A DNA stretch of 64,000 nt, taken from the NCBI RefSeq assembly GCF_013149785.1, contig NZ_JABEZU010000003.1:186001-250000 (forward strand). The letters are read 5' to 3'. Each line of letters begins with the position of its first letter. Position 1 is the first letter of the stretch. Of this stretch, positions 1-64,000 are shown one piece after another. The position numbers and the translations under genes were made by a program. This DNA is from Isoptericola halotolerans. GTDB lineage: Bacteria > Actinomycetota > Actinomycetes > Actinomycetales > Cellulomonadaceae. Under the pieces are notes generated by a model. That model was not told the DNA's origin and made no database searches. It saw nothing but the letters and a program-made list of their open reading frames with translations.

Positions 1-447
1 GTCCGGGTCCGCAACCTGCGGACCCGGCGCCGCGTGGTCGGGCCGGACGGGCGGCGACGGACGTACCTGCGGACCGACTTCGCCGACCACGTGCTCCTGG
101 ACGACCTCGTCGTGCGGTCGTGGCTCACGCTCTCCAACGGGCCGGCGACGGCGGCCCTGGCGCTGGTCGGCCGGCTCGGGAAGGGCCGCCGGCTGATCAG
201 CGGCGCTCCGCTCGTCGGCTCCGAGGAGTGGAGCCTGCAGGCGACCGTGCGGCGCACAGCACAACGGCTCGCGGCCACCGGGTCCGGTCAGTCCCGTGCC
301 ACCGGTCTGCTCACCGCCCTGGCCGCCGAACGTGTGGTGTCCGCCGCGCCGGGGCGATGCGTCACGATGGCTGACGTCGTCGCGGTCGACGACGCGCTCG
401 GGGTGCTCGAACCGCCCCTCAGTCGTGTCCGGCCGGCAGGACGTTGA
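1..447 (+). CDS. Unknown protein, C-terminal part (gene begins left of window)
   Basis: An open reading frame runs from the first base of the window to a stop at 445-447, so at least 148 codons are present and the true start lies outside. The visible part is Arg/Ala/Val rich, without a membrane segment or a motif I recognise; a segment near ALALVGRLGKGRRL looks like a helical basic patch. Its last 29 bases overlap the end of the convergent flavoprotein gene. Codon use looks like that of the neighbours. I cannot assign a function. Confidence 0.6.
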   Translation, partial: VRVRNLRTRRRVVGPDGRRRTYLRTDFADHVLLDDLVVRSWLTLSNGPATAALALVGRLGKGRRLISGAPLVGSEEWSLQATVRRTAQRLAATGSGQSRATGLLTALAAERVVSAAPGRCVTMADVVAVDDALGVLEPPLSRVRPAGR

Positions 448-1807
448 GGTTGCTGCGGAAGAGGTTCGTCGGGTCGTAGGTCGCCTTGGCCTCGGCCAGC
501 CGCCGACCGGTGTCCCCCGGGTAGGCCTGCGCGAGCAGGGTGGGGTCACCGTCCATGACGAAGTTGGCGTAGGCCCCGTGCCGGCCCCGGCGCACGCGGT
601 CGGCGACGTCCGCCACCCAGTCGACGTGCTCGGCGACCGCCTCCGCCGTCGGTTCGGCCGCGGCGACGACGCCGGTGATCGGCGCGTCGCGGTGGGCGTA
701 GGCGGTGGCTCCGGTCGGGACGTCGGCGACGGCACCGCCGAGGACACGCAGCTGCACCACCCGCATCATGGCGGTGCTCGACCCCAGGGCGTCCAGGATG
801 TCGGCTGCGGCGGCCTCGTCGACGTCGTCGGCGTAGAACGACCTGTTGTGCATCGCCATCGGGGGGCCGTCGGGGCCTTCGAGGAGCCCGATGTACGGAC
901 CGGGGGCGACCAGGTCGGCGATGATGCCTCCGGCCTGCTCGCCGAGCGCGCGCAGCGGTGCGAGCGCGGCGTCGGCGTCGTCGACGCCGCCGGACCAACA
1001 GAGGTTGACCATGACGACGAGGCGACCGTGTGCCTCCTCGGGGAGGAACGGCACCGGCGGGGCCACCATGACCATGACGATGGCCGTGAGCTCGCGAGGG
1101 GCCTGGCGAAGCGTCGCGACCACACCCGCGACGGTGGTCGGTGTCGCCGGCAGGATGAGCGGGCCACCGACGACCGTCCCGATCTCGTGGGTGTCGAACG
1201 TCAGCTCCGTGACGACACCAAAGTTTCCCCCGCCCCCGCGCAACGCCCAGAACAGGTCGGGGTGCTCCTGAGCGGAGGCGGTCCGCACCTGTCCGTCGGC
1301 AGTGACGACCCGGGCCGAGTGCAACGAGTCGATCGTCATGCCGAGCCGGCGGGACAGGAACCCGACCCCGCCCCCGAGGGTGATCCCCGCGACGCCCACC
1401 GTGCCGGCGTCGCCGAAGGGCGTGATGAGGCCGTGCTGCGTCGTCGCGGCGGTGTAGGCGCCGGCTGTGACGCCGCCCCCGGCGGTCGCCCTCCGGGCGG
1501 CGCGATCGACCTGGACGTCATCGAGCCCGCGGACGTCGAGCACGAGCGCCCCGGGCCGCCGGCCGCGGCCGAGGGCAGAGTGGCCCCCGGAGCGGACCGC
1601 GAGCTCGAGCCCGTGGTCGGCAGCGAAGCGGACCGCGCGGGCCACCCCGGCGGCGTCGGTGGGACGGACGACGGCGTCCGGTACGGCGTCGACGCCGCCG
1701 GGCCGGATCTGGTGCGCAGCGACGAATCCCTCGTCCAGCGGTGTCAGGACGAGGGAGGTGCCGTGGAGGGCGGCACGCAGGGCGGACGGCGACAGGGTGC
1801 TGGTCAT
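419..1807 (-). CDS. FAD-binding oxidoreductase, berberine-bridge (BBE) type
   Basis: A protein of 462 residues of the PCMH-type FAD family. An FAD-binding domain occupies about residues 40-210 and contains RSGGHS (His76), which usually carries the covalent 8-alpha-histidyl FAD. The C-terminal BBE segment is seen as YDPTNLF near the end. The Gly-x-Cys motif that gives a second covalent bond in bicovalent members is not there (GDAGTVG instead), so single attachment is inferred. Start chosen at the ATG with GGAGG 8 nt upstream; the open frame extends further but without support. Such enzymes oxidise sugars, alkaloids or secondary metabolites; the substrate cannot be told. It is transcribed divergently from aroQ and is preceded by a MerR-type promoter. 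Confidence 0.88.
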   Translation of the reverse strand: MTSTLSPSALRAALHGTSLVLTPLDEGFVAAHQIRPGGVDAVPDAVVRPTDAAGVARAVRFAADHGLELAVRSGGHSALGRGRRPGALVLDVRGLDDVQVDRAARRATAGGGVTAGAYTAATTQHGLITPFGDAGTVGVAGITLGGGVGFLSRRLGMTIDSLHSARVVTADGQVRTASAQEHPDLFWALRGGGGNFGVVTELTFDTHEIGTVVGGPLILPATPTTVAGVVATLRQAPRELTAIVMVMVAPPVPFLPEEAHGRLVVMVNLCWSGGVDDADAALAPLRALGEQAGGIIADLVAPGPYIGLLEGPDGPPMAMHNRSFYADDVDEAAAADILDALGSSTAMMRVVQLRVLGGAVADVPTGATAYAHRDAPITGVVAAAEPTAEAVAEHVDWVADVADRVRRGRHGAYANFVMDGDPTLLAQAYPGDTGRRLAEAKATYDPTNLFRSNLNVLPAGHD

Positions 1808-1856
1808 CGGGGCCTCCGTGGGCAGAGCGGTGGGGTGCGGGACGTGCGCGACCACC

Positions 1857-1887
1857 AGCATCGGACTTCGAGCAGGGTTGAGGTCAA
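1857..1887 (-). promoter_or_regulatory. Putative MerR-type promoter (19-bp spacer) of the BBE flavoprotein
   Basis: On the minus strand TTGACC (1882-1887) and GATGCT (1857-1862) are separated by 19 bp, the elongated spacing typical of promoters activated by MerR-family proteins. The spacer holds an imperfect dyad, TGACCTCAA against TCGAAGTCC. The start codon lies about 50 nt downstream. No MerR gene is adjacent; the two MerR-like genes in this window belong to the ftsR cluster and are unlikely partners. Confidence 0.4.
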
Positions 1888-1949
1888 GGGATTGCCTCCG
1901 GGTGTGTCCGCCGGTCGGACGCCGCAGAGGGGTGGGTACGCTCACGGCC

Positions 1950-2411
1950 ATGACAGTCGACGACGCCGCACGTGTGCTGATCCTCAACGGTCCCAACCTC
2001 GGGCGCCTCGGCGTCCGGGAGCCGGAGATCTACGGCCACGCCTCCATGGCCGACCTCGAGCGGGAGGGCGTTCGCTGGGGGAACGACCTGGGCCTCGCCG
2101 TCCAGGTGCGCCAGACCGACGACGAGTCGACCCTCGTCGGCTGGCTGCACGAGGCGGTCGACACCCGCTCGCACGTGGTGCTCAACCCTGCAGCCTTCAC
2201 CCACTACAGCTACGCGCTGCGCGACGCCGCCGCCCAGGTGGTGACCTCGCAGCTCCTGCTGGTGGAGGTGCACCTGTCGAACCCGGCGGCGCGCGAGGCG
2301 TTCCGGCACTACTCCGTCGTCGCCGGCATCGCCACGGGTACCGTCGCGGGGTTCGGCTTCGATTCCTACCGACTCGCCCTGGAGGCGATCTCGAACAAGC
2401 TCCTGGGCTAG
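1950..2411 (+). CDS. aroQ: Type II 3-dehydroquinate dehydratase
   Basis: 153 residues, the normal size of the dodecameric type II dehydroquinase, which interconverts 3-dehydroquinate and 3-dehydroshikimate in the shikimate pathway. Family motifs are in order: NGPNL then LGVREPEIYG (catalytic Arg and Tyr), NPAAFTHYSYALRDA (substrate-binding Asn, conserved His), EVHLSN with the catalytic His, and the C-terminal GFGFDSYRLAL. The usual second Gly of NPGA is Ala here, a mild variation. A -10 box TACGCT at 1937-1942 lies 7 nt before the ATG, suggesting a leaderless transcript. It stands apart from other aro genes. Confidence 0.93.
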   Translation: MTVDDAARVLILNGPNLGRLGVREPEIYGHASMADLEREGVRWGNDLGLAVQVRQTDDESTLVGWLHEAVDTRSHVVLNPAAFTHYSYALRDAAAQVVTSQLLLVEVHLSNPAAREAFRHYSVVAGIATGTVAGFGFDSYRLALEAISNKLLG

Positions 2412-2420
2412 ATGGCGCAC

Positions 2421-2470
2421 GATCAATGCCTGGGCCTTGTCCAATTGTCATCAATACTCTAGGCTTGATC
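2421..2470 (+). promoter_or_regulatory. Inverted repeat enclosing the promoter of the SatD-like gene
   Basis: GATCAATGCCT (2421-2431) and AGGCTTGATC (2461-2470) are complementary over 10 bases with one extra T in the left arm. Between them lie a CAATTG palindrome (2442-2447), two copies of TTGTC (2437-2441, 2445-2449) and the -10 box TACTCT (2455-2460). The stretch is far less GC-rich than its surroundings. The geometry suits an operator bound by a dimeric or looping repressor; the HTH at the end of the SatD-like protein is an obvious candidate. Confidence 0.5.
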
Positions 2471-2471
2471 C

Positions 2472-3167
2472 ATGATCGTCTTGACGATTGACCAGAAGTC
2501 GAGCACGACGCGCGGGGATCTCGTGCCCGCGCTGCTCGGGCGCCTCCAGGCCCGGGGCGCGACAGGCGACGCGGCGCGGGGACTCGTGCGCCCCTTCGAA
2601 CGCACCGTCGGCGACGAGGTCCAGGGCGTCCTGGCGGCCGACGACGACGGTGCACGCCTGGCGGTCCAGCTGATCGGCGACGTCCTGCGCGACGGCGGAT
2701 GGTCGGTCGGGGTGGGAGTCGGCGGCGTGGACGAACCGTTGCCCGCCACCTCACGCGCCGCGGCCGGGCCCGCGTTCGTCAGGGCGCGGGCGGCCGTCGA
2801 GGAGGCGAAGGGCCGAGGCAGCGCGGTGCCCCTCGCCGTCGTCGGCCCACCGGATGAGCCGGCGGCGACGATCGCCGGCGACGCCCAGGCACTGCTCCGG
2901 CTCCTGGGCGCACTCGCGGCGCGGCGTTCCGCCGCGGGATGGGAGGCGATCGATACCCTCGGCGAGCACGGTGGGGTCGACGCCCCGCAACGCGCGACCG
3001 CGGCACGTCTCGCGATCAGCGAGCAGGCCGTGAGCCAACGTCTGCGGACGGCGCTGTGGGCGGAGGAGGTGGCAGCCCGGCCGCTCGCCGCACGCCTGCT
3101 GCGGGCCGCGGACGCGGCCGCGACGGCCGACGACGGCCGGGCCGGCGAGAACGACGACGAGGAGTGA
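2472..3167 (+). CDS. SatD-like protein with C-terminal helix-turn-helix
   Basis: 231 residues. The N-terminal part (about 1-125) carries DQKSS, RPFERTVGDEVQG and VGVGVGGV followed by AAGPAFVRAR, the pattern I associate with the SatD family, whose biochemical role is not known to me. GDE..G followed by a VGVG strand also resembles the palm fold of class III cyclases and GGDEF proteins; that likeness is my inference. Residues about 170-210 (QRATAARLAISEQAVSQRL) look like a helix-turn-helix. The gene starts 12 nt after its -10 box and is followed after 4 nt by a membrane protein, with which it probably forms an operon. Function unknown; a sensor-regulator is a possibility. Confidence 0.6.
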   Translation: MIVLTIDQKSSTTRGDLVPALLGRLQARGATGDAARGLVRPFERTVGDEVQGVLAADDDGARLAVQLIGDVLRDGGWSVGVGVGGVDEPLPATSRAAAGPAFVRARAAVEEAKGRGSAVPLAVVGPPDEPAATIAGDAQALLRLLGALAARRSAAGWEAIDTLGEHGGVDAPQRATAARLAISEQAVSQRLRTALWAEEVAARPLAARLLRAADAAATADDGRAGENDDEE

Positions 3168-3171
3168 GACC

Positions 3172-3543
3172 GTGGCGGATGTCCTGGCGGTGACCGGTGT
3201 GTCGGTGGCGGCGCTCGCCCTGAGCGTCGGTCTCGGCGCATGGTTGATACCGCTCCTGCTGCGCCACGCCGAGTCCGGCCCCGGCGCCCGGGCGGAGGCG
3301 CTGGCGGTGCTCGGCAACGGCACCTGGATCGGTCTGCTCGAACGGCTGGCCATCACCGGGACGATCCTCGTCGGCCACCCCGAGGGGGTCGCGGTGGTCG
3401 TGGCGGTCAAGGCGCTCGGCCGGCTGCCCGAGCTGCGGGAGCACCCGGTCGCCGGGGAACGGTTCGTCGTCGGGACCCTCGCCTCGCTGGTGTGGGCCGC
3501 CGCCGCCGGCCTGGCGGGGCACGCCGTCCTCGACGCGCTGTAG
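3172..3543 (+). CDS. Small membrane protein paired with SatD-like gene
   Basis: 123 residues starting at GTG, 4 nt after the SatD-like stop, with GAGTGAG as a weak ribosome site. About three hydrophobic segments are visible (residues about 5-29, 55-75, 98-118). The middle contains WIGLLERLAITG and VVAVKALGRLPEL, followed by ERFVVGTLASLVWA; these recall the C-terminal half of the DUF3307-type membrane proteins that accompany satD in other bacteria, though the N-terminal half of that family is missing here. Its stop codon TAG forms part of the TAGTAT box that probably serves efp. Confidence 0.6.
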   Translation: MADVLAVTGVSVAALALSVGLGAWLIPLLLRHAESGPGARAEALAVLGNGTWIGLLERLAITGTILVGHPEGVAVVVAVKALGRLPELREHPVAGERFVVGTLASLVWAAAAGLAGHAVLDAL

Positions 3544-3628
3544 TATGTTCCGGGCCCTCTGTGGGCGCCGAACGCTTCCCGACAGGCCCCGTGCCTGACC
3601 CCGAGACCCGCCGAGGACGAACAAGAAC

Positions 3629-4192
3629 GTGGCTACCTCCAACGACATCAAGAACGGCACCGTGCTGCGCATCGACGGGCAGCTGTGGTCGATCCTCGAG
3701 TTCCAGCACGTCAAGCCGGGCAAGGGTGGCGCGTTCGTCCGGACGAAGATGAAGAACGTGCTCTCGGGCAAGGTCGTCGACAAGACCTTCAACGCGGGTA
3801 CCAAGGTGGAGACGGCCAACGTCGACCGCCGCGACTTCCAGTACCTGTACATGGACGGCGCCGACTACGTCTTCATGGACACCGACACCTATGACCAGAT
3901 CATGGTGCCGGCCGCCACCGTGGGGGACGCCAAGGACTACATGCTCGAGGGCATGAGCATCATGATCGCCTCCAACGACGGTCAGCCGCTGTACGTCGAG
4001 CTGCCGTCGTCGGTCGTGCTCGAGATCACCTACACCGAGCCCGGTCTGCAGGGCGACCGCTCCACCGGTGGCACCAAGCCTGCGACGCTCGAGACCGGCG
4101 CCGAGATCCAGGTGCCGCTGTTCCTCGAGCAGGGCACGAAGGTCAAGGTCGACACCCGCGACGGGTCGTACCTCGGCCGAGTGACCGACTGA
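3629..4192 (+). CDS. efp: Elongation factor P
   Basis: 187 residues, the expected length for EF-P, which enters the ribosomal E site and rescues stalling at polyproline stretches. Three OB-type domains are readable: the KOW-like domain I with the tip loop [10 protein letters not shown] (Lys32 at the tip), domain II around residues 65-127 and the C-terminal domain ending in [12 protein letters not shown]. The tip Lys is flanked by Pro30; no modification gene (epmA, earP, ymfI type) occurs nearby, in keeping with the unmodified lysine reported for actinobacteria. GTG start. A TAGTAT box at 3541-3546 gives a leader of about 75 nt. nusB follows after 1 nt. Confidence 0.97.
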
Positions 4193-4193
4193 C

Positions 4194-4610
4194 GTGGGCT
4201 CTCGGACCAAGGCGCGCAAGCGCGCGGCCGACATCCTCTTCGAGTCGGAGGCCCGCGGCGTCGACCCCCTCGTGCTGCTGCAGGACCGCGTCATCGAGCC
4301 GCACGCCGAGGCCTCCGTGCCGCAGTACACGGTGGAGCTGGTCGAGGGTGTGGTGGCGCACCGCGAGCGGATCGACGAGCTGCTGGAGACCTACTCGCGC
4401 GGCTGGACGATCGCCCGGATGCCGGCGGTCGACCGCGCGCTGCTGCGCGTGGGGACGTTCGAGCTGATCTTCAACGACGACGTGCCCGACGTCGTGGCCG
4501 TGGACGAGGCGGTGGACCTCGCCCGCGAGTTCTCCACCGACGACTCGCCGGCCTTCGTCAACGGGCTCCTCGGCCGGTTGCTCGAGATCAAGCCGACGCT
4601 GCTGGCCTGA
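4194..4610 (+). CDS. nusB: Transcription antitermination factor NusB
   Basis: 138 residues with GTG start, 1 nt after the efp stop. The all-helical NusB fold is recognisable from the opening RTKARKRAADILFESEARG, the central YTVELVEGVVAHRERIDELL, and the C-terminal VPDVVAVDEAVDLAREFST followed by FVNGLLGRL. NusB with NusE (S10) binds boxA RNA and prevents premature termination of rRNA operons. efp-nusB followed by pyrR is a usual actinobacterial order. A strong stem-loop follows 26 nt after the stop. Confidence 0.96.
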   Translation: MGSRTKARKRAADILFESEARGVDPLVLLQDRVIEPHAEASVPQYTVELVEGVVAHRERIDELLETYSRGWTIARMPAVDRALLRVGTFELIFNDDVPDVVAVDEAVDLAREFSTDDSPAFVNGLLGRLLEIKPTLLA

Positions 4611-4635
4611 CGCGCCGAGCGCTCGCCCGAGGTGT

Positions 4636-4674
4636 GACGCAGCCGACGACCACATGGTGGTCGTCGGCTGCGTC
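4636..4674 (+). terminator. Rho-independent-type terminator after efp-nusB
   Basis: Perfect 18-bp inverted repeat, arms 4636-4653 and 4657-4674, with a 3-nt loop ATG. No U-tract follows, which is common for actinobacterial terminators. It separates nusB from the pyr promoter. Confidence 0.8.
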
Positions 4675-4692
4675 GTCTCCGCCGTACCGGGT

Positions 4693-4748
4693 TACGCTGA
4701 CGCCGACCGACCCCCTTTAATCCCGTCCAGTGAGGCGGAGAAGGAGTC
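4693..4748 (+). promoter_or_regulatory. pyr promoter and PyrR-binding RNA element overlapping the ribosome site
   Basis: A TACGCT -10 box (4693-4698) puts the transcript start near 4705. The leader then forms a hairpin: outer stem CCTT (4714-4717) with AAGG (4741-4744), a 5' purine-containing bulge, and upper stem CCG (4723-4725) with CGG (4736-4738) closing the loop UCCAGUGAGG. The loop matches the conserved PyrR-binding sequence (UCCAGNGAGG). Its 3' strand runs into the AAGGAG ribosome site of pyrR, so PyrR with bound UMP would block translation, as proposed for Mycobacterium smegmatis. No attenuator terminator is visible. Confidence 0.8.
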
Positions 4749-4751
4749 CCG

Positions 4752-5354
4752 TTGAGCCCTGGTCCCGCCCTGCCCGAAGACGACCCGGACGGCACGACCG
4801 TCCTGTCCGCGAGCGACGTCGCCCGCGCACTGACCCGCATCGCCCACGAGATCGTCGAGCGCGCCCGCGGGGTCGACGACCTCGTCCTCCTCGGCATCCC
4901 GACGCGCGGGGTGACCCTCGCCCACCGACTGGCCGCACGGCTTGCCCAGATCGACCCGGCGTTCGACGCCGAGGCCTGCGTGGGCGAGCTGGACGTCACC
5001 ATGTACCGCGACGACCTGCGCCGGCAGCCGACCCGCGCCGTGGGCGTCACCCGTCTGCCGGCCGTCGGCATCGAGAACCGGACCGTCGTGCTCGTCGACG
5101 ACGTGCTGTTCTCGGGACGGACGATCCGCGCCGCGCTCGACGCGCTCGGCGACATCGGACGCCCCCGTGCCGTCCGTCTCGCCTGCCTCGTCGACCGAGG
5201 CCACCGTGAGGTCCCGATCCGTCCCGACTTCGTGGGCAAGAACCTGCCGACCGCCCAGAGCGAGCGCGTGCGCGTGCGCCTGGAGGAGGTCGACGGCGTC
5301 GCCGACTCCGTCGAGATCGCCGGTCGTGCCGAGGGCGACGGGAGCGCGCGATGA
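4752..5354 (+). CDS. pyrR: Bifunctional pyr operon regulator / uracil phosphoribosyltransferase PyrR
   Basis: 200 residues from a TTG start with AAGGAG 6 nt upstream. The type I phosphoribosyltransferase fold shows in [18 protein letters not shown] and the PRPP loop [39 protein letters not shown] is the PyrR-specific region. It binds the leader RNA of its own operon when UMP/UTP is plentiful. Its gene is the first of the operon and its ATGA end overlaps pyrB by 4 nt. Confidence 0.96.
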
Positions 5355-6352
5355 AGCACCTGCTGTCGACCGCGGACCTCTCCCGCGACGAGGCCGTCGG
5401 GCTGCTCGACACCGCGGCACGGATGGCCGCCACGCAGTCCCGCGAGATCAAGAAGCTGCCCACGCTGCGCGGCCGTACGGTGGTCAACCTCTTCTTCGAG
5501 GACTCGACCCGGACGCGCATCTCGTTCGAGACGGCGGCCAAGCGTCTCAGCGCGGACGTCATCAACTTCTCCGCCAAGGGATCGAGCGTCTCCAAGGGCG
5601 AGTCGCTCAAGGACACCGCCTTGACCCTGCACGCGATGGGCGCCGACGCGGTCGTGGTCCGGCACTGGGCCTCCGGGGCGCCGTACCAGCTCGCGCACGC
5701 CGGGTGGCTCGACGCCGCCGTCCTCAACGCCGGCGACGGGACGCACATGCACCCGACCCAGGCGCTGCTCGACGCGTACACGATGCGCCGGCACCTCGCC
5801 GGGCGGGCGCAGGGACTGCGGTCGCCCCACGACGACGGCGTCGGCGCCGACCTCACCGGCCTGCGGGTGGCGATCGTGGGCGACGTGCTGCACTCGCGGG
5901 TCGCGCGCGCCAACGTGGCCCTGCTGCACACCCTCGGCGCCGAGGTGACGCTCGTCGCGCCCCCGACGCTCGTGCCCGTCGGGGTCGAGGCGTGGCCCTG
6001 CCGCACGTCGTACGACCTCGACGCCACGCTGGTCGACTGGCAGCCGGACGCCGTGATGATGCTGCGGGTGCAGCGCGAACGCATGTCCGGCGGGGCGGGG
6101 GCGTTCTTCCCCAGCCCGCTGGAGTACGCCCGCTACTACGGCCTGGACGCCAGGCGGCTCGCGACGCTGCCCGAGCACGCGATCGTCATGCACCCCGGAC
6201 CGATGAACCGCGGTCTGGAGATCTCGGCCGAGGCGGCGGACTCCGACCGCGCCGTGATCGTCGAGCAGGTCGCCAACGGCATCGCCGTGCGCATGGCGGC
6301 CCTCTATCTGCTGATGGCCGGGGACCGCTCGGCGGAAGGGAACGACCTGTGA
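5351..6352 (+). CDS. pyrB: Aspartate carbamoyltransferase catalytic subunit
   Basis: 333 residues; forms N-carbamoyl-L-aspartate from carbamoyl phosphate and aspartate, the second step of pyrimidine synthesis. The carbamoyl phosphate motif [20 protein letters not shown] (mobile 80s loop), [15 protein letters not shown] (240s loop) and MHPGPMNRG are all present. No pyrI regulatory subunit is seen, as expected for an actinobacterial operon controlled through PyrR. Start overlaps pyrR by 4 nt. Confidence 0.97.
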
Positions 6353-7695
6353 CCGAACTGACCGCTGGACCGACCACCTACGTGCTGCGAGGGGTGCGCC
6401 CCCTCGGCGGCGACGCCGTCGACGTGGTGCTCGACGCCGGGACCGTCGCGGAGATCACCGCCGTCGGGGCCGCCTCGGCCGACGGCGCCACGGTGATCGA
6501 GGCCGCCGACCACGTCCTGCTGCCAGGGCTCGTCGACCTGCACACCCACCTGCGCGAACCGGGCCGCGAGGACGCCGAGACCGTGGCGTCGGGCACCCGG
6601 GCCGCCGCGGTCGGCGGCTTCACCGCCGTCCACGCCATGGCCAACACCTCGCCGGTCGCCGACACCGCCGGCGTCGTGGAGCAGGTGCACCGCCTCGGCG
6701 AGCAGGCCGGTTGGGCCGACGTCTTCCCGGTGGGCGCCGTGACCGTCGGCCTGGACGGGGAACGTCTGGCCGAGCTGGGCGCGATGGCGGACTCCGCCGC
6801 GCGCGTGCGAGTCTTCTCCGACGACGGCAAGTGCGTGCACGACCCGGTCCTCATGCGGCGTGCGCTGGAGTACGTCAAGGCGTTCGACGGCGTGGTGGCG
6901 CAGCACGCGCAGGAGCCGCGCCTGACCGACGGTGCGCAGATGAACGAGGGCGTCGTCTCGGCCCAGGTCGGCCTGGCCGGCTGGCCCGCCGTGGCCGAGG
7001 AGGCGATCATCGCCCGCGACGTGCTGCTCGCCGAGCACGTCGGCTCGCGCCTGCACGTGTGCCACCTGTCCACCGCGGGTTCGGTCGAGATCATCCGCTG
7101 GGCGAAGTCGCGCGGCATCGACGTCACCGCCGAGGTCACCCCGCACCACCTGATCCTCACCGACGAGCTGGCCCGCACCTACGACGCCACCTACAAGGTC
7201 AACCCGCCGCTGCGCACCGCCGCCGACGTCGAGGCGGTGCGCGACGGGCTGGCCGACGGCACCATCGACATCGTCGCCACCGACCACGCGCCGCACACCC
7301 GCGAGGACAAGGACTGCGAGTGGGGAGCGGCAGCCTTCGGCATGACCGGGCTGGAGACGGCCCTGAGCGTCGTCCAGCAGACCATGGTCGACACCGGCCG
7401 GCTGACCTGGGCCGACGTCGCCCGCGTGCTGTCCACGACCCCCGCACGCATCGGCCGCGTCGAGGCGGTCCAGGGACGACCGATCGCCGTCGGCGAGCCC
7501 GCCAACCTCACCCTGGTCGACCCCTCCGCACGACGTGTCGTCGACGGTACCTCCCAGGCCACCGCCAGCGCGAACACCCCGTTCCGGGACCACGAGCTGC
7601 CGGGCCAGGTCGTGGCCACGTTCCTGCGCGGACGCGCGACCGTGCTCGACGGCGTCCCGGTACCCGTGCACCCCGGCGTGGGAGGTGCGCGATGA
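6349..7695 (+). CDS. pyrC: Dihydroorotase
   Basis: 448 residues, class I (long) dihydroorotase. Metal ligands lie in [11 protein letters not shown] (HxH), AQHAQEP, the CHLSTAGS segment with VTPHHL, and VATDHAPH (catalytic Asp). It closes carbamoyl-aspartate to dihydroorotate. GTG start is chosen because it gives the 4-nt GTGA overlap with pyrB; an open frame continues upstream but is the shadow of pyrB. The end GGAR-stop contains the ribosome site and ATGA start of the next gene. Confidence 0.96.
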
Positions 7696-8246
7696 ACCTG
7701 CCGATGCCCGTCGCCGTCGGGATCTGGGTCGTGATCGGCGTGCTGCTGCTCCTGCTCGTGCTCACCGGGCGCCGACGCATCGCAGCCCGCACCAGCCACC
7801 TCGTGCCGTCGCCCCCGGCCCCGCCCGCGGAGGAAGGCTCGCTCGGAGCGCTGCGCCTCGGGCCGATCGAGGCGACGTACGTCTCCAGCACGCTGTCCGG
7901 CGACTGGCTGGCCCGGGTGGGCGCTCACGAGCTCGGGGACCGCAGCGCCGCGCAGGTGACCGTGCTCGACGGCGGCGTCGTCGTCGACCGGGAGGGCAGC
8001 GCACCGCTGCTCGTGCCCACCGCCTCCCTGCACGACGTCGGTACCGCGGCGGGCATGGCGGGCAAGTACGTCGGCCGGGACGGCCTGGTGGTGCTCACCT
8101 GGCAGGTGCCCGCCGACGGCGAGACCGACGCGGCCCTGCTCGACACCGGCCTGCGCACCCGCTACAGGGCCGACAAGCCGCGCCTCGTCGAGGCCGTGCG
8201 CTCCCTCCTCGACCCGTCCACCCCGAGCCCGAAGGACACGAAGTGA
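7692..8246 (+). CDS. Membrane-anchored PH-like protein of the pyr operon
   Basis: 184 residues. One N-terminal membrane helix (about 8-26, rich in Leu) followed by an Arg/Pro linker and a soluble domain of beta character (about 50-180), which I take to be a bacterial PH-like domain because the same place between pyrC and carA in mycobacteria is held by a membrane protein of this kind (Rv1382). It is translationally coupled to pyrC and carA by 4-nt overlaps, so it is made with the pathway enzymes. No enzymatic motif is seen; a role in holding or tuning the pathway at the membrane is only a guess. Confidence 0.8.
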
Positions 8247-9525
8247 CCTCCAGCACCAGCACCGACCCGGCGGTCCTCGTCCTCGAGGACGGCACCGTCG
8301 CGCGCGGCGTCGCCTACGGCGCCCGCGGCACCACCCTCGGCGAGATCGTCTTCTCCACCGGGATGACCGGCTACCAGGAGACGCTCACCGATCCCTCGTA
8401 CCACCGCCAGATCGTCGTCATGACCGCCCCGCACGTGGGTAACACGGGCGTGAACGACGACGACCCGGAGTCCCGCAAGATCTGGGTCGCCGGCTACGTC
8501 CTGCGCGACCCGGCGCGCCGCGCCTCGAGCTGGCGTTCCCGGGGCGACCTGGCCGACGAGCTCGCCGAGCAGGGCGTCGTCGGGATCGCCGAGGTCGACA
8601 CCCGCTTCCTCACGCGGCACCTGCGTGAGCTCGGCGTCATGCGGGCCGGCATCTTCTCCGGCGACGACCTGGTGCGCGACGGCGTCGAGCGCGGCGTCGA
8701 CGACCTCGTCCAGGAGGTGCGCGGAGCCCCCCTGATGGCCGGCGCGGACCTCGCCCGCGAGGTCACCACCGCCGAGGCCTACACCGTCGAGCCGCGCGGC
8801 CTCGAGGACGGCGCCGACCCCGTCGCGACCGTCGTCGCGGTCGACCTGGGCATCAAGTCGATGACGCCGGTGCGCCTGGCCGAGCGGGGCGTGCGCGTGC
8901 ACGTGGTGCCCCAGTCGACCACCTTCGCCGAGGTCGAGGCGCTGCTGCCCGCGGGCGCTCCGGGCGGGGTGTTCTTCTCCAACGGTCCCGGCGACCCCTC
9001 GGCCGCGACCGCCGAGATCGACCTGCTCCGCCAGGTGCTGGACCGACGGATCCCGTTCTTCGGCATCTGCTTCGGCAACCAGCTGTTCGGCCGGGCGCTC
9101 GGCTACGGCACCTACAAGCTCGGCTACGGCCACCGCGGCATCAACCAGCCGGTGAAGGACCGCACCACCGGCAAGGTCGAGGTCACCGCACAGAACCACG
9201 GGTTCGCCGTCGACGCGCCGCTGGACGCCGTGAGCACCGCCCCGCTCGACACCGTGCGTGACGACCAGGGTGTCGACGGAGCGCGGTACGGCCGCGTCAT
9301 CGTCTCCCACGTGGGGCTCAACGACCAGGTGGTCGAGGGCCTGACCGCCCTCGACCTGCCGGCCTTCTCCGTCCAGTACCACCCCGAGGCCGCTGCCGGC
9401 CCCCACGACAGCGCGTACCTGTTCGACCGCTTCGTCGACCTCATGACCACCCGCGAGCCCGTGACCGTCCCGCCCGCCGCCCTCGCGGCGCTGGCCGGCG
9501 GCACCACCGGCGAGAAGGAGAACTG

Positions 9526-9526
<1 letters not shown>
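8243..9526 (+). CDS. carA: Carbamoyl-phosphate synthase small (glutaminase) subunit
   Basis: 427 residues. An N-terminal CarA-specific domain (about 1-190) precedes a class I glutamine amidotransferase domain. The nucleophile elbow is GICFGNQ (Cys), and the His-Glu pair lies in YHPEAAAGP; the oxyanion strand shows FFSNGPGDP. It supplies ammonia from glutamine to CarB. GTG start overlapping the previous gene by 4 nt; the stop shares one base with the carB ATG. Confidence 0.97.
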
Positions 9527-12902
<3,376 letters not shown>

Positions 12903-12906
<4 letters not shown>

Positions 12907-13772
12907 GCGCGCCGGGGACCCGGGTCCCGTTCGGCGCGCGCCTCGCGGCCGCGATGGACGAGCACGGTCCGTTGTGCGTCGGCATCGACCCGCACGGTCC
13001 GCTGCTGCGCGACTGGGGCCTGCCGGACGACGCCGCAGGCGTCCGGGAGCTCGGCCTGCGGGTCGTGGACGCCCTCGGCGGCCGGGTGGCGGCGCTCAAG
13101 CCCCAGGTGGCCTTCTTCGAGCGGCACGGGTCGCGGGGGATCGCCGCCCTGGAGGAGGTCCTGGCCGCAGCACGCGCGGCGGGCACGCTGACCGTCGTCG
13201 ACGCCAAGCGGGGGGACATCGGGTCGACGATGTCGGCCTACGCCGACGCCTTCCTCTCCGACGGCTCGACACTTGCCGGCGACGCGGTCACCGTCTCGCC
13301 GTACCTCGGTTTCGGCTCGCTGTCACCGGCCCTCGAGCTGGCGGAGGCGACCGGGCGCGGCCTGTTCGTGCTGTGCCTGACCTCGAACCCCGAGGGCGCG
13401 GCGGTCCAGCACGCCGTCGGCTCGGACGGCCGCAGCATCGCGGCCTCCGTGGCGGCACAGGCGGCACGGCACAACGCCGGCGCGTCGCCGCTGGGGTCGG
13501 TCGGGCTCGTGGTCGGAGCGACGATCGGCGACGCGGCACGAGCCACGGGGACCGAGCTGGAGGCCGTCAACGGACCCCTGCTGGCACCGGGGGTGGGCGC
13601 CCAGGGCGCGGGCCAGCGCGAGCTGGCGGACGTGTTCGGCGGTGCGCGGGGCAACGTGCTGGCCTCGTCGTCCCGTGGTGTGCTCGCCGCAGGGCCCGAC
13701 GGGTCGGCGCTGCTCGCGGCCGCACGGCGGTCGGCCGACGAGGTGCGGTCGGCGCTGCGGGCCGGGCGCTGA
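12903..13772 (+). CDS. pyrF: Orotidine 5'-phosphate decarboxylase, type 2 (mycobacterial type)
   Basis: 289 residues, longer than the E. coli type and matching the type 2 family. [18 protein letters not shown] and the catalytic [10 protein letters not shown] (Lys-Asp network) are clear, as is the phosphate-binding end [13 protein letters not shown]. It converts OMP to UMP, the last step of de novo synthesis. ATGA overlap with carB. pyrD and pyrE are not in this operon. Confidence 0.96.
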
Positions 13773-13801
13773 CCTGCGCACGGGCGCGCGTCGGGGTGTC
13801 G

Positions 13802-13869
13802 GAAGTGTCACAGCACTTCACCCCCGGGCCGTCCGGTTCGGGCCCTTTGAGCGCCTATTTCACGCTCAA
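13802..13869 (+). promoter_or_regulatory. Cluster of inverted repeats between pyrF and mihF
   Basis: Three dyads sit together. GAAGTG (13802-13807)/CACTTC (13814-13819) has a 6-nt loop. GGGCC (13826-13830)/GGCCC (13841-13845) is followed by TTT and could end the pyr transcript. TTGAGCG (13847-13853)/CGCTCAA (13863-13869) flanks an AT-rich CCTATTTCA, which could be an operator or promoter for mihF. About 120 nt of otherwise unremarkable sequence leads to the mihF start. Confidence 0.4.
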
Positions 13870-13991
13870 TCGACTCGCCGGGTGCGGCGCGATCGGGCCA
13901 GCGATTGCCGCCGCCGCAGGTCGTGGCTACTTTCGAGGGAGCACGACGTCCAGCACGACCTCCTGTCGGATCGATTGAGTAGGTGACTTGC

Positions 13992-14303
13992 GTGGCCCTT
14001 CCTCCACTCACCCCGGAACAGCGTGCGGCGGCCCTCGAGAAGGCCGCCGAGGCACGGCGCATCCGGGCAGAGATCAAGAACCGCCTGAAGTACTCCCAGG
14101 GTTCGTTGCGGGAGGTGATCGAGCAGGGCCAAGCGGACGACGTCGTGGGCAAGCTCAAGGTCGTCTCGCTGCTCGAGTCGCTCCCGGGAGTCGGTAAGGT
14201 GAAGGCCCGGGCGATCATGGAAGAGATCGGGATCGCCGAGACCCGCCGCGTCCGTGGCCTCGGGCCGCACCAGGCGCAGGCGCTCATCGAGAGGTTTGGC
14301 TGA
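13992..14303 (+). CDS. mihF: Actinobacterial integration host factor
   Basis: 103 residues; a small nucleoid-associated protein of the mIHF family, unrelated to E. coli IHF. The conserved core [13 protein letters not shown], then [20 protein letters not shown] (helix-hairpin-helix-like DNA-binding part), then [10 protein letters not shown] at the C-terminus is intact. GTG at 13992 is taken as the start, since the protein then opens [11 protein letters not shown] as in homologues; an ATG-like codon 9 nt upstream is less fitting. mihF next to gmk is a hallmark of Actinobacteria. Confidence 0.95.
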
Positions 14304-14967
14304 GATTTCCGCACCACGCGCCGGCGTGCCGGCACCCCATGACGCCCAGGACGACGTCGTGCGAGGACCGGCACGCCTGACCGTGCTGGCCGGGCCGACG
14401 GCTGTCGGCAAGGGCACGGTGTCGGCCGACATCCGTGCTCGGTACCCCCAGGTCTGGCTGTCGGTGTCGGCGACGACCCGGCCGCCGAGGCCCGGCGAGG
14501 TGCACGGAGTGCACTACCTCTTCGTGAGCCCGCAGGAGTTCGACCGCATGGTCTCCGACGGCGAGATGCTCGAGTGGGCCGTGGTCCACGGGCGGCACCG
14601 CTACGGGACCCCACGAGGACCGGTGGTCGAGCACCTGTCCGGGGGGCGACCGACGCTGCTGGAGATCGACCTGCAGGGCGCGCGCCAGGTGCGCGACGCC
14701 GTGCGGTCGGCTGGTCTCGACGCCCAGTTCGTCTTCCTCGCGCCGCCCAGCCGCGAGGAGCTGGTGCGGCGCCTGGTGGGTCGCGGCACCGAGGACGCCG
14801 CGGAACGCGAACGCCGGCTGGCGACGGCCGAGGTCGAGATGGCTGCCGAGCCGGAGTTCGACGTCACGATCGTCAACGACGACGTCACACGGGCCACGGA
14901 CGAGCTGGCACACCTGCTGGGAGCTCGGGCCGAGGGCGCGGCCCCGGCGGCCTCGCAACCGGCTTGA
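14296..14967 (+). CDS. gmk: Guanylate kinase
   Basis: Phosphorylates GMP to GDP with ATP. The P-loop [10 protein letters not shown], the GMP-binding [45 protein letters not shown] and the lid region with RRLVGRGTE are present. The start is uncertain. TTG at 14296 overlaps the mihF stop and gives 223 residues; GTG at 14359, preceded by AGGA at a proper distance, gives 202 residues, close to the family norm; GTG at 14326 is a third choice. The catalytic region is the same in each case. Confidence 0.93.
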
Positions 14968-15076
14968 TCCCGGCGGGTAGACTTGTCAGCAGGCTTCTGT
15001 CCTGCCCTTCCCCTTCTGGAATCACCCCTCCGGTGGCCGCCGCCACCGGCCCGTTCGTCTGCTTGGAGTGACACTC

Positions 15077-15424
15077 ATGGCCGGAACCGTTCCCGAGCCG
15101 ATCGGCATCACCGACCCGCCGATCGACGACCTGCTCACGCACAGCGAGTCGAAGTACGGCCTCGTGCTGTACGCCTCGAAGCGTGCGCGCCAGATCAACG
15201 CCTACTACGCGCAGCTCAACGAGGGCCTGCTGGAGAACGTCGGTCCCCTGGTCGACACCCGCGTGCAGGAGAAGCCGTTGTCGATCGCCATGCGAGAGAT
15301 CAACGAGGGTCTGCTGACGTCGGAGCCTGCCGAGCCCGCTCCGGAGGAGCCGGCGACGGCTCCGCTCGCGCAGGGTGTCGAGGTCGTCGAGTCGGAGCAC
15401 GCCGCCGGCGACGAGATCGTCTGA
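15077..15424 (+). CDS. rpoZ: RNA polymerase omega subunit
   Basis: 115 residues. The conserved omega core is seen in [28 protein letters not shown], and [13 protein letters not shown] marks the second helix region. An acidic, Pro/Glu-rich tail follows, common in actinobacteria. Omega wraps the C-terminal tail of beta' and aids assembly. ATG start with TTGGAG 9 nt upstream. A TAGACT box at 14978-14983 suggests its own promoter with a leader of nearly 90 nt. Confidence 0.96.
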
Positions 15425-15440
15425 GGCTGCGCCGCGAGCC

Positions 15441-16679
15441 ATGAGGATCCTGCTGGGGGTCAGCGGCGGAATCGCCGCCTACAAGTCGGTCCTGCTGCTG
15501 CGGCTGCTGCGTGAGCAGGGCCATGCCGTCCGGGTGATCCCGACGGCGGCTGCGCTCCGTTTCGTCGGCGCCCCGACCTTCGAGGCGCTCTCGGGTGAGC
15601 CGGTGAGCACCGAGGTGTTCGACGACGTCCCCGGCGTCCAGCACGTGGCCCTCGGGCACGGTGCGGACCTGGTGGTCGTGGCGCCGGCGACCGCCGATCT
15701 CCTGGCGCGCGCCGCGGCGGGCCGCGCGGACGACCTGCTGACCTCCACGTTGCTCACCGTGCGCTGCCCGGTGGTGATGGCGCCGGCGATGCACACCGAG
15801 ATGTGGGCGCACCCGGCGACCCGGGCGAACGTGGCGACCCTGCGCGAGCGGGGGGTGCACGTGCTGGAGCCGGCCAGCGGGCGCCTCACGGGCGCGGACA
15901 CGGGTCCGGGGCGATTGCCGGAGCCCGAGGAGATCGCACGCTTCGCCCTGGCCGCGGTCGAGGATCGGCACACGGCGGGTGTCGCGTCGCAGGACCTGGC
16001 CGGCCGCCGTGTGGTGATCTCTGCGGGTGGGACGCGCGAGGCGATCGACCCGGTGCGCTTCATCGGCAACCGGTCCAGCGGCCGTCAGGGGGTGGCGCTG
16101 GCCGAGGCGGCCTGCGCCCGTGGTGCCGAGGTGACACTGGTGGCGGCGAACCTGCCGGAGTCCCTCACCCACCCTCTGACCGCGGCCGGCGCGACGGTCG
16201 TGGGTGTGTCGTCGACGGCCGAGCTGCGCCAGGCGGTGCGCGGTGCCGCACCGGGTGCCGACGTCGTGGTCATGGCGGCGGCGGTGGCGGACTTCCGGCC
16301 GGCACGCACCCCGACGGCCAAGATCAAGAAGGTCGCCGGGGCGCCTCCCGCACCGATCGAGCTGGTGGAGAACCCCGACGTGCTCGCGGAGCTGGCGGCC
16401 GACCGCCTGCGTGCGGGGCAGGTCGTCGTCGGTTTCGCCGCCGAGACGGGTGACGACGCCGGCTCGGTGCTGGAGCACGGGCGGGCGAAGGCCCTGCGCA
16501 AGGGCGCGGACCTGCTGGCGGTCAACGCGGTGGGGGAGGGCCTGGGGTTCGGCGCGGAGATCAACGACGTCACCGTGCTCGACTCCCGTGGCGAGACGGT
16601 GACCTCCGTCGCCGGGTCGAAGCGCGAGGTGGCCGACGGCCTGTGGGACGCGATCGCGAAGTACTTGACCAGCATGTGA
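15441..16679 (+). CDS. coaBC: Bifunctional phosphopantothenoylcysteine decarboxylase / phosphopantothenate-cysteine ligase
   Basis: 412 residues with both coenzyme A activities. The N-terminal flavoprotein CoaC (1-180) has GVSGGIAAYKS, VQHVALGHGAD (active-site His) and VMAPAMHTEMW (substrate clamp). The CoaB part (185-412) begins VVISAGGTREAIDPVRFIGN, continues SSGRQG, and carries AAAVADFRP and KIKK for CTP and substrate binding. ATG start 17 nt after rpoZ. A short perfect stem (16681-16695) follows the stop. Confidence 0.96.
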   Translation: MRILLGVSGGIAAYKSVLLLRLLREQGHAVRVIPTAAALRFVGAPTFEALSGEPVSTEVFDDVPGVQHVALGHGADLVVVAPATADLLARAAAGRADDLLTSTLLTVRCPVVMAPAMHTEMWAHPATRANVATLRERGVHVLEPASGRLTGADTGPGRLPEPEEIARFALAAVEDRHTAGVASQDLAGRRVVISAGGTREAIDPVRFIGNRSSGRQGVALAEAACARGAEVTLVAANLPESLTHPLTAAGATVVGVSSTAELRQAVRGAAPGADVVVMAAAVADFRPARTPTAKIKKVAGAPPAPIELVENPDVLAELAADRLRAGQVVVGFAAETGDDAGSVLEHGRAKALRKGADLLAVNAVGEGLGFGAEINDVTVLDSRGETVTSVAGSKREVADGLWDAIAKYLTSM

Positions 16680-16680
16680 G

Positions 16681-16695
16681 ACGATCTCGGATCGT
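16681..16695 (+). terminator. Short stem-loop after coaBC
   Basis: ACGATC and GATCGT around a TCG loop, one base after the coaBC stop; only 6 bp and no U-tract, so a weak terminator at most. Confidence 0.3.
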
Positions 16696-16753
16696 GGGAT
16701 ATTTCGCCCTCGTCGTGCCGGGATCGGCGGGTCGGTGGACGTAGGCTGAGCGC

Positions 16754-17959
16754 ATGACCGATGCGCTGCGCCTCTTCACGTCCGAGTCCGTGACCGAGGG
16801 ACACCCGGACAAGGTGTGCGACCAGATCTCCGACGCGATCCTGGACGCCCTGATCGCCCAGGACCCCCGGTCGCGGGTGGCCGTGGAGACGATGGTGACC
16901 ACCGGGCTGGTGCACGTGGCCGGGGAGGTCACCACCGAGGCCTATGTCGAGATCCCGCAGATCGTGCGCGAGGTGGTGCGCGGGATCGGGTACACGTCCT
17001 CGGCCATCGGGTTCGACGGTGACTCCTGCGGGGTGTCGGTGTCCATCGGGCAGCAGTCGCCGGACATCGCGCAGGGCGTCGACACCGCCCTCGAGCGGCG
17101 CACCGACGCGGACGACGTGGACCCCCTCGACGCCCAGGGCGCCGGCGACCAGGGGCTGATGTTCGGGTACGCGACCGACGAGACCCCCTCCCTGATGCCG
17201 CTGCCGATCTTCCTGGCGCACCGGCTCTCGGAACGACTGGCCGAGGTCCGCAAGTCTGGTGAGGTCGCCGGTCTGCGCCCCGACGGCAAGACCCAGGTCA
17301 CCGTCGGGTACGACGGCGATCGCCCGGTCAGCCTCGACACCGTGGTGCTGTCGACCCAGCACGACGCCGACATCGAGCAGGACAAGCTCTACCGTGAGGT
17401 CGCCGACCACGTGGTCGACCCGGTGGTGGACGCCGTCGCGGCGTCGGTGGGGCTGGAGATCGGGGACGTGCGCCTGATCGTCAACCCGACGGGCAAGTTC
17501 GTCGTGGGAGGTCCGCAGGGCGACGCCGGGCTGACCGGCCGGAAGATCATCGTGGACACCTACGGCGGGATGGCGCGCCACGGTGGTGGGGCGTTCTCCG
17601 GCAAGGACCCGTCCAAGGTGGACCGCTCGGCGGCGTACGCCATGCGGTGGGTCGCCAAGAACGTCGTGGCGGCCGGGCTGGCCCGGCGCTGCGAGGTGCA
17701 GGTGGCCTACGCGATCGGCAAGGCCCACCCCGTGGGGCTCTACATCGAGACGTTCGGCACCGAGACGGTCGCGCCGGCCCGGATCAGCGCCGCCATCCGG
17801 GAGGTCTTCGACCTGCGGCCGGCCGCGATCGTGCGCGACCTGGACCTGCTGCGCCCGGTCTACGGCCCGACCGCCGCGTACGGTCACTTCGGCCGAGAGC
17901 TGGAGGGGTTCACCTGGGAGCGCGCCGACCGCGTGGACGCCCTGCGCGCCGCGGTGTGA
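16754..17959 (+). CDS. metK: S-adenosylmethionine synthetase
   Basis: 401 residues, full length. Makes SAM from methionine and ATP. Signatures: SVTEGHPDK at the N-terminus, [12 protein letters not shown] (hexapeptide region), and the P-loop-like [16 protein letters not shown] with catalytic His, Lys and Asp. A TAGGCT -10 box at 16742-16747 ends 6 nt before the ATG, so the transcript is probably leaderless, and no SAM riboswitch could fit in between. Confidence 0.97.
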
Positions 17960-17991
17960 GGTGAGTCGGTGACCCGTGGTTCCATGTCCTC

Positions 17992-20142
17992 GTGACGACC
18001 TCTGACGAGCCCGAGCAGCCCGCGCTGCTCGGGCTCGACGACGTCCCGGCCGCCCGGACGGGGCGCCGCCGGGCCCGCACGAAGGCACCTGCGGGGCCCG
18101 CCGACGTCGACCCGGTGGCGAGGGTGGTGCTCGACCTCGCACCGGCCCACCTGGACCGTGAGTTCGACTACCTCGTGCCCGCCCCGCTGGCCGACGACGC
18201 GCGGCCGGGGGTGCGGGTGCGCGCCCGCTTCGGTGCCCAGGAGGTCGGCGGGTTCCTCGTGGCCCGTGCCGCGACGTCGGACCACGACGGCCGGCTGGTC
18301 GCGCTGCGACGTGTCGTCTCGCCGGACCCGGTCCTGGCACCCGAGGTCCTGGAGCTCGCCCGGCGTGTCGCCGAGCGGTACGCGGGCACGCTCTCCGACG
18401 TGCTGCGGCTGGCGGTGCCGCCGCGGCACGCCCGCGTGGAGGCCGAGGTGCGTGACCTGCTGGCGGCCGAGGGGGTCGGCAGCGACGCGGGTGACACCAC
18501 CCTGTCCGCGCCGCCCGCACCCTCCGCACCCACGGGAGACGGCTGGACGGCCGTCTGGGCGCCGTACCGCGGCGGTGAGGCCTTCTGCCGCCGGGTCCTG
18601 GCCGGGCAGTCCCCGCGGGCCGTGTGGACGCCCCTGCCGGGCCTGGAGCGCCACGGTGACCGGCCGGCGCAGACCCCGCACTGGACCGCGGCCGTCGCGC
18701 AGGCCGTGCGGGCGGCACTGTCCGGGGGCCGCCGGGCGCTCGTGGTCGTCCCCGACGCGCGCGACGTCGAGCGGGTCTGCGCCGCGCTGGCCGTCGCCGG
18801 GGTGGCCGACGTGGTGCGCCTGCAGGCCACCGACGGTCCGGCGCCGCGCTACCGGGCGTTCCTGCACGCGCGGCACGGTCTGGCCTCGGTCGTGGTCGGC
18901 ACGCGTGCGGCGATGTTCGCCCCGGTCCCGCAGCTCGGTCTGGTCGTGCTGTGGGGCGACGGCGAGGAGACGCTGGGCGAGCCGCACGCCCCGTACCCGC
19001 ATGCCCGGGACGTGCTCGCGGTGCGCAGCGAGCTGCAGGGTGCTGCGTTCCTGCTCGGCTCGCCCGGCCGGACCGTGCAGGCGCAGGCCATGCTGGCGGC
19101 CGGCTGGGCGCAGGAGATCGCCACCCCGCGCGACGTGCTGCGTGCCCGCGCACCTCGGGTGCGCGCGTTGACGTCGGTGGAGCTGGCGCGCGAGGGCGCG
19201 GGGGCGGCGGCCCGGCTGCCGAGCGCGGCCTGGCGTACCGCCCGTGAGGCGCTGGCCGAGGGGCCGGTGCTCGTCCAGGTGCCCCGCACCGGATACCTGC
19301 CGGTCGTGGCGTGCGCCCGCTGCCGCACGGCCGCCCGGTGCGGCCACTGCCACGGACCGCTCGGCATGCGCGGGGCGACCGCGGCACCGCAGTGCACGTG
19401 GTGCGGCCGCCTGGCCGGTGCCTGGCGGTGCGCCGAGTGCGGCCACGACCGGGTGCGCGCCGTGCGGGTCGGCTCGGAGCGCACCGCCGAGGAGCTCGGC
19501 AGGGCCTTCCCCGGCGTGCCGGTGCGCGTGTCGGCCTCCTCCGCGCCGGGCGGCATCCTCGACCGGCTGGAGGCGACGCCCGCGATCGTGGTCGCCACAC
19601 CCGGTGCCGAACCGGTGCCCGACGACGGGTATGCGGCCGCGTTGCTGCTGGACGCCGCGGTGGCCACCGCCGGGACCGGGCTCGCCACCGCCACCGAGGC
19701 GGCGCACAGGTGGCTCGCCGCGGCCGGGCTCGTGCGCCCGGCGCCGCGAGGCCAGGTGCTGCTGGTGGGGGACGCGGCGCCGGCCCCGACCAGCGCCCTG
19801 GTGCGGTTCGACGCCCCGGGCCTGGCCGAGCGAGAGCTCGACGAGCGCCGCGAGCTCGATCTGCCGCCTGCGGTGCGGGTCGCCGCCGTCACCGGTGACC
19901 AGGCGGCCGTCGACGCCCTCGTGGGCCGTGTCGAGCTCGCCGACGGCGCGGCGGTGCTCGGGCCCGTCGACCTGCCCGACGACGGCGCGCGGCTCGAGGC
20001 CGCGGTGCGTGTGGTCGTGCGGGTTCCCCTGGCCCGGGGCGTCGACCTCGCCCGACAGCTACGCGCCTCCCTCGCGGTCCGGGCCGCCCGGCGTGAGGGG
20101 GGCGCCGTCCGTGTCCAGCTCGACCCTGCGGAGATGCTCTGA
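17992..20142 (+). CDS. priA: PriA-like primosomal protein lacking helicase motifs
   Basis: 716 residues from a GTG start. The N-terminal 3'-DNA-end binding domain (about 40-150) and the four zinc-binding CxxC pairs (CARC, CGHC, CTWC, CAEC at about 440-485) are kept. The Walker A motif GSGKT is absent: at the equivalent position LSGGRRALVVVPD is read, and the DExH box is WGDGEE. Loss of ATPase motifs is known for actinobacterial PriA homologues, so a structural role in replication restart, without unwinding, is inferred. Followed by a 1-nt overlap with the HAD gene. Confidence 0.9.
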   Translation: MTTSDEPEQPALLGLDDVPAARTGRRRARTKAPAGPADVDPVARVVLDLAPAHLDREFDYLVPAPLADDARPGVRVRARFGAQEVGGFLVARAATSDHDGRLVALRRVVSPDPVLAPEVLELARRVAERYAGTLSDVLRLAVPPRHARVEAEVRDLLAAEGVGSDAGDTTLSAPPAPSAPTGDGWTAVWAPYRGGEAFCRRVLAGQSPRAVWTPLPGLERHGDRPAQTPHWTAAVAQAVRAALSGGRRALVVVPDARDVERVCAALAVAGVADVVRLQATDGPAPRYRAFLHARHGLASVVVGTRAAMFAPVPQLGLVVLWGDGEETLGEPHAPYPHARDVLAVRSELQGAAFLLGSPGRTVQAQAMLAAGWAQEIATPRDVLRARAPRVRALTSVELAREGAGAAARLPSAAWRTAREALAEGPVLVQVPRTGYLPVVACARCRTAARCGHCHGPLGMRGATAAPQCTWCGRLAGAWRCAECGHDRVRAVRVGSERTAEELGRAFPGVPVRVSASSAPGGILDRLEATPAIVVATPGAEPVPDDGYAAALLLDAAVATAGTGLATATEAAHRWLAAAGLVRPAPRGQVLLVGDAAPAPTSALVRFDAPGLAERELDERRELDLPPAVRVAAVTGDQAAVDALVGRVELADGAAVLGPVDLPDDGARLEAAVRVVVRVPLARGVDLARQLRASLAVRAARREGGAVRVQLDPAEML

Positions 20143-20804
20143 TGACGAACCACCCGGCCCCCGGGCCTTCTTCCCGCGAGCGCGCCCAGCGTGACATCGA
20201 CGCCGTGATCTACGACTTCGGCAACGTCCTGGTCGGCTGGGACCCCTACGGAGCCTTCGACGGGCTGGACCGGGCCGGCGTCGACGCCTGGATGACGGAC
20301 GTCGACTTCGGGGCGTTCAACCTTGCCCAGGACGCCGGCCGCACGTGGGCCGAGGCCGTCGCCCATCTGGAGGCCCACCAGCCTCGTCTGGCCCCGATGG
20401 CCGCCCGGTACGCCCGGGAGTACGCCGGCACGCTGACCGGGCCGGTGGCGGGGTCGGCCGAGCTGGTCGCCGAGCTGGCCGCCGCCGGGGTGCGTCTGTA
20501 CGGCCTGACCAACTGGGCTGCCGACACCTTCCACCACGCCGCCCCGGCCGCGCCCGCCATCGACCTGCTGCGCGACGTCGTGGTCTCCGGACGGGTGGGA
20601 CTGGCCAAGCCCGACCCCGCGATCTTCCGCCTCGCGCTGGACCGGTTCGGCGTGGAGGCGGCCCGCACGGTGTTCGTCGACGACACGCTGCACAACGTCG
20701 AGGCCGCCCGCGCCGTCGGGCTGCACGCCGTGCACTTCACGGACACCGCCGCGCTGCGGGTGGCGCTGGCCGGTCTCGGTCTGCCCGTGACGACGCGGCC
20801 CTAG
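20142..20804 (+). CDS. HAD-superfamily hydrolase
   Basis: 220 residues. HAD motif I is YDFGNVLVGWD (nucleophile Asp), motif II TNW, motif III lysine in GLAKPDPAIF, motif IV FVDDTLHNVEAA. The helical cap of about 70 residues after motif I places it in subfamily I, as in the YihX-type sugar phosphatases. The substrate is unknown. Its ATG shares one base with the priA stop. A TAGACT box overlapping its own stop starts fmt. Confidence 0.87.
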   Translation: MTNHPAPGPSSRERAQRDIDAVIYDFGNVLVGWDPYGAFDGLDRAGVDAWMTDVDFGAFNLAQDAGRTWAEAVAHLEAHQPRLAPMAARYAREYAGTLTGPVAGSAELVAELAAAGVRLYGLTNWAADTFHHAAPAAPAIDLLRDVVVSGRVGLAKPDPAIFRLALDRFGVEAARTVFVDDTLHNVEAARAVGLHAVHFTDTAALRVALAGLGLPVTTRP

Positions 20805-20813
20805 ACTTGCACG

Positions 20814-21785
20814 GTGCGTCTGCTCTTCGCCGGAACCCCGGAACCTGCTGTCCCTGCGCTGCGTGCGCTGATCGACTCCTCCCACGAGGTCGTCGCCGTG
20901 CTGACGCGTGCCGACGCTCGCGCCGGGAGGGGGCGCCGCCTGGTGCCGAGCCCTGTGCGCGGCGCCGCTGAGGAGGCCGGGATCCCGGTGATCACGGACG
21001 CTCCCCGCGGCGATGAGTTCGTCGAGCGCCTGCGCGGCCTGGAGGTCGACGCCGCCCCCGTGGTCGCCTACGGGCACCTCCTGCGCCCCGACGTGCTGGC
21101 CGTGCCTCGCCACGGCTGGGTGAACCTGCACTTCTCGGTGCTGCCCGCCTGGCGCGGTGCCGCCCCCGTCCAGCACGCCGTCCTGGCGGGGGACGAGGTG
21201 ACCGGTGCGACCACGTTCCTGCTCGACGAGGGCATGGACACCGGGCCGGTCCTCGGTACCACCACCGAGACGATCCGGCCCCGCGACACCTCCGGCGACC
21301 TGCTCGGCCGCCTGGCGACCTCCGGAGCGCAGCTGCTCGTGGCCACCCTGGACGCCCTGGAGGCCGGTGAGCTCTCCCCGCAGACGCAGCCCGCCGACGG
21401 GGCCTCGCTCGCCCCCAAGATCACGCGCGAGGACGCACTGGTGCGCTGGGCGGACCCGGCGCTCGCGGTCGACCGGCGCATCAGGGCGGTCACCCCCGCC
21501 CCCGGGGCGTGGACCACCCTGCCCGTCGACGGCGGTCCCAGCGACGGCGCAGCGCCCGGCGTGCGCCTCAACCTCGGTCCGGTCACCCCACGGCCCGAGG
21601 TCACCGGCCTCGCGCCGGGACAGGTGCGCGCCACCAAGGCGGAGGTGCTCGTCGGCACCGGAACCTGCGCCGTCGCGCTCGGCCAGGTCCAGCCCGTCGG
21701 CAAGAAGGCCATGGCCGCCGCGGACTGGGCCCGTGGTGCCGGCCGTGCCGTCGTCGACGCCGGTGTCCTGGGAGGTGCGCGATGA
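20814..21785 (+). CDS. fmt: Methionyl-tRNA formyltransferase
   Basis: 323 residues; formylates initiator Met-tRNA with 10-formyl-THF. The catalytic triad region [18 protein letters not shown] (Asn, His) and DEGMDTGPV (Asp) are intact, and the C-terminal OB-like tRNA-binding domain spans about 205-320. TAGACT at 20802-20807 lies 6 nt before the GTG start (leaderless). Its end overlaps the rsmB start by 4 nt. Confidence 0.96.
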
Positions 21786-23308
21786 CCGACGACCGCCGTG
21801 ACGACCGTCGTGATGCTCGGGGACGCCAGCGTGGCGCCGCCCGCTCCCGCGGGCAGGGCCACCGCACCTCCCAGGCGCCCTCGCAGCGGCGCCGGGCCAC
21901 CGACCCGGCCCGCACCGCCGCCTACGACGTGCTGCGCGAGGTCGACGCCTCGGACGCCTACGCCAACCTGGTGCTGCCGCCGCTGCTGCGTGAGCGCGGC
22001 ATCGCCGGGCGCGACGCCGCCTTCGCCACCGAGCTCGCCTACGGCACCCTGCGCCTGCGCGGGCGCTACGACGCGATCCTGTCCCGCTGCGTCAGCAGAC
22101 CCCTGGACCAGCTCGACCCCGAGGTCCTCGACGTGCTGCGCCTCGGGGCCCACCAGCTCCTCGGCATGCGGGTGCCCGCCCATGCTGCGGTCTCCGAGAC
22201 CGTCGGGCTGTGCCGCGACCGGGTGGGGGCCGGTCCGGCCCAGATGGTCAACGCCGTCCTGCGGGCGGTGGGACGCACGAGCCTGTCCGACTGGCTCGAC
22301 CGGATCCGCGCGGAGGCCCCGGACGAGACCACGGCGCTCGCGCTCACCGGCTCGCACCCGGTGTGGATCACCCGCGCCCTGCGCGAGGCCCTGCACGGCA
22401 CCGGACGCTCCACCGACGAGCTCGCCGACCTGCTCGAGGCCGACAACACCGCCCCGCGCGTCACGCTCGTCGCGCGCCCCGGCCTCGTCGAGGCCGATGA
22501 GCTGACCGCCGGCGACCGGGAGGCCCGCCTGAGCCCGGGTCGGTGGGCGCCGACGGCCCACGTGCTTGCCTCCGGCACCGACCCTGCCGCCCTGCAGGCC
22601 GTGGGCGACGGACGCGCCGGCGTCCAGGACGAGGGCTCCCAGCTCGTCACCCTGGCCCTGGCCGCCGCACCGCTGGGAGGCCGCGACGAGCGCTGGCTGG
22701 ACCTGTGCGCCGGCCCGGGCGGCAAGGCGGCGCTCCTCGGCGCGCTCGCAGCCGGGCGGGGCGCGCGCCTCGTGGCCAACGAGGTCCAGCCGCACCGCAC
22801 CCGGCTCGTGCGCCAGGGGATGCGCGCCGTGCCCGACGACGCCGTGGAGGCGGTCCGGACCGGGGACGGGCGCGAGGTCGGTACCGAGGAGCCCGGTGCC
22901 TACGACCGCGTCCTCGTCGACGCCCCCTGCACCGGCCTGGGCGCGCTGCGCCGTCGTCCCGAGTCCCGATGGCGCCGCACGCCGGCCGACCTCGGCACGC
23001 TGACGGGTCTGCAGTCCGAGCTCCTCGGTTCTGCGCTGGACGCCGTGCGGCCCGGGGGAGTGGTGGCGTACGTGACCTGCTCGCCGCACCTCGCCGAGAC
23101 GCGCCTGGTGGTCGACGACGTGCTGCGCCGCCGCGAGGACGTCGAGCGCCTGGACGCGCGCGCCGTGGTGCGCGACGTGCTCGTCCCGGGCGCCGAGATC
23201 GACCTCGGGGCCGACGACGGCGGAGCGGGTGGCCTGGACGTCCAGCTCTGGCCGCACGTGCACGGCACCGACGCGATGCACCTGACGCTGCTGCGCCGGA
23301 CGGCCTGA
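21782..23308 (+). CDS. rsmB: 16S rRNA (cytosine-C5) methyltransferase RsmB/Sun
   Basis: 508 residues. A basic N-terminal tail of 45 residues precedes the NusB-like RNA-binding domain (about 46-175) and the SAM-dependent domain (about 220-508). [12 protein letters not shown] binds SAM; the two catalytic cysteines lie in DAPCTGLG and VTCSPH. RSPESRW-type sequence is read as RRPESRW. Methylates C967 of 16S rRNA in E. coli. ATGA overlap with fmt. Confidence 0.95.
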
Positions 23309-23322
23309 GCAGACCCTCGCCG

Positions 23323-23339
23323 CGACGACGCGGTCGTCG
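23323..23339 (+). terminator. Stem-loop after rsmB
   Basis: CGACGAC (23323-23329) and GTCGTCG (23333-23339) around GCG, 14 nt after the stop; flanking GCCGCG and GCGGCG may lengthen the structure. No U-tract. Confidence 0.5.
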
Positions 23340-23424
23340 ACCGGGTCTCCGCGGCGACGGACGAACCCTGCGACCGTGGCGGGGGCGATGGTGAGGGTCT
23401 GCTGCAACGGCTCACACACCCCGT

Positions 23425-23494
23425 CAGGTTTTCCTTGCCACCTCGGCCAGTGTCGGGATAACCTGACCACCCTGGACGTTGCCGCGAAAACCTG
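23425..23494 (+). promoter_or_regulatory. hipBA promoter with 9-bp inverted operator half-sites
   Basis: CAGGTTTTC (23425-23433) and GAAAACCTG (23486-23494) are perfect complements. Between them lie -35 TTGCCA (23435-23440) and -10 TAACCT (23459-23464) with an 18-bp spacer. One half-site therefore abuts the -35 box and the other lies about 20 nt after the start point, the pattern expected of a HipB-type autorepressor whose DNA is bridged by a HipA-HipB complex. Confidence 0.6.
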
Positions 23495-23513
23495 TCACAG
23501 GAGAGGTGCTGTC

Positions 23514-23768
23514 ATGCCCGAGAGCGCACGCTGGACGCACGCACGCAGTTCTCGTGACATCGGCCGGTTCGTCCAGCAGGCCCGCCGACGTCGCGGCACC
23601 AGCCAGGCGGCGCTCGCGGATGAGCTTGGACTGACCCGGCAGTATGTGTCCGAGGTCGAGTCCGGCGCCGGGAATCTCTACATCACCCGGCTGTTCGAGA
23701 TGTTCGACGAGCTCGGCATCGACGTGCGCCTCGCCGAAAGGACCAGGGATGGCAGCGACGGAGATTGA
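23514..23768 (+). CDS. hipB: HipB-like antitoxin, XRE-family HTH
   Basis: 84 residues. The helix-turn-helix spans about residues 17-70: DIGRFVQQARRRRGTSQAALADELGLTRQ followed by YVSEVESG. The ATG at 23514 is taken as the start because GGAGAGG stands 8 nt before it; the open frame upstream includes a Cys-rich stretch that overlaps the operator. It should bind the inverted repeat upstream and neutralise the kinase that follows, with which it overlaps by 20 nt. Confidence 0.88.
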   Translation: MPESARWTHARSSRDIGRFVQQARRRRGTSQAALADELGLTRQYVSEVESGAGNLYITRLFEMFDELGIDVRLAERTRDGSDGD

Positions 23769-25029
23769 CGCCTGGCTCTACGGCAGCCGGATCGCCCGCT
23801 TCACCTCTCGCCGGACGGCGAACAGTGTGCCTCGGGCCGATCTCGTCTGGGACCCGGGCGCGGCCGACCGCTGGGGCTACGGATCGCGGATCCTGTCCCA
23901 CCTGCTGCCGATCGAGCAGGACTCGCCACCCTCGCCCGCACGCGCCAGCGCCTGGCTCGACGGCCTCATGCCCGAGGGGCGTGTGCGCGACAACATGGCG
24001 ATGGAGGCGGGGGTCGATCCCGAGGACGCCGTCGGCTTCTTCGGCGCGTACGGCGGCGACACGGTCGGTGCGTTGGAGTTCGTGGCGGCGGACTTCAGCC
24101 CGCGGCGTCACCCGCAGGAGCCGGTCCTGCTCGACGACGACGGGGTCGGCGCACTGCTGCGCGAGACGCTGGCTCGCGCCGGTGGGCAGGGCCGCAGCCA
24201 GCACCTGACCAGCTCGCTGCCCGGCATGGAACCCAAGATCGGGCTCGTCCACGCCGACGGCACGTGGTCCCGGGCGTCGCCCGACCAGCCGACCACGCAC
24301 ATCCTCAAGGTCGCACGCGCCGCTGACTCGCCCACAGCCGACCTCGTCGACACCGAGGCGGCGGCGCTCGACCTCGCCCGGCGCATCGGCCTGACCACGA
24401 TCGACGCCCGCGTCGAGACGTTCGACGACATGCGGTGCATCGTGGTCTCCCGCTACGACCGCGTGCCCGATGCCGACGCGCCCGGCGGGCTGCGTCGCAT
24501 CCACCAGGAGGACGCCGCCCAGGCGCTCGGGATCAACACCCGCGACCCGGAGCGCAAGTTCCAGCACGGACGGGCGCTGCCCTCGTTGGCCCGGATCGCC
24601 CAGGTGCTGCGCGACGACGGGGCGCGGCCGGACCCGCTCCTGGCGCTGACCGCGCTGAACCTCGCCGTCGGGAACACCGACGCCCACGCGAAGAACATCT
24701 CGATGCTGCGTCGCCAGGACGGCACCGTGGCTCTCGCCCCCGCCTACGACGTCTCGATGCACCTGCACCACTCCCACGCCTCGCGCGTCTTCGCGATGGA
24801 CGTCGCCGGCGAGCGGGACATGGATGCGATCACGGGGGCGCACCTCGTCGCCGAGGGCGTCGCGTGGGGCCTGCCCCGCCGACGGGCGGCACGCGTCGTG
24901 ACGCGGACCCTCGACGACCTCAGGGCGGCGCTGGGCGAGATCGACCGGGACATGCACCCGGGTGTCCCGGTCGAGGCATGGCGCACGGTGGTCGACCGCA
25001 CGGACACGCTGCGCCGTGCGGTCGACTGA
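23749..25029 (+). CDS. hipA: HipA-like serine/threonine kinase toxin
   Basis: 426 residues, full length. The N-terminal subdomain (HipA_N, about 1-105) is followed by the kinase: GMEPKIGLV (ATP-side loop), HILKVAR (ATP-binding Lys), VSRYDR, the catalytic loop NTDAHAKN (Asp and Asn) and the metal-binding APAYDV. E. coli HipA phosphorylates glutamyl-tRNA synthetase and induces persistence; the target here is not known. AAAGGA precedes the ATG inside hipB. All catalytic residues look intact, so the module is probably active. Confidence 0.93.
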   Translation: MAATEIDAWLYGSRIARFTSRRTANSVPRADLVWDPGAADRWGYGSRILSHLLPIEQDSPPSPARASAWLDGLMPEGRVRDNMAMEAGVDPEDAVGFFGAYGGDTVGALEFVAADFSPRRHPQEPVLLDDDGVGALLRETLARAGGQGRSQHLTSSLPGMEPKIGLVHADGTWSRASPDQPTTHILKVARAADSPTADLVDTEAAALDLARRIGLTTIDARVETFDDMRCIVVSRYDRVPDADAPGGLRRIHQEDAAQALGINTRDPERKFQHGRALPSLARIAQVLRDDGARPDPLLALTALNLAVGNTDAHAKNISMLRRQDGTVALAPAYDVSMHLHHSHASRVFAMDVAGERDMDAITGAHLVAEGVAWGLPRRRAARVVTRTLDDLRAALGEIDRDMHPGVPVEAWRTVVDRTDTLRRAVD

Positions 25030-25566
25030 TCAGTGCAGCGATCGCTGGAGCAGCATCGTGCTGACGCTCCGGCCGTGCTTGACTCCGACGTCGTGCAGGG
25101 TGCCGACCACCTCGAAGCCCAGGCGCCGGTGCAGCGGCAGCGACCCGGCGGCCGCGGGGTCGTCGGCGACGACGGCGATGAGCTGCCGCACGCCGGCCAG
25201 CGAGCAGGCGTCGATCAGCGCCGAGAGGAGCCGGGTGCCCGTCCCGCGACCCTGGGCGGCGGGGGAGAGGTAGATCGTCGTCTCGGCGGTGTGACGGTAG
25301 GCGGCCTTCGGGCGCCACGGGGCGGCGTAGGCGTACCCCACGACGGCGCCGTCGACCTCCGCGACGAGGAACGGCAGCCCGCGGCCGGCCAGGTCGTCGA
25401 GGCGGGCCTGCCAGATCTCCGCCCCGGGCGGTTCCTCGTCGAACGTCACGGCGGTGCCGAGCACGTACGGCTCGAGGACGGCGGCGACGGCGGGCAGGTC
25501 GTCCCGCCTCGCGGCGCGGACGACGGGCCGGGTGTCCGGGGAGGCAGGGCGTGCTGAGGTGTTCAC
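25030..25566 (-). CDS. GNAT acetyltransferase, phosphinothricin acetyltransferase-like
   Basis: 178 residues. Acetyl-CoA binding motif A is read as LSPAAQGRGTGTRLL. The opening RAARRDDLPAVAAVLEPYV and VTFDEEPP are typical of the Pat/Bar/YwnH group, which acetylates phosphinothricin or methionine sulfone-like amino acids. GTG at 25566 is favoured since a -10 box (AGCGTA on the plus strand, 25573-25578) ends 6 nt before it. Convergent with hipA, their stops being adjacent. Confidence 0.87.
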   Translation of the reverse strand: MNTSARPASPDTRPVVRAARRDDLPAVAAVLEPYVLGTAVTFDEEPPGAEIWQARLDDLAGRGLPFLVAEVDGAVVGYAYAAPWRPKAAYRHTAETTIYLSPAAQGRGTGTRLLSALIDACSLAGVRQLIAVVADDPAAAGSLPLHRRLGFEVVGTLHDVGVKHGRSVSTMLLQRSLH

Positions 25567-25677
25567 GGCGCGAGCGTAGTGCGCCGGTGACGGATGCAGA
25601 GGTTGATCGGCGCCGTGCGAGCGCCGCGACCCGGACTCGACCAGGATGGGACCCGACCAGGAGAGGTCCTGACCGGA

Positions 25678-25704
25678 TGTCGAGAACGCGGACCGGGCTG
25701 CGTC
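25678..25704 (+). promoter_or_regulatory. Putative ECF42-dependent promoter
   Basis: TGTCGA (25678-25683) and CGTC (25701-25704) are separated by 17 bp. As I recall it, the ECF42 group recognises TGTCGA at -35 and CGA/TC at -10, so the sigma factor encoded two genes on probably drives this operon. Leader about 40 nt with AAGGAG before the start. Confidence 0.6.
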
Positions 25705-25752
25705 CCCGTGGTGAGAGCGGCTACGAGAGCCGTCCCGACGAAGGAGAGCGCG

Positions 25753-26160
25753 ATGACCAAGTACCTGCTGCTCAAGCACTACCGCGGCGCACCGACGGCC
25801 GTGAACGACGTCCCGATGGACCGGTGGACGCCGGACGAGGTGTCCGCCCACATCCAGTACATGAACGACTTCGCCGCGCGGCTCGAGGCCACGGGCGAGT
25901 ACGTGGACGGCCAGGCCCTCTCGCCGGAGGGCATGTTCGTCCGGTACGACGGCGAGGGGCGGCCCCCGGTCACCGACGGGCCGTTCCCGGAGACCAAGGA
26001 CCTCATCGCGGGATGGATGGTCATCGACGTCGAGGACCACGACCGTGCCGTCGAGCTGGCCGGCGAGCTGTCGGCTGCTCCCGGCGCCGGCGGCGAGCCG
26101 ATCCATGAGTGGCTCGAGGTGCGCCCGTTCCTGACCGCACCGCCGACCATCACGGAGTGA
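25753..26160 (+). CDS. DGPF-domain (YCII-related) protein
   Basis: 135 residues. KYLLLKHYRG at the start and TDGPFPETKDLIAGWMVIDV in the middle are the signature of the DGPF (PhnB/YCII-like) family; a ferredoxin-like fold is expected. Genes of this family regularly precede ECF42 sigma factors and are among their targets; the function is unknown. AAGGAG stands 8 nt before the ATG. The sigma factor follows after 4 nt. Confidence 0.9.
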   Translation: MTKYLLLKHYRGAPTAVNDVPMDRWTPDEVSAHIQYMNDFAARLEATGEYVDGQALSPEGMFVRYDGEGRPPVTDGPFPETKDLIAGWMVIDVEDHDRAVELAGELSAAPGAGGEPIHEWLEVRPFLTAPPTITE

Positions 26161-26164
26161 GGCC

Positions 26165-27307
26165 GTGGACGACACCCTGCTGAGAACCCTCACGCCCAGG
26201 GTGATCGGCGTCCTCTGCCGTCGCGGAGCCGACTTCGCGACGGCAGAGGACGCCGTGCAGGAGGCTCTCCTGGAGGCCGTGCGACGGTGGCCCCACGACC
26301 CGCCGCGCGACCCGCAGGGCTGGCTCGTCACCGTCGCCTGGCGCAAGTTCCTCGACGCCGTCCGCGCGGACATGTCGCGACGACGGCGCGAGGAGCAGGT
26401 CGAGGCCGAGCCCCCGCACGGGCCGGGTGCGGCGTCCGACGACACCCTCCGCCTGTACTTCCTGTGCACCCACCCGACCCTGACGCCCTCGTCGGCCGTC
26501 GCGCTGACGCTGCGTGCGGTCGGTGGCCTCAGCACGCGTCAGATCGCCCAGGCCTACCTGGTCCCCGAGGCGACGATGGCGCAGCGGATCAGCCGGGCGA
26601 AGCGCGCCGTGTCGGGCGTCCGTCTCGACCGACCCGGCGACGTCACCACCGTGCTGCGCGTGCTCTACCTCGTCTTCAACGAGGGGTACACCGGTGACGT
26701 GGACCTCGCGGCCGAGGCGATCCGGCTCACCCGTGAGCTGCGGGCGATGGTCGACGCCCCGGAGGTCTCGGGCCTGCTCGCCCTGATGCTCCTGCACCAC
26801 GCCCGACGCCCGGCACGGACCCGGGCCGACGGGAGCCTCGTGCCCCTCGCCGAGCAGGACCGCGGACAGTGGGACACGGAGCTGATCGCCGAGGGGGTCG
26901 AGGTCCTCCAGGCGGCGCTCGTGCGTGACCGGCTGGGCGAGTACCAGGCACAGGCAGCCGTCGCGGCGCTGCACGCCGACGCGCGGACGGTCGCGGAGAC
27001 CGACTGGGTGCAGATCGTCGAGTGGTACGACGAGCTGGTGCGCCTCACCGAGAACCCGGTGGCACGGCTCAACCGTGCCGTCGCCGTCGGCGAGGCGGAC
27101 GGGGCGCGGGCCGGGATGGCCGCGCTGTCCGAGCTCGACCCCGGCCTGCCGCGGTTCACGGCAGCGGCAGCCTACCTGCACGAGCGCGACGGCGACCGCG
27201 CGACCGCAGCGCGCCTGTACGCGCAGGCCGCCGGGACGGCGACGAGCGCGGCCGAACGTGACCACCTGACCCGTCAGGCGGCTCGGCTCCACGTCGAGCG
27301 TGCGTGA
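26165..27307 (+). CDS. ECF sigma factor, ECF42 type with C-terminal extension
   Basis: 380 residues, GTG start. Sigma region 2 spans about 8-75 (FATAEDAVQEALLEAVRRWP) and region 4 about 105-165 (LSTRQIAQAYLVPEATMAQRISRAK). A helical extension of about 200 residues follows, including LVFNEGYTG and the LNRAVAVGEADG segment, TPR-like repeats found only in ECF42 proteins. No anti-sigma factor is encoded nearby, as usual in this group; activity is thought to depend on the C-terminal extension. Likely transcribes its own operon. Confidence 0.92.
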   Translation: MDDTLLRTLTPRVIGVLCRRGADFATAEDAVQEALLEAVRRWPHDPPRDPQGWLVTVAWRKFLDAVRADMSRRRREEQVEAEPPHGPGAASDDTLRLYFLCTHPTLTPSSAVALTLRAVGGLSTRQIAQAYLVPEATMAQRISRAKRAVSGVRLDRPGDVTTVLRVLYLVFNEGYTGDVDLAAEAIRLTRELRAMVDAPEVSGLLALMLLHHARRPARTRADGSLVPLAEQDRGQWDTELIAEGVEVLQAALVRDRLGEYQAQAAVAALHADARTVAETDWVQIVEWYDELVRLTENPVARLNRAVAVGEADGARAGMAALSELDPGLPRFTAAAAYLHERDGDRATAARLYAQAAGTATSAAERDHLTRQAARLHVERA

Positions 27308-27325
27308 GCGTGGTGCTCGGTGGTG

Positions 27326-27751
27326 TCAGACGCCGGCGGGCGGCCATGATCCGATGATCACGGCCATGACGGCGAACGTCACCAGCTCGTGGGCGACGTT
27401 CAGGATGGTCAGTCCGCGCGGGCGTCCCTCGAAGGCGTCGTGGGTGACGAACCGCGCCGCGGTGAACCCCGCCCAGAGGAAGCCCGCCGTCGCGAGGGCG
27501 GCGGCGAGGAAGCCCCCGCCGTAGAACTCCCAGGCGATGTAGGTCGCGCCGGCCAGTACCCAGGCGGACACGAAGCTGACGATCACGGTGACGAGGATCG
27601 GGCCGACGGCGCTTCCCTGCTTGTCCGGGTCGACGTGCGCGAGGCGCATCCACCTGTTCCCGAAGACCTTCGGCGTGTACCAGATCGAGCCGACGACCAT
27701 GGTGGAGACCGTGGCCACCACGACGGCCCAGTAGTTGATGTCGGGAACCAT
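27326..27751 (-). CDS. DUF1761 membrane protein
   Basis: 141 residues with four hydrophobic segments. [21 protein letters not shown] and the adjacent PKVFGNRWM are the family opening; a C-terminal [14 protein letters not shown] completes it. Function unknown. ATG start with AAGGAG 7 nt upstream. Its promoter region is shared with the divergent rpe. Confidence 0.88.
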
Positions 27752-27808
27752 GCGATGCTCCTTCGCTCGCGCACTTACCAGAAGGCGACCGGCCCTACGC
27801 TGGGCATC

Positions 27809-28471
27809 ATGGCAGCCTTGATCAACCCGAGCATCCTGTCGGCCGACTTCGCCAACCTGGAGCGGGACCTGCAGCTCATCGCCGGCGCGGACTACGCGCA
27901 CGTCGATGTCATGGACAACCACTTCGTGCCCAACCTGACGCTCGGCCTGCCCGTGTTCGAGCGGCTGGCGCAGGTGTCGCCGGTGCCGCTCGACGGCCAC
28001 CTCATGATCGAGGACCCCGACCGGTGGGCTCCAGCGTTCGCCGAGGCGGGCGCGGCGTCGGTCACGTTCCACGCCGAGGCGGCGCAGGCACCGGTCCGGC
28101 TCGCCCGTGAGCTGCGCCGCCTGGGCGCGCGGGCGGGGGTGGCGCTGCGGCCCGCGACACCGGTGGAGCCCTTCCTGGACCTGCTGGCAGAGGTCGACAT
28201 GATCCTCGTCATGACCGTCGAGCCAGGGTTCGGGGGGCAGTCGTTCATCGAGGGCACGTTGCCCAAGATCCGGCGTGCCCGGCAGGCCGTCAGCGAGTCC
28301 GGCCTGGACGTGCACATCCAGGTCGACGGGGGAGTCTCCCGGGACACGATCGAGCGCGCCGCCGACGCCGGCGCCAACGTCTTCGTCGCAGGCTCGGCGG
28401 TGTTCGGTGCGGAGAACGTCCCGGCAGAGATCGGGGCGCTCCGCGACCTGGCGAGCCGGCACACGAACTGA
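27809..28471 (+). CDS. rpe: Ribulose-phosphate 3-epimerase
   Basis: 220 residues, complete TIM barrel; interconverts ribulose 5-phosphate and xylulose 5-phosphate. [27 protein letters not shown] (metal-binding His, Asp), [18 protein letters not shown] and QVDGGV are all present. TACGCT at 27796-27801 ends 7 nt before the ATG (leaderless). In many relatives rpe follows rsmB directly; here about 4.5 kb of accessory genes separate them. Confidence 0.96.
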
Positions 28472-28507
28472 CGCAAGGACGACGGCTTTCGCGACATCTT
28501 CCTGGGT

Positions 28508-28996
28508 ATGAGGACGAAGGACGCGCACATCCCGGGCGGAGCAGGACTCGCCGCCGTCGCAGCCCTCACCATCGCCGCATGTGGTGCCGGTGACGGTGAC
28601 GAGACGTGCTTCGACTGGGCGGTGCACGACACCCCGGTGCAGGCCGCGCAAGACGCCCTGGTGGTCCGCGGCGCCGTCGTCGGTGCGGCGGGGGAGGGCG
28701 CGGCCTGGGGCGTGCGCGCGGCGCGGTGGGACGTCGCCGTCGACGAGGTGCTCGCCGGCGAGGGCGTCGAGGCAGGTCAGCAGGTCACGGTGCTGTCCTC
28801 GCCGGAGACCTGCAACGGCGGGCGCGGCCCCTACCCGGTGGGTGACCCCCTCGACGTCGACGGTGAGGTCGTCGTCCTCCTGCACGACGACGCCGAGCTC
28901 GGGTTCCGGACGGTCACGCCGTTCGACGGCGTCGTTGCCGTCGGGCCCGGCGGGGACCTGCCCGCGCGGTGGCCGTCGGACCACCGCCGTCCGTGA
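28508..28996 (+). CDS. Putative lipoprotein of unknown function
   Basis: 162 residues. The N-terminal signal ends in a lipobox ALTIAACG, so export and lipidation at Cys25 are expected. The rest is an acidic beta-rich domain with two further cysteines (CFDW and ETCNGG), which might form a disulfide. No family recognised. Ribosome site poor. It lies between rpe and the convergent mgtE. Confidence 0.7.
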   Translation: MRTKDAHIPGGAGLAAVAALTIAACGAGDGDETCFDWAVHDTPVQAAQDALVVRGAVVGAAGEGAAWGVRAARWDVAVDEVLAGEGVEAGQQVTVLSSPETCNGGRGPYPVGDPLDVDGEVVVLLHDDAELGFRTVTPFDGVVAVGPGGDLPARWPSDHRRP

Positions 28997-29002
28997 CGGG
29001 AC

Positions 29003-30349
29003 CTAGATGCCCAGCACGGCTCGGGCGATGAGGAAGTAGACGATGAGCCCCGTCGCGTCGATGAACGTCGTGATGAACGGGTTGGAGAAGACCGCGGGGT
29101 CGACCCGGAGCTTGCGCGCCACGATCGGCATCACGCCCCCGACCGAGGCGGCGAGCGTGCACACGGCGACGAGGGTCAGGCCGACCACCAGGCCGATGTC
29201 GGTCCCGTAGAGCAGTCCGACGACCGCGAGCCCGAGCGCGCCGAGCAGGGTGCCCAGCAGCAGCCCGACCCGGACCTCCCGGCCCAGCACGCGCAGCACG
29301 TCGCGAGGGCGGACGTCGTCGAGCGCCAGGGCCCGCGTGATCGTCGTGGCTGCCTGGTTGCCGGTGTTCCCGCCCGTGCCGATCAGCAGCGGGACGAACA
29401 GGCTCAGGACGACCATCCGCTCGAGCGTCTCCTCGAAGACGCCGAGCACCTGGACGGTCAGCGAGGCACCGACGGCCAGGGCGAGCAGCCAGACCACCCG
29501 AGCGCGCACGACGGCGGTGATCGGCGTCGCCAGGTAGGGCCGACGCAGCGGTTCGGCACCACCGGAGCGTGCGGCGTCCTCCGACTCGGCCTCCTCGAGG
29601 ATCGACAGCGCGTCGTCGACCGTCAGGATGCCGACGAGACGCGACTCGTTGTCCGTCACGGGCAGGGCGAGCAGCTTGCGGTCTGCGCACTCACGGGCCG
29701 CGAGCTCGGCGTCGGCCGTGGCCAGGACCGCGAACGGCTCGTTCATGACGGACTCGATCGTGTCGCCCGGGGATGCCCGCAGCACGTCACGCAGGCTCAC
29801 GACGCCGACCAGCCGCCGGCTGTGGTCCACCACCGGCACGGTGTAGATCGTCTCGGCGTCGTCGAGCCGGAGCCGGATCCGCTGCAGGGTGTCGCCGACG
29901 GTCGTGCCGGGTGAGGTGGTGGCGTACTCGGGGCTCATGCGCCGGCCGATGGACCGCTGCGGGTAACCGAGCACGGCCGACGTCATGTCGCGCTCGTGCT
30001 GGGGGAGCCCGCGCAGCAGGCGGTGGGCCACCTTGGCGGGCAGCTCGTCCAGGAGGGGGACGCGATCGTCCGGGTCCAGGTCCATGAAGAGCCGTGCGAC
30101 CTCGTCGTCCTGCAGGGCGTGCACGAGCTCTCCCTGCAGGACCGGGTCGAGGCCCTCGAAGACCTCGAGGGCCACGTCCTTGGGCAGGAGCCGGTAGAGG
30201 ACGGCGCGGTCGCGGCGACCGAGCCGCTCGAGGACGTCGATGACGTCGACGGGGGAGAGGCCGGCGAGCGTCCTGCTCGCGGCCGTGAGCCGACCTTCGG
30301 CCAGGTCGTCCTCGACGGAGGTGATGAAGTCGTCCTCGCGGGTCGTCAC
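29003..30349 (-). CDS. mgtE: Magnesium transporter MgtE
   Basis: 448 residues. Order of domains: superhelical N domain (about 15-130, ending before GYPQRSIGR), CBS pair (about 135-260; VVSLRDVL and VGILTVDDAL), connecting helix and five membrane helices (about 280-448). The pore signature GTGGNTGNQAATTITRAL is intact, as is the final DATGLIVYFLIA. GTG start with GGAGG 6 nt upstream; the open frame reaches further but crosses the promoter region. No Mg-sensing leader is obvious. Confidence 0.95.
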   Translation of the reverse strand: MTTREDDFITSVEDDLAEGRLTAASRTLAGLSPVDVIDVLERLGRRDRAVLYRLLPKDVALEVFEGLDPVLQGELVHALQDDEVARLFMDLDPDDRVPLLDELPAKVAHRLLRGLPQHERDMTSAVLGYPQRSIGRRMSPEYATTSPGTTVGDTLQRIRLRLDDAETIYTVPVVDHSRRLVGVVSLRDVLRASPGDTIESVMNEPFAVLATADAELAARECADRKLLALPVTDNESRLVGILTVDDALSILEEAESEDAARSGGAEPLRRPYLATPITAVVRARVVWLLALAVGASLTVQVLGVFEETLERMVVLSLFVPLLIGTGGNTGNQAATTITRALALDDVRPRDVLRVLGREVRVGLLLGTLLGALGLAVVGLLYGTDIGLVVGLTLVAVCTLAASVGGVMPIVARKLRVDPAVFSNPFITTFIDATGLIVYFLIARAVLGI

Positions 30350-30536
30350 GGGAGGCCTCCGTCCGGGGTGGTTCGCCGCGCAGGTGATGACGGCGCGATC
30401 GGGGGTCAGGCTATCCGATCCGGTGCGGGAGGCTTCGAGATAAATAGTGTGCCAAGCGCATCCTGACACTGTGACCTCCGTCCCGTAGGACGAAACCCCG
30501 CACGGACGACAGGGGGTCGGCGTCTAGGCTGGCGAC
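30350..30536. promoter_or_regulatory. Divergent promoter region mgtE / hisE
   Basis: 187 bp with an AT-rich centre. For hisE, TAGGCT (30525-30530) lies 6 nt before the GTG. For mgtE, a TAGCCT box is read on the minus strand (30408-30413). An imperfect palindrome, AGTGT and ACACT with 15 nt between, lies near 30446-30470. I see no riboswitch. Confidence 0.4.
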
Positions 30537-30800
30537 GTGAAGACCTTCGACTCCCTGTTCGCCGAGCTGTCCGAGAAGGCCCGATCCCGACCTGCCGGGT
30601 CCGGGACGGTCGCCCAGCTGGACGCCGGCGTGCACGCGATCGGCAAGAAGATCGTCGAGGAGGCTGCCGAGGTGTGGATGGCGGCCGAGCACGAGTCCGA
30701 CGAGGCCGCCGCCGAGGAGATCTCGCAGCTGCTGTATCACCTGCAGGTGCTCATGGTGGCCAAGGGACTCACCCTGGAAGACGTGTACGCGCATCTGTGA
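30537..30800 (+). CDS. hisE: Phosphoribosyl-ATP pyrophosphatase
   Basis: 87 residues of the all-alpha MazG-like fold: [18 protein letters not shown] carries the metal-binding Glu residues, followed by [14 protein letters not shown]. Hydrolyses phosphoribosyl-ATP to phosphoribosyl-AMP in histidine synthesis. GTG start directly at the predicted transcription start. Confidence 0.96.
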
Positions 30801-30896
30801 GCGCCCGGCGGGCCGTCGGCGCCCCGACCCCGCCGCAGCGCGTGCTCCTGACCGCACCACCGTCGTCGTCCCGCCCGATCCGAACGAGGTAATCCG

Positions 30897-31745
30897 TTGC
30901 TCCGCATCGCCGTCCCCAACAAGGGGTCGCTGTCCACGCCCGCCGCCGAGATGCTGCGGGAGGCCGGCTACCGCCAACGCCGCGACACCCGCGAGCTCGT
31001 CCTCGCCGACGCCGACAACGACGTCGAGTTCTTCTTCCTGCGCCCCCGTGACGTCGCCGTGTACGTCGGTTCGGGCACGGTCGACGTCGGGATCACCGGG
31101 CGTGACCTGCTCCTGGACTCCGACGCCGGCGCGATCGAGCACCTGCCGCTCGGTTTCGCGGGGTCCACGTTCCGTTTCGCGGCGCCGGCCGGCACCGTCG
31201 AGACGGTCGAGCAGATCGCGGGGAAGCGGGTGGCGTCGTCGTACACCACGCTGGTCCGCGCACACCTGGCGGAGCGCGGCGTCGAGCCCGCTGCGATCGT
31301 GCACCTCGACGGTGCCGTGGAGAGCTCGGTGCGGCTCGGCGTCGCGGACGTCATCGCCGACGTCGTCGAGACCGGTACCACGCTGAAGGCTGCCGGTCTG
31401 GACGTCTTCGGGGAGCCGATCCTGCGTTCCGAGGCCGTGCTCATCCGGCGGTCCGGGGAGGGCGTCCCCGACGGCCTGGACATCCTCACCCGTCGGCTGC
31501 AGGGCGTGATCACCGCACGCGAGTACGTGCTGCTCGACTACGACGTGCCGATGGAGCTGCTGGACGCGGCCGTCGCCGTCACCCCGGGCTTCGAGTCGCC
31601 CACCGTGTCCCCGCTGCACAACGGGCAGTCCGCGGCCGTGCGGTCGATGGTCCGGCGCTCCGAGACCAACCAGGTCATGGACGCGCTGTACGACGTCGGT
31701 GCCCGCGGGATCCTCGTGACCCTGATCCACGCCAGCCGCCTGTAG
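30897..31745 (+). CDS. hisG: ATP phosphoribosyltransferase, long form
   Basis: 282 residues; catalyses the first step of histidine synthesis. Begins [22 protein letters not shown] and the PRPP site [13 protein letters not shown] are present, and the C-terminal ACT-like regulatory domain (about 205-282, [12 protein letters not shown]) identifies the histidine-inhibited long form that needs no HisZ. TTG start with GAGG 8 nt upstream. Confidence 0.96.
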
Positions 31746-31749
31746 AGCC

Positions 31750-32208
31750 ATGTCCGACGACGACGCGCGCACCCGCTTCCGGACCTTCCGTCCGTGGTGG
31801 GCGCGCGTCGCCGTGGCCGTGACGGGCCTCGTGGCCGTGGGAGGCAGCCTGCTCGTCGGGCTCCTCTCGGAGCAGGGCGTGCTCCTGGGGCCCGGCACAC
31901 GGCTGACCTTCGTGGCGTTCGCCGTGGGGGCGGCGTGGCTGCTGTGGAGGCTCGGTGGCGTCCACGCACGGCCGGACCAGCACGGCCTGACCGTGCGCAA
32001 CGTGGCCAGGTCGCGGCGCGTCGCCTGGGAGGAGATCGTCGGTGTCCGGCTGACCATGAACGACCCGTGGGTGGTGCTGGACCTGTCAGACGGGAGCACG
32101 CTCGCCGTCATGGGCATCCAACGTGCCGACGGCGAGCGGGGGATGGCGGAGGCCCGCCGGCTGCAGGACCTGGTCCGGCAGCTCGGCGAGGCCTCCGAGG
32201 AGCCCTGA
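31750..32208 (+). CDS. PH-domain membrane protein
   Basis: 152 residues. Two N-terminal membrane helices (about 18-40 and 50-68) followed by a bacterial PH-like domain: DQHGLTVRNVARSRRVAWEEIVGV and [16 protein letters not shown]. The same kind of protein follows hisG in many actinobacteria. Role unknown. It starts 4 nt after hisG and is convergent with the helicase gene. Confidence 0.85.
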   Translation: MSDDDARTRFRTFRPWWARVAVAVTGLVAVGGSLLVGLLSEQGVLLGPGTRLTFVAFAVGAAWLLWRLGGVHARPDQHGLTVRNVARSRRVAWEEIVGVRLTMNDPWVVLDLSDGSTLAVMGIQRADGERGMAEARRLQDLVRQLGEASEEP

Positions 32209-32220
32209 GGCTCCGTTCGT

Positions 32221-34032
32221 TCAGTGGGCGGCGTGCGCCGGGCGGCGCTCCGTGCGCGGGGCGCGCCGCTCCGGGGCGCCCTTGTCGACGGAGATCCGCA
32301 GCTGGCGGCCGGCCACGTTGGCGCGGCCGATGCGGTTCATCGTCGCGTCGTCGAGCGGCTTGGTGATGTCGACCAGCGAGAAGTTGCCGAAGATGTCGAT
32401 CTTGCCGATGTCGCCACCGCGCAGACCGCCTTCGTTCGTCAGCGCACCGACGATCCCGCGCGGCTGCGCGCCGTGGGTGTGCCCGACGGCGATGCGGTAG
32501 CGCGTGCCGTCGGCCGGGCGGCGGATGCCGCGCGCGCCCTCGGCGCGGTCGGCCCGGGGGTGACGGCGGGTCCGGTCACCGTCGCGGTCGGTGCGCTCGG
32601 CGCGGTGGGTCTCGCGCGTCCGGCCGCCCTTGACCTCGGCGCGCTCCTTCTCGTGCTCCGCCTGAGCGGCGCTGTGCGCGGGGCCGTCGTCGCCGACCGC
32701 GAGCGCCAGGAGCGCCGCGGCGACCTGAGCGGCGTCGGGTGCGGTGCCGTCCTCGCGGGGGGCGAGGTGCTCGCTCAGGAGCTCGGTGTACAGGTCGAGG
32801 CGTCCGGACTCGAGGCGGGCGGGCACGGTGCCCAGGATGGTGCGGGCGCGGTGCGCGGAGACGTCGCGGGGCGAGGGGATCTCCGCCTCGGTGAGCTTGG
32901 CGCGGATGGTGCGCTCGATGTGCTTGAGCTTGCCGCGCTCGTGCGGGGTGACGAACGACAGGGCCTTGCCGGTGCGTCCGGCGCGGCCGGTGCGGCCGAT
33001 GCGGTGGACGTAGGCCTCGGCCTCGCGGGGGATGTCGAAGTTGACGACGAGGCCGATGCGGTCGACGTCGAGACCGCGGGCGGCGACGTCCGTGGCCACG
33101 AGGACGTCGAGGGAGCCGTTGCGCAGCCGCTCGACGATCTTCTCGCGCTCCTTCTGGGCGACGTCGCCGGAGATGGTGGCGGCCGAGACACCGCGCTCGA
33201 CGAGCGCGACCCCGACCTCCTCGGCGGCGGCGCGCGTGCGGGTGAACACGATGGTGGCGTCCGCCTCGGACGTGGCCAGCACGCGCACCAGCGAGCCGAC
33301 CTTGTGGCGGAACGGCACGACGGCGTAGGTCTGCTCGACGGCGGTGACGGTGCTGGACTGCCGGGAGACGGCGACCTGGACCGGGTTGTTCAGGTGGGTG
33401 TCGGCGACGGCGCGGATGGCCGGCGGCATGGTCGCGGAGAACAGGGCGACCTGGCGCTCGGTGGCTGCCTGGCCGAAGATCTTCTCGACGTCCTCGGCGA
33501 AGCCCATGCGGAGCATCTCGTCGGCCTCGTCGAGGACGAGGAACTTGACGGTGTCGAGGTGGAGCGAGCCGCGCTCGAGGTGGTCCATGACGCGGCCCGG
33601 GGTGCCGACGACGACGTGGACGCCGTCGCGCAGCGCGCGCTGCTGGGGCACGTAGGGGGCACCGCCGTAGACGGGCAGGACGCGCAGGCCGGGCAGGTGG
33701 GTGGCGAAGCTCTCGACGGCGTCGGCGACCTGCATCGCGAGCTCACGGGTGGGGGCCAGGACCAGCGCCTGGACGTGACCGCGGGAGACGTCGGCGGCGG
33801 CGTCGACCGCTGCCAGGAGCGGGAGGCCGAAGGCTGCGGTCTTGCCGGTGCCCGTCTGGGCGACGCCGGTGATGTCGCGGCCGGACAGCAGGGCGGGGAT
33901 CGCCTCTGCCTGGATGGGGGAGGGGGTGGTGAAGCCCAGGTCGTCGACGGCCTTCTGCAGCGCTGCGGGAAGGTTCAGGTCGGCGAAGGTGGTCTCGGGC
34001 TCGGTGGGCAGGGTGGAGTCAGGGGTGCTCAT
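32221..34032 (-). CDS. DEAD-box ATP-dependent RNA helicase, CsdA/DeaD-like
   Basis: 603 residues. Helicase motifs in order: GFTTPSPIQAEAIP (Q), AQTGTGKTAAF (I), APTRELAMQ (Ia), TPGRVMDHL (Ib), LDEADEML (II), SATMP (III), VATDVAARGLDVD (V) and HRIGRTGRAG (VI). After an Arg-rich linker the C-terminal DbpA-type RNA-binding domain is read (YRIAVGHTHGAQPRGIVGAL and GKIDIFGNFSLVDI). Likely helps ribosome assembly or RNA decay, especially in the cold. ATG at 34032; the upstream frame belongs to a 280-bp leader/promoter region. Confidence 0.94.
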   Translation of the reverse strand: MSTPDSTLPTEPETTFADLNLPAALQKAVDDLGFTTPSPIQAEAIPALLSGRDITGVAQTGTGKTAAFGLPLLAAVDAAADVSRGHVQALVLAPTRELAMQVADAVESFATHLPGLRVLPVYGGAPYVPQQRALRDGVHVVVGTPGRVMDHLERGSLHLDTVKFLVLDEADEMLRMGFAEDVEKIFGQAATERQVALFSATMPPAIRAVADTHLNNPVQVAVSRQSSTVTAVEQTYAVVPFRHKVGSLVRVLATSEADATIVFTRTRAAAEEVGVALVERGVSAATISGDVAQKEREKIVERLRNGSLDVLVATDVAARGLDVDRIGLVVNFDIPREAEAYVHRIGRTGRAGRTGKALSFVTPHERGKLKHIERTIRAKLTEAEIPSPRDVSAHRARTILGTVPARLESGRLDLYTELLSEHLAPREDGTAPDAAQVAAALLALAVGDDGPAHSAAQAEHEKERAEVKGGRTRETHRAERTDRDGDRTRRHPRADRAEGARGIRRPADGTRYRIAVGHTHGAQPRGIVGALTNEGGLRGGDIGKIDIFGNFSLVDITKPLDDATMNRIGRANVAGRQLRISVDKGAPERRAPRTERRPAHAAH

Positions 34033-34314
34033 GGCAAGGTGACCGTTCGTCGGGTGCGGGGGGAGTCCTGCCACGCCCTGGGGCGCGGCGGTCGCTCGGT
34101 CCCGGACACACACCTGCACCTGGCTTGATCTGTACTGCTGGGGCCAGGGCCTACGAACACGCGGGAAGACGACGAACTCCGAATGGATTGTCCTCATCGT
34201 ACGGGTCCTGGTCGTCCGATGGCAGGGGTCGGCGCGGTGAGTTTGCCCACTGCGCGGCGTCCTGCCTGCTGCTGCGTAGGATGTGCCCGGCAGGGGACTC
34301 GAGGGACACGGGCG
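34033..34314. promoter_or_regulatory. Intergenic region between helicase and phosphatidyltransferase genes
   Basis: 282 bp. TAGGAT (34277-34282) is a likely -10 box for the rightward gene, giving a leader of about 25 nt. The helicase side probably has a long leader, common for DEAD-box genes. I find no convincing gene or riboswitch in it. Confidence 0.35.
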
Positions 34315-34914
34315 GTGATCGTGCAGGCAGGGCAGGGTAGTTCGGCGGTGTGGACGGTGCCGAACGTGGTGAGCATGCTGCGCCTGGCGCTCGTCCCGGT
34401 CTTCGCCGTGCTCATCGTCTCCGGCGAGGACGTGTGGGCCCTGATCGTGCTCGCCGTCTCGGGAGCCAGCGACTGGCTCGACGGCTACCTCGCGCGTCGG
34501 CTGAACCAGGTCACCAAGCTCGGGCAGGTCCTGGACCCTGCGGCAGACCGGTTGTTCATCCTGGTCACGCTCGTCGGCCTGCTCTGGCGTGGCGTCGTGC
34601 CGTGGTGGGTGCTCGCGCTGGTGGTGCTCCGTGACGTGCTGCTGGCGTGCCTGGCGCCGGTCCTGGCACGCCACGGGTACGGACCCCTGGCGGTGACCGT
34701 GGTCGGCAAGGCCGGCACGTTCGCGCTGCTGTACGCGTTCCCGCTGCTGCTGCTCGCGGAGGACCCCGGGCCGGTGGGCACCGTGTCGCACGCGGTGGGC
34801 TGGGCGTTCGCCTGGTGGGGGATCGGGCTGTACTGGCTCGCCGGCTGGCACTACCTCGTCCAGACGCGTCGTCTGGTCCACCAGGACCGCGAGCGCCGGG
34901 AGGGAACGGCGTGA
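34315..34914 (+). CDS. CDP-alcohol phosphatidyltransferase (PgsA-like)
   Basis: 199 residues and about five to six membrane helices. The family signature D-G-x2-A-R-x8-G-x3-D-x3-D is exact: DGYLARRLNQVTKLGQVLDPAADR. It places a CDP-diacylglycerol onto glycerol phosphate, inositol phosphate or a similar alcohol. It heads the cluster that in mycobacteria starts with pgsA2 (Rv1822). GTG at 34315 chosen because GAGGGA lies 8 nt upstream. Confidence 0.88.
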   Translation: MIVQAGQGSSAVWTVPNVVSMLRLALVPVFAVLIVSGEDVWALIVLAVSGASDWLDGYLARRLNQVTKLGQVLDPAADRLFILVTLVGLLWRGVVPWWVLALVVLRDVLLACLAPVLARHGYGPLAVTVVGKAGTFALLYAFPLLLLAEDPGPVGTVSHAVGWAFAWWGIGLYWLAGWHYLVQTRRLVHQDRERREGTA

Positions 34915-35777
34915 CGGCGTCGTCCCGCGGGCGCCGACCGGACGAGTCGATGACGCTGCTGGTCGAGGTGATGGAGAAGCCGCTCGACCCGGGGTACGCG
35001 GAGGCGGCACGACGGCGGGCCGCGGGGGAGCCGTCGTCGCGGGGGGCGGGTCCGCTGCTGCTCCTGCTGGTCGCGGTGCTGCTGGGGCTGATGACGGTCA
35101 CGGCGGCGCAGGAGCTGCGCACGCCGTCGGAAGGACCCTCGGCGCGAGAGCTCCTCGAGCAGGAGATCACCGACCGTCAGGCTGCGGGCGACGCTCTGCG
35201 CGAGCAGACGGTGGCGCTGAACGGCGAGATCGAGCAGCTGCAGTCCGCCGCCCTGTCGGAGTCGGACCAGGGGCTGCTGGACCAGCTCCGGCTGGACGGG
35301 GTGGTCACGGGCTCCACCGCCGTCTCGGGTCCCGGGCTGGAGATCACTCTCAGCGACGACACGGGCGACCCAGGCCCGGACGTGGCGCCCTCGGACCTGC
35401 GGGTCCAGGCGGTCGACCTGCAGACGGTCGTCAACGCGTTGTGGGCCTCCGGTGCGGAGGCGGTGAGCGTGGGCGGCCAACGACTGACGTCGTTGTCGGC
35501 GATCCGGCATGCGGGCGAGGCGATCCTGGTGGACCTGGTGCCGCTGCCCGGTCCCACGTACGTGGTGCAGGCCATCGGGGACCCGGAGGCCATGCAGGCC
35601 GCGTACGCTCGGACGGGCGCGCCGGCCTACACCCAGCTGTTGGCGTCGGAGTGGGGGATCGAGTCGACGATGAGCACCGTGGAGGCCATCGATCTTCCCA
35701 GCGTGGGCGGCCAGGGCCTGCGGTACGCGGAGCCGGTGGCGCCGGCCCCGGACGAGACTCAGGAGGAGAACCCATGA
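34911..35777 (+). CDS. DUF881 membrane protein (first copy)
   Basis: 288 residues. One membrane helix (about 48-68), a short coiled coil (about 80-120, REQTVALNGEIEQLQSAAL), then the extracytoplasmic DUF881 domain (GPGLEITLSDD, VNALWASGAEAVSVGGQRLT, PYVVQAIGD-like PTYVVQAIGDPE). Counterpart of Rv1823. Members are thought to act in the envelope/division machinery; no reaction is known. 4-nt overlaps on both sides. Confidence 0.9.
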   Translation: MTASSRGRRPDESMTLLVEVMEKPLDPGYAEAARRRAAGEPSSRGAGPLLLLLVAVLLGLMTVTAAQELRTPSEGPSARELLEQEITDRQAAGDALREQTVALNGEIEQLQSAALSESDQGLLDQLRLDGVVTGSTAVSGPGLEITLSDDTGDPGPDVAPSDLRVQAVDLQTVVNALWASGAEAVSVGGQRLTSLSAIRHAGEAILVDLVPLPGPTYVVQAIGDPEAMQAAYARTGAPAYTQLLASEWGIESTMSTVEAIDLPSVGGQGLRYAEPVAPAPDETQEENP

Positions 35778-36106
35778 TCGCCGTCGTCGGTCTCGTGATC
35801 GGTGTGCTGGCAGGACTGGTCCTGCACCCCACCGTGCCGGTCGCGCTGCAGCCGTACCTGCCGATCGCCGTGGTCGCGGCGTTGGACGCACTCTTCGGGG
35901 GGCTGCGGGCCAAGCTGGACGGCCTGTTCGACGACAAGGTCTTCGTCGTGTCGTTCCTGTCGAACGTGCTGGTGGCGGCGTTCATCGTCTTCCTCGGCGA
36001 CCAGCTGGGTGTGGGCTCGCAGCTCTCGACCGCGGTGGTGGTGGTGCTCGGGATCCGGATCTTCTCCAACGCCGCGGCGATCCGCCGGCACCTGTTCAAG
36101 GCATGA
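35774..36106 (+). CDS. sbp: Small basic membrane protein (DUF1290)
   Basis: 110 residues, mostly hydrophobic, three to four membrane helices. PYLPIAVVAALDALFGGLRA and the C-terminal IRIFSNAAAIRRHLF are the Sbp signatures. Always found next to DUF881 genes in Gram-positive bacteria; in Bacillus sbp lies just before ftsA. Function unknown. Confidence 0.92.
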   Translation: MIAVVGLVIGVLAGLVLHPTVPVALQPYLPIAVVAALDALFGGLRAKLDGLFDDKVFVVSFLSNVLVAAFIVFLGDQLGVGSQLSTAVVVVLGIRIFSNAAAIRRHLFKA

Positions 36107-37092
36107 GCATGAGCGACGAGCGCGACGACGACATCCCGCAGGATCCCGCGGGCGCGACGACGGACCCCGAGGGGAGCACGTCGCCGGCCGACCCCGACCT
36201 GCCGACGGGTCTCGAGAGCGGCGAGGGCGACGACCTTCGCGGCGGCGGGAGCCCGTCCGGTGCCGCGAGCGCCACCGGTGCGGCTCCGCGACCGGCGACG
36301 TGGCCCGGTCCGGGCACCGGCGCGGTGCCGCGCGTGGTGCCGCAGCAGGTCCGGGAGGGCGCCCCGGTGTCCTCCGGCGGCTGGCGTGCCTTGGTCCGGG
36401 CGATGCGACCGCGGGCGAACCGCTCGCAGCTCCTGGCCGCGGTGCTGTGCGCGGCCCTGGGCTTCGCGCTGGTCGTGCAGGTCCAGCAGTCCGCGCAGGA
36501 CCCCCTGTCGTCCGCTCGCCAGGACGACCTGGTGCGGTTGCTCGACGAGGTCACCCAGCGCTCTGAGCGGCTTGCCGAGCAGGTCGCCGAGCTGTCGGCC
36601 ACGCGCGACGAGCTGCAGTCCGGCTCGGGGCAGGCGCAGGCCGCCGTCGACCTGGCCGAGGAGCGTGCCGGCGCCGAGGGCATCCTGTCGGGGCGGTTGC
36701 CGGCGGTCGGGCCGGGGCTGGAGATCGTCATCCGGGACCGTCAGGGGGCGCTGGAGGCCTCGGCCCTGTTCAACGTGCTCGAGGAGCTGCGCAACGCCGG
36801 CGCCGAGGTGGTGGAGCTCAACGACGTCCGCCTGGTGACCTCCACGTGGTTCCGGGACACCGACGAGGGGGTCGTCGTCGACGACCAGCCCCTCGAACCG
36901 CCGTACCGATGGACCGTCATCGGTGACCCGGCGACGCTCAGCCCTGCCCTCGAGATCCCCGGCGGTGCGCTGGCCACGGTGCGCACGGCGGGCGCCGAGG
37001 CGACGACGTTCTCCCACGACGAGGTCGAGGTCACCGCGGTGCGGGAGCCCACCGAGCCGCAGTATGCGACCCCCCGACGTCCGGAGAGCTGA
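36103..37092 (+). CDS. DUF881 membrane protein (second copy)
   Basis: 329 residues, counterpart of Rv1825. A long acidic, disordered N-terminus (about 1-100, rich in Asp, Gly, Pro) faces the cytoplasm, followed by a membrane helix (about 108-126), a coiled coil (about 145-185) and the DUF881 domain (GPGLEIVIRD, FNVLEELRNAGAEVVELNDVRL, YRWTVIGDP). The long tail could bind division or cell-wall proteins; that is inference. Starts at ATG overlapping sbp by 4 nt; a second ATG follows 6 nt later. Confidence 0.9.
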   Translation: MSMSDERDDDIPQDPAGATTDPEGSTSPADPDLPTGLESGEGDDLRGGGSPSGAASATGAAPRPATWPGPGTGAVPRVVPQQVREGAPVSSGGWRALVRAMRPRANRSQLLAAVLCAALGFALVVQVQQSAQDPLSSARQDDLVRLLDEVTQRSERLAEQVAELSATRDELQSGSGQAQAAVDLAEERAGAEGILSGRLPAVGPGLEIVIRDRQGALEASALFNVLEELRNAGAEVVELNDVRLVTSTWFRDTDEGVVVDDQPLEPPYRWTVIGDPATLSPALEIPGGALATVRTAGAEATTFSHDEVEVTAVREPTEPQYATPRRPES

Positions 37093-37190
37093 CGCGGACG
37101 GCTCGTGCTGCTTTCCGCCAGGACGGGAGACGGGGTAGGTTTGTCGGACGACGGCGCACGTCGGACCGCCCGACCCGGCCAGGAGGACTG

Positions 37191-37664
37191 ATGACGGACC
37201 CCCGCGCACTCCCGCACGAGACGGGCGTCGACACGACGGCTCACCTCGGCAGGCTCGGCGCGCCCGCTGAGGAGCAGTTCCCCCGTATCCCTCTGACGGC
37301 GGAGGAGAGCGCGGCCGTGGCCGCACTGCCCCGGCACTCGGCGTTGCTCGTCGTGCAGTACGGATCCGGCGCCGTCGGCGAGCGCTTCCTGCTGGACTCC
37401 GACCGTACGGTCGCCGGGCGCAGCGAGAACGCCGACATCTTCCTCGACGACGTCACCGTCTCACGCAAGCATGCCGAGTTCGTCAGGGAGTCGGAGCGGT
37501 TCGTCGTCCGCGACATCGGTTCGCTGAACGGCACCTACGTCAACCGGGACCGCATCGACGCGGCGACGCTCGCGACCGGCGACGAGGTACAGATCGGCAA
37601 GTTCCGGATGTCCTTCCACGCGAGCCCGCAGGCGCCTCGGGACGACCAGGCGCCGGTCTCGTGA
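37191..37664 (+). CDS. garA: FHA-domain protein, GarA/OdhI-like
   Basis: 157 residues. The C-terminal FHA domain (about 65-145) shows RTVAGRSENADIFLDDVTVSRKHAEF, DIGSLNGTYVN and GDEVQIGKF. GarA binds 2-oxoglutarate dehydrogenase and glutamate enzymes and is switched off when kinases such as PknB phosphorylate its N-terminal Thr pair. Here the likely acceptor is VDTTAHLG, which keeps two adjacent Thr but differs from the usual ETTSVF. A TAGGTT box at 37135-37140 gives a leader of about 45 nt. Confidence 0.9.
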   Translation: MTDPRALPHETGVDTTAHLGRLGAPAEEQFPRIPLTAEESAAVAALPRHSALLVVQYGSGAVGERFLLDSDRTVAGRSENADIFLDDVTVSRKHAEFVRESERFVVRDIGSLNGTYVNRDRIDAATLATGDEVQIGKFRMSFHASPQAPRDDQAPVS

Positions 37665-38407
37665 CGTCAGGCGCCGGGGCCGACCAGGTCCTGGAGCCTG
37701 ACGACGCCCCCGAGCCGTGGCCTCGTGGGATCTCTCGCCACGCCTCGATGCGGATCTCCGAGGTGCTCGGCCAGCTCCGTGGCGACTTCCCCGCGGTCTC
37801 GCACTCCAAGCTGAGGTTCCTGGAGGAGCAGGGGCTCATCACCCCGGTGCGCACCCCGGCGGGCTACCGGCAGTACAGTGCGGCGGACGTCGAGAGGCTG
37901 CGCTTCGTCCTGGCCGAGCAGCGCGACTCCTACCTCCCGCTGAAGGTCATCAAGGAGCGGCTGTCTGCCATGGACGCCGGGGAGCCCGCACCCGGCCCCG
38001 CGCCGCGACTCGCCTCCCCGGTCGAGGACCCGGCGGGTCCCTCGCGTCGCCGCTGGACCGTGGAGTCGGTCAGCGAGGCGAGCGACATGCCGGAGGACTT
38101 CGTCCGCGCGCTCGTCACCGCCGGTGTGCTGCGCACCTCGTCCGGCTACCTGGACACCTCGGCACCGGACGTCGTACGGATCGCCGGTCGCCTTGCCGAG
38201 CACGGCATCGAACCGCGGCACCTGCGGCCGTTGCGCTCGTCGGCCGACCGGCACGTGGGCCTGGTGGACCAGGTGGTCGCCCCCTACCGCAGCCAGCAGA
38301 CGACCGATGGTCGCGCGCACGCCGCGGAGCTCGCCGAGGAGCTCGGCGACCTGGTGTCGCGCCTGCACGGGGCATGGGTCCGCGAGGGGACCGCCCAGCT
38401 GGGGTAG
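37661..38407 (+). CDS. ftsR: MerR-family cell-division regulator FtsR
   Basis: 248 residues, counterpart of Rv1828. Winged HTH of MerR type at about 25-95: RISEVLGQLR, SHSKLRFLEEQGLI and AGYRQYSAADVERLRFVL. A second, poorly conserved helical domain follows and ends in a helix with ELAEELGDLVSRLHGAW. In Corynebacterium the homologue activates ftsZ. GTG start overlaps garA by 4 nt. Confidence 0.9.
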   Translation: MTSGAGADQVLEPDDAPEPWPRGISRHASMRISEVLGQLRGDFPAVSHSKLRFLEEQGLITPVRTPAGYRQYSAADVERLRFVLAEQRDSYLPLKVIKERLSAMDAGEPAPGPAPRLASPVEDPAGPSRRRWTVESVSEASDMPEDFVRALVTAGVLRTSSGYLDTSAPDVVRIAGRLAEHGIEPRHLRPLRSSADRHVGLVDQVVAPYRSQQTTDGRAHAAELAEELGDLVSRLHGAWVREGTAQLG

Positions 38408-38469
38408 CCGGGCACGAGCATCCCGGCTCCGCAGCGCGGGCAGGCTCCCGGCGGCATACCGTGGACGGT

Positions 38470-39006
38470 GTGGAGAGCGACGACGAGGCCGAAGCGCCGA
38501 TGGTGCCGGTCGAGGTGCTCGGGGTACGGCAGCAGCAGGCCGATCAGGAGATCGTGGTCCTGCTGTTCGACACCGCCGCCGAGCTCGCCGTACCGATCGT
38601 GATCGGAGCGCGGGAGGCATCCGCGATCGCGATGGCCCAGGCCGGGGTCGCGACCCCACGACCCATGACCCATGACCTGCTGCGCGACCTGCTCGGTGCC
38701 GTAGGTGTCAGCCTGGACCGTGTCGAGATCGTCTCGCTCGACGGCGGCATCTTCTTCGCCGAGCTGGTGCTCTCCACCGGCGTACGGCTCGACTCGCGCG
38801 CTTCCGACGCGATCGCGCTCGCCGTCCGCACCGAGAGCCCGGTGCTGTGCTCGGCCGAGGTGGTCGCCGCGGCAGGGGTCGAGGTCGTCGACCTCGACCA
38901 GCAGAAGGAGGTCGAGAAGTTCCGTGACTTCCTGGACCACGTCACCGCCGAGGACTTCACGACGCCCGGGGGGCCTCCCGAGCTCGGGGACGACACGCCA
39001 CCATGA
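38470..39006 (+). CDS. Bifunctional nuclease-family protein (DUF151)
   Basis: 178 residues, counterpart of Rv1829. Characteristic are IVVLLFDTAAELAVPIVIGAREA and LDSRASDAIALAVRTESPVL (the D-x-R-x-SDAI-A motif). A TACCGT box at 38457-38462 stands 7 nt before GTG 38470, which is therefore preferred; GTG 38461 and ATG 38500 are other choices. Nuclease activity was described for plant and Thermotoga relatives; the bacterial role is unclear. Confidence 0.88.
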   Translation: MESDDEAEAPMVPVEVLGVRQQQADQEIVVLLFDTAAELAVPIVIGAREASAIAMAQAGVATPRPMTHDLLRDLLGAVGVSLDRVEIVSLDGGIFFAELVLSTGVRLDSRASDAIALAVRTESPVLCSAEVVAAAGVEVVDLDQQKEVEKFRDFLDHVTAEDFTTPGGPPELGDDTPP

Positions 39007-39137
39007 CCTTCAAGTCCCGGATGAAGGTTGGCGGGCTATGGTGGAGGCGAACCCTCGACCGGTGGTTCACGGTCAGCACGGCAGGTCACGGGATCGCATC
39101 GGTCCGCGACACGCCGACCCGCTCGCGCACGACGTCT

Positions 39138-39166
39138 TTGACGCCCCTGGTGGGCGGTCCTAGCGT
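39138..39166 (+). promoter_or_regulatory. Sigma-70-type promoter of the second merR gene
   Basis: TTGACG (39138-39143), 17 bp, TAGCGT (39161-39166): the best match to a housekeeping promoter in this window. The leader is only about 17 nt and holds GGAGG. Confidence 0.65.
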
Positions 39167-39189
39167 GGAACCGACATCTTGGAGGCACA

Positions 39190-39771
39190 GTGAACAGCAG
39201 CGGTGAGGTGAGCGTCGAGGCCGGCGCGGTGCCGGCCGGCGCCCAAGGACTTCTCTTCGGTGAGGACCTCACGGAGCAGGACAGCGGCACCGGCTACCGC
39301 GGCACCACGGCATGCCGTGTCGCGGGCATCACGTACCGGCAGCTCGACTACTGGGCTCGCACCGGGCTGGTCGAGCCGTCGATCCGGTCGGCGAGCGGTT
39401 CCGGCACGCACCGTCTCTACAGCTTCCGTGACGTGCTGGTGCTCAAGGTGGTCAAGCGGCTCCTCGACACCGGGGTGTCCCTGCAGCAGATCCGCGCCGC
39501 CGTGACCCAGCTGCGCATGCGAGGGGTCGACGACCTGGCCCAGATCACGTTGATGAGCGACGGCGCCTCCGTCTACGAGTGCACGTCCCCCGACGAGGTC
39601 GTCGACCTCGTCCAAGGAGGTCAAGGGGTCTTCGGCATCGCCGTCGGGCGCGTGTGGCGCGAGGTCGAGGGGACACTGTCCCAGATGCCCACCGAGTCTC
39701 TCGACGACGAGGGCGGGCCGTACGGTGAGGACGAGCTCGCAGCCCGCCGTCGGGCACGCCACGTGGGCTGA
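39190..39771 (+). CDS. MerR-family regulator (Rv1830-like)
   Basis: 193 residues. HTH at about 37-105: CRVAGITYRQLDYWARTGLVEPS and TGVSLQQIRAAVTQLR. Fits the last gene of the mycobacterial cluster (Rv1830). GTG start with GGAGG 6 nt upstream. The stop shares one base with the metallo-hydrolase start. Confidence 0.9.
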   Translation: MNSSGEVSVEAGAVPAGAQGLLFGEDLTEQDSGTGYRGTTACRVAGITYRQLDYWARTGLVEPSIRSASGSGTHRLYSFRDVLVLKVVKRLLDTGVSLQQIRAAVTQLRMRGVDDLAQITLMSDGASVYECTSPDEVVDLVQGGQGVFGIAVGRVWREVEGTLSQMPTESLDDEGGPYGEDELAARRRARHVG

Positions 39772-40430
39772 TGCTCCTGACGTTCCACGGGCACGCCTGC
39801 GTCGCGCTCGACGGCGGTGGTGCCCGTCTGGTCATCGACCCCGGTACTTTGGCCGACAGCGTGAGCGCGTTGGTGGGCGCCACCGCGATCCTGGTCACGC
39901 ACGAGCACCCCGACCACCTCGACGTGGAGTCAGCGGTCGGGGCGATGCGCGCCGACGAACTCCTCACGGCCCACGGCACGGCAGGCGTGCTGTCGATGCT
40001 GGCTGCCGCCGGCGCGCCGCCGACCAGGCTCCACGAGGTCACACCCGGCCAGGAGCTCCGGTTCGGCGACGCACGGGTCGCCGTCGGCGGCGGTGACCAC
40101 GCACCCATCCACCCCCGCGTGCCGCAGGTCGAGAACCGCTCGTTCACCGTCGGCATGGGCGACAGGACCGCCCACCACCCCGGCGACTCCTTCGACCTGC
40201 CCGCAGGAGGCATCGACGTGCTGTGCCTGCCGGTGTCCGGCCCCTGGCTCCGCCTCGCCGAGGCCATGGACGCCGCGCAGGCCGCGAGCGCCCGCACGGT
40301 GGTGCCGGTGCACGACGCGCTGCTCAGCGAGGTCGGCCATGAGCTCGTGCGCAGGTGGCTCGACACCGCCCGGCTCGGAGGCGAGTACGCGTACCGCCCG
40401 CTCGACGTGGGGGAGTCCCTCGAGGTCTGA
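39771..40430 (+). CDS. Metallo-beta-lactamase-fold hydrolase, UlaG-like
   Basis: 219 residues. THEHPDHLD is the metal-binding motif; further ligands are in LTAHGTA and GGGDHAPIH, with HPGDSF and VPVHDA near the end. It resembles the UlaG/YfdX-type group of cytosolic hydrolases, in which substrates vary. Coupled to the merR gene by a TGATG overlap. A short stem (40431-40444) separates it from the convergent lipid synthase. Confidence 0.87.
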   Translation: MLLTFHGHACVALDGGGARLVIDPGTLADSVSALVGATAILVTHEHPDHLDVESAVGAMRADELLTAHGTAGVLSMLAAAGAPPTRLHEVTPGQELRFGDARVAVGGGDHAPIHPRVPQVENRSFTVGMGDRTAHHPGDSFDLPAGGIDVLCLPVSGPWLRLAEAMDAAQAASARTVVPVHDALLSEVGHELVRRWLDTARLGGEYAYRPLDVGESLEV

Positions 40431-40444
40431 CGGCACGCCTGCCG
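40431..40444. terminator. Short bidirectional stem-loop between convergent genes
   Basis: CGGCA and TGCCG around CGCC, right after the hydrolase stop and just before the end of the opposite gene. Confidence 0.4.
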
Positions 40445-40445
40445 G

Positions 40446-41729
40446 TCAGAGCAGGGGCTCGAGCGGCTCGAGGATCCGTTCGGCGATCTTGGTCAGCGGC
40501 GAGCGCTCGGTCCACTCGTCGTAGGTCAGCTCGCGGGAGTTGGACTCGTCCATCCGGAACACCTCCTCGAGCGTGCTCGCCAGCCCGTTGTCGACGATCT
40601 CGAGATTGATCTCGTAGTTGCCCGTCAGGCTCAGGCGGTCGATGTTCGCGGTGCCCACGGTGGACCAACGACCGTCGATCGTCGCCGTCTTGGCGTGCAC
40701 CATGGCGCCTTCGTAGAGCATGATGCGCACCCCGCCGCGCAACAGCTTGGTGTACCGCCCACGGGCGAGCCAGTCGGCCAGCGAGTGGTTCGAGCGTTCG
40801 GGCACCAGCACCCGCACGTCGACGCCGCGCGCGGCGGCCGCGAGCAGGGCCTGGAGGATGTCGCGGTCGGGGATGAAGTAGGCCTGCGTGATGTAGACGT
40901 GGCTCGTCGCGCGGTCGATGGCGTCCAGGTACAGCCCACGGATCGGGAAGACGAGGTCGCTGGGCGCGTTGCGGGCGGCGCGCAGGCTGGGCTGCCAGTG
41001 CGCCGCGCCCTTGTCCTGCAGCACGGGGTGCTTGGCCGAGCGCCACCGGTTCCAGAAGTCGACGAAGGCGTTCTGCAGCTCCCACGCCGCACGGCCCTGC
41101 AGCCGCAGGTGGGTGTCGCGCCACTTGGTCGCGTACTCCTCACCGATGTTGTAGCCGCCGACGAAGGCGGTCTCCTCGTCCACGACGAGGATCTTGCGGT
41201 GGTCCCGACCGGAACGACGCACGTTCAGGGTGAGCAGCCCTGCGCGCAGAGCGGGGAACCGCAGCACGTGGACCTGCGGCGGGAAGTGGAAGAAGGACCG
41301 CGGCACGACGAGGTTGGCGAAGGCGTCGTAGATGACGTAGACCTCCACCCCTCGTGCGACGGCGTCCGCGATGGCCTGCTTGAAGCGTTCGCCGGTCTGG
41401 TCGCCCTTCCAGATGTACGACTCGAGGAAGACGGTGTGCTGCGCGTGGTCGATCGCCTCGAGCATCGCGTCGTAGAGGTCGGCGCCGTAGGTGTACAGGG
41501 TCGCGGTGGTCCCGTCGATGTCCGTCGACGTCGGTGGTGCCGTCGGGAACTTGCTGTCGAGGGGGTACCGCTGGCCACGGATCTTGTCGGTCACCATGAC
41601 CGCCGCGCCGGCCACGAGCGGCACGGCGCCGGCGATCAGCGCGACACGTCGGGCGGCCCTGCCGATGCGCCGCCAGTCGGCCTGGATCCGGACCGGGGAC
41701 GTGGGGCGGGGGTCGAGGGAGCGGGGCAC
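40446..41729 (-). CDS. Phospholipase D-family protein, cardiolipin synthase-like
   Basis: 427 residues. One N-terminal membrane helix (about 28-45) and two PLD domains: the first HKD motif is HRKILVVDEETAFVGGYNIG, the second VHAKTATIDGRWSTVGTANID. The arrangement is that of bacterial Cls enzymes, although these usually have two N-terminal helices. GTG at 41729 is supported by a -10 box (ACGCTA on the plus strand, 41736-41741) 6 nt away, lying across the end of the recombinase gene. Confidence 0.87.
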   Translation of the reverse strand: MPRSLDPRPTSPVRIQADWRRIGRAARRVALIAGAVPLVAGAAVMVTDKIRGQRYPLDSKFPTAPPTSTDIDGTTATLYTYGADLYDAMLEAIDHAQHTVFLESYIWKGDQTGERFKQAIADAVARGVEVYVIYDAFANLVVPRSFFHFPPQVHVLRFPALRAGLLTLNVRRSGRDHRKILVVDEETAFVGGYNIGEEYATKWRDTHLRLQGRAAWELQNAFVDFWNRWRSAKHPVLQDKGAAHWQPSLRAARNAPSDLVFPIRGLYLDAIDRATSHVYITQAYFIPDRDILQALLAAAARGVDVRVLVPERSNHSLADWLARGRYTKLLRGGVRIMLYEGAMVHAKTATIDGRWSTVGTANIDRLSLTGNYEINLEIVDNGLASTLEEVFRMDESNSRELTYDEWTERSPLTKIAERILEPLEPLL

Positions 41730-41733
41730 GGTC

Positions 41734-42834
41734 TCACGCTAGCGGCGACGGCTGCGTCGCGCCTGGTGATTCGGCCGCGAGTCCGGGTGAGTCTGCCCCC
41801 AGCGCGCCGGAGAGCGGGTGCGTGCGGATGGCGGCGGCAAGCTCTCCGTCGATCCGGTCGAGGTAGACGCCGGTGGTCGCGATGGACGAGTGGCCGAGCA
41901 GCTCGGCGACGACCTTGACGTCCCACCCGTCGGCGACGAGGAGCGTCGCCGTGGTGTGCCGCAGCGCGTGCGGGGTGGCCGGGCGGCGGTACGGCTCGGG
42001 CATGCGGGCCACCGCACGGGCGAGCAGCGCCCGGATGGCCTGGGTGTCGAGACGGCGCCCGCGCCAGGACAGGAGCAGGGCGCGCTGGGCGTCGGGGTCG
42101 TCGGGGCGTCGGGCCGCGAGACGTGGACGCAGCTCGCCCAGGTAGAGCTCGAGCGCCGTCGCCAGGGGAGGGCTGAGGGTCACGGAGCGGTGCGTGCCGC
42201 CCTTGCCCACGATCCGCCACCTGGTCTCCTGGGGCTCACGGACGAAGTCGGCGACGTCGGCGCGGGCCAGCTCGGAGACACGGGGGCCGAGCACGAGCAG
42301 CAGGGCGACGACGAGCCGGTCGCGTGGTGCCAGCGCCTGGTCGCGCCGGGGACGGTCGCTTCCGGTGGTCGAGCCCGTCGAGACCATCAGCGCCTGCGCG
42401 GCCGACGCCGACAGCGCCGTGCGAGCGACCCGTAGGCCGCCCCGTGCCCTGGCGGGGGGTGACGCCCACTGCATCGGGTCGGCCTGCACCCAGCACTCGC
42501 GCGCCGCGTGGGTGAAGAACCGCGTGACGGACTGGCGGAACCGGTTGACCGTGGCCGTCGAGCGGCCGGGTGCTCCCTTGCGTGCCGGGTCGACGTACCG
42601 GCCGTCGGGGCTGGCCTGGTAGCGCACGAGCGCGTCATCGACGTCGTCGCCGGTGACGTCGTCGAGCACGCGCTGCGGGCCGAGCAGGCCGCAGAGCTCG
42701 GTGATGTCCCGCTCGTAGCTGCGGCAGGTGGCGGGTGACAGCACACCGCGGACCGCCTCGACGCGGACGGAGGCCAGGTAGCGGTCGGCGGCCTCGGCCA
42801 CGGTGATGCGTTCGAGGCGCGGGGGAGCAACCAT
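41734..42834 (-). CDS. Tyrosine-type site-specific recombinase
   Basis: 366 residues. SAM-like core-binding domain (about 10-110) and catalytic domain with the complete set: Arg in LGPRVSELA, Lys in VGKGGTHRS, HALRH (His, Arg), LLGHSS (His) and the nucleophile Tyr in TTGVYLDRI. ATG 42834 is backed by a TAGAGT box 7 nt upstream. No excisionase, phage gene, tRNA or att repeat is near, so it is probably a resident XerC/D-like or orphan enzyme rather than an element's integrase. Confidence 0.88.
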   Translation of the reverse strand: MVAPPRLERITVAEAADRYLASVRVEAVRGVLSPATCRSYERDITELCGLLGPQRVLDDVTGDDVDDALVRYQASPDGRYVDPARKGAPGRSTATVNRFRQSVTRFFTHAARECWVQADPMQWASPPARARGGLRVARTALSASAAQALMVSTGSTTGSDRPRRDQALAPRDRLVVALLLVLGPRVSELARADVADFVREPQETRWRIVGKGGTHRSVTLSPPLATALELYLGELRPRLAARRPDDPDAQRALLLSWRGRRLDTQAIRALLARAVARMPEPYRRPATPHALRHTTATLLVADGWDVKVVAELLGHSSIATTGVYLDRIDGELAAAIRTHPLSGALGADSPGLAAESPGATQPSPLA

Positions 42835-42982
42835 GGTCCGCACTCTAGGCGGGACCCCCGACACTGCCACGGGGGCGACCGGCACGCACAAATGGCCTGT
42901 GACCTGCGGCTGCGATGGCGGGCCCGGGCTGCTGTCGGCGGGTCAGCCTGAGCGTCCGCCCGTGTCGTGGGCGTCGGCCTGA

Positions 42983-43567
42983 TCAGCCGTCGTGAACCGG
43001 CTCGACGAGCGACCGCAGCAGCAGGCGCAGGCCTGCCGCGACGTCGTCGGCCCCGGGCACGCCGGGAAACGCGAGTCGCCGCAGCACGACGCCATCGAGG
43101 TGCGCCATGACGATCGCGGTGTGCTCCGCCGGCCGGGACGACCCGATCGCAGCCAGCCAGCTCTGACCGATCGCCGCGACCCGTCGGCCGGCCCGTTCGA
43201 CCTCGCGACGCAGCGCCGGGTCGCGGGCTGCCTCCGTGAAGAGCGCATACCGCGCGACGCTGAGGGTGCGCAGCGGGCCGGTGAGCTGTTGGACGGTCGC
43301 GGCGAGCGTGGTCGCCAGCATGTCGGGGGAGGCGGGGCGGTCCCGGGCCGCACGCCGTTCCCAGCCGACCAGCTCAACCTCGACGAGTCGTGCCGTCATC
43401 GCCTGGAGGAGTGCCTCGCGGGTGCGGAACAGGTTCGACGTCGAGCCGTTCGGGAGCCCGGCGGCCGCGTCGACGGCTCGGTGCGTGAGTGCTCGCAGGC
43501 CCTCCGTGCCGATCACCTCGATCCCTGCGTCGAGGACCCGGTTCACCCGGGACGGGTCAGCTGCCAT
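42983..43567 (-). CDS. TetR-family repressor
   Basis: 194 residues. N-terminal HTH (about 8-52): AGIEVIGTEGLRALTHRAVDAAAGLP with NGSTSNLFRTREAL. The ligand-binding domain is helical and ends in a TetR_C pattern. Divergent from an FAD monooxygenase with a double palindrome between them; its own -10 box (ACACTA on the plus strand, 43574-43579) overlaps the operator, so it should repress both genes. Leaderless by position. Confidence 0.9.
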   Translation of the reverse strand: MAADPSRVNRVLDAGIEVIGTEGLRALTHRAVDAAAGLPNGSTSNLFRTREALLQAMTARLVEVELVGWERRAARDRPASPDMLATTLAATVQQLTGPLRTLSVARYALFTEAARDPALRREVERAGRRVAAIGQSWLAAIGSSRPAEHTAIVMAHLDGVVLRRLAFPGVPGADDVAAGLRLLLRSLVEPVHDG

Positions 43568-43575
43568 ACGGTGAC

Positions 43576-43609
43576 ACTACAGGTGTAGTCAAACGACTAC
43601 ACCTGTAGT
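43576..43609. promoter_or_regulatory. Double TetR operator between tetR and FAD monooxygenase
   Basis: A perfect inverted repeat with 15-bp arms (43576-43590 and 43595-43609) around AAAC. Each arm is itself a palindrome: CTACAGGTGTAG (43577-43588) and CTACACCTGTAG (43597-43608), with centres 20 bp apart, about two helical turns. Two dimers could bind on the same face, as known for QacR-like regulators. The -10 boxes of both genes overlap or abut it. Confidence 0.85.
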
Positions 43610-43621
43610 AGCGTCGCGAGC

Positions 43622-44695
43622 ATGCAGACTGCGACGATCATCGGCGGCGGGATCTCCGGCGCGGCGAGCGCCGTCGGGCTCGCCCGCGCCGGCTGGCACG
43701 TGACGGTGCACGAGCGGGCTGATCGGCTCGAGACCAGCGGCGCCGCGCTCGGCATCTGGCCGACTGCCCTGACGGCCCTCGACGAGCTGGGCCTGGGGGA
43801 GCAGGTGCGGTCGGTTGCCACGCCGCAGGGGTCGGGCGTTCTGCGCCGGCCCGACGGGAGCCGGATCGCGACCATCGACGCCGACCGGGTCAGCAGACGG
43901 GCGGGTGACGTCGTCCACCTGGTCGCCCGCCGTGACCTCGCGGCGATCCTCGACGCGGCCCTGCCGGCGGGCGCCGTACGGTACGGGTCGCCGGTGCGCG
44001 CGGACGGGCGCGAGTCGCGGGCGTCCGACGTCGTGGTCGTCGCCGACGGCGTGTTCAGCGCCAACCGGAGCCTGCTGCTCGGCGACCGGTTCCAGGCGCG
44101 GCGCACAGGACAGACCGCGTTCCGCGGCCGGGTCGCGGTCATGACGCACGAGGTGAGCGAGACGTGGGGTGCCGGCCGACGCGTCGGCCTGTCGCCGTAT
44201 CGCGACGGGACCACCAACTGGTACGCCTCTGTCGATCAGGCTCCGGCCCGTGGGCGTCCCGGGGAGGCTGAGTGGTTGCGAGGCTGCTTCGCCGGGTGGC
44301 ACGAGCCGATCGGCGAGGTCCTGGGCGAGCTGGACGACCACGACGTCTCGCGCCACGACCTCTATGACGTCCACCCCCGGCTGCCCACCTACGCCGCCGG
44401 CCACGCGGTGATGGTGGGGGATGCCGCGCGCGGCATGACGCCGGACCTCGGGCGCGGTGCCTGCGAGGCGCTCGTCGACGCAGTGACGCTGAGCCGCTGT
44501 CTGTCCGGTGGTCGCGCGAAGGGGGAGAGGGGCGAGGCGGTCGACGTCGGGCGCGCCCTGGCGCGGTACGACGCCACGCGGCGCCCTGTGACCCAGCGGC
44601 TGCAGGCCGCGTCCTACGGGCTGGGCAGGCTCGCGCACGCGCGGCGCATGACGGTCCTCCGTGACGTCGCCGTGCGAGCGGCGCTGTCGTCCTGA
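43622..44695 (+). CDS. FAD-dependent monooxygenase (PHBH/TetX-like fold)
   Basis: 357 residues. GGGISGAASAVGLARAG is the Rossmann FAD motif; VVVADGVFS is the DG motif and MVGDAARGMTPDLGRGACEAL the second FAD motif. Group A aromatic hydroxylases and antibiotic-inactivating relatives share this fold. Control by a divergent TetR repressor suggests induction by its substrate or a toxic compound; which one is not known. TAGCGT (43609-43614) stands 7 nt before the ATG. Confidence 0.9.
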   Translation: MQTATIIGGGISGAASAVGLARAGWHVTVHERADRLETSGAALGIWPTALTALDELGLGEQVRSVATPQGSGVLRRPDGSRIATIDADRVSRRAGDVVHLVARRDLAAILDAALPAGAVRYGSPVRADGRESRASDVVVVADGVFSANRSLLLGDRFQARRTGQTAFRGRVAVMTHEVSETWGAGRRVGLSPYRDGTTNWYASVDQAPARGRPGEAEWLRGCFAGWHEPIGEVLGELDDHDVSRHDLYDVHPRLPTYAAGHAVMVGDAARGMTPDLGRGACEALVDAVTLSRCLSGGRAKGERGEAVDVGRALARYDATRRPVTQRLQAASYGLGRLAHARRMTVLRDVAVRAALSS

Positions 44696-44710
44696 GCTCG
44701 CCCACACGAC

Positions 44711-44728
44711 TGTGTTGCGCCAAACACA
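44711..44728 (+). promoter_or_regulatory. Palindrome TGTGTT-N6-AACACA upstream of the exporter gene
   Basis: TGTGTT (44711-44716) and AACACA (44723-44728), just upstream of a -35 like TTGACC (44734-44739); -10 candidates are TAGCCT (44753-44758) and CTAGCG (44757-44762, 17-bp spacer). May bind a regulator in addition to the riboswitch downstream. Confidence 0.35.
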
Positions 44729-44772
44729 ATGGTTTGACCTGTCTGTCCGTTTTAGCCTAGCGGACCGACCGG

Positions 44773-44817
44773 CGGGACGCGACCGAGATGGTGTCCGAGA
44801 ACACCGGGTCGCGCCCG
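44773..44817 (+). other. Long leader hairpin upstream of the riboswitch
   Basis: Outer stem CGGG (44773-44776)/CCCG (44814-44817), then CGCGACC (44778-44784)/GGTCGCG (44807-44813), an internal loop GAGAT/G, and inner stem GGTGT/ACACC closing the loop CCGAGA. It is 16 bp in total inside the predicted leader. Not part of the known guanidine-III fold. Confidence 0.6.
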
Positions 44818-44867
44818 TCGCAGGCGTCAGGCCCGTGCGATCATCGAGGGCAGGGCCCGACAGGGCT

Positions 44868-44917
44868 CCCGGACGAGGGGTGCCGTACCCGGAGCGCGAC
44901 AAGACGGCATCGGGGAG
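44868..44917 (+). ncRNA. Guanidine-III riboswitch (ykkC-III)
   Basis: CCGGACGAGG (44869-44878), GCCGTACCCGG (44882-44892) and GACAAGACGGC (44898-44908) reproduce the conserved ykkC-III aptamer in order and spacing. TGCCGT (44881-44886) pairs with ACGGCA (44904-44909) to form the pseudoknot-type fold. The GGGGAG ribosome site begins at 44912, 3 nt after the aptamer, so ligand-dependent exposure of the ribosome site (translation switch) is likely. The gene downstream is a guanidinium exporter, which fits. Confidence 0.88.
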
Positions 44918-44926
44918 TGTTCTGTC

Positions 44927-45244
44927 ATGGCATGGATCATCCTGGTCGCGTCCGGTGTGCTGGAGGCCGTCTGGGCGACGGCTCTGGGTCGCTCCGAGGG
45001 ATTCTCGCGGCTCGTGCCCAGCATCGTGTTCGCCGTCGCGCTCGTCGCCAGCATGGGCGGGCTGGCGTACGCGCTGCGTGAGCTGCCGGTCGGCACGGCC
45101 TACGCCGTCTGGGTCGGTATCGGCGCCTCGTTGACCGCGGGCTACGCGATGGCCACCGGCGCGGAGCCGGTGACCGTCCTGCGGATCGTGCTGATCCTCG
45201 GGATCGTGGGCTGCGTGGCCGGGCTGAAGGCCACGACCCACTGA
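44927..45244 (+). CDS. gdx: SMR-family guanidinium exporter (Gdx/SugE)
   Basis: 105 residues, four membrane helices. The essential Glu is Glu13 in SGVLEAVWATALG, and PVGTAYAVWVGIGASLTAGYA is the Gdx-type helix 3 region rather than the Qac type. These dual-topology dimers exchange guanidinium for protons. The riboswitch in front senses the same compound. ATG with GGGGAG 9 nt upstream. Confidence 0.93.
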   Translation: MAWIILVASGVLEAVWATALGRSEGFSRLVPSIVFAVALVASMGGLAYALRELPVGTAYAVWVGIGASLTAGYAMATGAEPVTVLRIVLILGIVGCVAGLKATTH

Positions 45245-45521
45245 GCCGGTGCCGCGGGGCCACCGGGGTCGTCGAGGGGACTGGTCGAGCCGCTCCTTCT
45301 GCGCCGTAATGACATAATGCACATTATCGGCCTTCTACTGAGGTGTGCCTGAGCCGCTCCTGAGGCCCCGTGGAGCCCCCGCGCCGTGCACCTTGAGCGC
45401 CTGAGGGAACCGCGCCGATCCGGTGCGAACGCTGGTCGGGTGCTTCGCCGGCGACGACGATTGCTTGAGGACACCGCCGGAGGCTTGGTGTCGACCGCAC
45501 TCGTCGACATGGGAGCCTCCG
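45245..45521 (+). promoter_or_regulatory. Upstream region of the glycosyltransferase with an AT-rich palindrome
   Basis: 277 bp. ATAATG (45314-45319) CA CATTAT (45322-45327) is a conspicuous AT-rich dyad in GC-rich DNA, MarR-like in appearance, about 195 bp before the gene. The remainder could be a structured leader (several GC-rich stems such as TCGAC/GTCGA just before the gene), but I can match it to no known riboswitch. Confidence 0.4.
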
Positions 45522-46625
45522 GTGAACGCCTCGTCGAACCGCCCGACACGCCAGCAGCCCGTCCCGACCGGGACGGCGCCGCGCGTCGTCGTGATCATCC
45601 CCGCGCACGACGAGCAGGACGCCCTGGCGGACACCATCGCCTCGCTCTCCGCCCAGACGCGTCGCCCCGACCGGGTGCTGGTCGTCTCCGACAACAGCAC
45701 CGACGAGACCGTCTCGGTGGCCCGCGCCGCCGGAGCCGAGGCCATGGAGACGGTGGGCAACTCCTCGCGCAAGGCGGGTGCGCTGAACCAGGCCATCGCC
45801 ACGGTGAGCGAGGACGTCGTCATGGTGCTCGACGCCGACACCACCGTCGCCACCACCTTCATCGCCGAGGGCCTGGCGGTCCTCGCCGCCGACCCGACGG
45901 TCGCGGCGGTGGGCGGCGTCTTCCGCGGCCGCCCTCCCGTCGGCTACCTGCAGCGCTGCCAGGCCAACGAGTACACCCGGTACGGCGTCCAGGTGGACGT
46001 GACCGGCCGGACCGCGGTCCTGACGGGAACTGCTGCCCTGGTGCGTCGCGCCGCGATGGACGAGGTCGCCGCCGCGCGCGGCACGCGTCTTCCCGGCCGC
46101 CCCGGGGACGTCTACGACCGGGCGGCCATCACCGAGGACTCCGAGCTGACGCTCGCGCTGCGGACCCTGGGCCACGAGCTGCGCTCCCCCGTCACCATGA
46201 GCTGCACCACCGAGCTGATGCCCACCACCGGTGACCTGCACCGCCAGCGTGTGCGCTGGTACAAGGGCATGCTCGACAACCTGGCCACCTACGGCCTGAC
46301 CCGCACGACGGCCCGGTACGTCGGTCAGCAACTGATGCTGGTCGTCGGCACGCTCATGATGTCGGCCTTCCTCCTGCTCACCGCGCTGACCGTGGCGACC
46401 GGAACGTTCGTGCTGTCACCGGTGTGGGCGTGCGTGGGCCTGCTCTTCGCCGTGGAGCGGCTCGTGACCGTGTGGAGCGCGGGCGGCCGCGCCCGTCTGC
46501 TCGCGGCGTTCGTCCTGCCCGAGCTGGTCTACGACCTCGCGCTCCAGCGCGCATTCGTCCACGCCCTCGCCCTGTTCGTCACCCGGCGCCAGACCACCTG
46601 GAACCACGTGACCGTCGCGGCCTGA
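45522..46625 (+). CDS. Processive family 2 glycosyltransferase
   Basis: 367 residues. GT-A domain with VVVIIPAHDEQDALADTI, VSDNSTDET, VLDADTT (DxD), TGTAALVRR, TEDSEL (catalytic Asp) and QRVRWYKG (QxxRW), the set found in cellulose, hyaluronan and NodC-type synthases. Three to four membrane helices follow from about residue 270. It probably extends an extracellular polysaccharide. GTG start with GGGAG 7 nt upstream; an upstream extension of the frame lacks support. A 56-codon gene follows. Confidence 0.88.
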   Translation: MNASSNRPTRQQPVPTGTAPRVVVIIPAHDEQDALADTIASLSAQTRRPDRVLVVSDNSTDETVSVARAAGAEAMETVGNSSRKAGALNQAIATVSEDVVMVLDADTTVATTFIAEGLAVLAADPTVAAVGGVFRGRPPVGYLQRCQANEYTRYGVQVDVTGRTAVLTGTAALVRRAAMDEVAAARGTRLPGRPGDVYDRAAITEDSELTLALRTLGHELRSPVTMSCTTELMPTTGDLHRQRVRWYKGMLDNLATYGLTRTTARYVGQQLMLVVGTLMMSAFLLLTALTVATGTFVLSPVWACVGLLFAVERLVTVWSAGGRARLLAAFVLPELVYDLALQRAFVHALALFVTRRQTTWNHVTVAA

Positions 46626-46733
46626 GCCGCACGCAGCGGCCCACCGCAGCACCACTCCCCTGCACGCCCACCTCCTGGGTGCGCCCTGTCGCGCCCGGAC
46701 CCATCGCACGACCCACCACTGAAGGAGCTTGTC

Positions 46734-46904
46734 ATGTACCAGTCCACCGTCGCCCAGACCGCCCCCGTCCTCGCTGCCACCGGCGTGGCCGCCGCCTTCC
46801 ACGTCGTCGCCGCCTGGACGCTCCTGGTCGCAGGCCTCGCCCTGATCACCACCGCCCGCGTCCTGCACCGACGACGTCAGGCGGCACGCGCCCTGCGTGC
46901 GTGA
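46734..46904 (+). CDS. Small membrane peptide (56 residues) downstream of the glycosyltransferase
   Basis: ATG to TGA, 57 codons, with a very good AAGGAG 8 nt upstream. The product MYQSTVAQTAPVLAATG continues into one hydrophobic helix (about 25-43, VVAAWTLLVAGLALITTA) and ends in a basic tail RVLHRRRQAARALRA, the layout of a single-pass protein with its C-terminus inside. It lies 108 nt after the glycosyltransferase and may be cotranscribed. No family recognised; possibly an accessory subunit of the synthase. Confidence 0.7.
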   Translation: MYQSTVAQTAPVLAATGVAAAFHVVAAWTLLVAGLALITTARVLHRRRQAARALRA

Positions 46905-46921
46905 GGCCCACGCGGCGCCGC

Positions 46922-48517
46922 TCAGGCGAACCGTTCGGAGAACGCGTTGCGGAACATCCCTGCCGGGTCGTGCCGACGCTTGACGGAGAAGAACTCGTCG
47001 AGCATCGGGTATGCCTGGGCGACCTGCGCCCGCGTGTAGTGCTGCTGGTACGGCAGGTAGAACGTTCCGGCGTGGTCCAGCGCGAGCTGCACCAGCTGCT
47101 CGGTCAGGTCTGCCATGTCCGCGTTGGCTTCGTCCGACACCTGCTGACTGAGGTAGAGCACGACTGCCAGACGGTCGTCCGGTGCGTACCTCAGCAGCGT
47201 GTCGTCGTCGTGGACGGCCCGCACCGAGGCGCTGAGCAGCTCGGCGTCGTGCTCGCGCAGCACGGGTGCCACCGCTGCGAGGAACTCCTCCAGCCGCTCC
47301 CCCGGCAGGAAGTACTCCTGGAGGATGTCCGTCCTCGACAGCTTGTGGCGGAGGATCCCCAGGTCGTTGTACATCGCCTGCGTCCGCGGCACGAAGCACG
47401 CCTCGGCCTCCCGGAGGGCCTCGTTGCGTGACGTGGCGCACGGCCGGTGACGGGGAAGCACGTCCTTCTGCACCTTCCAGCGCACCTCCTGAAGGGGTCC
47501 GCCGTGCCGTGCCAGGTTGAGGACGAACCGCCCGGGGCGGGAGTCCTGGACCTCGACCAGCGGTGGGATCGGTTCGGCCCACTCCCCGTGCTCCGTGTAG
47601 GTGTACAGGATCGCCTCGCCGAGGTACGACGACGGCGCCGTCGACAGGTGTGCGTACATCATCCGCACCGAGTCGTCCGGGACGATCTCGGCGGAGTAGA
47701 TGTCTGCGAGGTCGGCGGCGGGCACGACCCTCTGGTCCAGCCGGTACACCGTGTTCGGCACCGTCTCCAGCTCGATCTCGGTGATCACGCCGAGCAGGCC
47801 GTACCCCCCGATCACCGCACCGAACAGCTCGGGGTCGCTCTCGCGGTCGATGGCACGTACCTGGCCGTCGGCGGTGACGAGCCGCAGCGATCGCACGGTC
47901 CCTGCCAGAGAACCTCGGCGGAAGTCGACGCCGTGCGCGTTGGCGGAGACGGTACCGCCGACGCTGAGGATGTCGATGCTCGGCATGGCCGCCACCGCTC
48001 GCCCGTGCGGGTGCAGGGCCTCGAGCACGCTTCGCCACGTCGCCCCGGCTCCGACCCGGACGGTGCCGGCCGCGGTGTCCAGGTGCACGTGGTCCAGCCG
48101 GCGCATGTCGAGGACGAGACCGCCGGGGAACGACGCCTGCCCACCCATCGCGTGCCGGGTCCCGCTGGGGCTGACGACGAGCTCCCGCTCACGGGCGTAC
48201 GCGAGCGCCGTGACGACGTCGGCCTCGGAGCGGGGACCGGCGACGCCGTGGACCGCGACCTCGTTGAGGCAGCTCGCGTCGTTGACCACGCCGCCGACCT
48301 GCGTCAGGAATCCGGGGGCCTCGGGCGGCGCATGGTCCGTGGGGCGCAGCCCGTGCGTGGCGTCGAAGGCGATGGTGCGGGTCTCGGCCGTGCACTCGCG
48401 TGCTGTCGTGGGCGCTCCGGAGTACCGGTCCCACGTGACGAGGGACAGGAGGAGCGTGCCCGTGAGCGCGCCGGCGACCACCCATCGGCGCACCGTGTGC
48501 CTGCGACGTCGTGCCAC
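46922..48517 (-). CDS. FAD-linked sugar-lactone oxidase-like protein, membrane anchored or exported
   Basis: 531 residues. A basic N-terminus and a hydrophobic helix (about 12-28) suggest export or anchoring. The PCMH FAD domain (about 85-260) contains SPSGTRHAMGGQ, SIDILSVGGTVSANAHG and GGYGLLGVITEIELE; the C-terminal ALO domain (about 280-525) ends with KRRHDPAGMFRN. Relatives oxidise L-gulono- or D-arabinono-lactone. GTG 48517 is supported by a -10 box (AACCTA on the plus strand, 48524-48529) 6 nt away. Confidence 0.85.
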   Translation of the reverse strand: MARRRRHTVRRWVVAGALTGTLLLSLVTWDRYSGAPTTARECTAETRTIAFDATHGLRPTDHAPPEAPGFLTQVGGVVNDASCLNEVAVHGVAGPRSEADVVTALAYARERELVVSPSGTRHAMGGQASFPGGLVLDMRRLDHVHLDTAAGTVRVGAGATWRSVLEALHPHGRAVAAMPSIDILSVGGTVSANAHGVDFRRGSLAGTVRSLRLVTADGQVRAIDRESDPELFGAVIGGYGLLGVITEIELETVPNTVYRLDQRVVPAADLADIYSAEIVPDDSVRMMYAHLSTAPSSYLGEAILYTYTEHGEWAEPIPPLVEVQDSRPGRFVLNLARHGGPLQEVRWKVQKDVLPRHRPCATSRNEALREAEACFVPRTQAMYNDLGILRHKLSRTDILQEYFLPGERLEEFLAAVAPVLREHDAELLSASVRAVHDDDTLLRYAPDDRLAVVLYLSQQVSDEANADMADLTEQLVQLALDHAGTFYLPYQQHYTRAQVAQAYPMLDEFFSVKRRHDPAGMFRNAFSERFA

Positions 48518-48581
48518 ATGCTGAACCTATGCCGGGCCGGGCTCTCCCGCGGGACGAGCCCTCGCCGTGGCGGCGCGTCGG

Positions 48582-50966
48582 TCAGGCGCCGACGTAGTCC
48601 GCCAGGTGCTGGCCTGTCAGTGTCGACCGGTCTGCCACGAGTCGGGCCGGTGTGCCCTGGAAGACGATGGTGCCGCCGTCGTGCCCGGCGCCGGGGCCGA
48701 CGTCGATGATGTGGTCGGCATGCGCCATGACGGCCTGGTGGTGCTCGATGACGACGACGGTCCTGCCGGCGTCCACGAGTCGGTCGAGCAGCGCGAGCAG
48801 GTTCTCGACGTCGGCCAGGTGCAGGCCGGTGGTGGGTTCGTCGAGGAGGTACACCCCACCCTGCTCCCCCATGTGCATGGCCAGCTTGAGGCGCTGTCGC
48901 TCTCCGCCGGACAGTGTGTTCAGCGGCTGGCCGAGGTGCAGGTACCCGAGGCCGACGTCGCGCAGGTGTCCCAGGATCTTGTGCACGGCGGGGATCCTCG
49001 CCTCGCCGTCGGAGAAGAAGTCGTGGGCCTGGGAGATGGACAGGTCGAGCACCTCGGCGATGTTCTTGCCGGCGAGGGTGTAGTCGAGCACCTCGGCCAT
49101 GAACCGCTTGCCGCCGCAGTCCTCGCAGGGGCTCTCGACGGTCTCCATGAACCCGAGCTCGGTGTAGATGCGTCCGTTGCCCTTGCAGGTGGGGCACGCG
49201 CCTTCGGAGTTGGCGCTGAACAGGGCCGGCTTGACGCCGTTGGCCTTGGCGAAGGCCTTGCGCACGGGTTCGAGGAGCCCGGTGTAGGTGGCGGGGTTGG
49301 ATCGGCGCGAGCCCTTGATGGCCCCCTGGTCGACCACGACGACGCCTTCCCGGCCGGCAAGGTTGCCGTGGACGAGCGAGCTCTTGCCGGAGCCGGCCAC
49401 GCCGGTGACGACGGTCAGCACGCCGGTGGGGACGTCGACGTCGACGTCGCGCAGGTTGTTCTGCGACGCGCCGCGGATCTCGAGCGTGCCGGTGGCCGGT
49501 CGCACGGCGTCCTTGACTCCCACGCGCAGGTCCAGGTGCTTGCCGGTGAGGGTGTCGCTGTCCCGGAGGCCGTCGACGCTGCCCTCGTAGCAGATGGTGC
49601 CGCCGTCGGAGCCTGCGCCCGGGCCGAGGTCGACGACGTGGTCGGCGATCGCGATCGCCTCGGGCTTGTGCTCGACGACGAGCACGGTGTTGCCCTTGTC
49701 GCGCAGGTCGACCAGGAGCTCGTTCATGCGGGCGATGTCGTGCGGGTGCAGGCCGATGGTGGGTTCGTCGAACACGTAGGTGACGTCGGTCAGCGCGGAG
49801 CCGAGGTGTCGGATCATCTTGACCCGCTGGGCCTCTCCCCCGGACAGGGTGCCGGCGGGGCGTTCCAGCGAGAGGTATCCCAGACCGATGGCGACGAACG
49901 AGTCGAACAGGTGCAGCAGCGCCTTGACCAGGGGTGCCACTCCGGGCTGGTCGATGCCGCGTGCCCAGGTCGCGGCGTCGGTGATCTGCATGGAGCAGAC
50001 CTCGGCGATGGTGCGGCCCGCGACCTTCGCGGATCGCGCGGACGCGTTGAGACGGGTCCCCTCGCACGCCGGGCACGGGCCGAACACCGCGGCGCGCTCG
50101 ACGAACCTGCGCACGTGCGGCTGCAGCTGTTCGGGATCCTTGGAGAACATCGACTCGCGCAGCTTCGGGATGAGGCCTTGATAGGTCATGTTCATGCCGA
50201 GGGCCTTGATCTTGGTCTTGTCCCGGTGGAGCAGGTCGTGACGCTCGGTGTCCGTGTAGTCGCGGATCGGCTTGTCGCCGTCGACGAACCCGGACTCGGC
50301 GAACCCCTTGACCATCCACCCGTCGGCCTTGTAGCCGGGCACGAGGATGGCTCCCGCGTTGAGGGACAGGGACTCGTCGACGATGACGGACAGGTCGAGG
50401 TCGGAGACGGTGCCCCGGCCCTCGCACTCCGGGCACATGCCGCCGAGGTAGACCTGGTCGCGCACGATCTTCTTCTCGGTCTCGCCGCCCGCCTTGTCGG
50501 TGGCGAAGACGCCGCTCGCCTTGGAGGTGGGCACGTTGAAGGAGAACGCTGTCGGCGGTCCGACGTACGGGTCGCCGACGCGGCTGAACAGGTTGCGCAG
50601 CATGGCATGGGCGTCGGTGACGGTCCCGACGGTGGAGCGCACGTTGGCGCCCATGCGCTCCTGGTCGACGAGGATCGCGGTGGTGATGCCGTCGAGGTGG
50701 TCGACGTCGGGGCGAGGCAGCGACGGCATGAACCCTTGGATGAAGGTCGAGTACGTCTCGTCCAGCAGCCGGCGTGACTCGGCGGCGATCGTGGCGAACA
50801 CCAGTGAGCTCTTGCCCGAGCCGGACACTCCCGTGAACACGGTCAGGCGACGCTTGGGCAGCTCGACGGAGACGTTGCGCAGGTTGTTCTCGCGGGCACC
50901 TTCGACACGGATGACGCCGTGGGTGTCGGCGGGGTGCGGGGCGTTCTGGGGGGTTCGGGGGGCCAT
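48582..50966 (-). CDS. UvrA-like ABC ATPase (excinuclease paralogue, UvrA2/drug-resistance type)
   Basis: 794 residues, about 150 shorter than UvrA. Two ABC halves: Walker A GVSGSGKSS and GVAGSGKSS, signatures LSGGEAQRVKM and LSGGERQRLKL, Walker B VFDEPTIGLHP and LLDEPTTGLHL. Zinc-type pairs CPECEGRG, CPACEGTR, CPTCKGNG and CEDCGGKR remain. The shortening fits loss of the UvrB-binding and insertion regions seen in class II UvrA (UvrA2, DrrC), which protect against DNA-binding drugs. Preceded by paired operator-like repeats. Confidence 0.9.
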   Translation of the reverse strand: MAPRTPQNAPHPADTHGVIRVEGARENNLRNVSVELPKRRLTVFTGVSGSGKSSLVFATIAAESRRLLDETYSTFIQGFMPSLPRPDVDHLDGITTAILVDQERMGANVRSTVGTVTDAHAMLRNLFSRVGDPYVGPPTAFSFNVPTSKASGVFATDKAGGETEKKIVRDQVYLGGMCPECEGRGTVSDLDLSVIVDESLSLNAGAILVPGYKADGWMVKGFAESGFVDGDKPIRDYTDTERHDLLHRDKTKIKALGMNMTYQGLIPKLRESMFSKDPEQLQPHVRRFVERAAVFGPCPACEGTRLNASARSAKVAGRTIAEVCSMQITDAATWARGIDQPGVAPLVKALLHLFDSFVAIGLGYLSLERPAGTLSGGEAQRVKMIRHLGSALTDVTYVFDEPTIGLHPHDIARMNELLVDLRDKGNTVLVVEHKPEAIAIADHVVDLGPGAGSDGGTICYEGSVDGLRDSDTLTGKHLDLRVGVKDAVRPATGTLEIRGASQNNLRDVDVDVPTGVLTVVTGVAGSGKSSLVHGNLAGREGVVVVDQGAIKGSRRSNPATYTGLLEPVRKAFAKANGVKPALFSANSEGACPTCKGNGRIYTELGFMETVESPCEDCGGKRFMAEVLDYTLAGKNIAEVLDLSISQAHDFFSDGEARIPAVHKILGHLRDVGLGYLHLGQPLNTLSGGERQRLKLAMHMGEQGGVYLLDEPTTGLHLADVENLLALLDRLVDAGRTVVVIEHHQAVMAHADHIIDVGPGAGHDGGTIVFQGTPARLVADRSTLTGQHLADYVGA

Positions 50967-50997
50967 GAGCCGGGGTTCTCCTTCGTCGAAGCCAGTT

Positions 50998-51048
50998 TCG
51001 TACGGCGTACTGAAACGAGCGCGGCACAGATTAGCATACGCCGTACGA
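50998..51048 (-). promoter_or_regulatory. Promoter of the UvrA-like gene with two inverted operator sites
   Basis: TCGTACGGCGTA (50998-51009) and its exact complement TACGCCGTACGA (51037-51048) face each other with centres 39 bp apart. On the minus strand an extended -10 TGCTAATCT lies at 51028-51036 between them, so one site overlaps the -35 region and the other lies about 15-25 nt after the start point. A repressor, probably TetR- or PadR-like and encoded elsewhere, is expected. Confidence 0.7.
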
Positions 51049-51068
51049 GATCGGTGGCGCAGGGGTCG

Positions 51069-51539
51069 TCACCGCTGCGCGATCGACCGCCGGGGGGTGA
51101 GACGGACGACCGGGTAGACCCTGGTGCTCTTGGCCTGGTACTTCGCCAGGCTCCGGATCGCCTCCGACAGATGCTGCCAAGCAGCCTGCCTCTCGTCTCC
51201 CTCCAGGACGTGGGCCGTGACCGGCACCGGCTCGCTGCCGTGGACCTCGACGGCGCACCGGTCCGTGTCCGCCATCAGGTTGTCGAACCAGTCCGGATGG
51301 CGCTCGCCGCCGCCGGAGGCCACGACGATCCAGCCGGGGTGGCCGTCGTCGACGAACGCCAGCGGGTTCTGCCGGGGCGCGCCGCTGCGCCGACCCACGG
51401 TGTGCAGCACCAGCAGGTCCATGCCCATCTGCCGGCCACCGCGGCGGCGGAGCCTGGCGACGGTGCGGGCGTTGGCCGTGTGCTGCAGCCATCGGGAGAA
51501 GCGGCCCGGGCGCCGCGGCGCGGTGGAGGTGGTCGTCAT
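51069..51539 (-). CDS. Deazaflavin (F420)-dependent nitroreductase-family protein
   Basis: 156 residues. LLVLHTVGRRSGAPRQNPLAFVDDG and WIVVASGGGERHPDWFDNL are the FDOR-A/Ddn signatures for F420H2 binding. Reduces unknown substrates, often toxic nitro or unsaturated compounds. Coupled to the glyoxalase gene by a 4-nt overlap; probably cotranscribed with the AraC gene. Confidence 0.88.
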   Translation of the reverse strand: MTTTSTAPRRPGRFSRWLQHTANARTVARLRRRGGRQMGMDLLVLHTVGRRSGAPRQNPLAFVDDGHPGWIVVASGGGERHPDWFDNLMADTDRCAVEVHGSEPVPVTAHVLEGDERQAAWQHLSEAIRSLAKYQAKSTRVYPVVRLTPRRSIAQR

Positions 51540-51952
51540 GATCGGCCGACCTCGTCGATGCGCACCATGTTGCCCGCCGGGTCGCGGAAGGCGCAGTCGC
51601 GCACGCCCCACGGCTGCTCGGTCGGTTCGGAGACGACCTCGGCGTCGGCGGCCTGCAGCCGGTCGAAGACGCCTTCGAGGTCGTGGGTGCCCAGGATGAT
51701 GGACTGGTAGCTGCCCTTGGCCATCAGCTCGGCGATGGTCCGGCGTTCGTCCTCGGTGACGCCGGGGTCGGCCGCGGGCGGGGTCAGGACCAGGCGCACG
51801 TCGCGCTGGGCCGGAGAGACGAGCGTGAGCCAACGCATGGTGCCCTGGCCGACGTCCTGGGTCAGCTCGAAACCGAGCAGGTCCCGGTAGAACGCCAGCG
51901 AGGCATCGGGGTCGGTGTGCGGCAGGAAGGTGGTGTGGATGACGATGTCCAT
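51536..51952 (-). CDS. VOC-family (glyoxalase-like) protein
   Basis: 138 residues of paired beta-alpha-beta-beta-beta units. IHTTFLPHTDPDASLAFYRDLLGF opens the first, RDCAFRDPAGNMVRI closes the second; metal ligands may be His and Glu but are not obvious. Sequence resembles the extradiol/bleomycin-resistance group. ATG 51952 chosen 10 nt after the araC stop. Confidence 0.85.
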   Translation of the reverse strand: MDIVIHTTFLPHTDPDASLAFYRDLLGFELTQDVGQGTMRWLTLVSPAQRDVRLVLTPPAADPGVTEDERRTIAELMAKGSYQSIILGTHDLEGVFDRLQAADAEVVSEPTEQPWGVRDCAFRDPAGNMVRIDEVGRS

Positions 51953-51962
51953 GCCCGCCACG

Positions 51963-52418
51963 CTAGACACGTGGCGAGGGCGGCGCTTCTCGATTCCTGA
52001 TCGGTCGGGCGACCTGCTTGGTCACGCAGGAGGGCAGCTCGGCCGCCGGCGTCTCGCAGGCCCGACGGCGGTACTCGCTCGGGGGCATGCCCACCAGCTC
52101 GGTGAACCGGGTGGAGAACGTGCCCAGCGAGGAGAAGCCCACCTCGAAGCACGCATCGGTCACGCTGCGGTCGCCGCGCCGCAGCAGTGCCATCGCACGC
52201 TCGATCCGACGGGTCATGAGATAGCTGTACGGCGACTCCCCGAAGGCCGCCTTGAACTGTCGGCTCAGATGGCCCCCGGACACGTGCACGCCCCGCGCCA
52301 GGGCCTCGACGTCGAGCGGCTGGGCGAACTCACGGTCGATCCGGTCACGCACGCGTCGTAGCAGCGCCAGGTCGCGGAGCCGCCGGGAGTCGCTCGAAAA
52401 GCTGGTCACGACCGCCAT
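51963..52418 (-). CDS. AraC-family regulator, short form
   Basis: 151 residues, made only of the double HTH: LDVEALARGVHVSGGHLSRQFKAAFGESP and SVTDACFEVGFSSLGTFSTRFTELVGMPP, followed by SEYRR. No ligand-binding domain. First gene of an apparent operon with the glyoxalase and F420 protein. Start at ATG 52418; the longer frame upstream is Arg-rich and unlikely. Confidence 0.88.
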   Translation of the reverse strand: MAVVTSFSSDSRRLRDLALLRRVRDRIDREFAQPLDVEALARGVHVSGGHLSRQFKAAFGESPYSYLMTRRIERAMALLRRGDRSVTDACFEVGFSSLGTFSTRFTELVGMPPSEYRRRACETPAAELPSCVTKQVARPIRNREAPPSPRV

Positions 52419-52544
52419 TCTGCGACGTCGTGGCCCTGGCCGCCGCCGGACGCGGCGGTGGTCGGGGGCGTGGGGGCACATGTGGCGCACGCCACGGTCG
52501 AAACGATTCGAGTTCGCCGCGGTACCGCCCTACGCTTCTGCTCG

Positions 52545-54167
52545 ATGACCAAGAACCTCACGAGCGGGCCCCCCACCCGGCTGATCGTGCTCTTCGCGCT
52601 CCCGCTGCTGGTGGGGAACATCTTCCAGCAGCTCTACCAGTTCACCGACGCAGTCGTCGTCGGGCGCCTGATCAGTGTGGACGCCCTGGCGTCCGTGGGG
52701 GCCACCGGCGCAGTGATCTTCCTGCTCATCGGATTGTCGTGGGGGTCCTCCACCGGTCTGGCCATCCCGGTCGCGCGGGCCTACGGGGCCGGCGACCGTC
52801 AGGCCCTGGGCCGCACGGTCGCCGCCGGCACCGCGATCTCCGCCGGGCTGGCGGTCTTCATCACCGTCGTCGGCGTCGTGACCGCACGCCCGCTGCTGGA
52901 GCTGCTGGAGACCCCGCCCGAGCTCGTCGACGACGCCGTGGCCTACCTCGAGGTGACCTTCTGGGGCGCCTCGGCGATGGTGGCGTTCAACTACCTGTCG
53001 GCGATCATCCGCGCCCTCGGCGACAGCCGCACGCCGCTGGTGTTCCTGGTGCTCTCGTGCCTGATCAACGCGGTGCTCGTGGTGGCCCTCGTCGGCGGTC
53101 TCGGGATGGGCGTGGCCGGAGCAGCGCTGGCCACGGTCGTCGCGCAGGTGCTGTCGGTGGCCGCGTGCCTCGAGCTCGTCCGGCGGCGGATGCCCGAGCT
53201 CGCCCCCCGGGGCGAGGACTGGCGGCTGCGCTGGTCGGACCTCGACGAACCGGTGCGGGTCGGGCTGTCCATGGGGCTGCAGATGTCCGTCATCGCGGTC
53301 GGTGCGGTGGTGCTGCAGTACGCGGTCAACTCCCTCGGAGCCTCTGCCGTGGCCGCCTTCACCGCGGCGGCTCGCGTCGACATGCTCGCCGTCACGCCGC
53401 TCAACTCGCTGGGTCTGGCCCTGGCGACCTACGTGGCGCAGAACCGCGGCGCGGGCAGCTGGCGGCGCGTGCGGGCGGGCGTGCTGCGCACCACCTGGCT
53501 GGCGCTCGGTTGCGCCGTCGCGCTCGGCGGCGTCGTGATCACCGCCGGTGTCCCGCTCGTACGGCTGTTCGTCGGCGACGACGACGCCGTGGTCGCCATG
53601 GCGCGTCAGTACCTCGTCGTCAGCGGCGTGCTGTACGGGTTCCTCGCCCTGCTGTTCGTCTACCGCAACGCCGTGCAAGGCCTGGGACGTGCGGGGTCAC
53701 CGACCGTCTCGGGGTTCGCCGAGCTCGTGCTGCGGGCGGTGGCCGGGATCGTCCTGGTGCGCGAGCTCGGGTTCCTCGGGGTGTGCCTGGCCGCGCCCCT
53801 GGCATGGGTCGGCGGACTGGTGCCGGTCGCCGTGGCCTGGTTCCGAGAGCGCGCCCGGATGGCCGGCCCCGTCGCGCCCGTCGCGCGTGCTGTGCCGGTG
53901 GGGGTCCAGGTCGACGACGCGGCCGAGACGCCCCTGCCGCCGGTGCGTCGCCGTCGGACCTCCCGGGCCGGTCGGACCTCGCGACCGGCCAAGACGCCAC
54001 GGGGTCACGTCCGGCCGGGTCGGTCGCCCGTCAGGGACGGCCTGCACGGCGGTGCGGTCCCGGTCCGACGGGGGACGGCCCCCGCCCCAGCAGGTCACCG
54101 AGTCGCGCGGCCAGGCGCACCGAGGCGTCGATCTCTGCGCGTCGGATCGAGACGGACTCGACGTTGA
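52545..54167 (+). CDS. MATE-family multidrug exporter
   Basis: 540 residues, 12 membrane helices up to about residue 450. IVLFALPLLVGNIFQQLYQFTDAVVVGR is the typical first helix region; ALGDSRTPLVF and ALGRAGSPTVSG-like LGRAGSPTVSGF mark the two symmetric halves. Exports cationic drugs with Na+ or H+. TACGCT (52531-52536) stands 8 nt before the ATG. An unusual Arg/Pro-rich tail of about 85 residues extends 137 bp into the opposite metF-like gene. Confidence 0.9.
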   Translation: MTKNLTSGPPTRLIVLFALPLLVGNIFQQLYQFTDAVVVGRLISVDALASVGATGAVIFLLIGLSWGSSTGLAIPVARAYGAGDRQALGRTVAAGTAISAGLAVFITVVGVVTARPLLELLETPPELVDDAVAYLEVTFWGASAMVAFNYLSAIIRALGDSRTPLVFLVLSCLINAVLVVALVGGLGMGVAGAALATVVAQVLSVAACLELVRRRMPELAPRGEDWRLRWSDLDEPVRVGLSMGLQMSVIAVGAVVLQYAVNSLGASAVAAFTAAARVDMLAVTPLNSLGLALATYVAQNRGAGSWRRVRAGVLRTTWLALGCAVALGGVVITAGVPLVRLFVGDDDAVVAMARQYLVVSGVLYGFLALLFVYRNAVQGLGRAGSPTVSGFAELVLRAVAGIVLVRELGFLGVCLAAPLAWVGGLVPVAVAWFRERARMAGPVAPVARAVPVGVQVDDAAETPLPPVRRRRTSRAGRTSRPAKTPRGHVRPGRSPVRDGLHGGAVPVRRGTAPAPAGHRVARPGAPRRRSLRVGSRRTRR

Positions 54168-55002
54168 AGCCGAAGGGGATGTCGTGCCGGGTGCAGAACT
54201 GCGCCAGGTCCTCGGCGATCGACACGCACTGGTCGAAGGAGGTCGCGAGCGGGTCCGGTGCATGGCGCAGGTCGTTGCGCATCCAGCGCGGCACGTGCAC
54301 GCCGAGCCACTCGAGGAACTCGAGGGTCTTGCGCGACCCGCACACCGACAGCGTGAAGACCACCGGTGCGGGATCGCGCCCCTGCGCGGCGCAGTCGTAG
54401 CGGTAGTCGGAGACCATCGACTTCGCGGCACCGACGTCGTAGACGACCTGGGTGACGAAGAAGCCCACGCCGGCCGCCTGCTTGCGCCGCATCCGCTCGT
54501 GCTCGTCCCCGCGTGCCTCGTGCCGCTCGGGGATCGCCACTCCCCCGAGCTCGAGCTCCGGCGCGTGCCGGCGGCGCAGGTCCTGCGCCTCGCTCAGCGT
54601 GGTACGCACGGCGCTGCCGCTGGACGACGCGCCCACCAGCACCGTGCTCACCTGCTGCGGGTCCTGGGCGCCGAACCACCCTGCCAGCTCCCCGGTGGTG
54701 TACTTCCCGGTGCTGCGGTAGACGACCACGGGGCCGTCCCAGCCGGTGAGATGACGCGTGCGGAACTCCCCCGGGTCGAGCGTCGGCAGGTAGGGGAACG
54801 GCCGCTCGTCCGGGTTGCGGTCCGTCTCGTCGTCGATGTCGTACAGCACCAGGGCGTCCAGGTCGAGGTCGCGCAGGCGCTCGCAGGTGCGGTCCGCGAT
54901 GCGCTGGGCGTCCTCTGCCGTGGTCGTGCGTCGTGGCGGGGTGACGGCGAAGAGCAGCAGCGGACGCTGCGGGTCGGCGGTGCTCCAGGGGCCGAGGGCC
55001 AT
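54031..55002 (-). CDS. Methylenetetrahydrofolate reductase-like protein
   Basis: 323 residues. TIM-barrel pattern of the MTHFR family is recognisable (LLLFAVTPPR opening in place of the usual E-x-TPPR, GVGFFVTQVVYDV, PVVFTLSVCGS, and a C-terminal DIPFGFNVESVSIRR). It resembles the group annotated as mycobacterial-type or partial MTHFR, which supplies methyl-THF for methionine synthesis. The last 45 codons overlap the MATE gene tail. Confidence 0.75.
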   Translation of the reverse strand: MALGPWSTADPQRPLLLFAVTPPRRTTTAEDAQRIADRTCERLRDLDLDALVLYDIDDETDRNPDERPFPYLPTLDPGEFRTRHLTGWDGPVVVYRSTGKYTTGELAGWFGAQDPQQVSTVLVGASSSGSAVRTTLSEAQDLRRRHAPELELGGVAIPERHEARGDEHERMRRKQAAGVGFFVTQVVYDVGAAKSMVSDYRYDCAAQGRDPAPVVFTLSVCGSRKTLEFLEWLGVHVPRWMRNDLRHAPDPLATSFDQCVSIAEDLAQFCTRHDIPFGFNVESVSIRRAEIDASVRLAARLGDLLGRGPSPVGPGPHRRAGRP

Positions 55003-55029
55003 CGGGACTCCGTCTCGGGGGCGTGGCGG

Positions 55030-55449
55030 TCAGTCGTGCTCGACGAGCACGACGGTCACATCCTGCCCGGTGAGCCTGAGGTTGTCCCCGTCGAACGCAA
55101 GGGCCGGGCCGGATGCGACGAGGTCGCTGAACCACTGGTCCTGGGCCATGAGCTCGTCGCTGCACGCCATCATCGTCGACCGCATCTCGCCGGTCAGCCG
55201 CAGCGTGCCGTCCTCCCAGGTGGCCGGTGCGGACATGCTGTTGCAGCCAGGCTGCAGCCCGACCGAGTCCTCGGTGAACGCCACCACGACCTGCGAGCCG
55301 GCGGCGAGCTCGTGCCCGGTCACCTCGACCGCGACGAAGGTTCGCCCGGCCACGTCCTGGGCGCCGGTGGTCCCGCAGGCCGCGAGCGCCGTCGCCACCA
55401 CGGCGGCGGCCAGGGCGACGGGAGGCCAGGTCAGGTGTGTGCTCCTCAC
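55030..55449 (-). CDS. META-domain lipoprotein (HslJ-like)
   Basis: 139 residues. Signal peptide with lipobox ALAACG; then a META domain with GCNSMSAP, EMRSTMMACSDELMAQDQWF, the two cysteines being typical. Envelope protein of unknown role. GTG 55449 is preferred over GTG 55455 because a -10 box (AGGCTA on the plus strand, 55456-55461) ends 6 nt before it. Confidence 0.82.
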   Translation of the reverse strand: MRSTHLTWPPVALAAAVVATALAACGTTGAQDVAGRTFVAVEVTGHELAAGSQVVVAFTEDSVGLQPGCNSMSAPATWEDGTLRLTGEMRSTMMACSDELMAQDQWFSDLVASGPALAFDGDNLRLTGQDVTVVLVEHD

Positions 55450-55488
55450 CCGCACAGGCTAGTGCCCCGTGATGGCCGGCGAGTGGTC

Positions 55489-56871
55489 TCAGGAGGTCGA
55501 GACCGAGCGCACCGCTTCGGCGACGGCCTCGGCGACGCGGTGGTCGAACACCCCGGGGATGACGAAGGCGCTGTTGAGCTCGTCGTCGTCGACGACGTCG
55601 GCGATCGCCAGGGCGGCGACGCGCAGCAGGTCGTCGGTGATCTCGGTGGCGCCGACGTCGAGCAGGCCGCGGAAGAGCCCGGGGAAGGCGAGGACGTTGT
55701 TGATCTGGTTGGGGTGGTCGCTGCGGCCGGTGGCCACGACGGCGGCGTGCTCGGCCGCGGCGATGGGGTCGACCTCGGGGGTGGGGTTGGCCAGGGCGAA
55801 CACGATCGCGTCGTCGTTCATGGTGGCGATGTCGGCCCCGGTGAGGATGTTGCCGGCGGAGACACCGATGAAGACGTCCGCGCCGGCCAGGCCTTCGCGC
55901 AGGGTGCCGGTGAACCGGTCGGTGTTGGTGTTCTCGGAGATCCAGCGGCGGTGGGGGTCGCCGTTGGTCAGGCCGGGGTGCAGGGCGCCCTCGCGCCCGA
56001 AGGCGACGATGTGCGCGGCTCCTTGGGCCTTGAGCAGGCGGATGATGGCGTTGCCCGCCGCGCCGACGCCGGAGACGGCGATCCGCACCTCGGACAGCTC
56101 CTTGCCGACGACCTTGAGGGCGTTGACCAGGGCGGCGAGCACGACGATGGCGGTGCCGTGCTGGTCGTCGTGGAAGACGGGGATGTCGAGCTCGGCGCGG
56201 AGCCGCGCCTCGATCTCGAAGCAGCGCGGTGCGGAGATGTCCTCGAGGTTGACTCCCCCGTACACGGGTGCGAGGGCCTTGACGATCGAGATGATCTCCT
56301 CGGTGTCGGTGGTGTCCAGGCACACGGGCCAGGCGTCGACGCCGCCGAACTGCTTGAACAGCGCTGCCTTGCCCTCCATGACGGGCAGGGCGGCGGCGGG
56401 GCCGATGTCGCCGAGGCCGAGCACCGCGGTGCCGTCGGTGACCACGGCCACGGTGTTGCGCTTGATGGTGAGGCGGCGGGCGTCGTCGGGGTTCTCGGCG
56501 ATGGCGGTGCACACGCGGGCGACGCCGGGGGTGTAGGCGCGTGACAGGTCGCGGCGTGTCTTGATGGGTGTCTTGAGCGCCACCTCGATCTTGCCGCCGA
56601 GGTGCAGCAGGAAGGTCGAGTCGGACCACTTGAGCACGTGCACCCCCGCCAGCGCCTCGAGGGTGGCCACGACCTGCTCGCTGTGCTGGGTGTCGACGGT
56701 GTCGCAGGTGACGTCCACCACGAGTCCGTCGGGGGTGGAGTGGGCGATGTCGACGCCGGTGACCGCGGCGCCGGCGTCGGCGACGGCGGCCACCACGGTG
56801 CTGGTGGCACGCTGGGAGGCGGGGACCTGCACGCGCAGGGTGATGGTGTAGCCAGGGCTGGGCAGTGCCAC
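55489..56871 (-). CDS. NAD(P)-dependent malic enzyme with N-terminal ACT domain
   Basis: 460 residues. ACT-like domain (about 1-75), malic N domain with AYTPGVARVC and GLGDIGPAAALPVMEGKA, metal-binding EDISAPRCFEIE and DDQHGTAIV, NAD domain with SGVGAAGNAI, and PTPEV near the end. Converts malate to pyruvate and CO2. GTG 56871 has AAGGGAA 6 nt upstream. The ACT domain suggests control by an amino acid. Confidence 0.93.
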   Translation of the reverse strand: MALPSPGYTITLRVQVPASQRATSTVVAAVADAGAAVTGVDIAHSTPDGLVVDVTCDTVDTQHSEQVVATLEALAGVHVLKWSDSTFLLHLGGKIEVALKTPIKTRRDLSRAYTPGVARVCTAIAENPDDARRLTIKRNTVAVVTDGTAVLGLGDIGPAAALPVMEGKAALFKQFGGVDAWPVCLDTTDTEEIISIVKALAPVYGGVNLEDISAPRCFEIEARLRAELDIPVFHDDQHGTAIVVLAALVNALKVVGKELSEVRIAVSGVGAAGNAIIRLLKAQGAAHIVAFGREGALHPGLTNGDPHRRWISENTNTDRFTGTLREGLAGADVFIGVSAGNILTGADIATMNDDAIVFALANPTPEVDPIAAAEHAAVVATGRSDHPNQINNVLAFPGLFRGLLDVGATEITDDLLRVAALAIADVVDDDELNSAFVIPGVFDHRVAEAVAEAVRSVSTS

Positions 56872-56952
56872 GGCGGTTCCCTTCGAGACGGCGACGTTGC
56901 CGGCGCCCAACCTACCGGACCTGACCTGCCGGCCGGCACAGGCCGGCGCCGG

Positions 56953-58317
56953 TCACTGCGCAGTCGACCGGCACCCTGCGGCGCGTGCGAGGTGCAGCAC
57001 GGTGGCACCTGCCAGGACCATGACGAGGGCGCCGGTGGGAAGGACGAGAGGGCCGTGGCGGCCGGTCCCGGCGACCGTGAGCCACAGCAGGCCACCGACG
57101 GTGGCCGCGTACGCGCCGACGACCGGCCCGGTGCGTGCCAGGCGGGCCGCGGCGGCCGCACGCCGGGTGCGGTGGCCGTCGGTGGGTACGCCCGGGCGGC
57201 GACGTGCGGAGGCACGGTTCTCGATCGGGGCGAGCAGCATCACGAGCACGGCCAGGACCACGGCGAGCGCCGCGAGCCAGGGGACGCGCCCGGACCACCA
57301 CGCGGTGGTGCTCGGGTCGCTGGGGGGCAGCCACCCGAGCGTGTCGAGGGCGAGCGCGCCGAGCAGGGCGGCGACCAGGTGCCACAGGTAGACGGTGAGC
57401 ACGACGGTGTTGACGGCGACCACCGCGGTCCAGGGGCCCGGGCGGGCCAGCCACTGCCGGGCGGGCCGTGAGAGGAGGGCGACGACGCCGAGCTGGGTGG
57501 TGGCGAGCGCCAGGAGCGCCAGGGTGGGTGGTGCGGGGTTCTGCATCGCGGCCCCGGGCACGGTCACCATGCTCACGGGGTAGGGTCCGGGCACGGTGAG
57601 CAGCACGAGCGCGGCCATGCCGGCGACGACGATCAGTGCGGCGCGTCGGGGGCCGAGCGCCAGGGTGCCGTCGTGCCAGGCGTAGCCGGCGTGGTGGACG
57701 GCGAGCCAGCCGAAGACGAAGCTGCCGGCCCCGGCGAGCTCGTGGCCGGTGGTGAACCGCAGCAGGTCGCCGGCGGCGACGCCGGCGACCAGGACGACGG
57801 GCACGGCGAGGCCGTAGCGTTCGTGCAGCCGGTAGGTCAGGGGTGTCAGCGCGGTCACGCCGAGGTAGACCACGAGGAACCACAGCGGCAGGATCACGAG
57901 CGCGACGGCCTGCTCGACGACGTCGGGCGGGGCGTGTGCCAGCCGGGCGACGCCGGCCCCGGCGGCCACGACGAGCAGGAAGACGGTCAGCGGCGGGAAC
58001 AACCGGGCGCTGCGGTCGAGCAGCCAGGCCGTGGCGGTCTCGCCGCGGTCGCGCTGGTGGGTCCACGAGATCGCGCTGACGGCACCGCCGACGAGGAAGA
58101 ACACCGGCATGACCTGGAACAACCAGGTCAGCCCGTGGGCCCAGGCCAGCTGCGGCAGGGCGGTGAAGCCGGTCAGGTGGCCGTCGTGCGTGCGTCCCAC
58201 GGTCATCAGGAGCCAGTGCCCCACGACGACGGCGCAGATCGCGGCGGCGCGCAGCAGGTCGAGGTCACGGCGTCGTGACGCCGGCGTGCGTGCCGCCGCC
58301 TGCCTGATCGGGCGCAC
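56953..58317 (-). CDS. Acyltransferase family 3 membrane protein
   Basis: 454 residues, about ten membrane helices. RDLDLLRAAAICAVVVGHWLL holds the conserved His near the first helix, and PVFFLVGG plus LWFLVVYLG are typical of the OafA/YrhL family, which O-acylates glycans or lipids. GTG 58317 is supported by TACCGT 6 nt upstream on the minus strand. The divergent gene is a phosphotransferase. Confidence 0.87.
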   Translation of the reverse strand: MRPIRQAAARTPASRRRDLDLLRAAAICAVVVGHWLLMTVGRTHDGHLTGFTALPQLAWAHGLTWLFQVMPVFFLVGGAVSAISWTHQRDRGETATAWLLDRSARLFPPLTVFLLVVAAGAGVARLAHAPPDVVEQAVALVILPLWFLVVYLGVTALTPLTYRLHERYGLAVPVVLVAGVAAGDLLRFTTGHELAGAGSFVFGWLAVHHAGYAWHDGTLALGPRRAALIVVAGMAALVLLTVPGPYPVSMVTVPGAAMQNPAPPTLALLALATTQLGVVALLSRPARQWLARPGPWTAVVAVNTVVLTVYLWHLVAALLGALALDTLGWLPPSDPSTTAWWSGRVPWLAALAVVLAVLVMLLAPIENRASARRRPGVPTDGHRTRRAAAAARLARTGPVVGAYAATVGGLLWLTVAGTGRHGPLVLPTGALVMVLAGATVLHLARAAGCRSTAQ

Positions 58318-58426
58318 CGTCCCACGGTATCGAGACGGCGGCTCCAGGCATGTCGGGCGCTCGCGCACCCGGGTGCCGCGAGCGCGGACGGGGGGCGGCC
58401 ACCGGTGTGCCGGTAGGTTGCCGTGG

Positions 58427-59281
58427 GTGACCAGCGACCTTCCCGGCCTCGACGACGCCCAGCGTGCGCTCGTGCGGTCCTGGTTGGGTGAGACGGCGCT
58501 CGTGGCCGACCACTCCTGGGGCCTCACCGACACCGCGGTGCTCCGCCTGCGGGCCGAGGACGGCACGCACGTCGCGGTGAAGGCCTCCGGGCCCGCCGAC
58601 CACCACCTGGATCGCGAGATCGTCGCCCACCAGACGCTGCTGGCGCCGCTGGTGTCCGGTGGGCGGGTGCCGCGGCTGCTGCACGCCGACCGCGAGCGCC
58701 ACCTGCTGGCCACCGCGTGGCTGCCGGGCGACCTCGTCGAGGGAGGTGCGGCCGAGAACGACCCGGACACCTACCGCCAGGCGGGCGAGCTGCTGGCGAG
58801 CCTGCACGCGCTGGGTACGCACGTGGACGGCGACTGGGAGGCGGCGCAGGACGCGCGCGCGATGCAGTGGCTGGACGCGCCGCACCGCATCGACGCCCGT
58901 CGCGAGGAGCGGCTGCGTGCGGTGGTGGCGGCGCACGCGCACCCGCCGGTGCGGGTGGTGCCCACCCACGGCGACTTCCACCCGCGCAACTGGGTCGTCG
59001 ACGACGGCGTGGTACGCCTCATCGACTTCGGGCGGGCGGACTGGCGCGCGCCGTGCACGGACCTGGCCCGCCTGGACCGTCAGCAGCTGGCCGGTCGCGA
59101 GGATCTCGCTGCGGCGTTCGTGGCCGGCTACGGCGGTGACCCGCGCACGGGGTCCGCCTGGCGGCGCACCCTGGTGCGCGAGGCGATCGGGACGGCGGTG
59201 TGGGCCTGTCGGGTCGGTGACACCAGGTTCGAGGCGCACGGTCACCGCCTGATCGACGCGGCGCTCAGGGACGGCGGCTGA
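58427..59281 (+). CDS. Aminoglycoside phosphotransferase-like kinase
   Basis: 284 residues, protein-kinase-like fold. HVAVKASG (ATP lysine), the catalytic loop THGDFHPRNWV (Brenner motif) and IDFGRAD (metal Asp) are intact. It may phosphorylate an antibiotic, choline or another small alcohol; not decidable. TAGGTT (58414-58419) stands 7 nt before the GTG. Confidence 0.87.
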   Translation: MTSDLPGLDDAQRALVRSWLGETALVADHSWGLTDTAVLRLRAEDGTHVAVKASGPADHHLDREIVAHQTLLAPLVSGGRVPRLLHADRERHLLATAWLPGDLVEGGAAENDPDTYRQAGELLASLHALGTHVDGDWEAAQDARAMQWLDAPHRIDARREERLRAVVAAHAHPPVRVVPTHGDFHPRNWVVDDGVVRLIDFGRADWRAPCTDLARLDRQQLAGREDLAAAFVAGYGGDPRTGSAWRRTLVREAIGTAVWACRVGDTRFEAHGHRLIDAALRDGG

Positions 59282-59302
59282 CGCACCGGCCGGCGTCGAA
59301 CC

Positions 59303-60322
59303 TCAGCGCCACCCGAGCGCCGGGGCGACGTGCTGCACGACGTTCTCCACGACGTGCGCGTTGTACTCCACCCCGAGCTGGTTGGGCACCGTCAGCAGCA
59401 GCGTGTCGGCCGCGGCGATCGCGGTGTCGCCCTCCAGGTCGGCCACGATCTCGTCGATCTCGCCGGCGTAGGTCTTGCCGAACCGGGCCCGGACGCCGTC
59501 GAGGATGCCGACCTGGTCGGTCGAGCGGGTCTCGAGCCCGAAGTAGGCGCGGTCGCGGTCGTCGGTGATCGGGAAGATCGACCGGGACACCGACACGCGC
59601 GGCTCCCAGGGGTGACCCGCGGCGGACCAGGCGTCGCGGAACCGCTGGATCTGCTCGGCCTGCAACGCGTGGAACGGCACCCCGGTGTCCTCGGTGAGCA
59701 GCGTCGAGCTCATGAGGTTCATCCCCTGGGCGGCGGTCCACTCGGCGGTCGCGCGCGAGCCCGCCCCCCACCAGATGCGCCGTCGCAGGCCCGGCGAGTG
59801 CGGTTCAAGGCGCAGCAGGCCGGGCGGGTTGGGGAACATCGGTCGCGGGCTCGGCTCCGCGAACCCCTCGCCGTCCAGCAGCTCGAGGAACCGTGCGGTG
59901 TGCCGGCGGGCCATGGCGGCGTCGTCCTCCCCCGTGGCCGGGACGTGGTCGAAGTGCCGGTAGCCCTCGATGACCTGCTCGGGTGATCCCCGCGAGATGC
60001 CGAGCTGGAGCCGCCCGCCGGAGATGAGGTCCGCCGCTCCGGCGTCCTCGGCCATGTAGGCGGGGTTCTCGTAGCGCATGTCGATCACGCCCGTGCCGAT
60101 CTCGATGCGGCTCGTGCGCGCCCCGACCGCGGCCAGCAGCGGGAACGGGCTGGCCAGCTGACGGGCGAAGTGGTGCACCCGGAAGTACGCACCGTCGGCC
60201 CCGAGCTCCTCGACGGCCTCGGCGAGCTCGATCGACTGCGTCAGCACGTCCGCGGCGCTGCGAGTCGCCGAGGACGGGTGGTCGGTCCAGTGACCGAAGG
60301 ACAGGAACCCGATGTGCTTCAT
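59303..60322 (-). CDS. LLM-class flavin-dependent oxidoreductase
   Basis: 339 residues, bacterial luciferase-like TIM barrel. IGFLSFGHWTDHP, YFRVHHFARQLASPFPLL, RIEIGTGVIDMRYENP, GRLQLGISRGSPEQV and IWWGAGSRATAEW are characteristic. Uses FMNH2 (or F420) to act on an unknown substrate. Divergent from the SRPBCC gene. Confidence 0.9.
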   Translation of the reverse strand: MKHIGFLSFGHWTDHPSSATRSAADVLTQSIELAEAVEELGADGAYFRVHHFARQLASPFPLLAAVGARTSRIEIGTGVIDMRYENPAYMAEDAGAADLISGGRLQLGISRGSPEQVIEGYRHFDHVPATGEDDAAMARRHTARFLELLDGEGFAEPSPRPMFPNPPGLLRLEPHSPGLRRRIWWGAGSRATAEWTAAQGMNLMSSTLLTEDTGVPFHALQAEQIQRFRDAWSAAGHPWEPRVSVSRSIFPITDDRDRAYFGLETRSTDQVGILDGVRARFGKTYAGEIDEIVADLEGDTAIAAADTLLLTVPNQLGVEYNAHVVENVVQHVAPALGWR

Positions 60323-60400
60323 ACCGGCGTCAACGCGTGCCTGCGGGCGGCATTCCCGGCCGGGTCGACGTCCAGCCGCCCGGGCCATAGTGTCGAGCAC

Positions 60401-60922
60401 GTGCCCAGGGACCCGGTGGTGACGACCAGCGTGCTCGCCGTCCCGCGAGCGGTGCTGTGGCGCCACGCGACGTCGTTCGCCGGGATCCGGGCCGAGCTGT
60501 GGCCGTGGGTCGCGATGACCACCCCGCCGGCGATGCGTGGACCGGCCGGCGGCGCGCCGATGACGACGGGCGGCCCGCTGGGACGCAGCGTGCTCCTGCT
60601 GGGAGGCTGGTTCCCGGTCGAGTACGACGACGTGGTGGTCGCCCAGGTGGAACCCGGCCGTCGGTTCGTCGAACGGTCGCAGACCCTGACCATGGCGCGC
60701 TGGGAGCACGAGCGGGCGCTGGAGGACGTCGAACCGGGCGCGTGCCGGGTGCGTGACGTCGTCTCCTTCGACCTGCGGGCGGTGCCCCGCAGCGTCCCGG
60801 GCGCCGCCCGCGCGGTCCGCGCGACGGTGTCGGCCCTCTTCGCCCACCGGCACCGACGACTGCGCGCACGCTTCGGGGTCCCGGGGGCCGGAGCGCAGAC
60901 TGCTCGAGGTGCGGGCCCATGA
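60401..60922 (+). CDS. SRPBCC-like protein
   Basis: 173 residues. FPVEYDDVVVAQVEPGRRFVERSQTL and CRVRDVVSFDLR, followed by FAHRHRRLRARFG at the end, fit the helix-grip (Bet v1/polyketide cyclase) pattern; a ligand-binding role is presumed. GTG 60401 is chosen because TAGTGT (60388-60393) lies 7 nt upstream; GTG 60416 and 60419 are also possible. Overlaps the hydrolase gene by 4 nt. Confidence 0.72.
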   Translation: MPRDPVVTTSVLAVPRAVLWRHATSFAGIRAELWPWVAMTTPPAMRGPAGGAPMTTGGPLGRSVLLLGGWFPVEYDDVVVAQVEPGRRFVERSQTLTMARWEHERALEDVEPGACRVRDVVSFDLRAVPRSVPGAARAVRATVSALFAHRHRRLRARFGVPGAGAQTARGAGP

Positions 60923-61695
60923 TCCTCGCCCACGACGACGCCGGTGCCGGCACGCCCGTCCTGCTCGTGCACGCCGGCGTCGCCGACCGCCGCATGTGGG
61001 AACCCCTCGTCCCCGCGTTGAGCCACGCCTTCCGCGTGGTCCGCCCCGACCTGCGCGGGTTCGGTGACACACCGTTGCCGGGCGGCGAGTACGCCGACGC
61101 CGACGACCTCGCCACGCTCCTGGACCACCTGGACGTGGCCGACGCCGTCGTCGTCGGCTCCTCGTTCGGCGGGCGCGTCGCGCTCGAGCTGGCCGCCACC
61201 CATCCCGGTCGGGTGCGCGAGCTCGTCCTGCTCAACCCGGACCTGGACGGCGTCGCACCGACCGAGACCGCCGAGGCCTTCGACGCCGCGGAGGACCGGC
61301 TGCTGGAAGCCGACGACCTCGAGGGCGCCGTGCGCCTCAACGTCGCCACCTGGCTCGGCCCCGACGCAGACCTGTCGGTGCGCGAGGCGCTCGCGGCCAT
61401 GCAGCGCCGAGCGTTCGACATCCAGCTCGCCGCCGACGCCAGCGACGACCCTCCCGAGCCGCGCCGGGCGGCGGTGGACCTGGAGGCCGTCGTCGTGCCC
61501 ACGGTGGTGGTCACCGGCGCGCACGACATGGACCACTTCCGCCACCTCGCGGCGTACGCCGCCGAGCACATCGGCGGCGCGGAGCTCGTCGAGCTGGACT
61601 GGGCCGGTCACCTGCCGGCGCTCGAACGCCCCGACGCGGTGCGGGCGCTGCTGCTCGACGTGCTGCGCGACGACCCGACCGTGCACGCCCCCTGA
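60919..61695 (+). CDS. Alpha/beta hydrolase
   Basis: 258 residues. LLVHAGVADRRMWEPL (oxyanion side), nucleophile elbow GSSFGG (Ser), acid in TGAHDMDHF and the catalytic His in WAGHLPALERP. A family of esterases, lactonases and C-C hydrolases; the SRPBCC partner, translationally coupled, could belong to the same small pathway. Confidence 0.9.
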   Translation: MILAHDDAGAGTPVLLVHAGVADRRMWEPLVPALSHAFRVVRPDLRGFGDTPLPGGEYADADDLATLLDHLDVADAVVVGSSFGGRVALELAATHPGRVRELVLLNPDLDGVAPTETAEAFDAAEDRLLEADDLEGAVRLNVATWLGPDADLSVREALAAMQRRAFDIQLAADASDDPPEPRRAAVDLEAVVVPTVVVTGAHDMDHFRHLAAYAAEHIGGAELVELDWAGHLPALERPDAVRALLLDVLRDDPTVHAP

Positions 61696-61699
61696 GACC

Positions 61700-62209
61700 T
61701 CAGGCCGGGCAGCCTTCCCGGGCACGTGGGGTGGCCGACGTCGGCTCCCCGGACGGGTCGAAGGATCGCTGCAGCGTGAAGGCCCACGCCGTCGGGCCGT
61801 GGGCACGCAGGTGCAGCACGCGCTCCTCGGCCTCGGCGACGGTGGGGCGATGGCCTGCGGTCACCCACCAGCACGCGGTGTAGGCCTCGGTCATCCGCGA
61901 GAACCACTCGCGCCGGCGCTGCAGCACGGCACGGTGCAGGCCGCCGTAGACGAACGTCGACAACGCGGCGAGGTCCTGCCACACCGACATGTTGACGATC
62001 ACGCCCGGCGAGTCGTCGACGTCGAACCGGAAACCCTCGATGTCCGTCGCGTCGCCCCCTTCGCTCTGCAGGCGCCACACGTAGCCCGGTGAGCTCTCGG
62101 CGAGGTGGTTCACCGGTGCCAGCAGGTCGACGAAGCCGGCGAGCGCCTCGCTGTCCAGCGGGGCCAGCAGGCGGGCGACGTTGACCTGGGCGAGCTCGAA
62201 CGACGACAT
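61700..62209 (-). CDS. DUF3291 protein
   Basis: 169 residues. ELAQVNVARLLAPLDSEALAGFVD opens and VNMSVWQDLAALSTFVYGG with WWVTAGHRPT follows; this is the DUF3291 pattern, a ferredoxin-like fold related to antibiotic biosynthesis monooxygenases. No function established. Confidence 0.87.
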   Translation of the reverse strand: MSSFELAQVNVARLLAPLDSEALAGFVDLLAPVNHLAESSPGYVWRLQSEGGDATDIEGFRFDVDDSPGVIVNMSVWQDLAALSTFVYGGLHRAVLQRRREWFSRMTEAYTACWWVTAGHRPTVAEAEERVLHLRAHGPTAWAFTLQRSFDPSGEPTSATPRAREGCPA

Positions 62210-62281
62210 GGGCGCGATCCTGGCACAGCGGCGCCGCTGGCACCACGCCCGGTGTCCGGTACGGCGCTCGCGCCCGGCCGT

Positions 62282-63724
62282 TCAGGACCGGTCGCGGTCC
62301 TGGGCGGCGAACCACGTCACGGCGAGCACGCAGGCGTCGTCACGGCGCGTCGACCCGGTGGCGGTGACCTGTGCCCGCAGGGCCTCACCGGCCGGAGGCC
62401 GGCGCACGGTGCGCGCCAGGTGCGCCAGCCCGTCGGGCAACGCCTGGTCGCGCCGCTCGACCACCCCGTCGGTGTACAGCAGGACCGCGTCGCCCGGTGC
62501 GAGCCGTACCTGGCCCTGCCCGCGGGGTGGACCGACCTGCCCCGGGTGCGCCCCGAGCGGGGTCGATCGACCGTCCCACAGGTACTCGACGGCGTCGCGA
62601 CCGACCCGCAGCGGCGGCAGGTGGCCGGCACAGGCGTAGGAGAGCACACCGCTGCCGGTGTCGAGCTCGGCGTAGACGAGGGTCGAGCCGAAACCCACCT
62701 GCCGGTCCACGACGAACCGGTCGACCAGGTCGAGCACCTGAGCCGGACCGAGGTCGGGGCCTGCCAGCGCCCGGGTCGCCGTGCGCAGCTGGCCCATCGT
62801 GGTCGCGGCCGCCAGACCGCTGCCGACCACGTCGCCCACGACGACGGCCAGGGTGGTCGGGTCGACCCAGAACGCGTCGTACCAGTCGCCGCCGACCTCC
62901 ATGCCGCTGTCGGCGGGGACGTACTGCGCCGAGACGACGACGTCGTGACGGCGCGGGAGGTCGACCGTGAGCATGGCGTGCTGCAGCTCGTGGGCCACCG
63001 ACATGCTCCGCTCGTGCAGCAGCGCACGGTCCAGCGCCACCCCGCCCTGCTGAGCGATCGTGGCCAGGGCGTCGATGTCCAGCGGCGGGTCGGCGGGACG
63101 GCCCCGCACGCCCACGACCAGGTCACCGTGCGAGCCGGCGGCACCGACGACCGCGACCGTCAGGTCCCCTTGCGGCCCGCGGCGCACCCCACCGGCGGCG
63201 GCCACCGGCCGTTCGAGGGCCACGTCGGCCACCCCCGGGTGCGAACCGACGGCCGCCAGCAGCGCGGCACGGACCTGGTCACCCCCGGCGGCGTGCGACA
63301 GCGCGGCCGTGGCCTGCTGCACCCAGCGCAGACGCTCGGCCGACCGCTCGGCCGTCTCCCGGGCGCGCACCAGCTGCTGCTCGAACTCCGCCCGACGACG
63401 CACCGCCAGCACCGCGACGTCGATCCCGCTCGGCGTGACCGCCGCCGTGAGCAGTGCCGGCAGGGGTCCGTCGGGGGTGCGCACCTCGATGCGCACGGCC
63501 TCGACGCGACCGGTCAGCGTCAGGGTGGGCGTCACGTGCGTGTCCCAGTAGATGCGTCCGCCCACGGTGAGCAGGTCGCCGATCCTGCGTCCGGTCACCT
63601 CGTGGGCAGCGCCGTCCGGCCCCGCTGCCCAGGCGACGAACGTGTCGTTCGCCCGCAGCACGTGGCCGTCCGTGTCCAGGTGCAGCAGGCCCAGCGGCGC
63701 CGTCGACCAGGCGTCGGTGCTCAT
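62282..63724 (-). CDS. PAS-PP2C phosphatase, RsbP-like
   Basis: 480 residues. PAS domain (about 5-115), linking helix (about 130-165), GAF-like domain (about 165-250) and a SpoIIE-type PP2C domain (about 265-475) with GGDWYDAF, VVGDVVGSGLAAA and LLYTDGVVERRD. Together with the hydrolase just upstream (ATGA overlap) it matches the RsbQ-RsbP pair of Bacillus, which dephosphorylates the anti-anti-sigma factor under energy stress. The GAF insertion is not in Bacillus RsbP. Confidence 0.9.
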   Translation of the reverse strand: MSTDAWSTAPLGLLHLDTDGHVLRANDTFVAWAAGPDGAAHEVTGRRIGDLLTVGGRIYWDTHVTPTLTLTGRVEAVRIEVRTPDGPLPALLTAAVTPSGIDVAVLAVRRRAEFEQQLVRARETAERSAERLRWVQQATAALSHAAGGDQVRAALLAAVGSHPGVADVALERPVAAAGGVRRGPQGDLTVAVVGAAGSHGDLVVGVRGRPADPPLDIDALATIAQQGGVALDRALLHERSMSVAHELQHAMLTVDLPRRHDVVVSAQYVPADSGMEVGGDWYDAFWVDPTTLAVVVGDVVGSGLAAATTMGQLRTATRALAGPDLGPAQVLDLVDRFVVDRQVGFGSTLVYAELDTGSGVLSYACAGHLPPLRVGRDAVEYLWDGRSTPLGAHPGQVGPPRGQGQVRLAPGDAVLLYTDGVVERRDQALPDGLAHLARTVRRPPAGEALRAQVTATGSTRRDDACVLAVTWFAAQDRDRS

Positions 63725-64000
63725 CTTGGCGGGTGCGGGCCGGGCGGGCCGCCCAGGTAGTCCAGCACGGCCGCCGTGAGCACCTCGGGCGCGCTGAGCT
63801 GTGGGCAGTGACCCACGGCGTCGATCAGGACGAACTGCGAGCCGGCCAGGTGCTCGTGGACGTAGCGGCCCACCTCCACCGGCGCGATGACGTCCTCGCG
63901 GCACTGCACGACCAGGCTCGGGACGTGCACCCGTGCCAGGTCGGCCCGGTTGTCCGACAGGAACGTCGCGCGAGCGAACGCGCGGGCCACCTGCGGGTCG
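63721..64000 (-). CDS. RsbQ-like alpha/beta hydrolase (5' end outside window)
   Basis: The last 92 codons are visible. FLSDNRADLARVHVPSLVVQC, EDVIAPVEVGRYVHEHLAGS and DAVGHCPQLSAPE are strikingly like RsbQ, including the catalytic Asp and His. RsbQ is thought to hydrolyse or bind a small ligand and hand a signal to the PAS domain of RsbP. The stop overlaps the RsbP-like start. Confidence 0.88.
   Translation of the reverse strand, partial: DPQVARAFARATFLSDNRADLARVHVPSLVVQCREDVIAPVEVGRYVHEHLAGSQFVLIDAVGHCPQLSAPEVLTAAVLDYLGGPPGPHPPR

Follow-up and report, generated by a model that had tools for sequence, protein, structure and literature searches.

Our analysis suggests, at a probability that we place at about 75%, that a SatD-like protein of Isoptericola halotolerans and a small membrane protein encoded directly behind it constitute a one-component autoregulatory module, in which the SatD-like protein would act as repressor of its own promoter. 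In the window, the entire stretch of 64,000 nucleotides that was analysed and to which all coordinates refer, the gene of the 231-residue SatD-like protein (2472–3167, plus strand), assigned by a structure model, a profile match to SatD members and matches to HTH domains, follows aroQ (1950–2411) and precedes the gene of a membrane protein of 123 residues and five helices (3172–3543, plus strand), which is defined by its structure model, a profile match and the gene order, and efp (from 3629). The stop codon of the satD-like gene and the GTG start of the membrane gene are separated by four nucleotides, the arrangement that had been described in the original prediction. Upstream of aroQ, a long open reading frame on the minus strand (419–1996) resembles by eye a FAD-linked oxidase, and a pyrimidine gene cluster and nusB are found, equally by eye, 3' of efp.

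The promoter of the satD-like gene carries two predicted palindromic operators, op1 (2423–2440, TCAAT-N8-CTTGT) and, 28 bp after it, op2 (2451–2468, TCAAT-N8-CTTGA), whose register is kept in relatives. Their aligned upstream regions define a general unit of two xCAAG-N8-CTTGx palindromes placed 28 bp apart, with half-sites that alternate at 14-bp intervals across the array. As judged from conserved promoter positions, TTGTCC (2437–2442, plus strand) is the probable -35 hexamer, located 17 nucleotides before the probable -10 hexamer TAGGCT (2460–2465, plus strand). Among 94 promoters, the TTG of the former is found in 96–99%, whereas the second and sixth letters of the latter are A and T, respectively, in 100% and its first letter is T in 78%. 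Op1 shares its right arm with the TTG (2437–2439), and op2 encloses the -10 hexamer. Since this hexamer precedes the ATG by only 12 nucleotides, the transcript is probably leaderless. A weak third copy, op0 (2395–2412, ACAAG-N8-CTAGA), is found 28 bp upstream of op1 and shows three mismatches in the genome scan; it is doubtful and possibly a product of chance, because its bases also encode the C-terminus of AroQ. A CTTG half-site at the same place upstream of op1 is conserved in other genera. The array also reframes the 10-bp inverted repeat with one bulged base that had been proposed to surround the promoter. Its arms, GATCAATGCCT (2421–2431) and AGGCTTGATC (2461–2470), are indeed complementary except for one bulged T, but they come from different palindromes, the left one from op1 and the right one from op2, and do not form the relevant unit. 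The single dyad was thus rejected as operator, since the alignment of upstream regions in relatives assigns its arms to two separate operators.

The spacing of the array is pronounced. In 191 related promoters, the mean score of the tandem palindrome amounts to 18.2 at a spacing of 28 compared to 10.9 in shuffled promoters, which preserved single-base composition only, and all other spacings from 22 to 36 score about 11–12, with a maximum of 12.3. The 28-bp array exceeds the 99% shuffle threshold in 153 of 191 non-identical relatives, a count that, because related promoters are not independent, describes conservation and not a probability. The expectation that the repeat would be conserved upstream of homologues is thus borne out for the op1–op2 array. 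A scan of the 3.97 Mb genome has revealed a single occurrence of this array, at the promoter of the satD-like gene itself, and consequently no genome-wide regulon, which fits a dedicated self-regulator. In the same genome, the frequency of single palindromes at one mismatch does not exceed that of a backwards control (46 versus 112 per strand). Among other SatD-like genes, three of family f6 (L183, L186 and L196), which are second or lone copies in their genomes, and also L030 lack both the downstream membrane partner and the tandem operators. Conversely, L199, L202, L206 and L207 have kept the operators next to no recognisable partner, which counts against the reading as an operon module. The genome of L206 contains a second SatD-family gene about 1 kb upstream.

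The assignment of the SatD-like protein as the factor that recognises the array relies on the relation between the operator and a residue of its HTH domain. Lineages differ in the base that opens the half-site, which may be T, A or G, and all four half-sites switch together. This base can be predicted in 164 of 165 cases from the identity of residue 184, with which the recognition helix begins, glutamine accompanying A (74 of 75), arginine G (19 of 19) and any other residue T (71 of 71, one being a gap). The lone discordant sequence (L179) runs through the HTH in a wrong frame. Of the 1.40 bits of information in the operator, residue 184 accounts for 1.39 and ranks first of 231 columns, followed by residue 174, which opens the HTH helix in front of the recognition helix. 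The operator base has changed four times on a tree calculated without the HTH, and each change coincides with changes at both positions. These four switches are too few for a paired test to reach significance, and we thus place weight on the exactness of the match, the location of the residue in the recognition helix and a nested reversal, where the only T-type operator in an A-type clade of about 46 sequences belongs to the only protein without Gln 184 (L096). The base-residue classes were set after the first 94 sequences had been seen, and the later sequences are partly independent of this choice. An initial test contained two switches, and extension to 252 sequences increased their number to four. 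Looser operator calls in an intermediate set gave seven changes, and the stricter calls (165 sequences) were used. One protein with Arg 184 beside a site that by eye resembles the T-type (L193) failed the operator call and is located outside the 165. The described correspondence suggests that the SatD-like protein very probably binds its own promoter. Autoregulation, as a conclusion from comparative sequence data, is thus well supported, in line with the control of its own operon that had been proposed in the original prediction.

The protein itself combines a palm-like domain (approximately residues 1–125), a helical middle part, an HTH domain (approximately 172–193) and a long C-terminal helix (196–230), in a structure model of high confidence (pLDDT 96, pTM 0.91). 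In a fold search, class III adenylyl cyclases, together with a single GGDEF domain, made up the first 11 PDB matches, which agrees with the palm-type fold that had been anticipated, although these matches are weak (E 0.05–0.17, TM-scores 0.22–0.41). Comparison of profiles relates this group to class III cyclases with an E-value of 0.012, and canonical SatD with 0.005, collinear over 109 columns. These values may be compared to 0.0007 for the accepted remote relationship between GGDEF domains and cyclases, and to 0.2–0.7 for reversed controls. Direct profile similarity to GGDEF domains was rejected, since its E-value of 0.058 is barely better than that of reversed controls. The N-terminal domain is thus likely to adopt a palm fold of the cyclase/GGDEF kind, as backed by the fold search and weakly by profiles. 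A sequence search of the PDB with the SatD-like protein returned matches to HTH domains only, and the Pfam models of class III cyclases and GGDEF domains did not recognise it. The C-terminal HTH is confirmed by profile matches and the structure model, and it is found, as noted before, in the same protein as the motifs GDEVQG and VGVGVG.

The protein scores 19.1 bits against the Pfam model of SatD (PF16264), below its cut-off of 29, whereas other members of the same SatD-like alignment reach an E-value of 5.4e-10, and an hhalign comparison with members of the Pfam family yields a probability of 99.3 and an E-value of 3.6e-20 over 109 columns. The combination of a sub-threshold score with a strong profile match defines a divergent sister group of SatD and not a member at the Pfam level. 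The protein aligns with canonical, Fusobacterium and haloarchaeal SatD proteins in an N-terminal Asp, a Ser and the motifs GDE-x-Q, GxGxG and AR. In 191 sequences of the group, Asp 7, Arg 44, Asp 48, Glu 49 and Arg 106 are conserved in 96–99.5%, which suggests that these near-invariant residues form a functional site. Asp 7 (96%) and Asp 48 (98%) align with the two metal-binding aspartates of class III cyclases and would, together with Glu 49 (99.5%), constitute a putative metal site. The asparagine and arginine of class III enzymes that stabilise the transition state are, as judged by eye, out of register in alignments, with Arg 106 (99.5%) located nearby.

The membrane protein is predicted as a five-helix structure with a pLDDT of 95, for which a fold search gave no credible match in the PDB. 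In 395 genomes of Actinomycetes, its gene is found directly downstream and on the same strand at 78 of 91 places with a SatD-like gene. At the profile level, the membrane protein corresponds to the C-terminal part of DUF3307 proteins that are encoded beside canonical SatD in several lineages, including haloarchaea (E 1e-10 to 1e-17). The Pfam model of DUF3307 (PF11750) does not match the 123-residue partner, which shares only the region C-terminal to this model. Related pairs recur in other bacteria and in archaea. In Fusobacterium, the gene behind SatD encodes a membrane protein that shares this C-terminal part, and in two haloarchaeal plasmids a DUF3307 gene follows SatD with a four-nucleotide overlap. 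Upstream of position 2974 of these haloarchaeal records (L316 and L317), which are near-identical, alternating GTTCGG/CCGAAC half-sites recur with a period of about 29 bp. A SatD gene and its membrane partner also reside on a conjugative Arthrobacter plasmid (L313:2983-4493). An Aerococcus plasmid (L315:2585-5709) encodes a distant SatD homologue with a degenerate palm that has lost the GD motif, next to a DUF975 membrane gene downstream and ribonuclease and barstar genes upstream. A link to phages was rejected, as a tblastn search of 50,697 phage records with a canonical SatD or a DUF3307 partner gave no match, and a fold comparison no strong viral match. The distribution in bacteria and archaea raises the possibility of a widespread ancient module of SatD and DUF3307-type proteins, in which the palm domain would bind or make a nucleotide signal in an autorepressor that sets the level or activity of the partner, a generalisation that we regard as tentative.

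In the mechanism that we favour for Isoptericola, the SatD-like protein would bind op1 and op2 via its C-terminal HTH and the occupied operators would block access of RNA polymerase, thus repressing both genes of the operon, satD and that of the membrane protein. The palm-like domain may serve as a sensor whose ligand, probably a nucleotide or a metal-nucleotide complex, would relieve repression and thereby increase the amount of the membrane protein as the effector of the system. The direction of regulation, the type of ligand and any role of the membrane protein are features that we infer, as is the combination of nucleotide sensing with tuning by the membrane protein that had been put forward originally. 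Repression is the most likely outcome since both operators cover promoter elements, and binding over the -35 and -10 regions usually represses. Activation of the operon by a SatD-like protein bound to the array would be compatible with a sequence that does not reveal the direction of regulation, but we consider it improbable in light of the position of op2 over the -10 and the overlap of op1 with the -35 hexamer. Even less probable, to a degree that makes it remote, is the assignment of the repeats to a different regulator such as an HspR-type heat-shock repressor, with SatD being merely a target gene. A heat-shock repressor of this kind binds CTTGAGT-N7-ACTCAAG, and most T-type relatives show a similar arrangement, CTTGA-N10-TCAAG, when the sequence is read from op1 into op2; the promoter of a target gene can also contain conserved sites. 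Such a regulator would, however, not account for operator bases that switch between lineages exactly with residue 184 of SatD, for an array that is unique in the genome and for several partner-less paralogues (L183, L186 and L196) that have no such sites in front of them.

Two further explanations concern the function of the pair rather than the occupancy of the promoter. SatD might be an enzyme that makes a nucleotide signal for which the membrane protein serves as receptor, with the HTH only setting the level of SatD. The near-invariance of acidic residues that recall the two-metal centre found in cyclases and GGDEF domains, the leading rank of cyclases in the fold search and the preserved proximity of both genes would all be accommodated by such a scheme. 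It is nevertheless unlikely in view of the catalytic asparagine and arginine of class III enzymes, which by eye are out of register, the absence of a recognisable known nucleotide receptor in the partner and the loss of the GD motif in the Aerococcus homologue. Similarly unlikely, yet to be taken as a serious rival, is a role of SatD as a guard that holds a harmful membrane protein off in a manner resembling toxin-antitoxin systems and that matters only where the partner is present. The strict pairing concomitant with tight self-regulation and the location of one pair on a conjugative plasmid are consistent with this role, and so is satD of Streptococcus pyogenes, which is reported to be essential in transposon screens and yet accessory, being carried by only about 71% of strains (PMC11323703). 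In contrast, the near-universal chromosomal conservation in Isoptericola is unlike that of a mobile toxin pair.

Among the described features, SatD and DUF3307 are already known as named families whose adjacency is visible in public annotation, and the pair in the window is a divergent form of the combination of SatD with DUF3307-type proteins, which is annotated elsewhere without a function. As far as checked, the array, the code relating residue 184 to the operator base and the divergent group with its short partner are new. SatD is a widely annotated name for which we have found no biochemical role in the open-access literature, and neither did we find there a description of a mechanism for SatD or its partner, although earlier work may exist. 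The array, the code and the conserved partner make the DNA target, the contact residue and the controlled gene cheaply testable. Should a nucleotide prove to be the ligand of the palm domain, the protein would represent a distinct type of sensor-repressor common to bacteria and archaea, which could account for the essentiality of satD in some streptococci despite its patchy carriage.

The properties of the pair can be related to several known systems. The name SatD originates from the sat operon of Streptococcus mutans, which, as cited in PMC11323703, is linked to acid tolerance, a function that should not be transferred to the Isoptericola gene. Members of the SatD family (PF16264) share the homologous palm-like domain, the C-terminal HTH and the downstream membrane gene, and some canonical members also contain repeats near 28 bp apart, whereas their start motif is Asp-Ile instead of Asp-Gln and the following loop is shorter in the protein studied here. 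The partner resembles the C-terminal part of DUF3307 proteins (PF11750) but lacks the N-terminal region that is covered by the Pfam model. The SatD-like protein resembles class III cyclases and GGDEF domains in the predicted order of fold elements and has the GD motif, although the full active site of class III cyclases is, by eye, not in register. In its general organisation, the module would correspond to one-component autorepressors, where a ligand-type domain is combined with an HTH, the operator covers the own promoter and a partner is part of the operon, but it differs from these in its palm-like sensing domain, the C-terminal location of the HTH and the presence of at least two operators in a 28-bp register.
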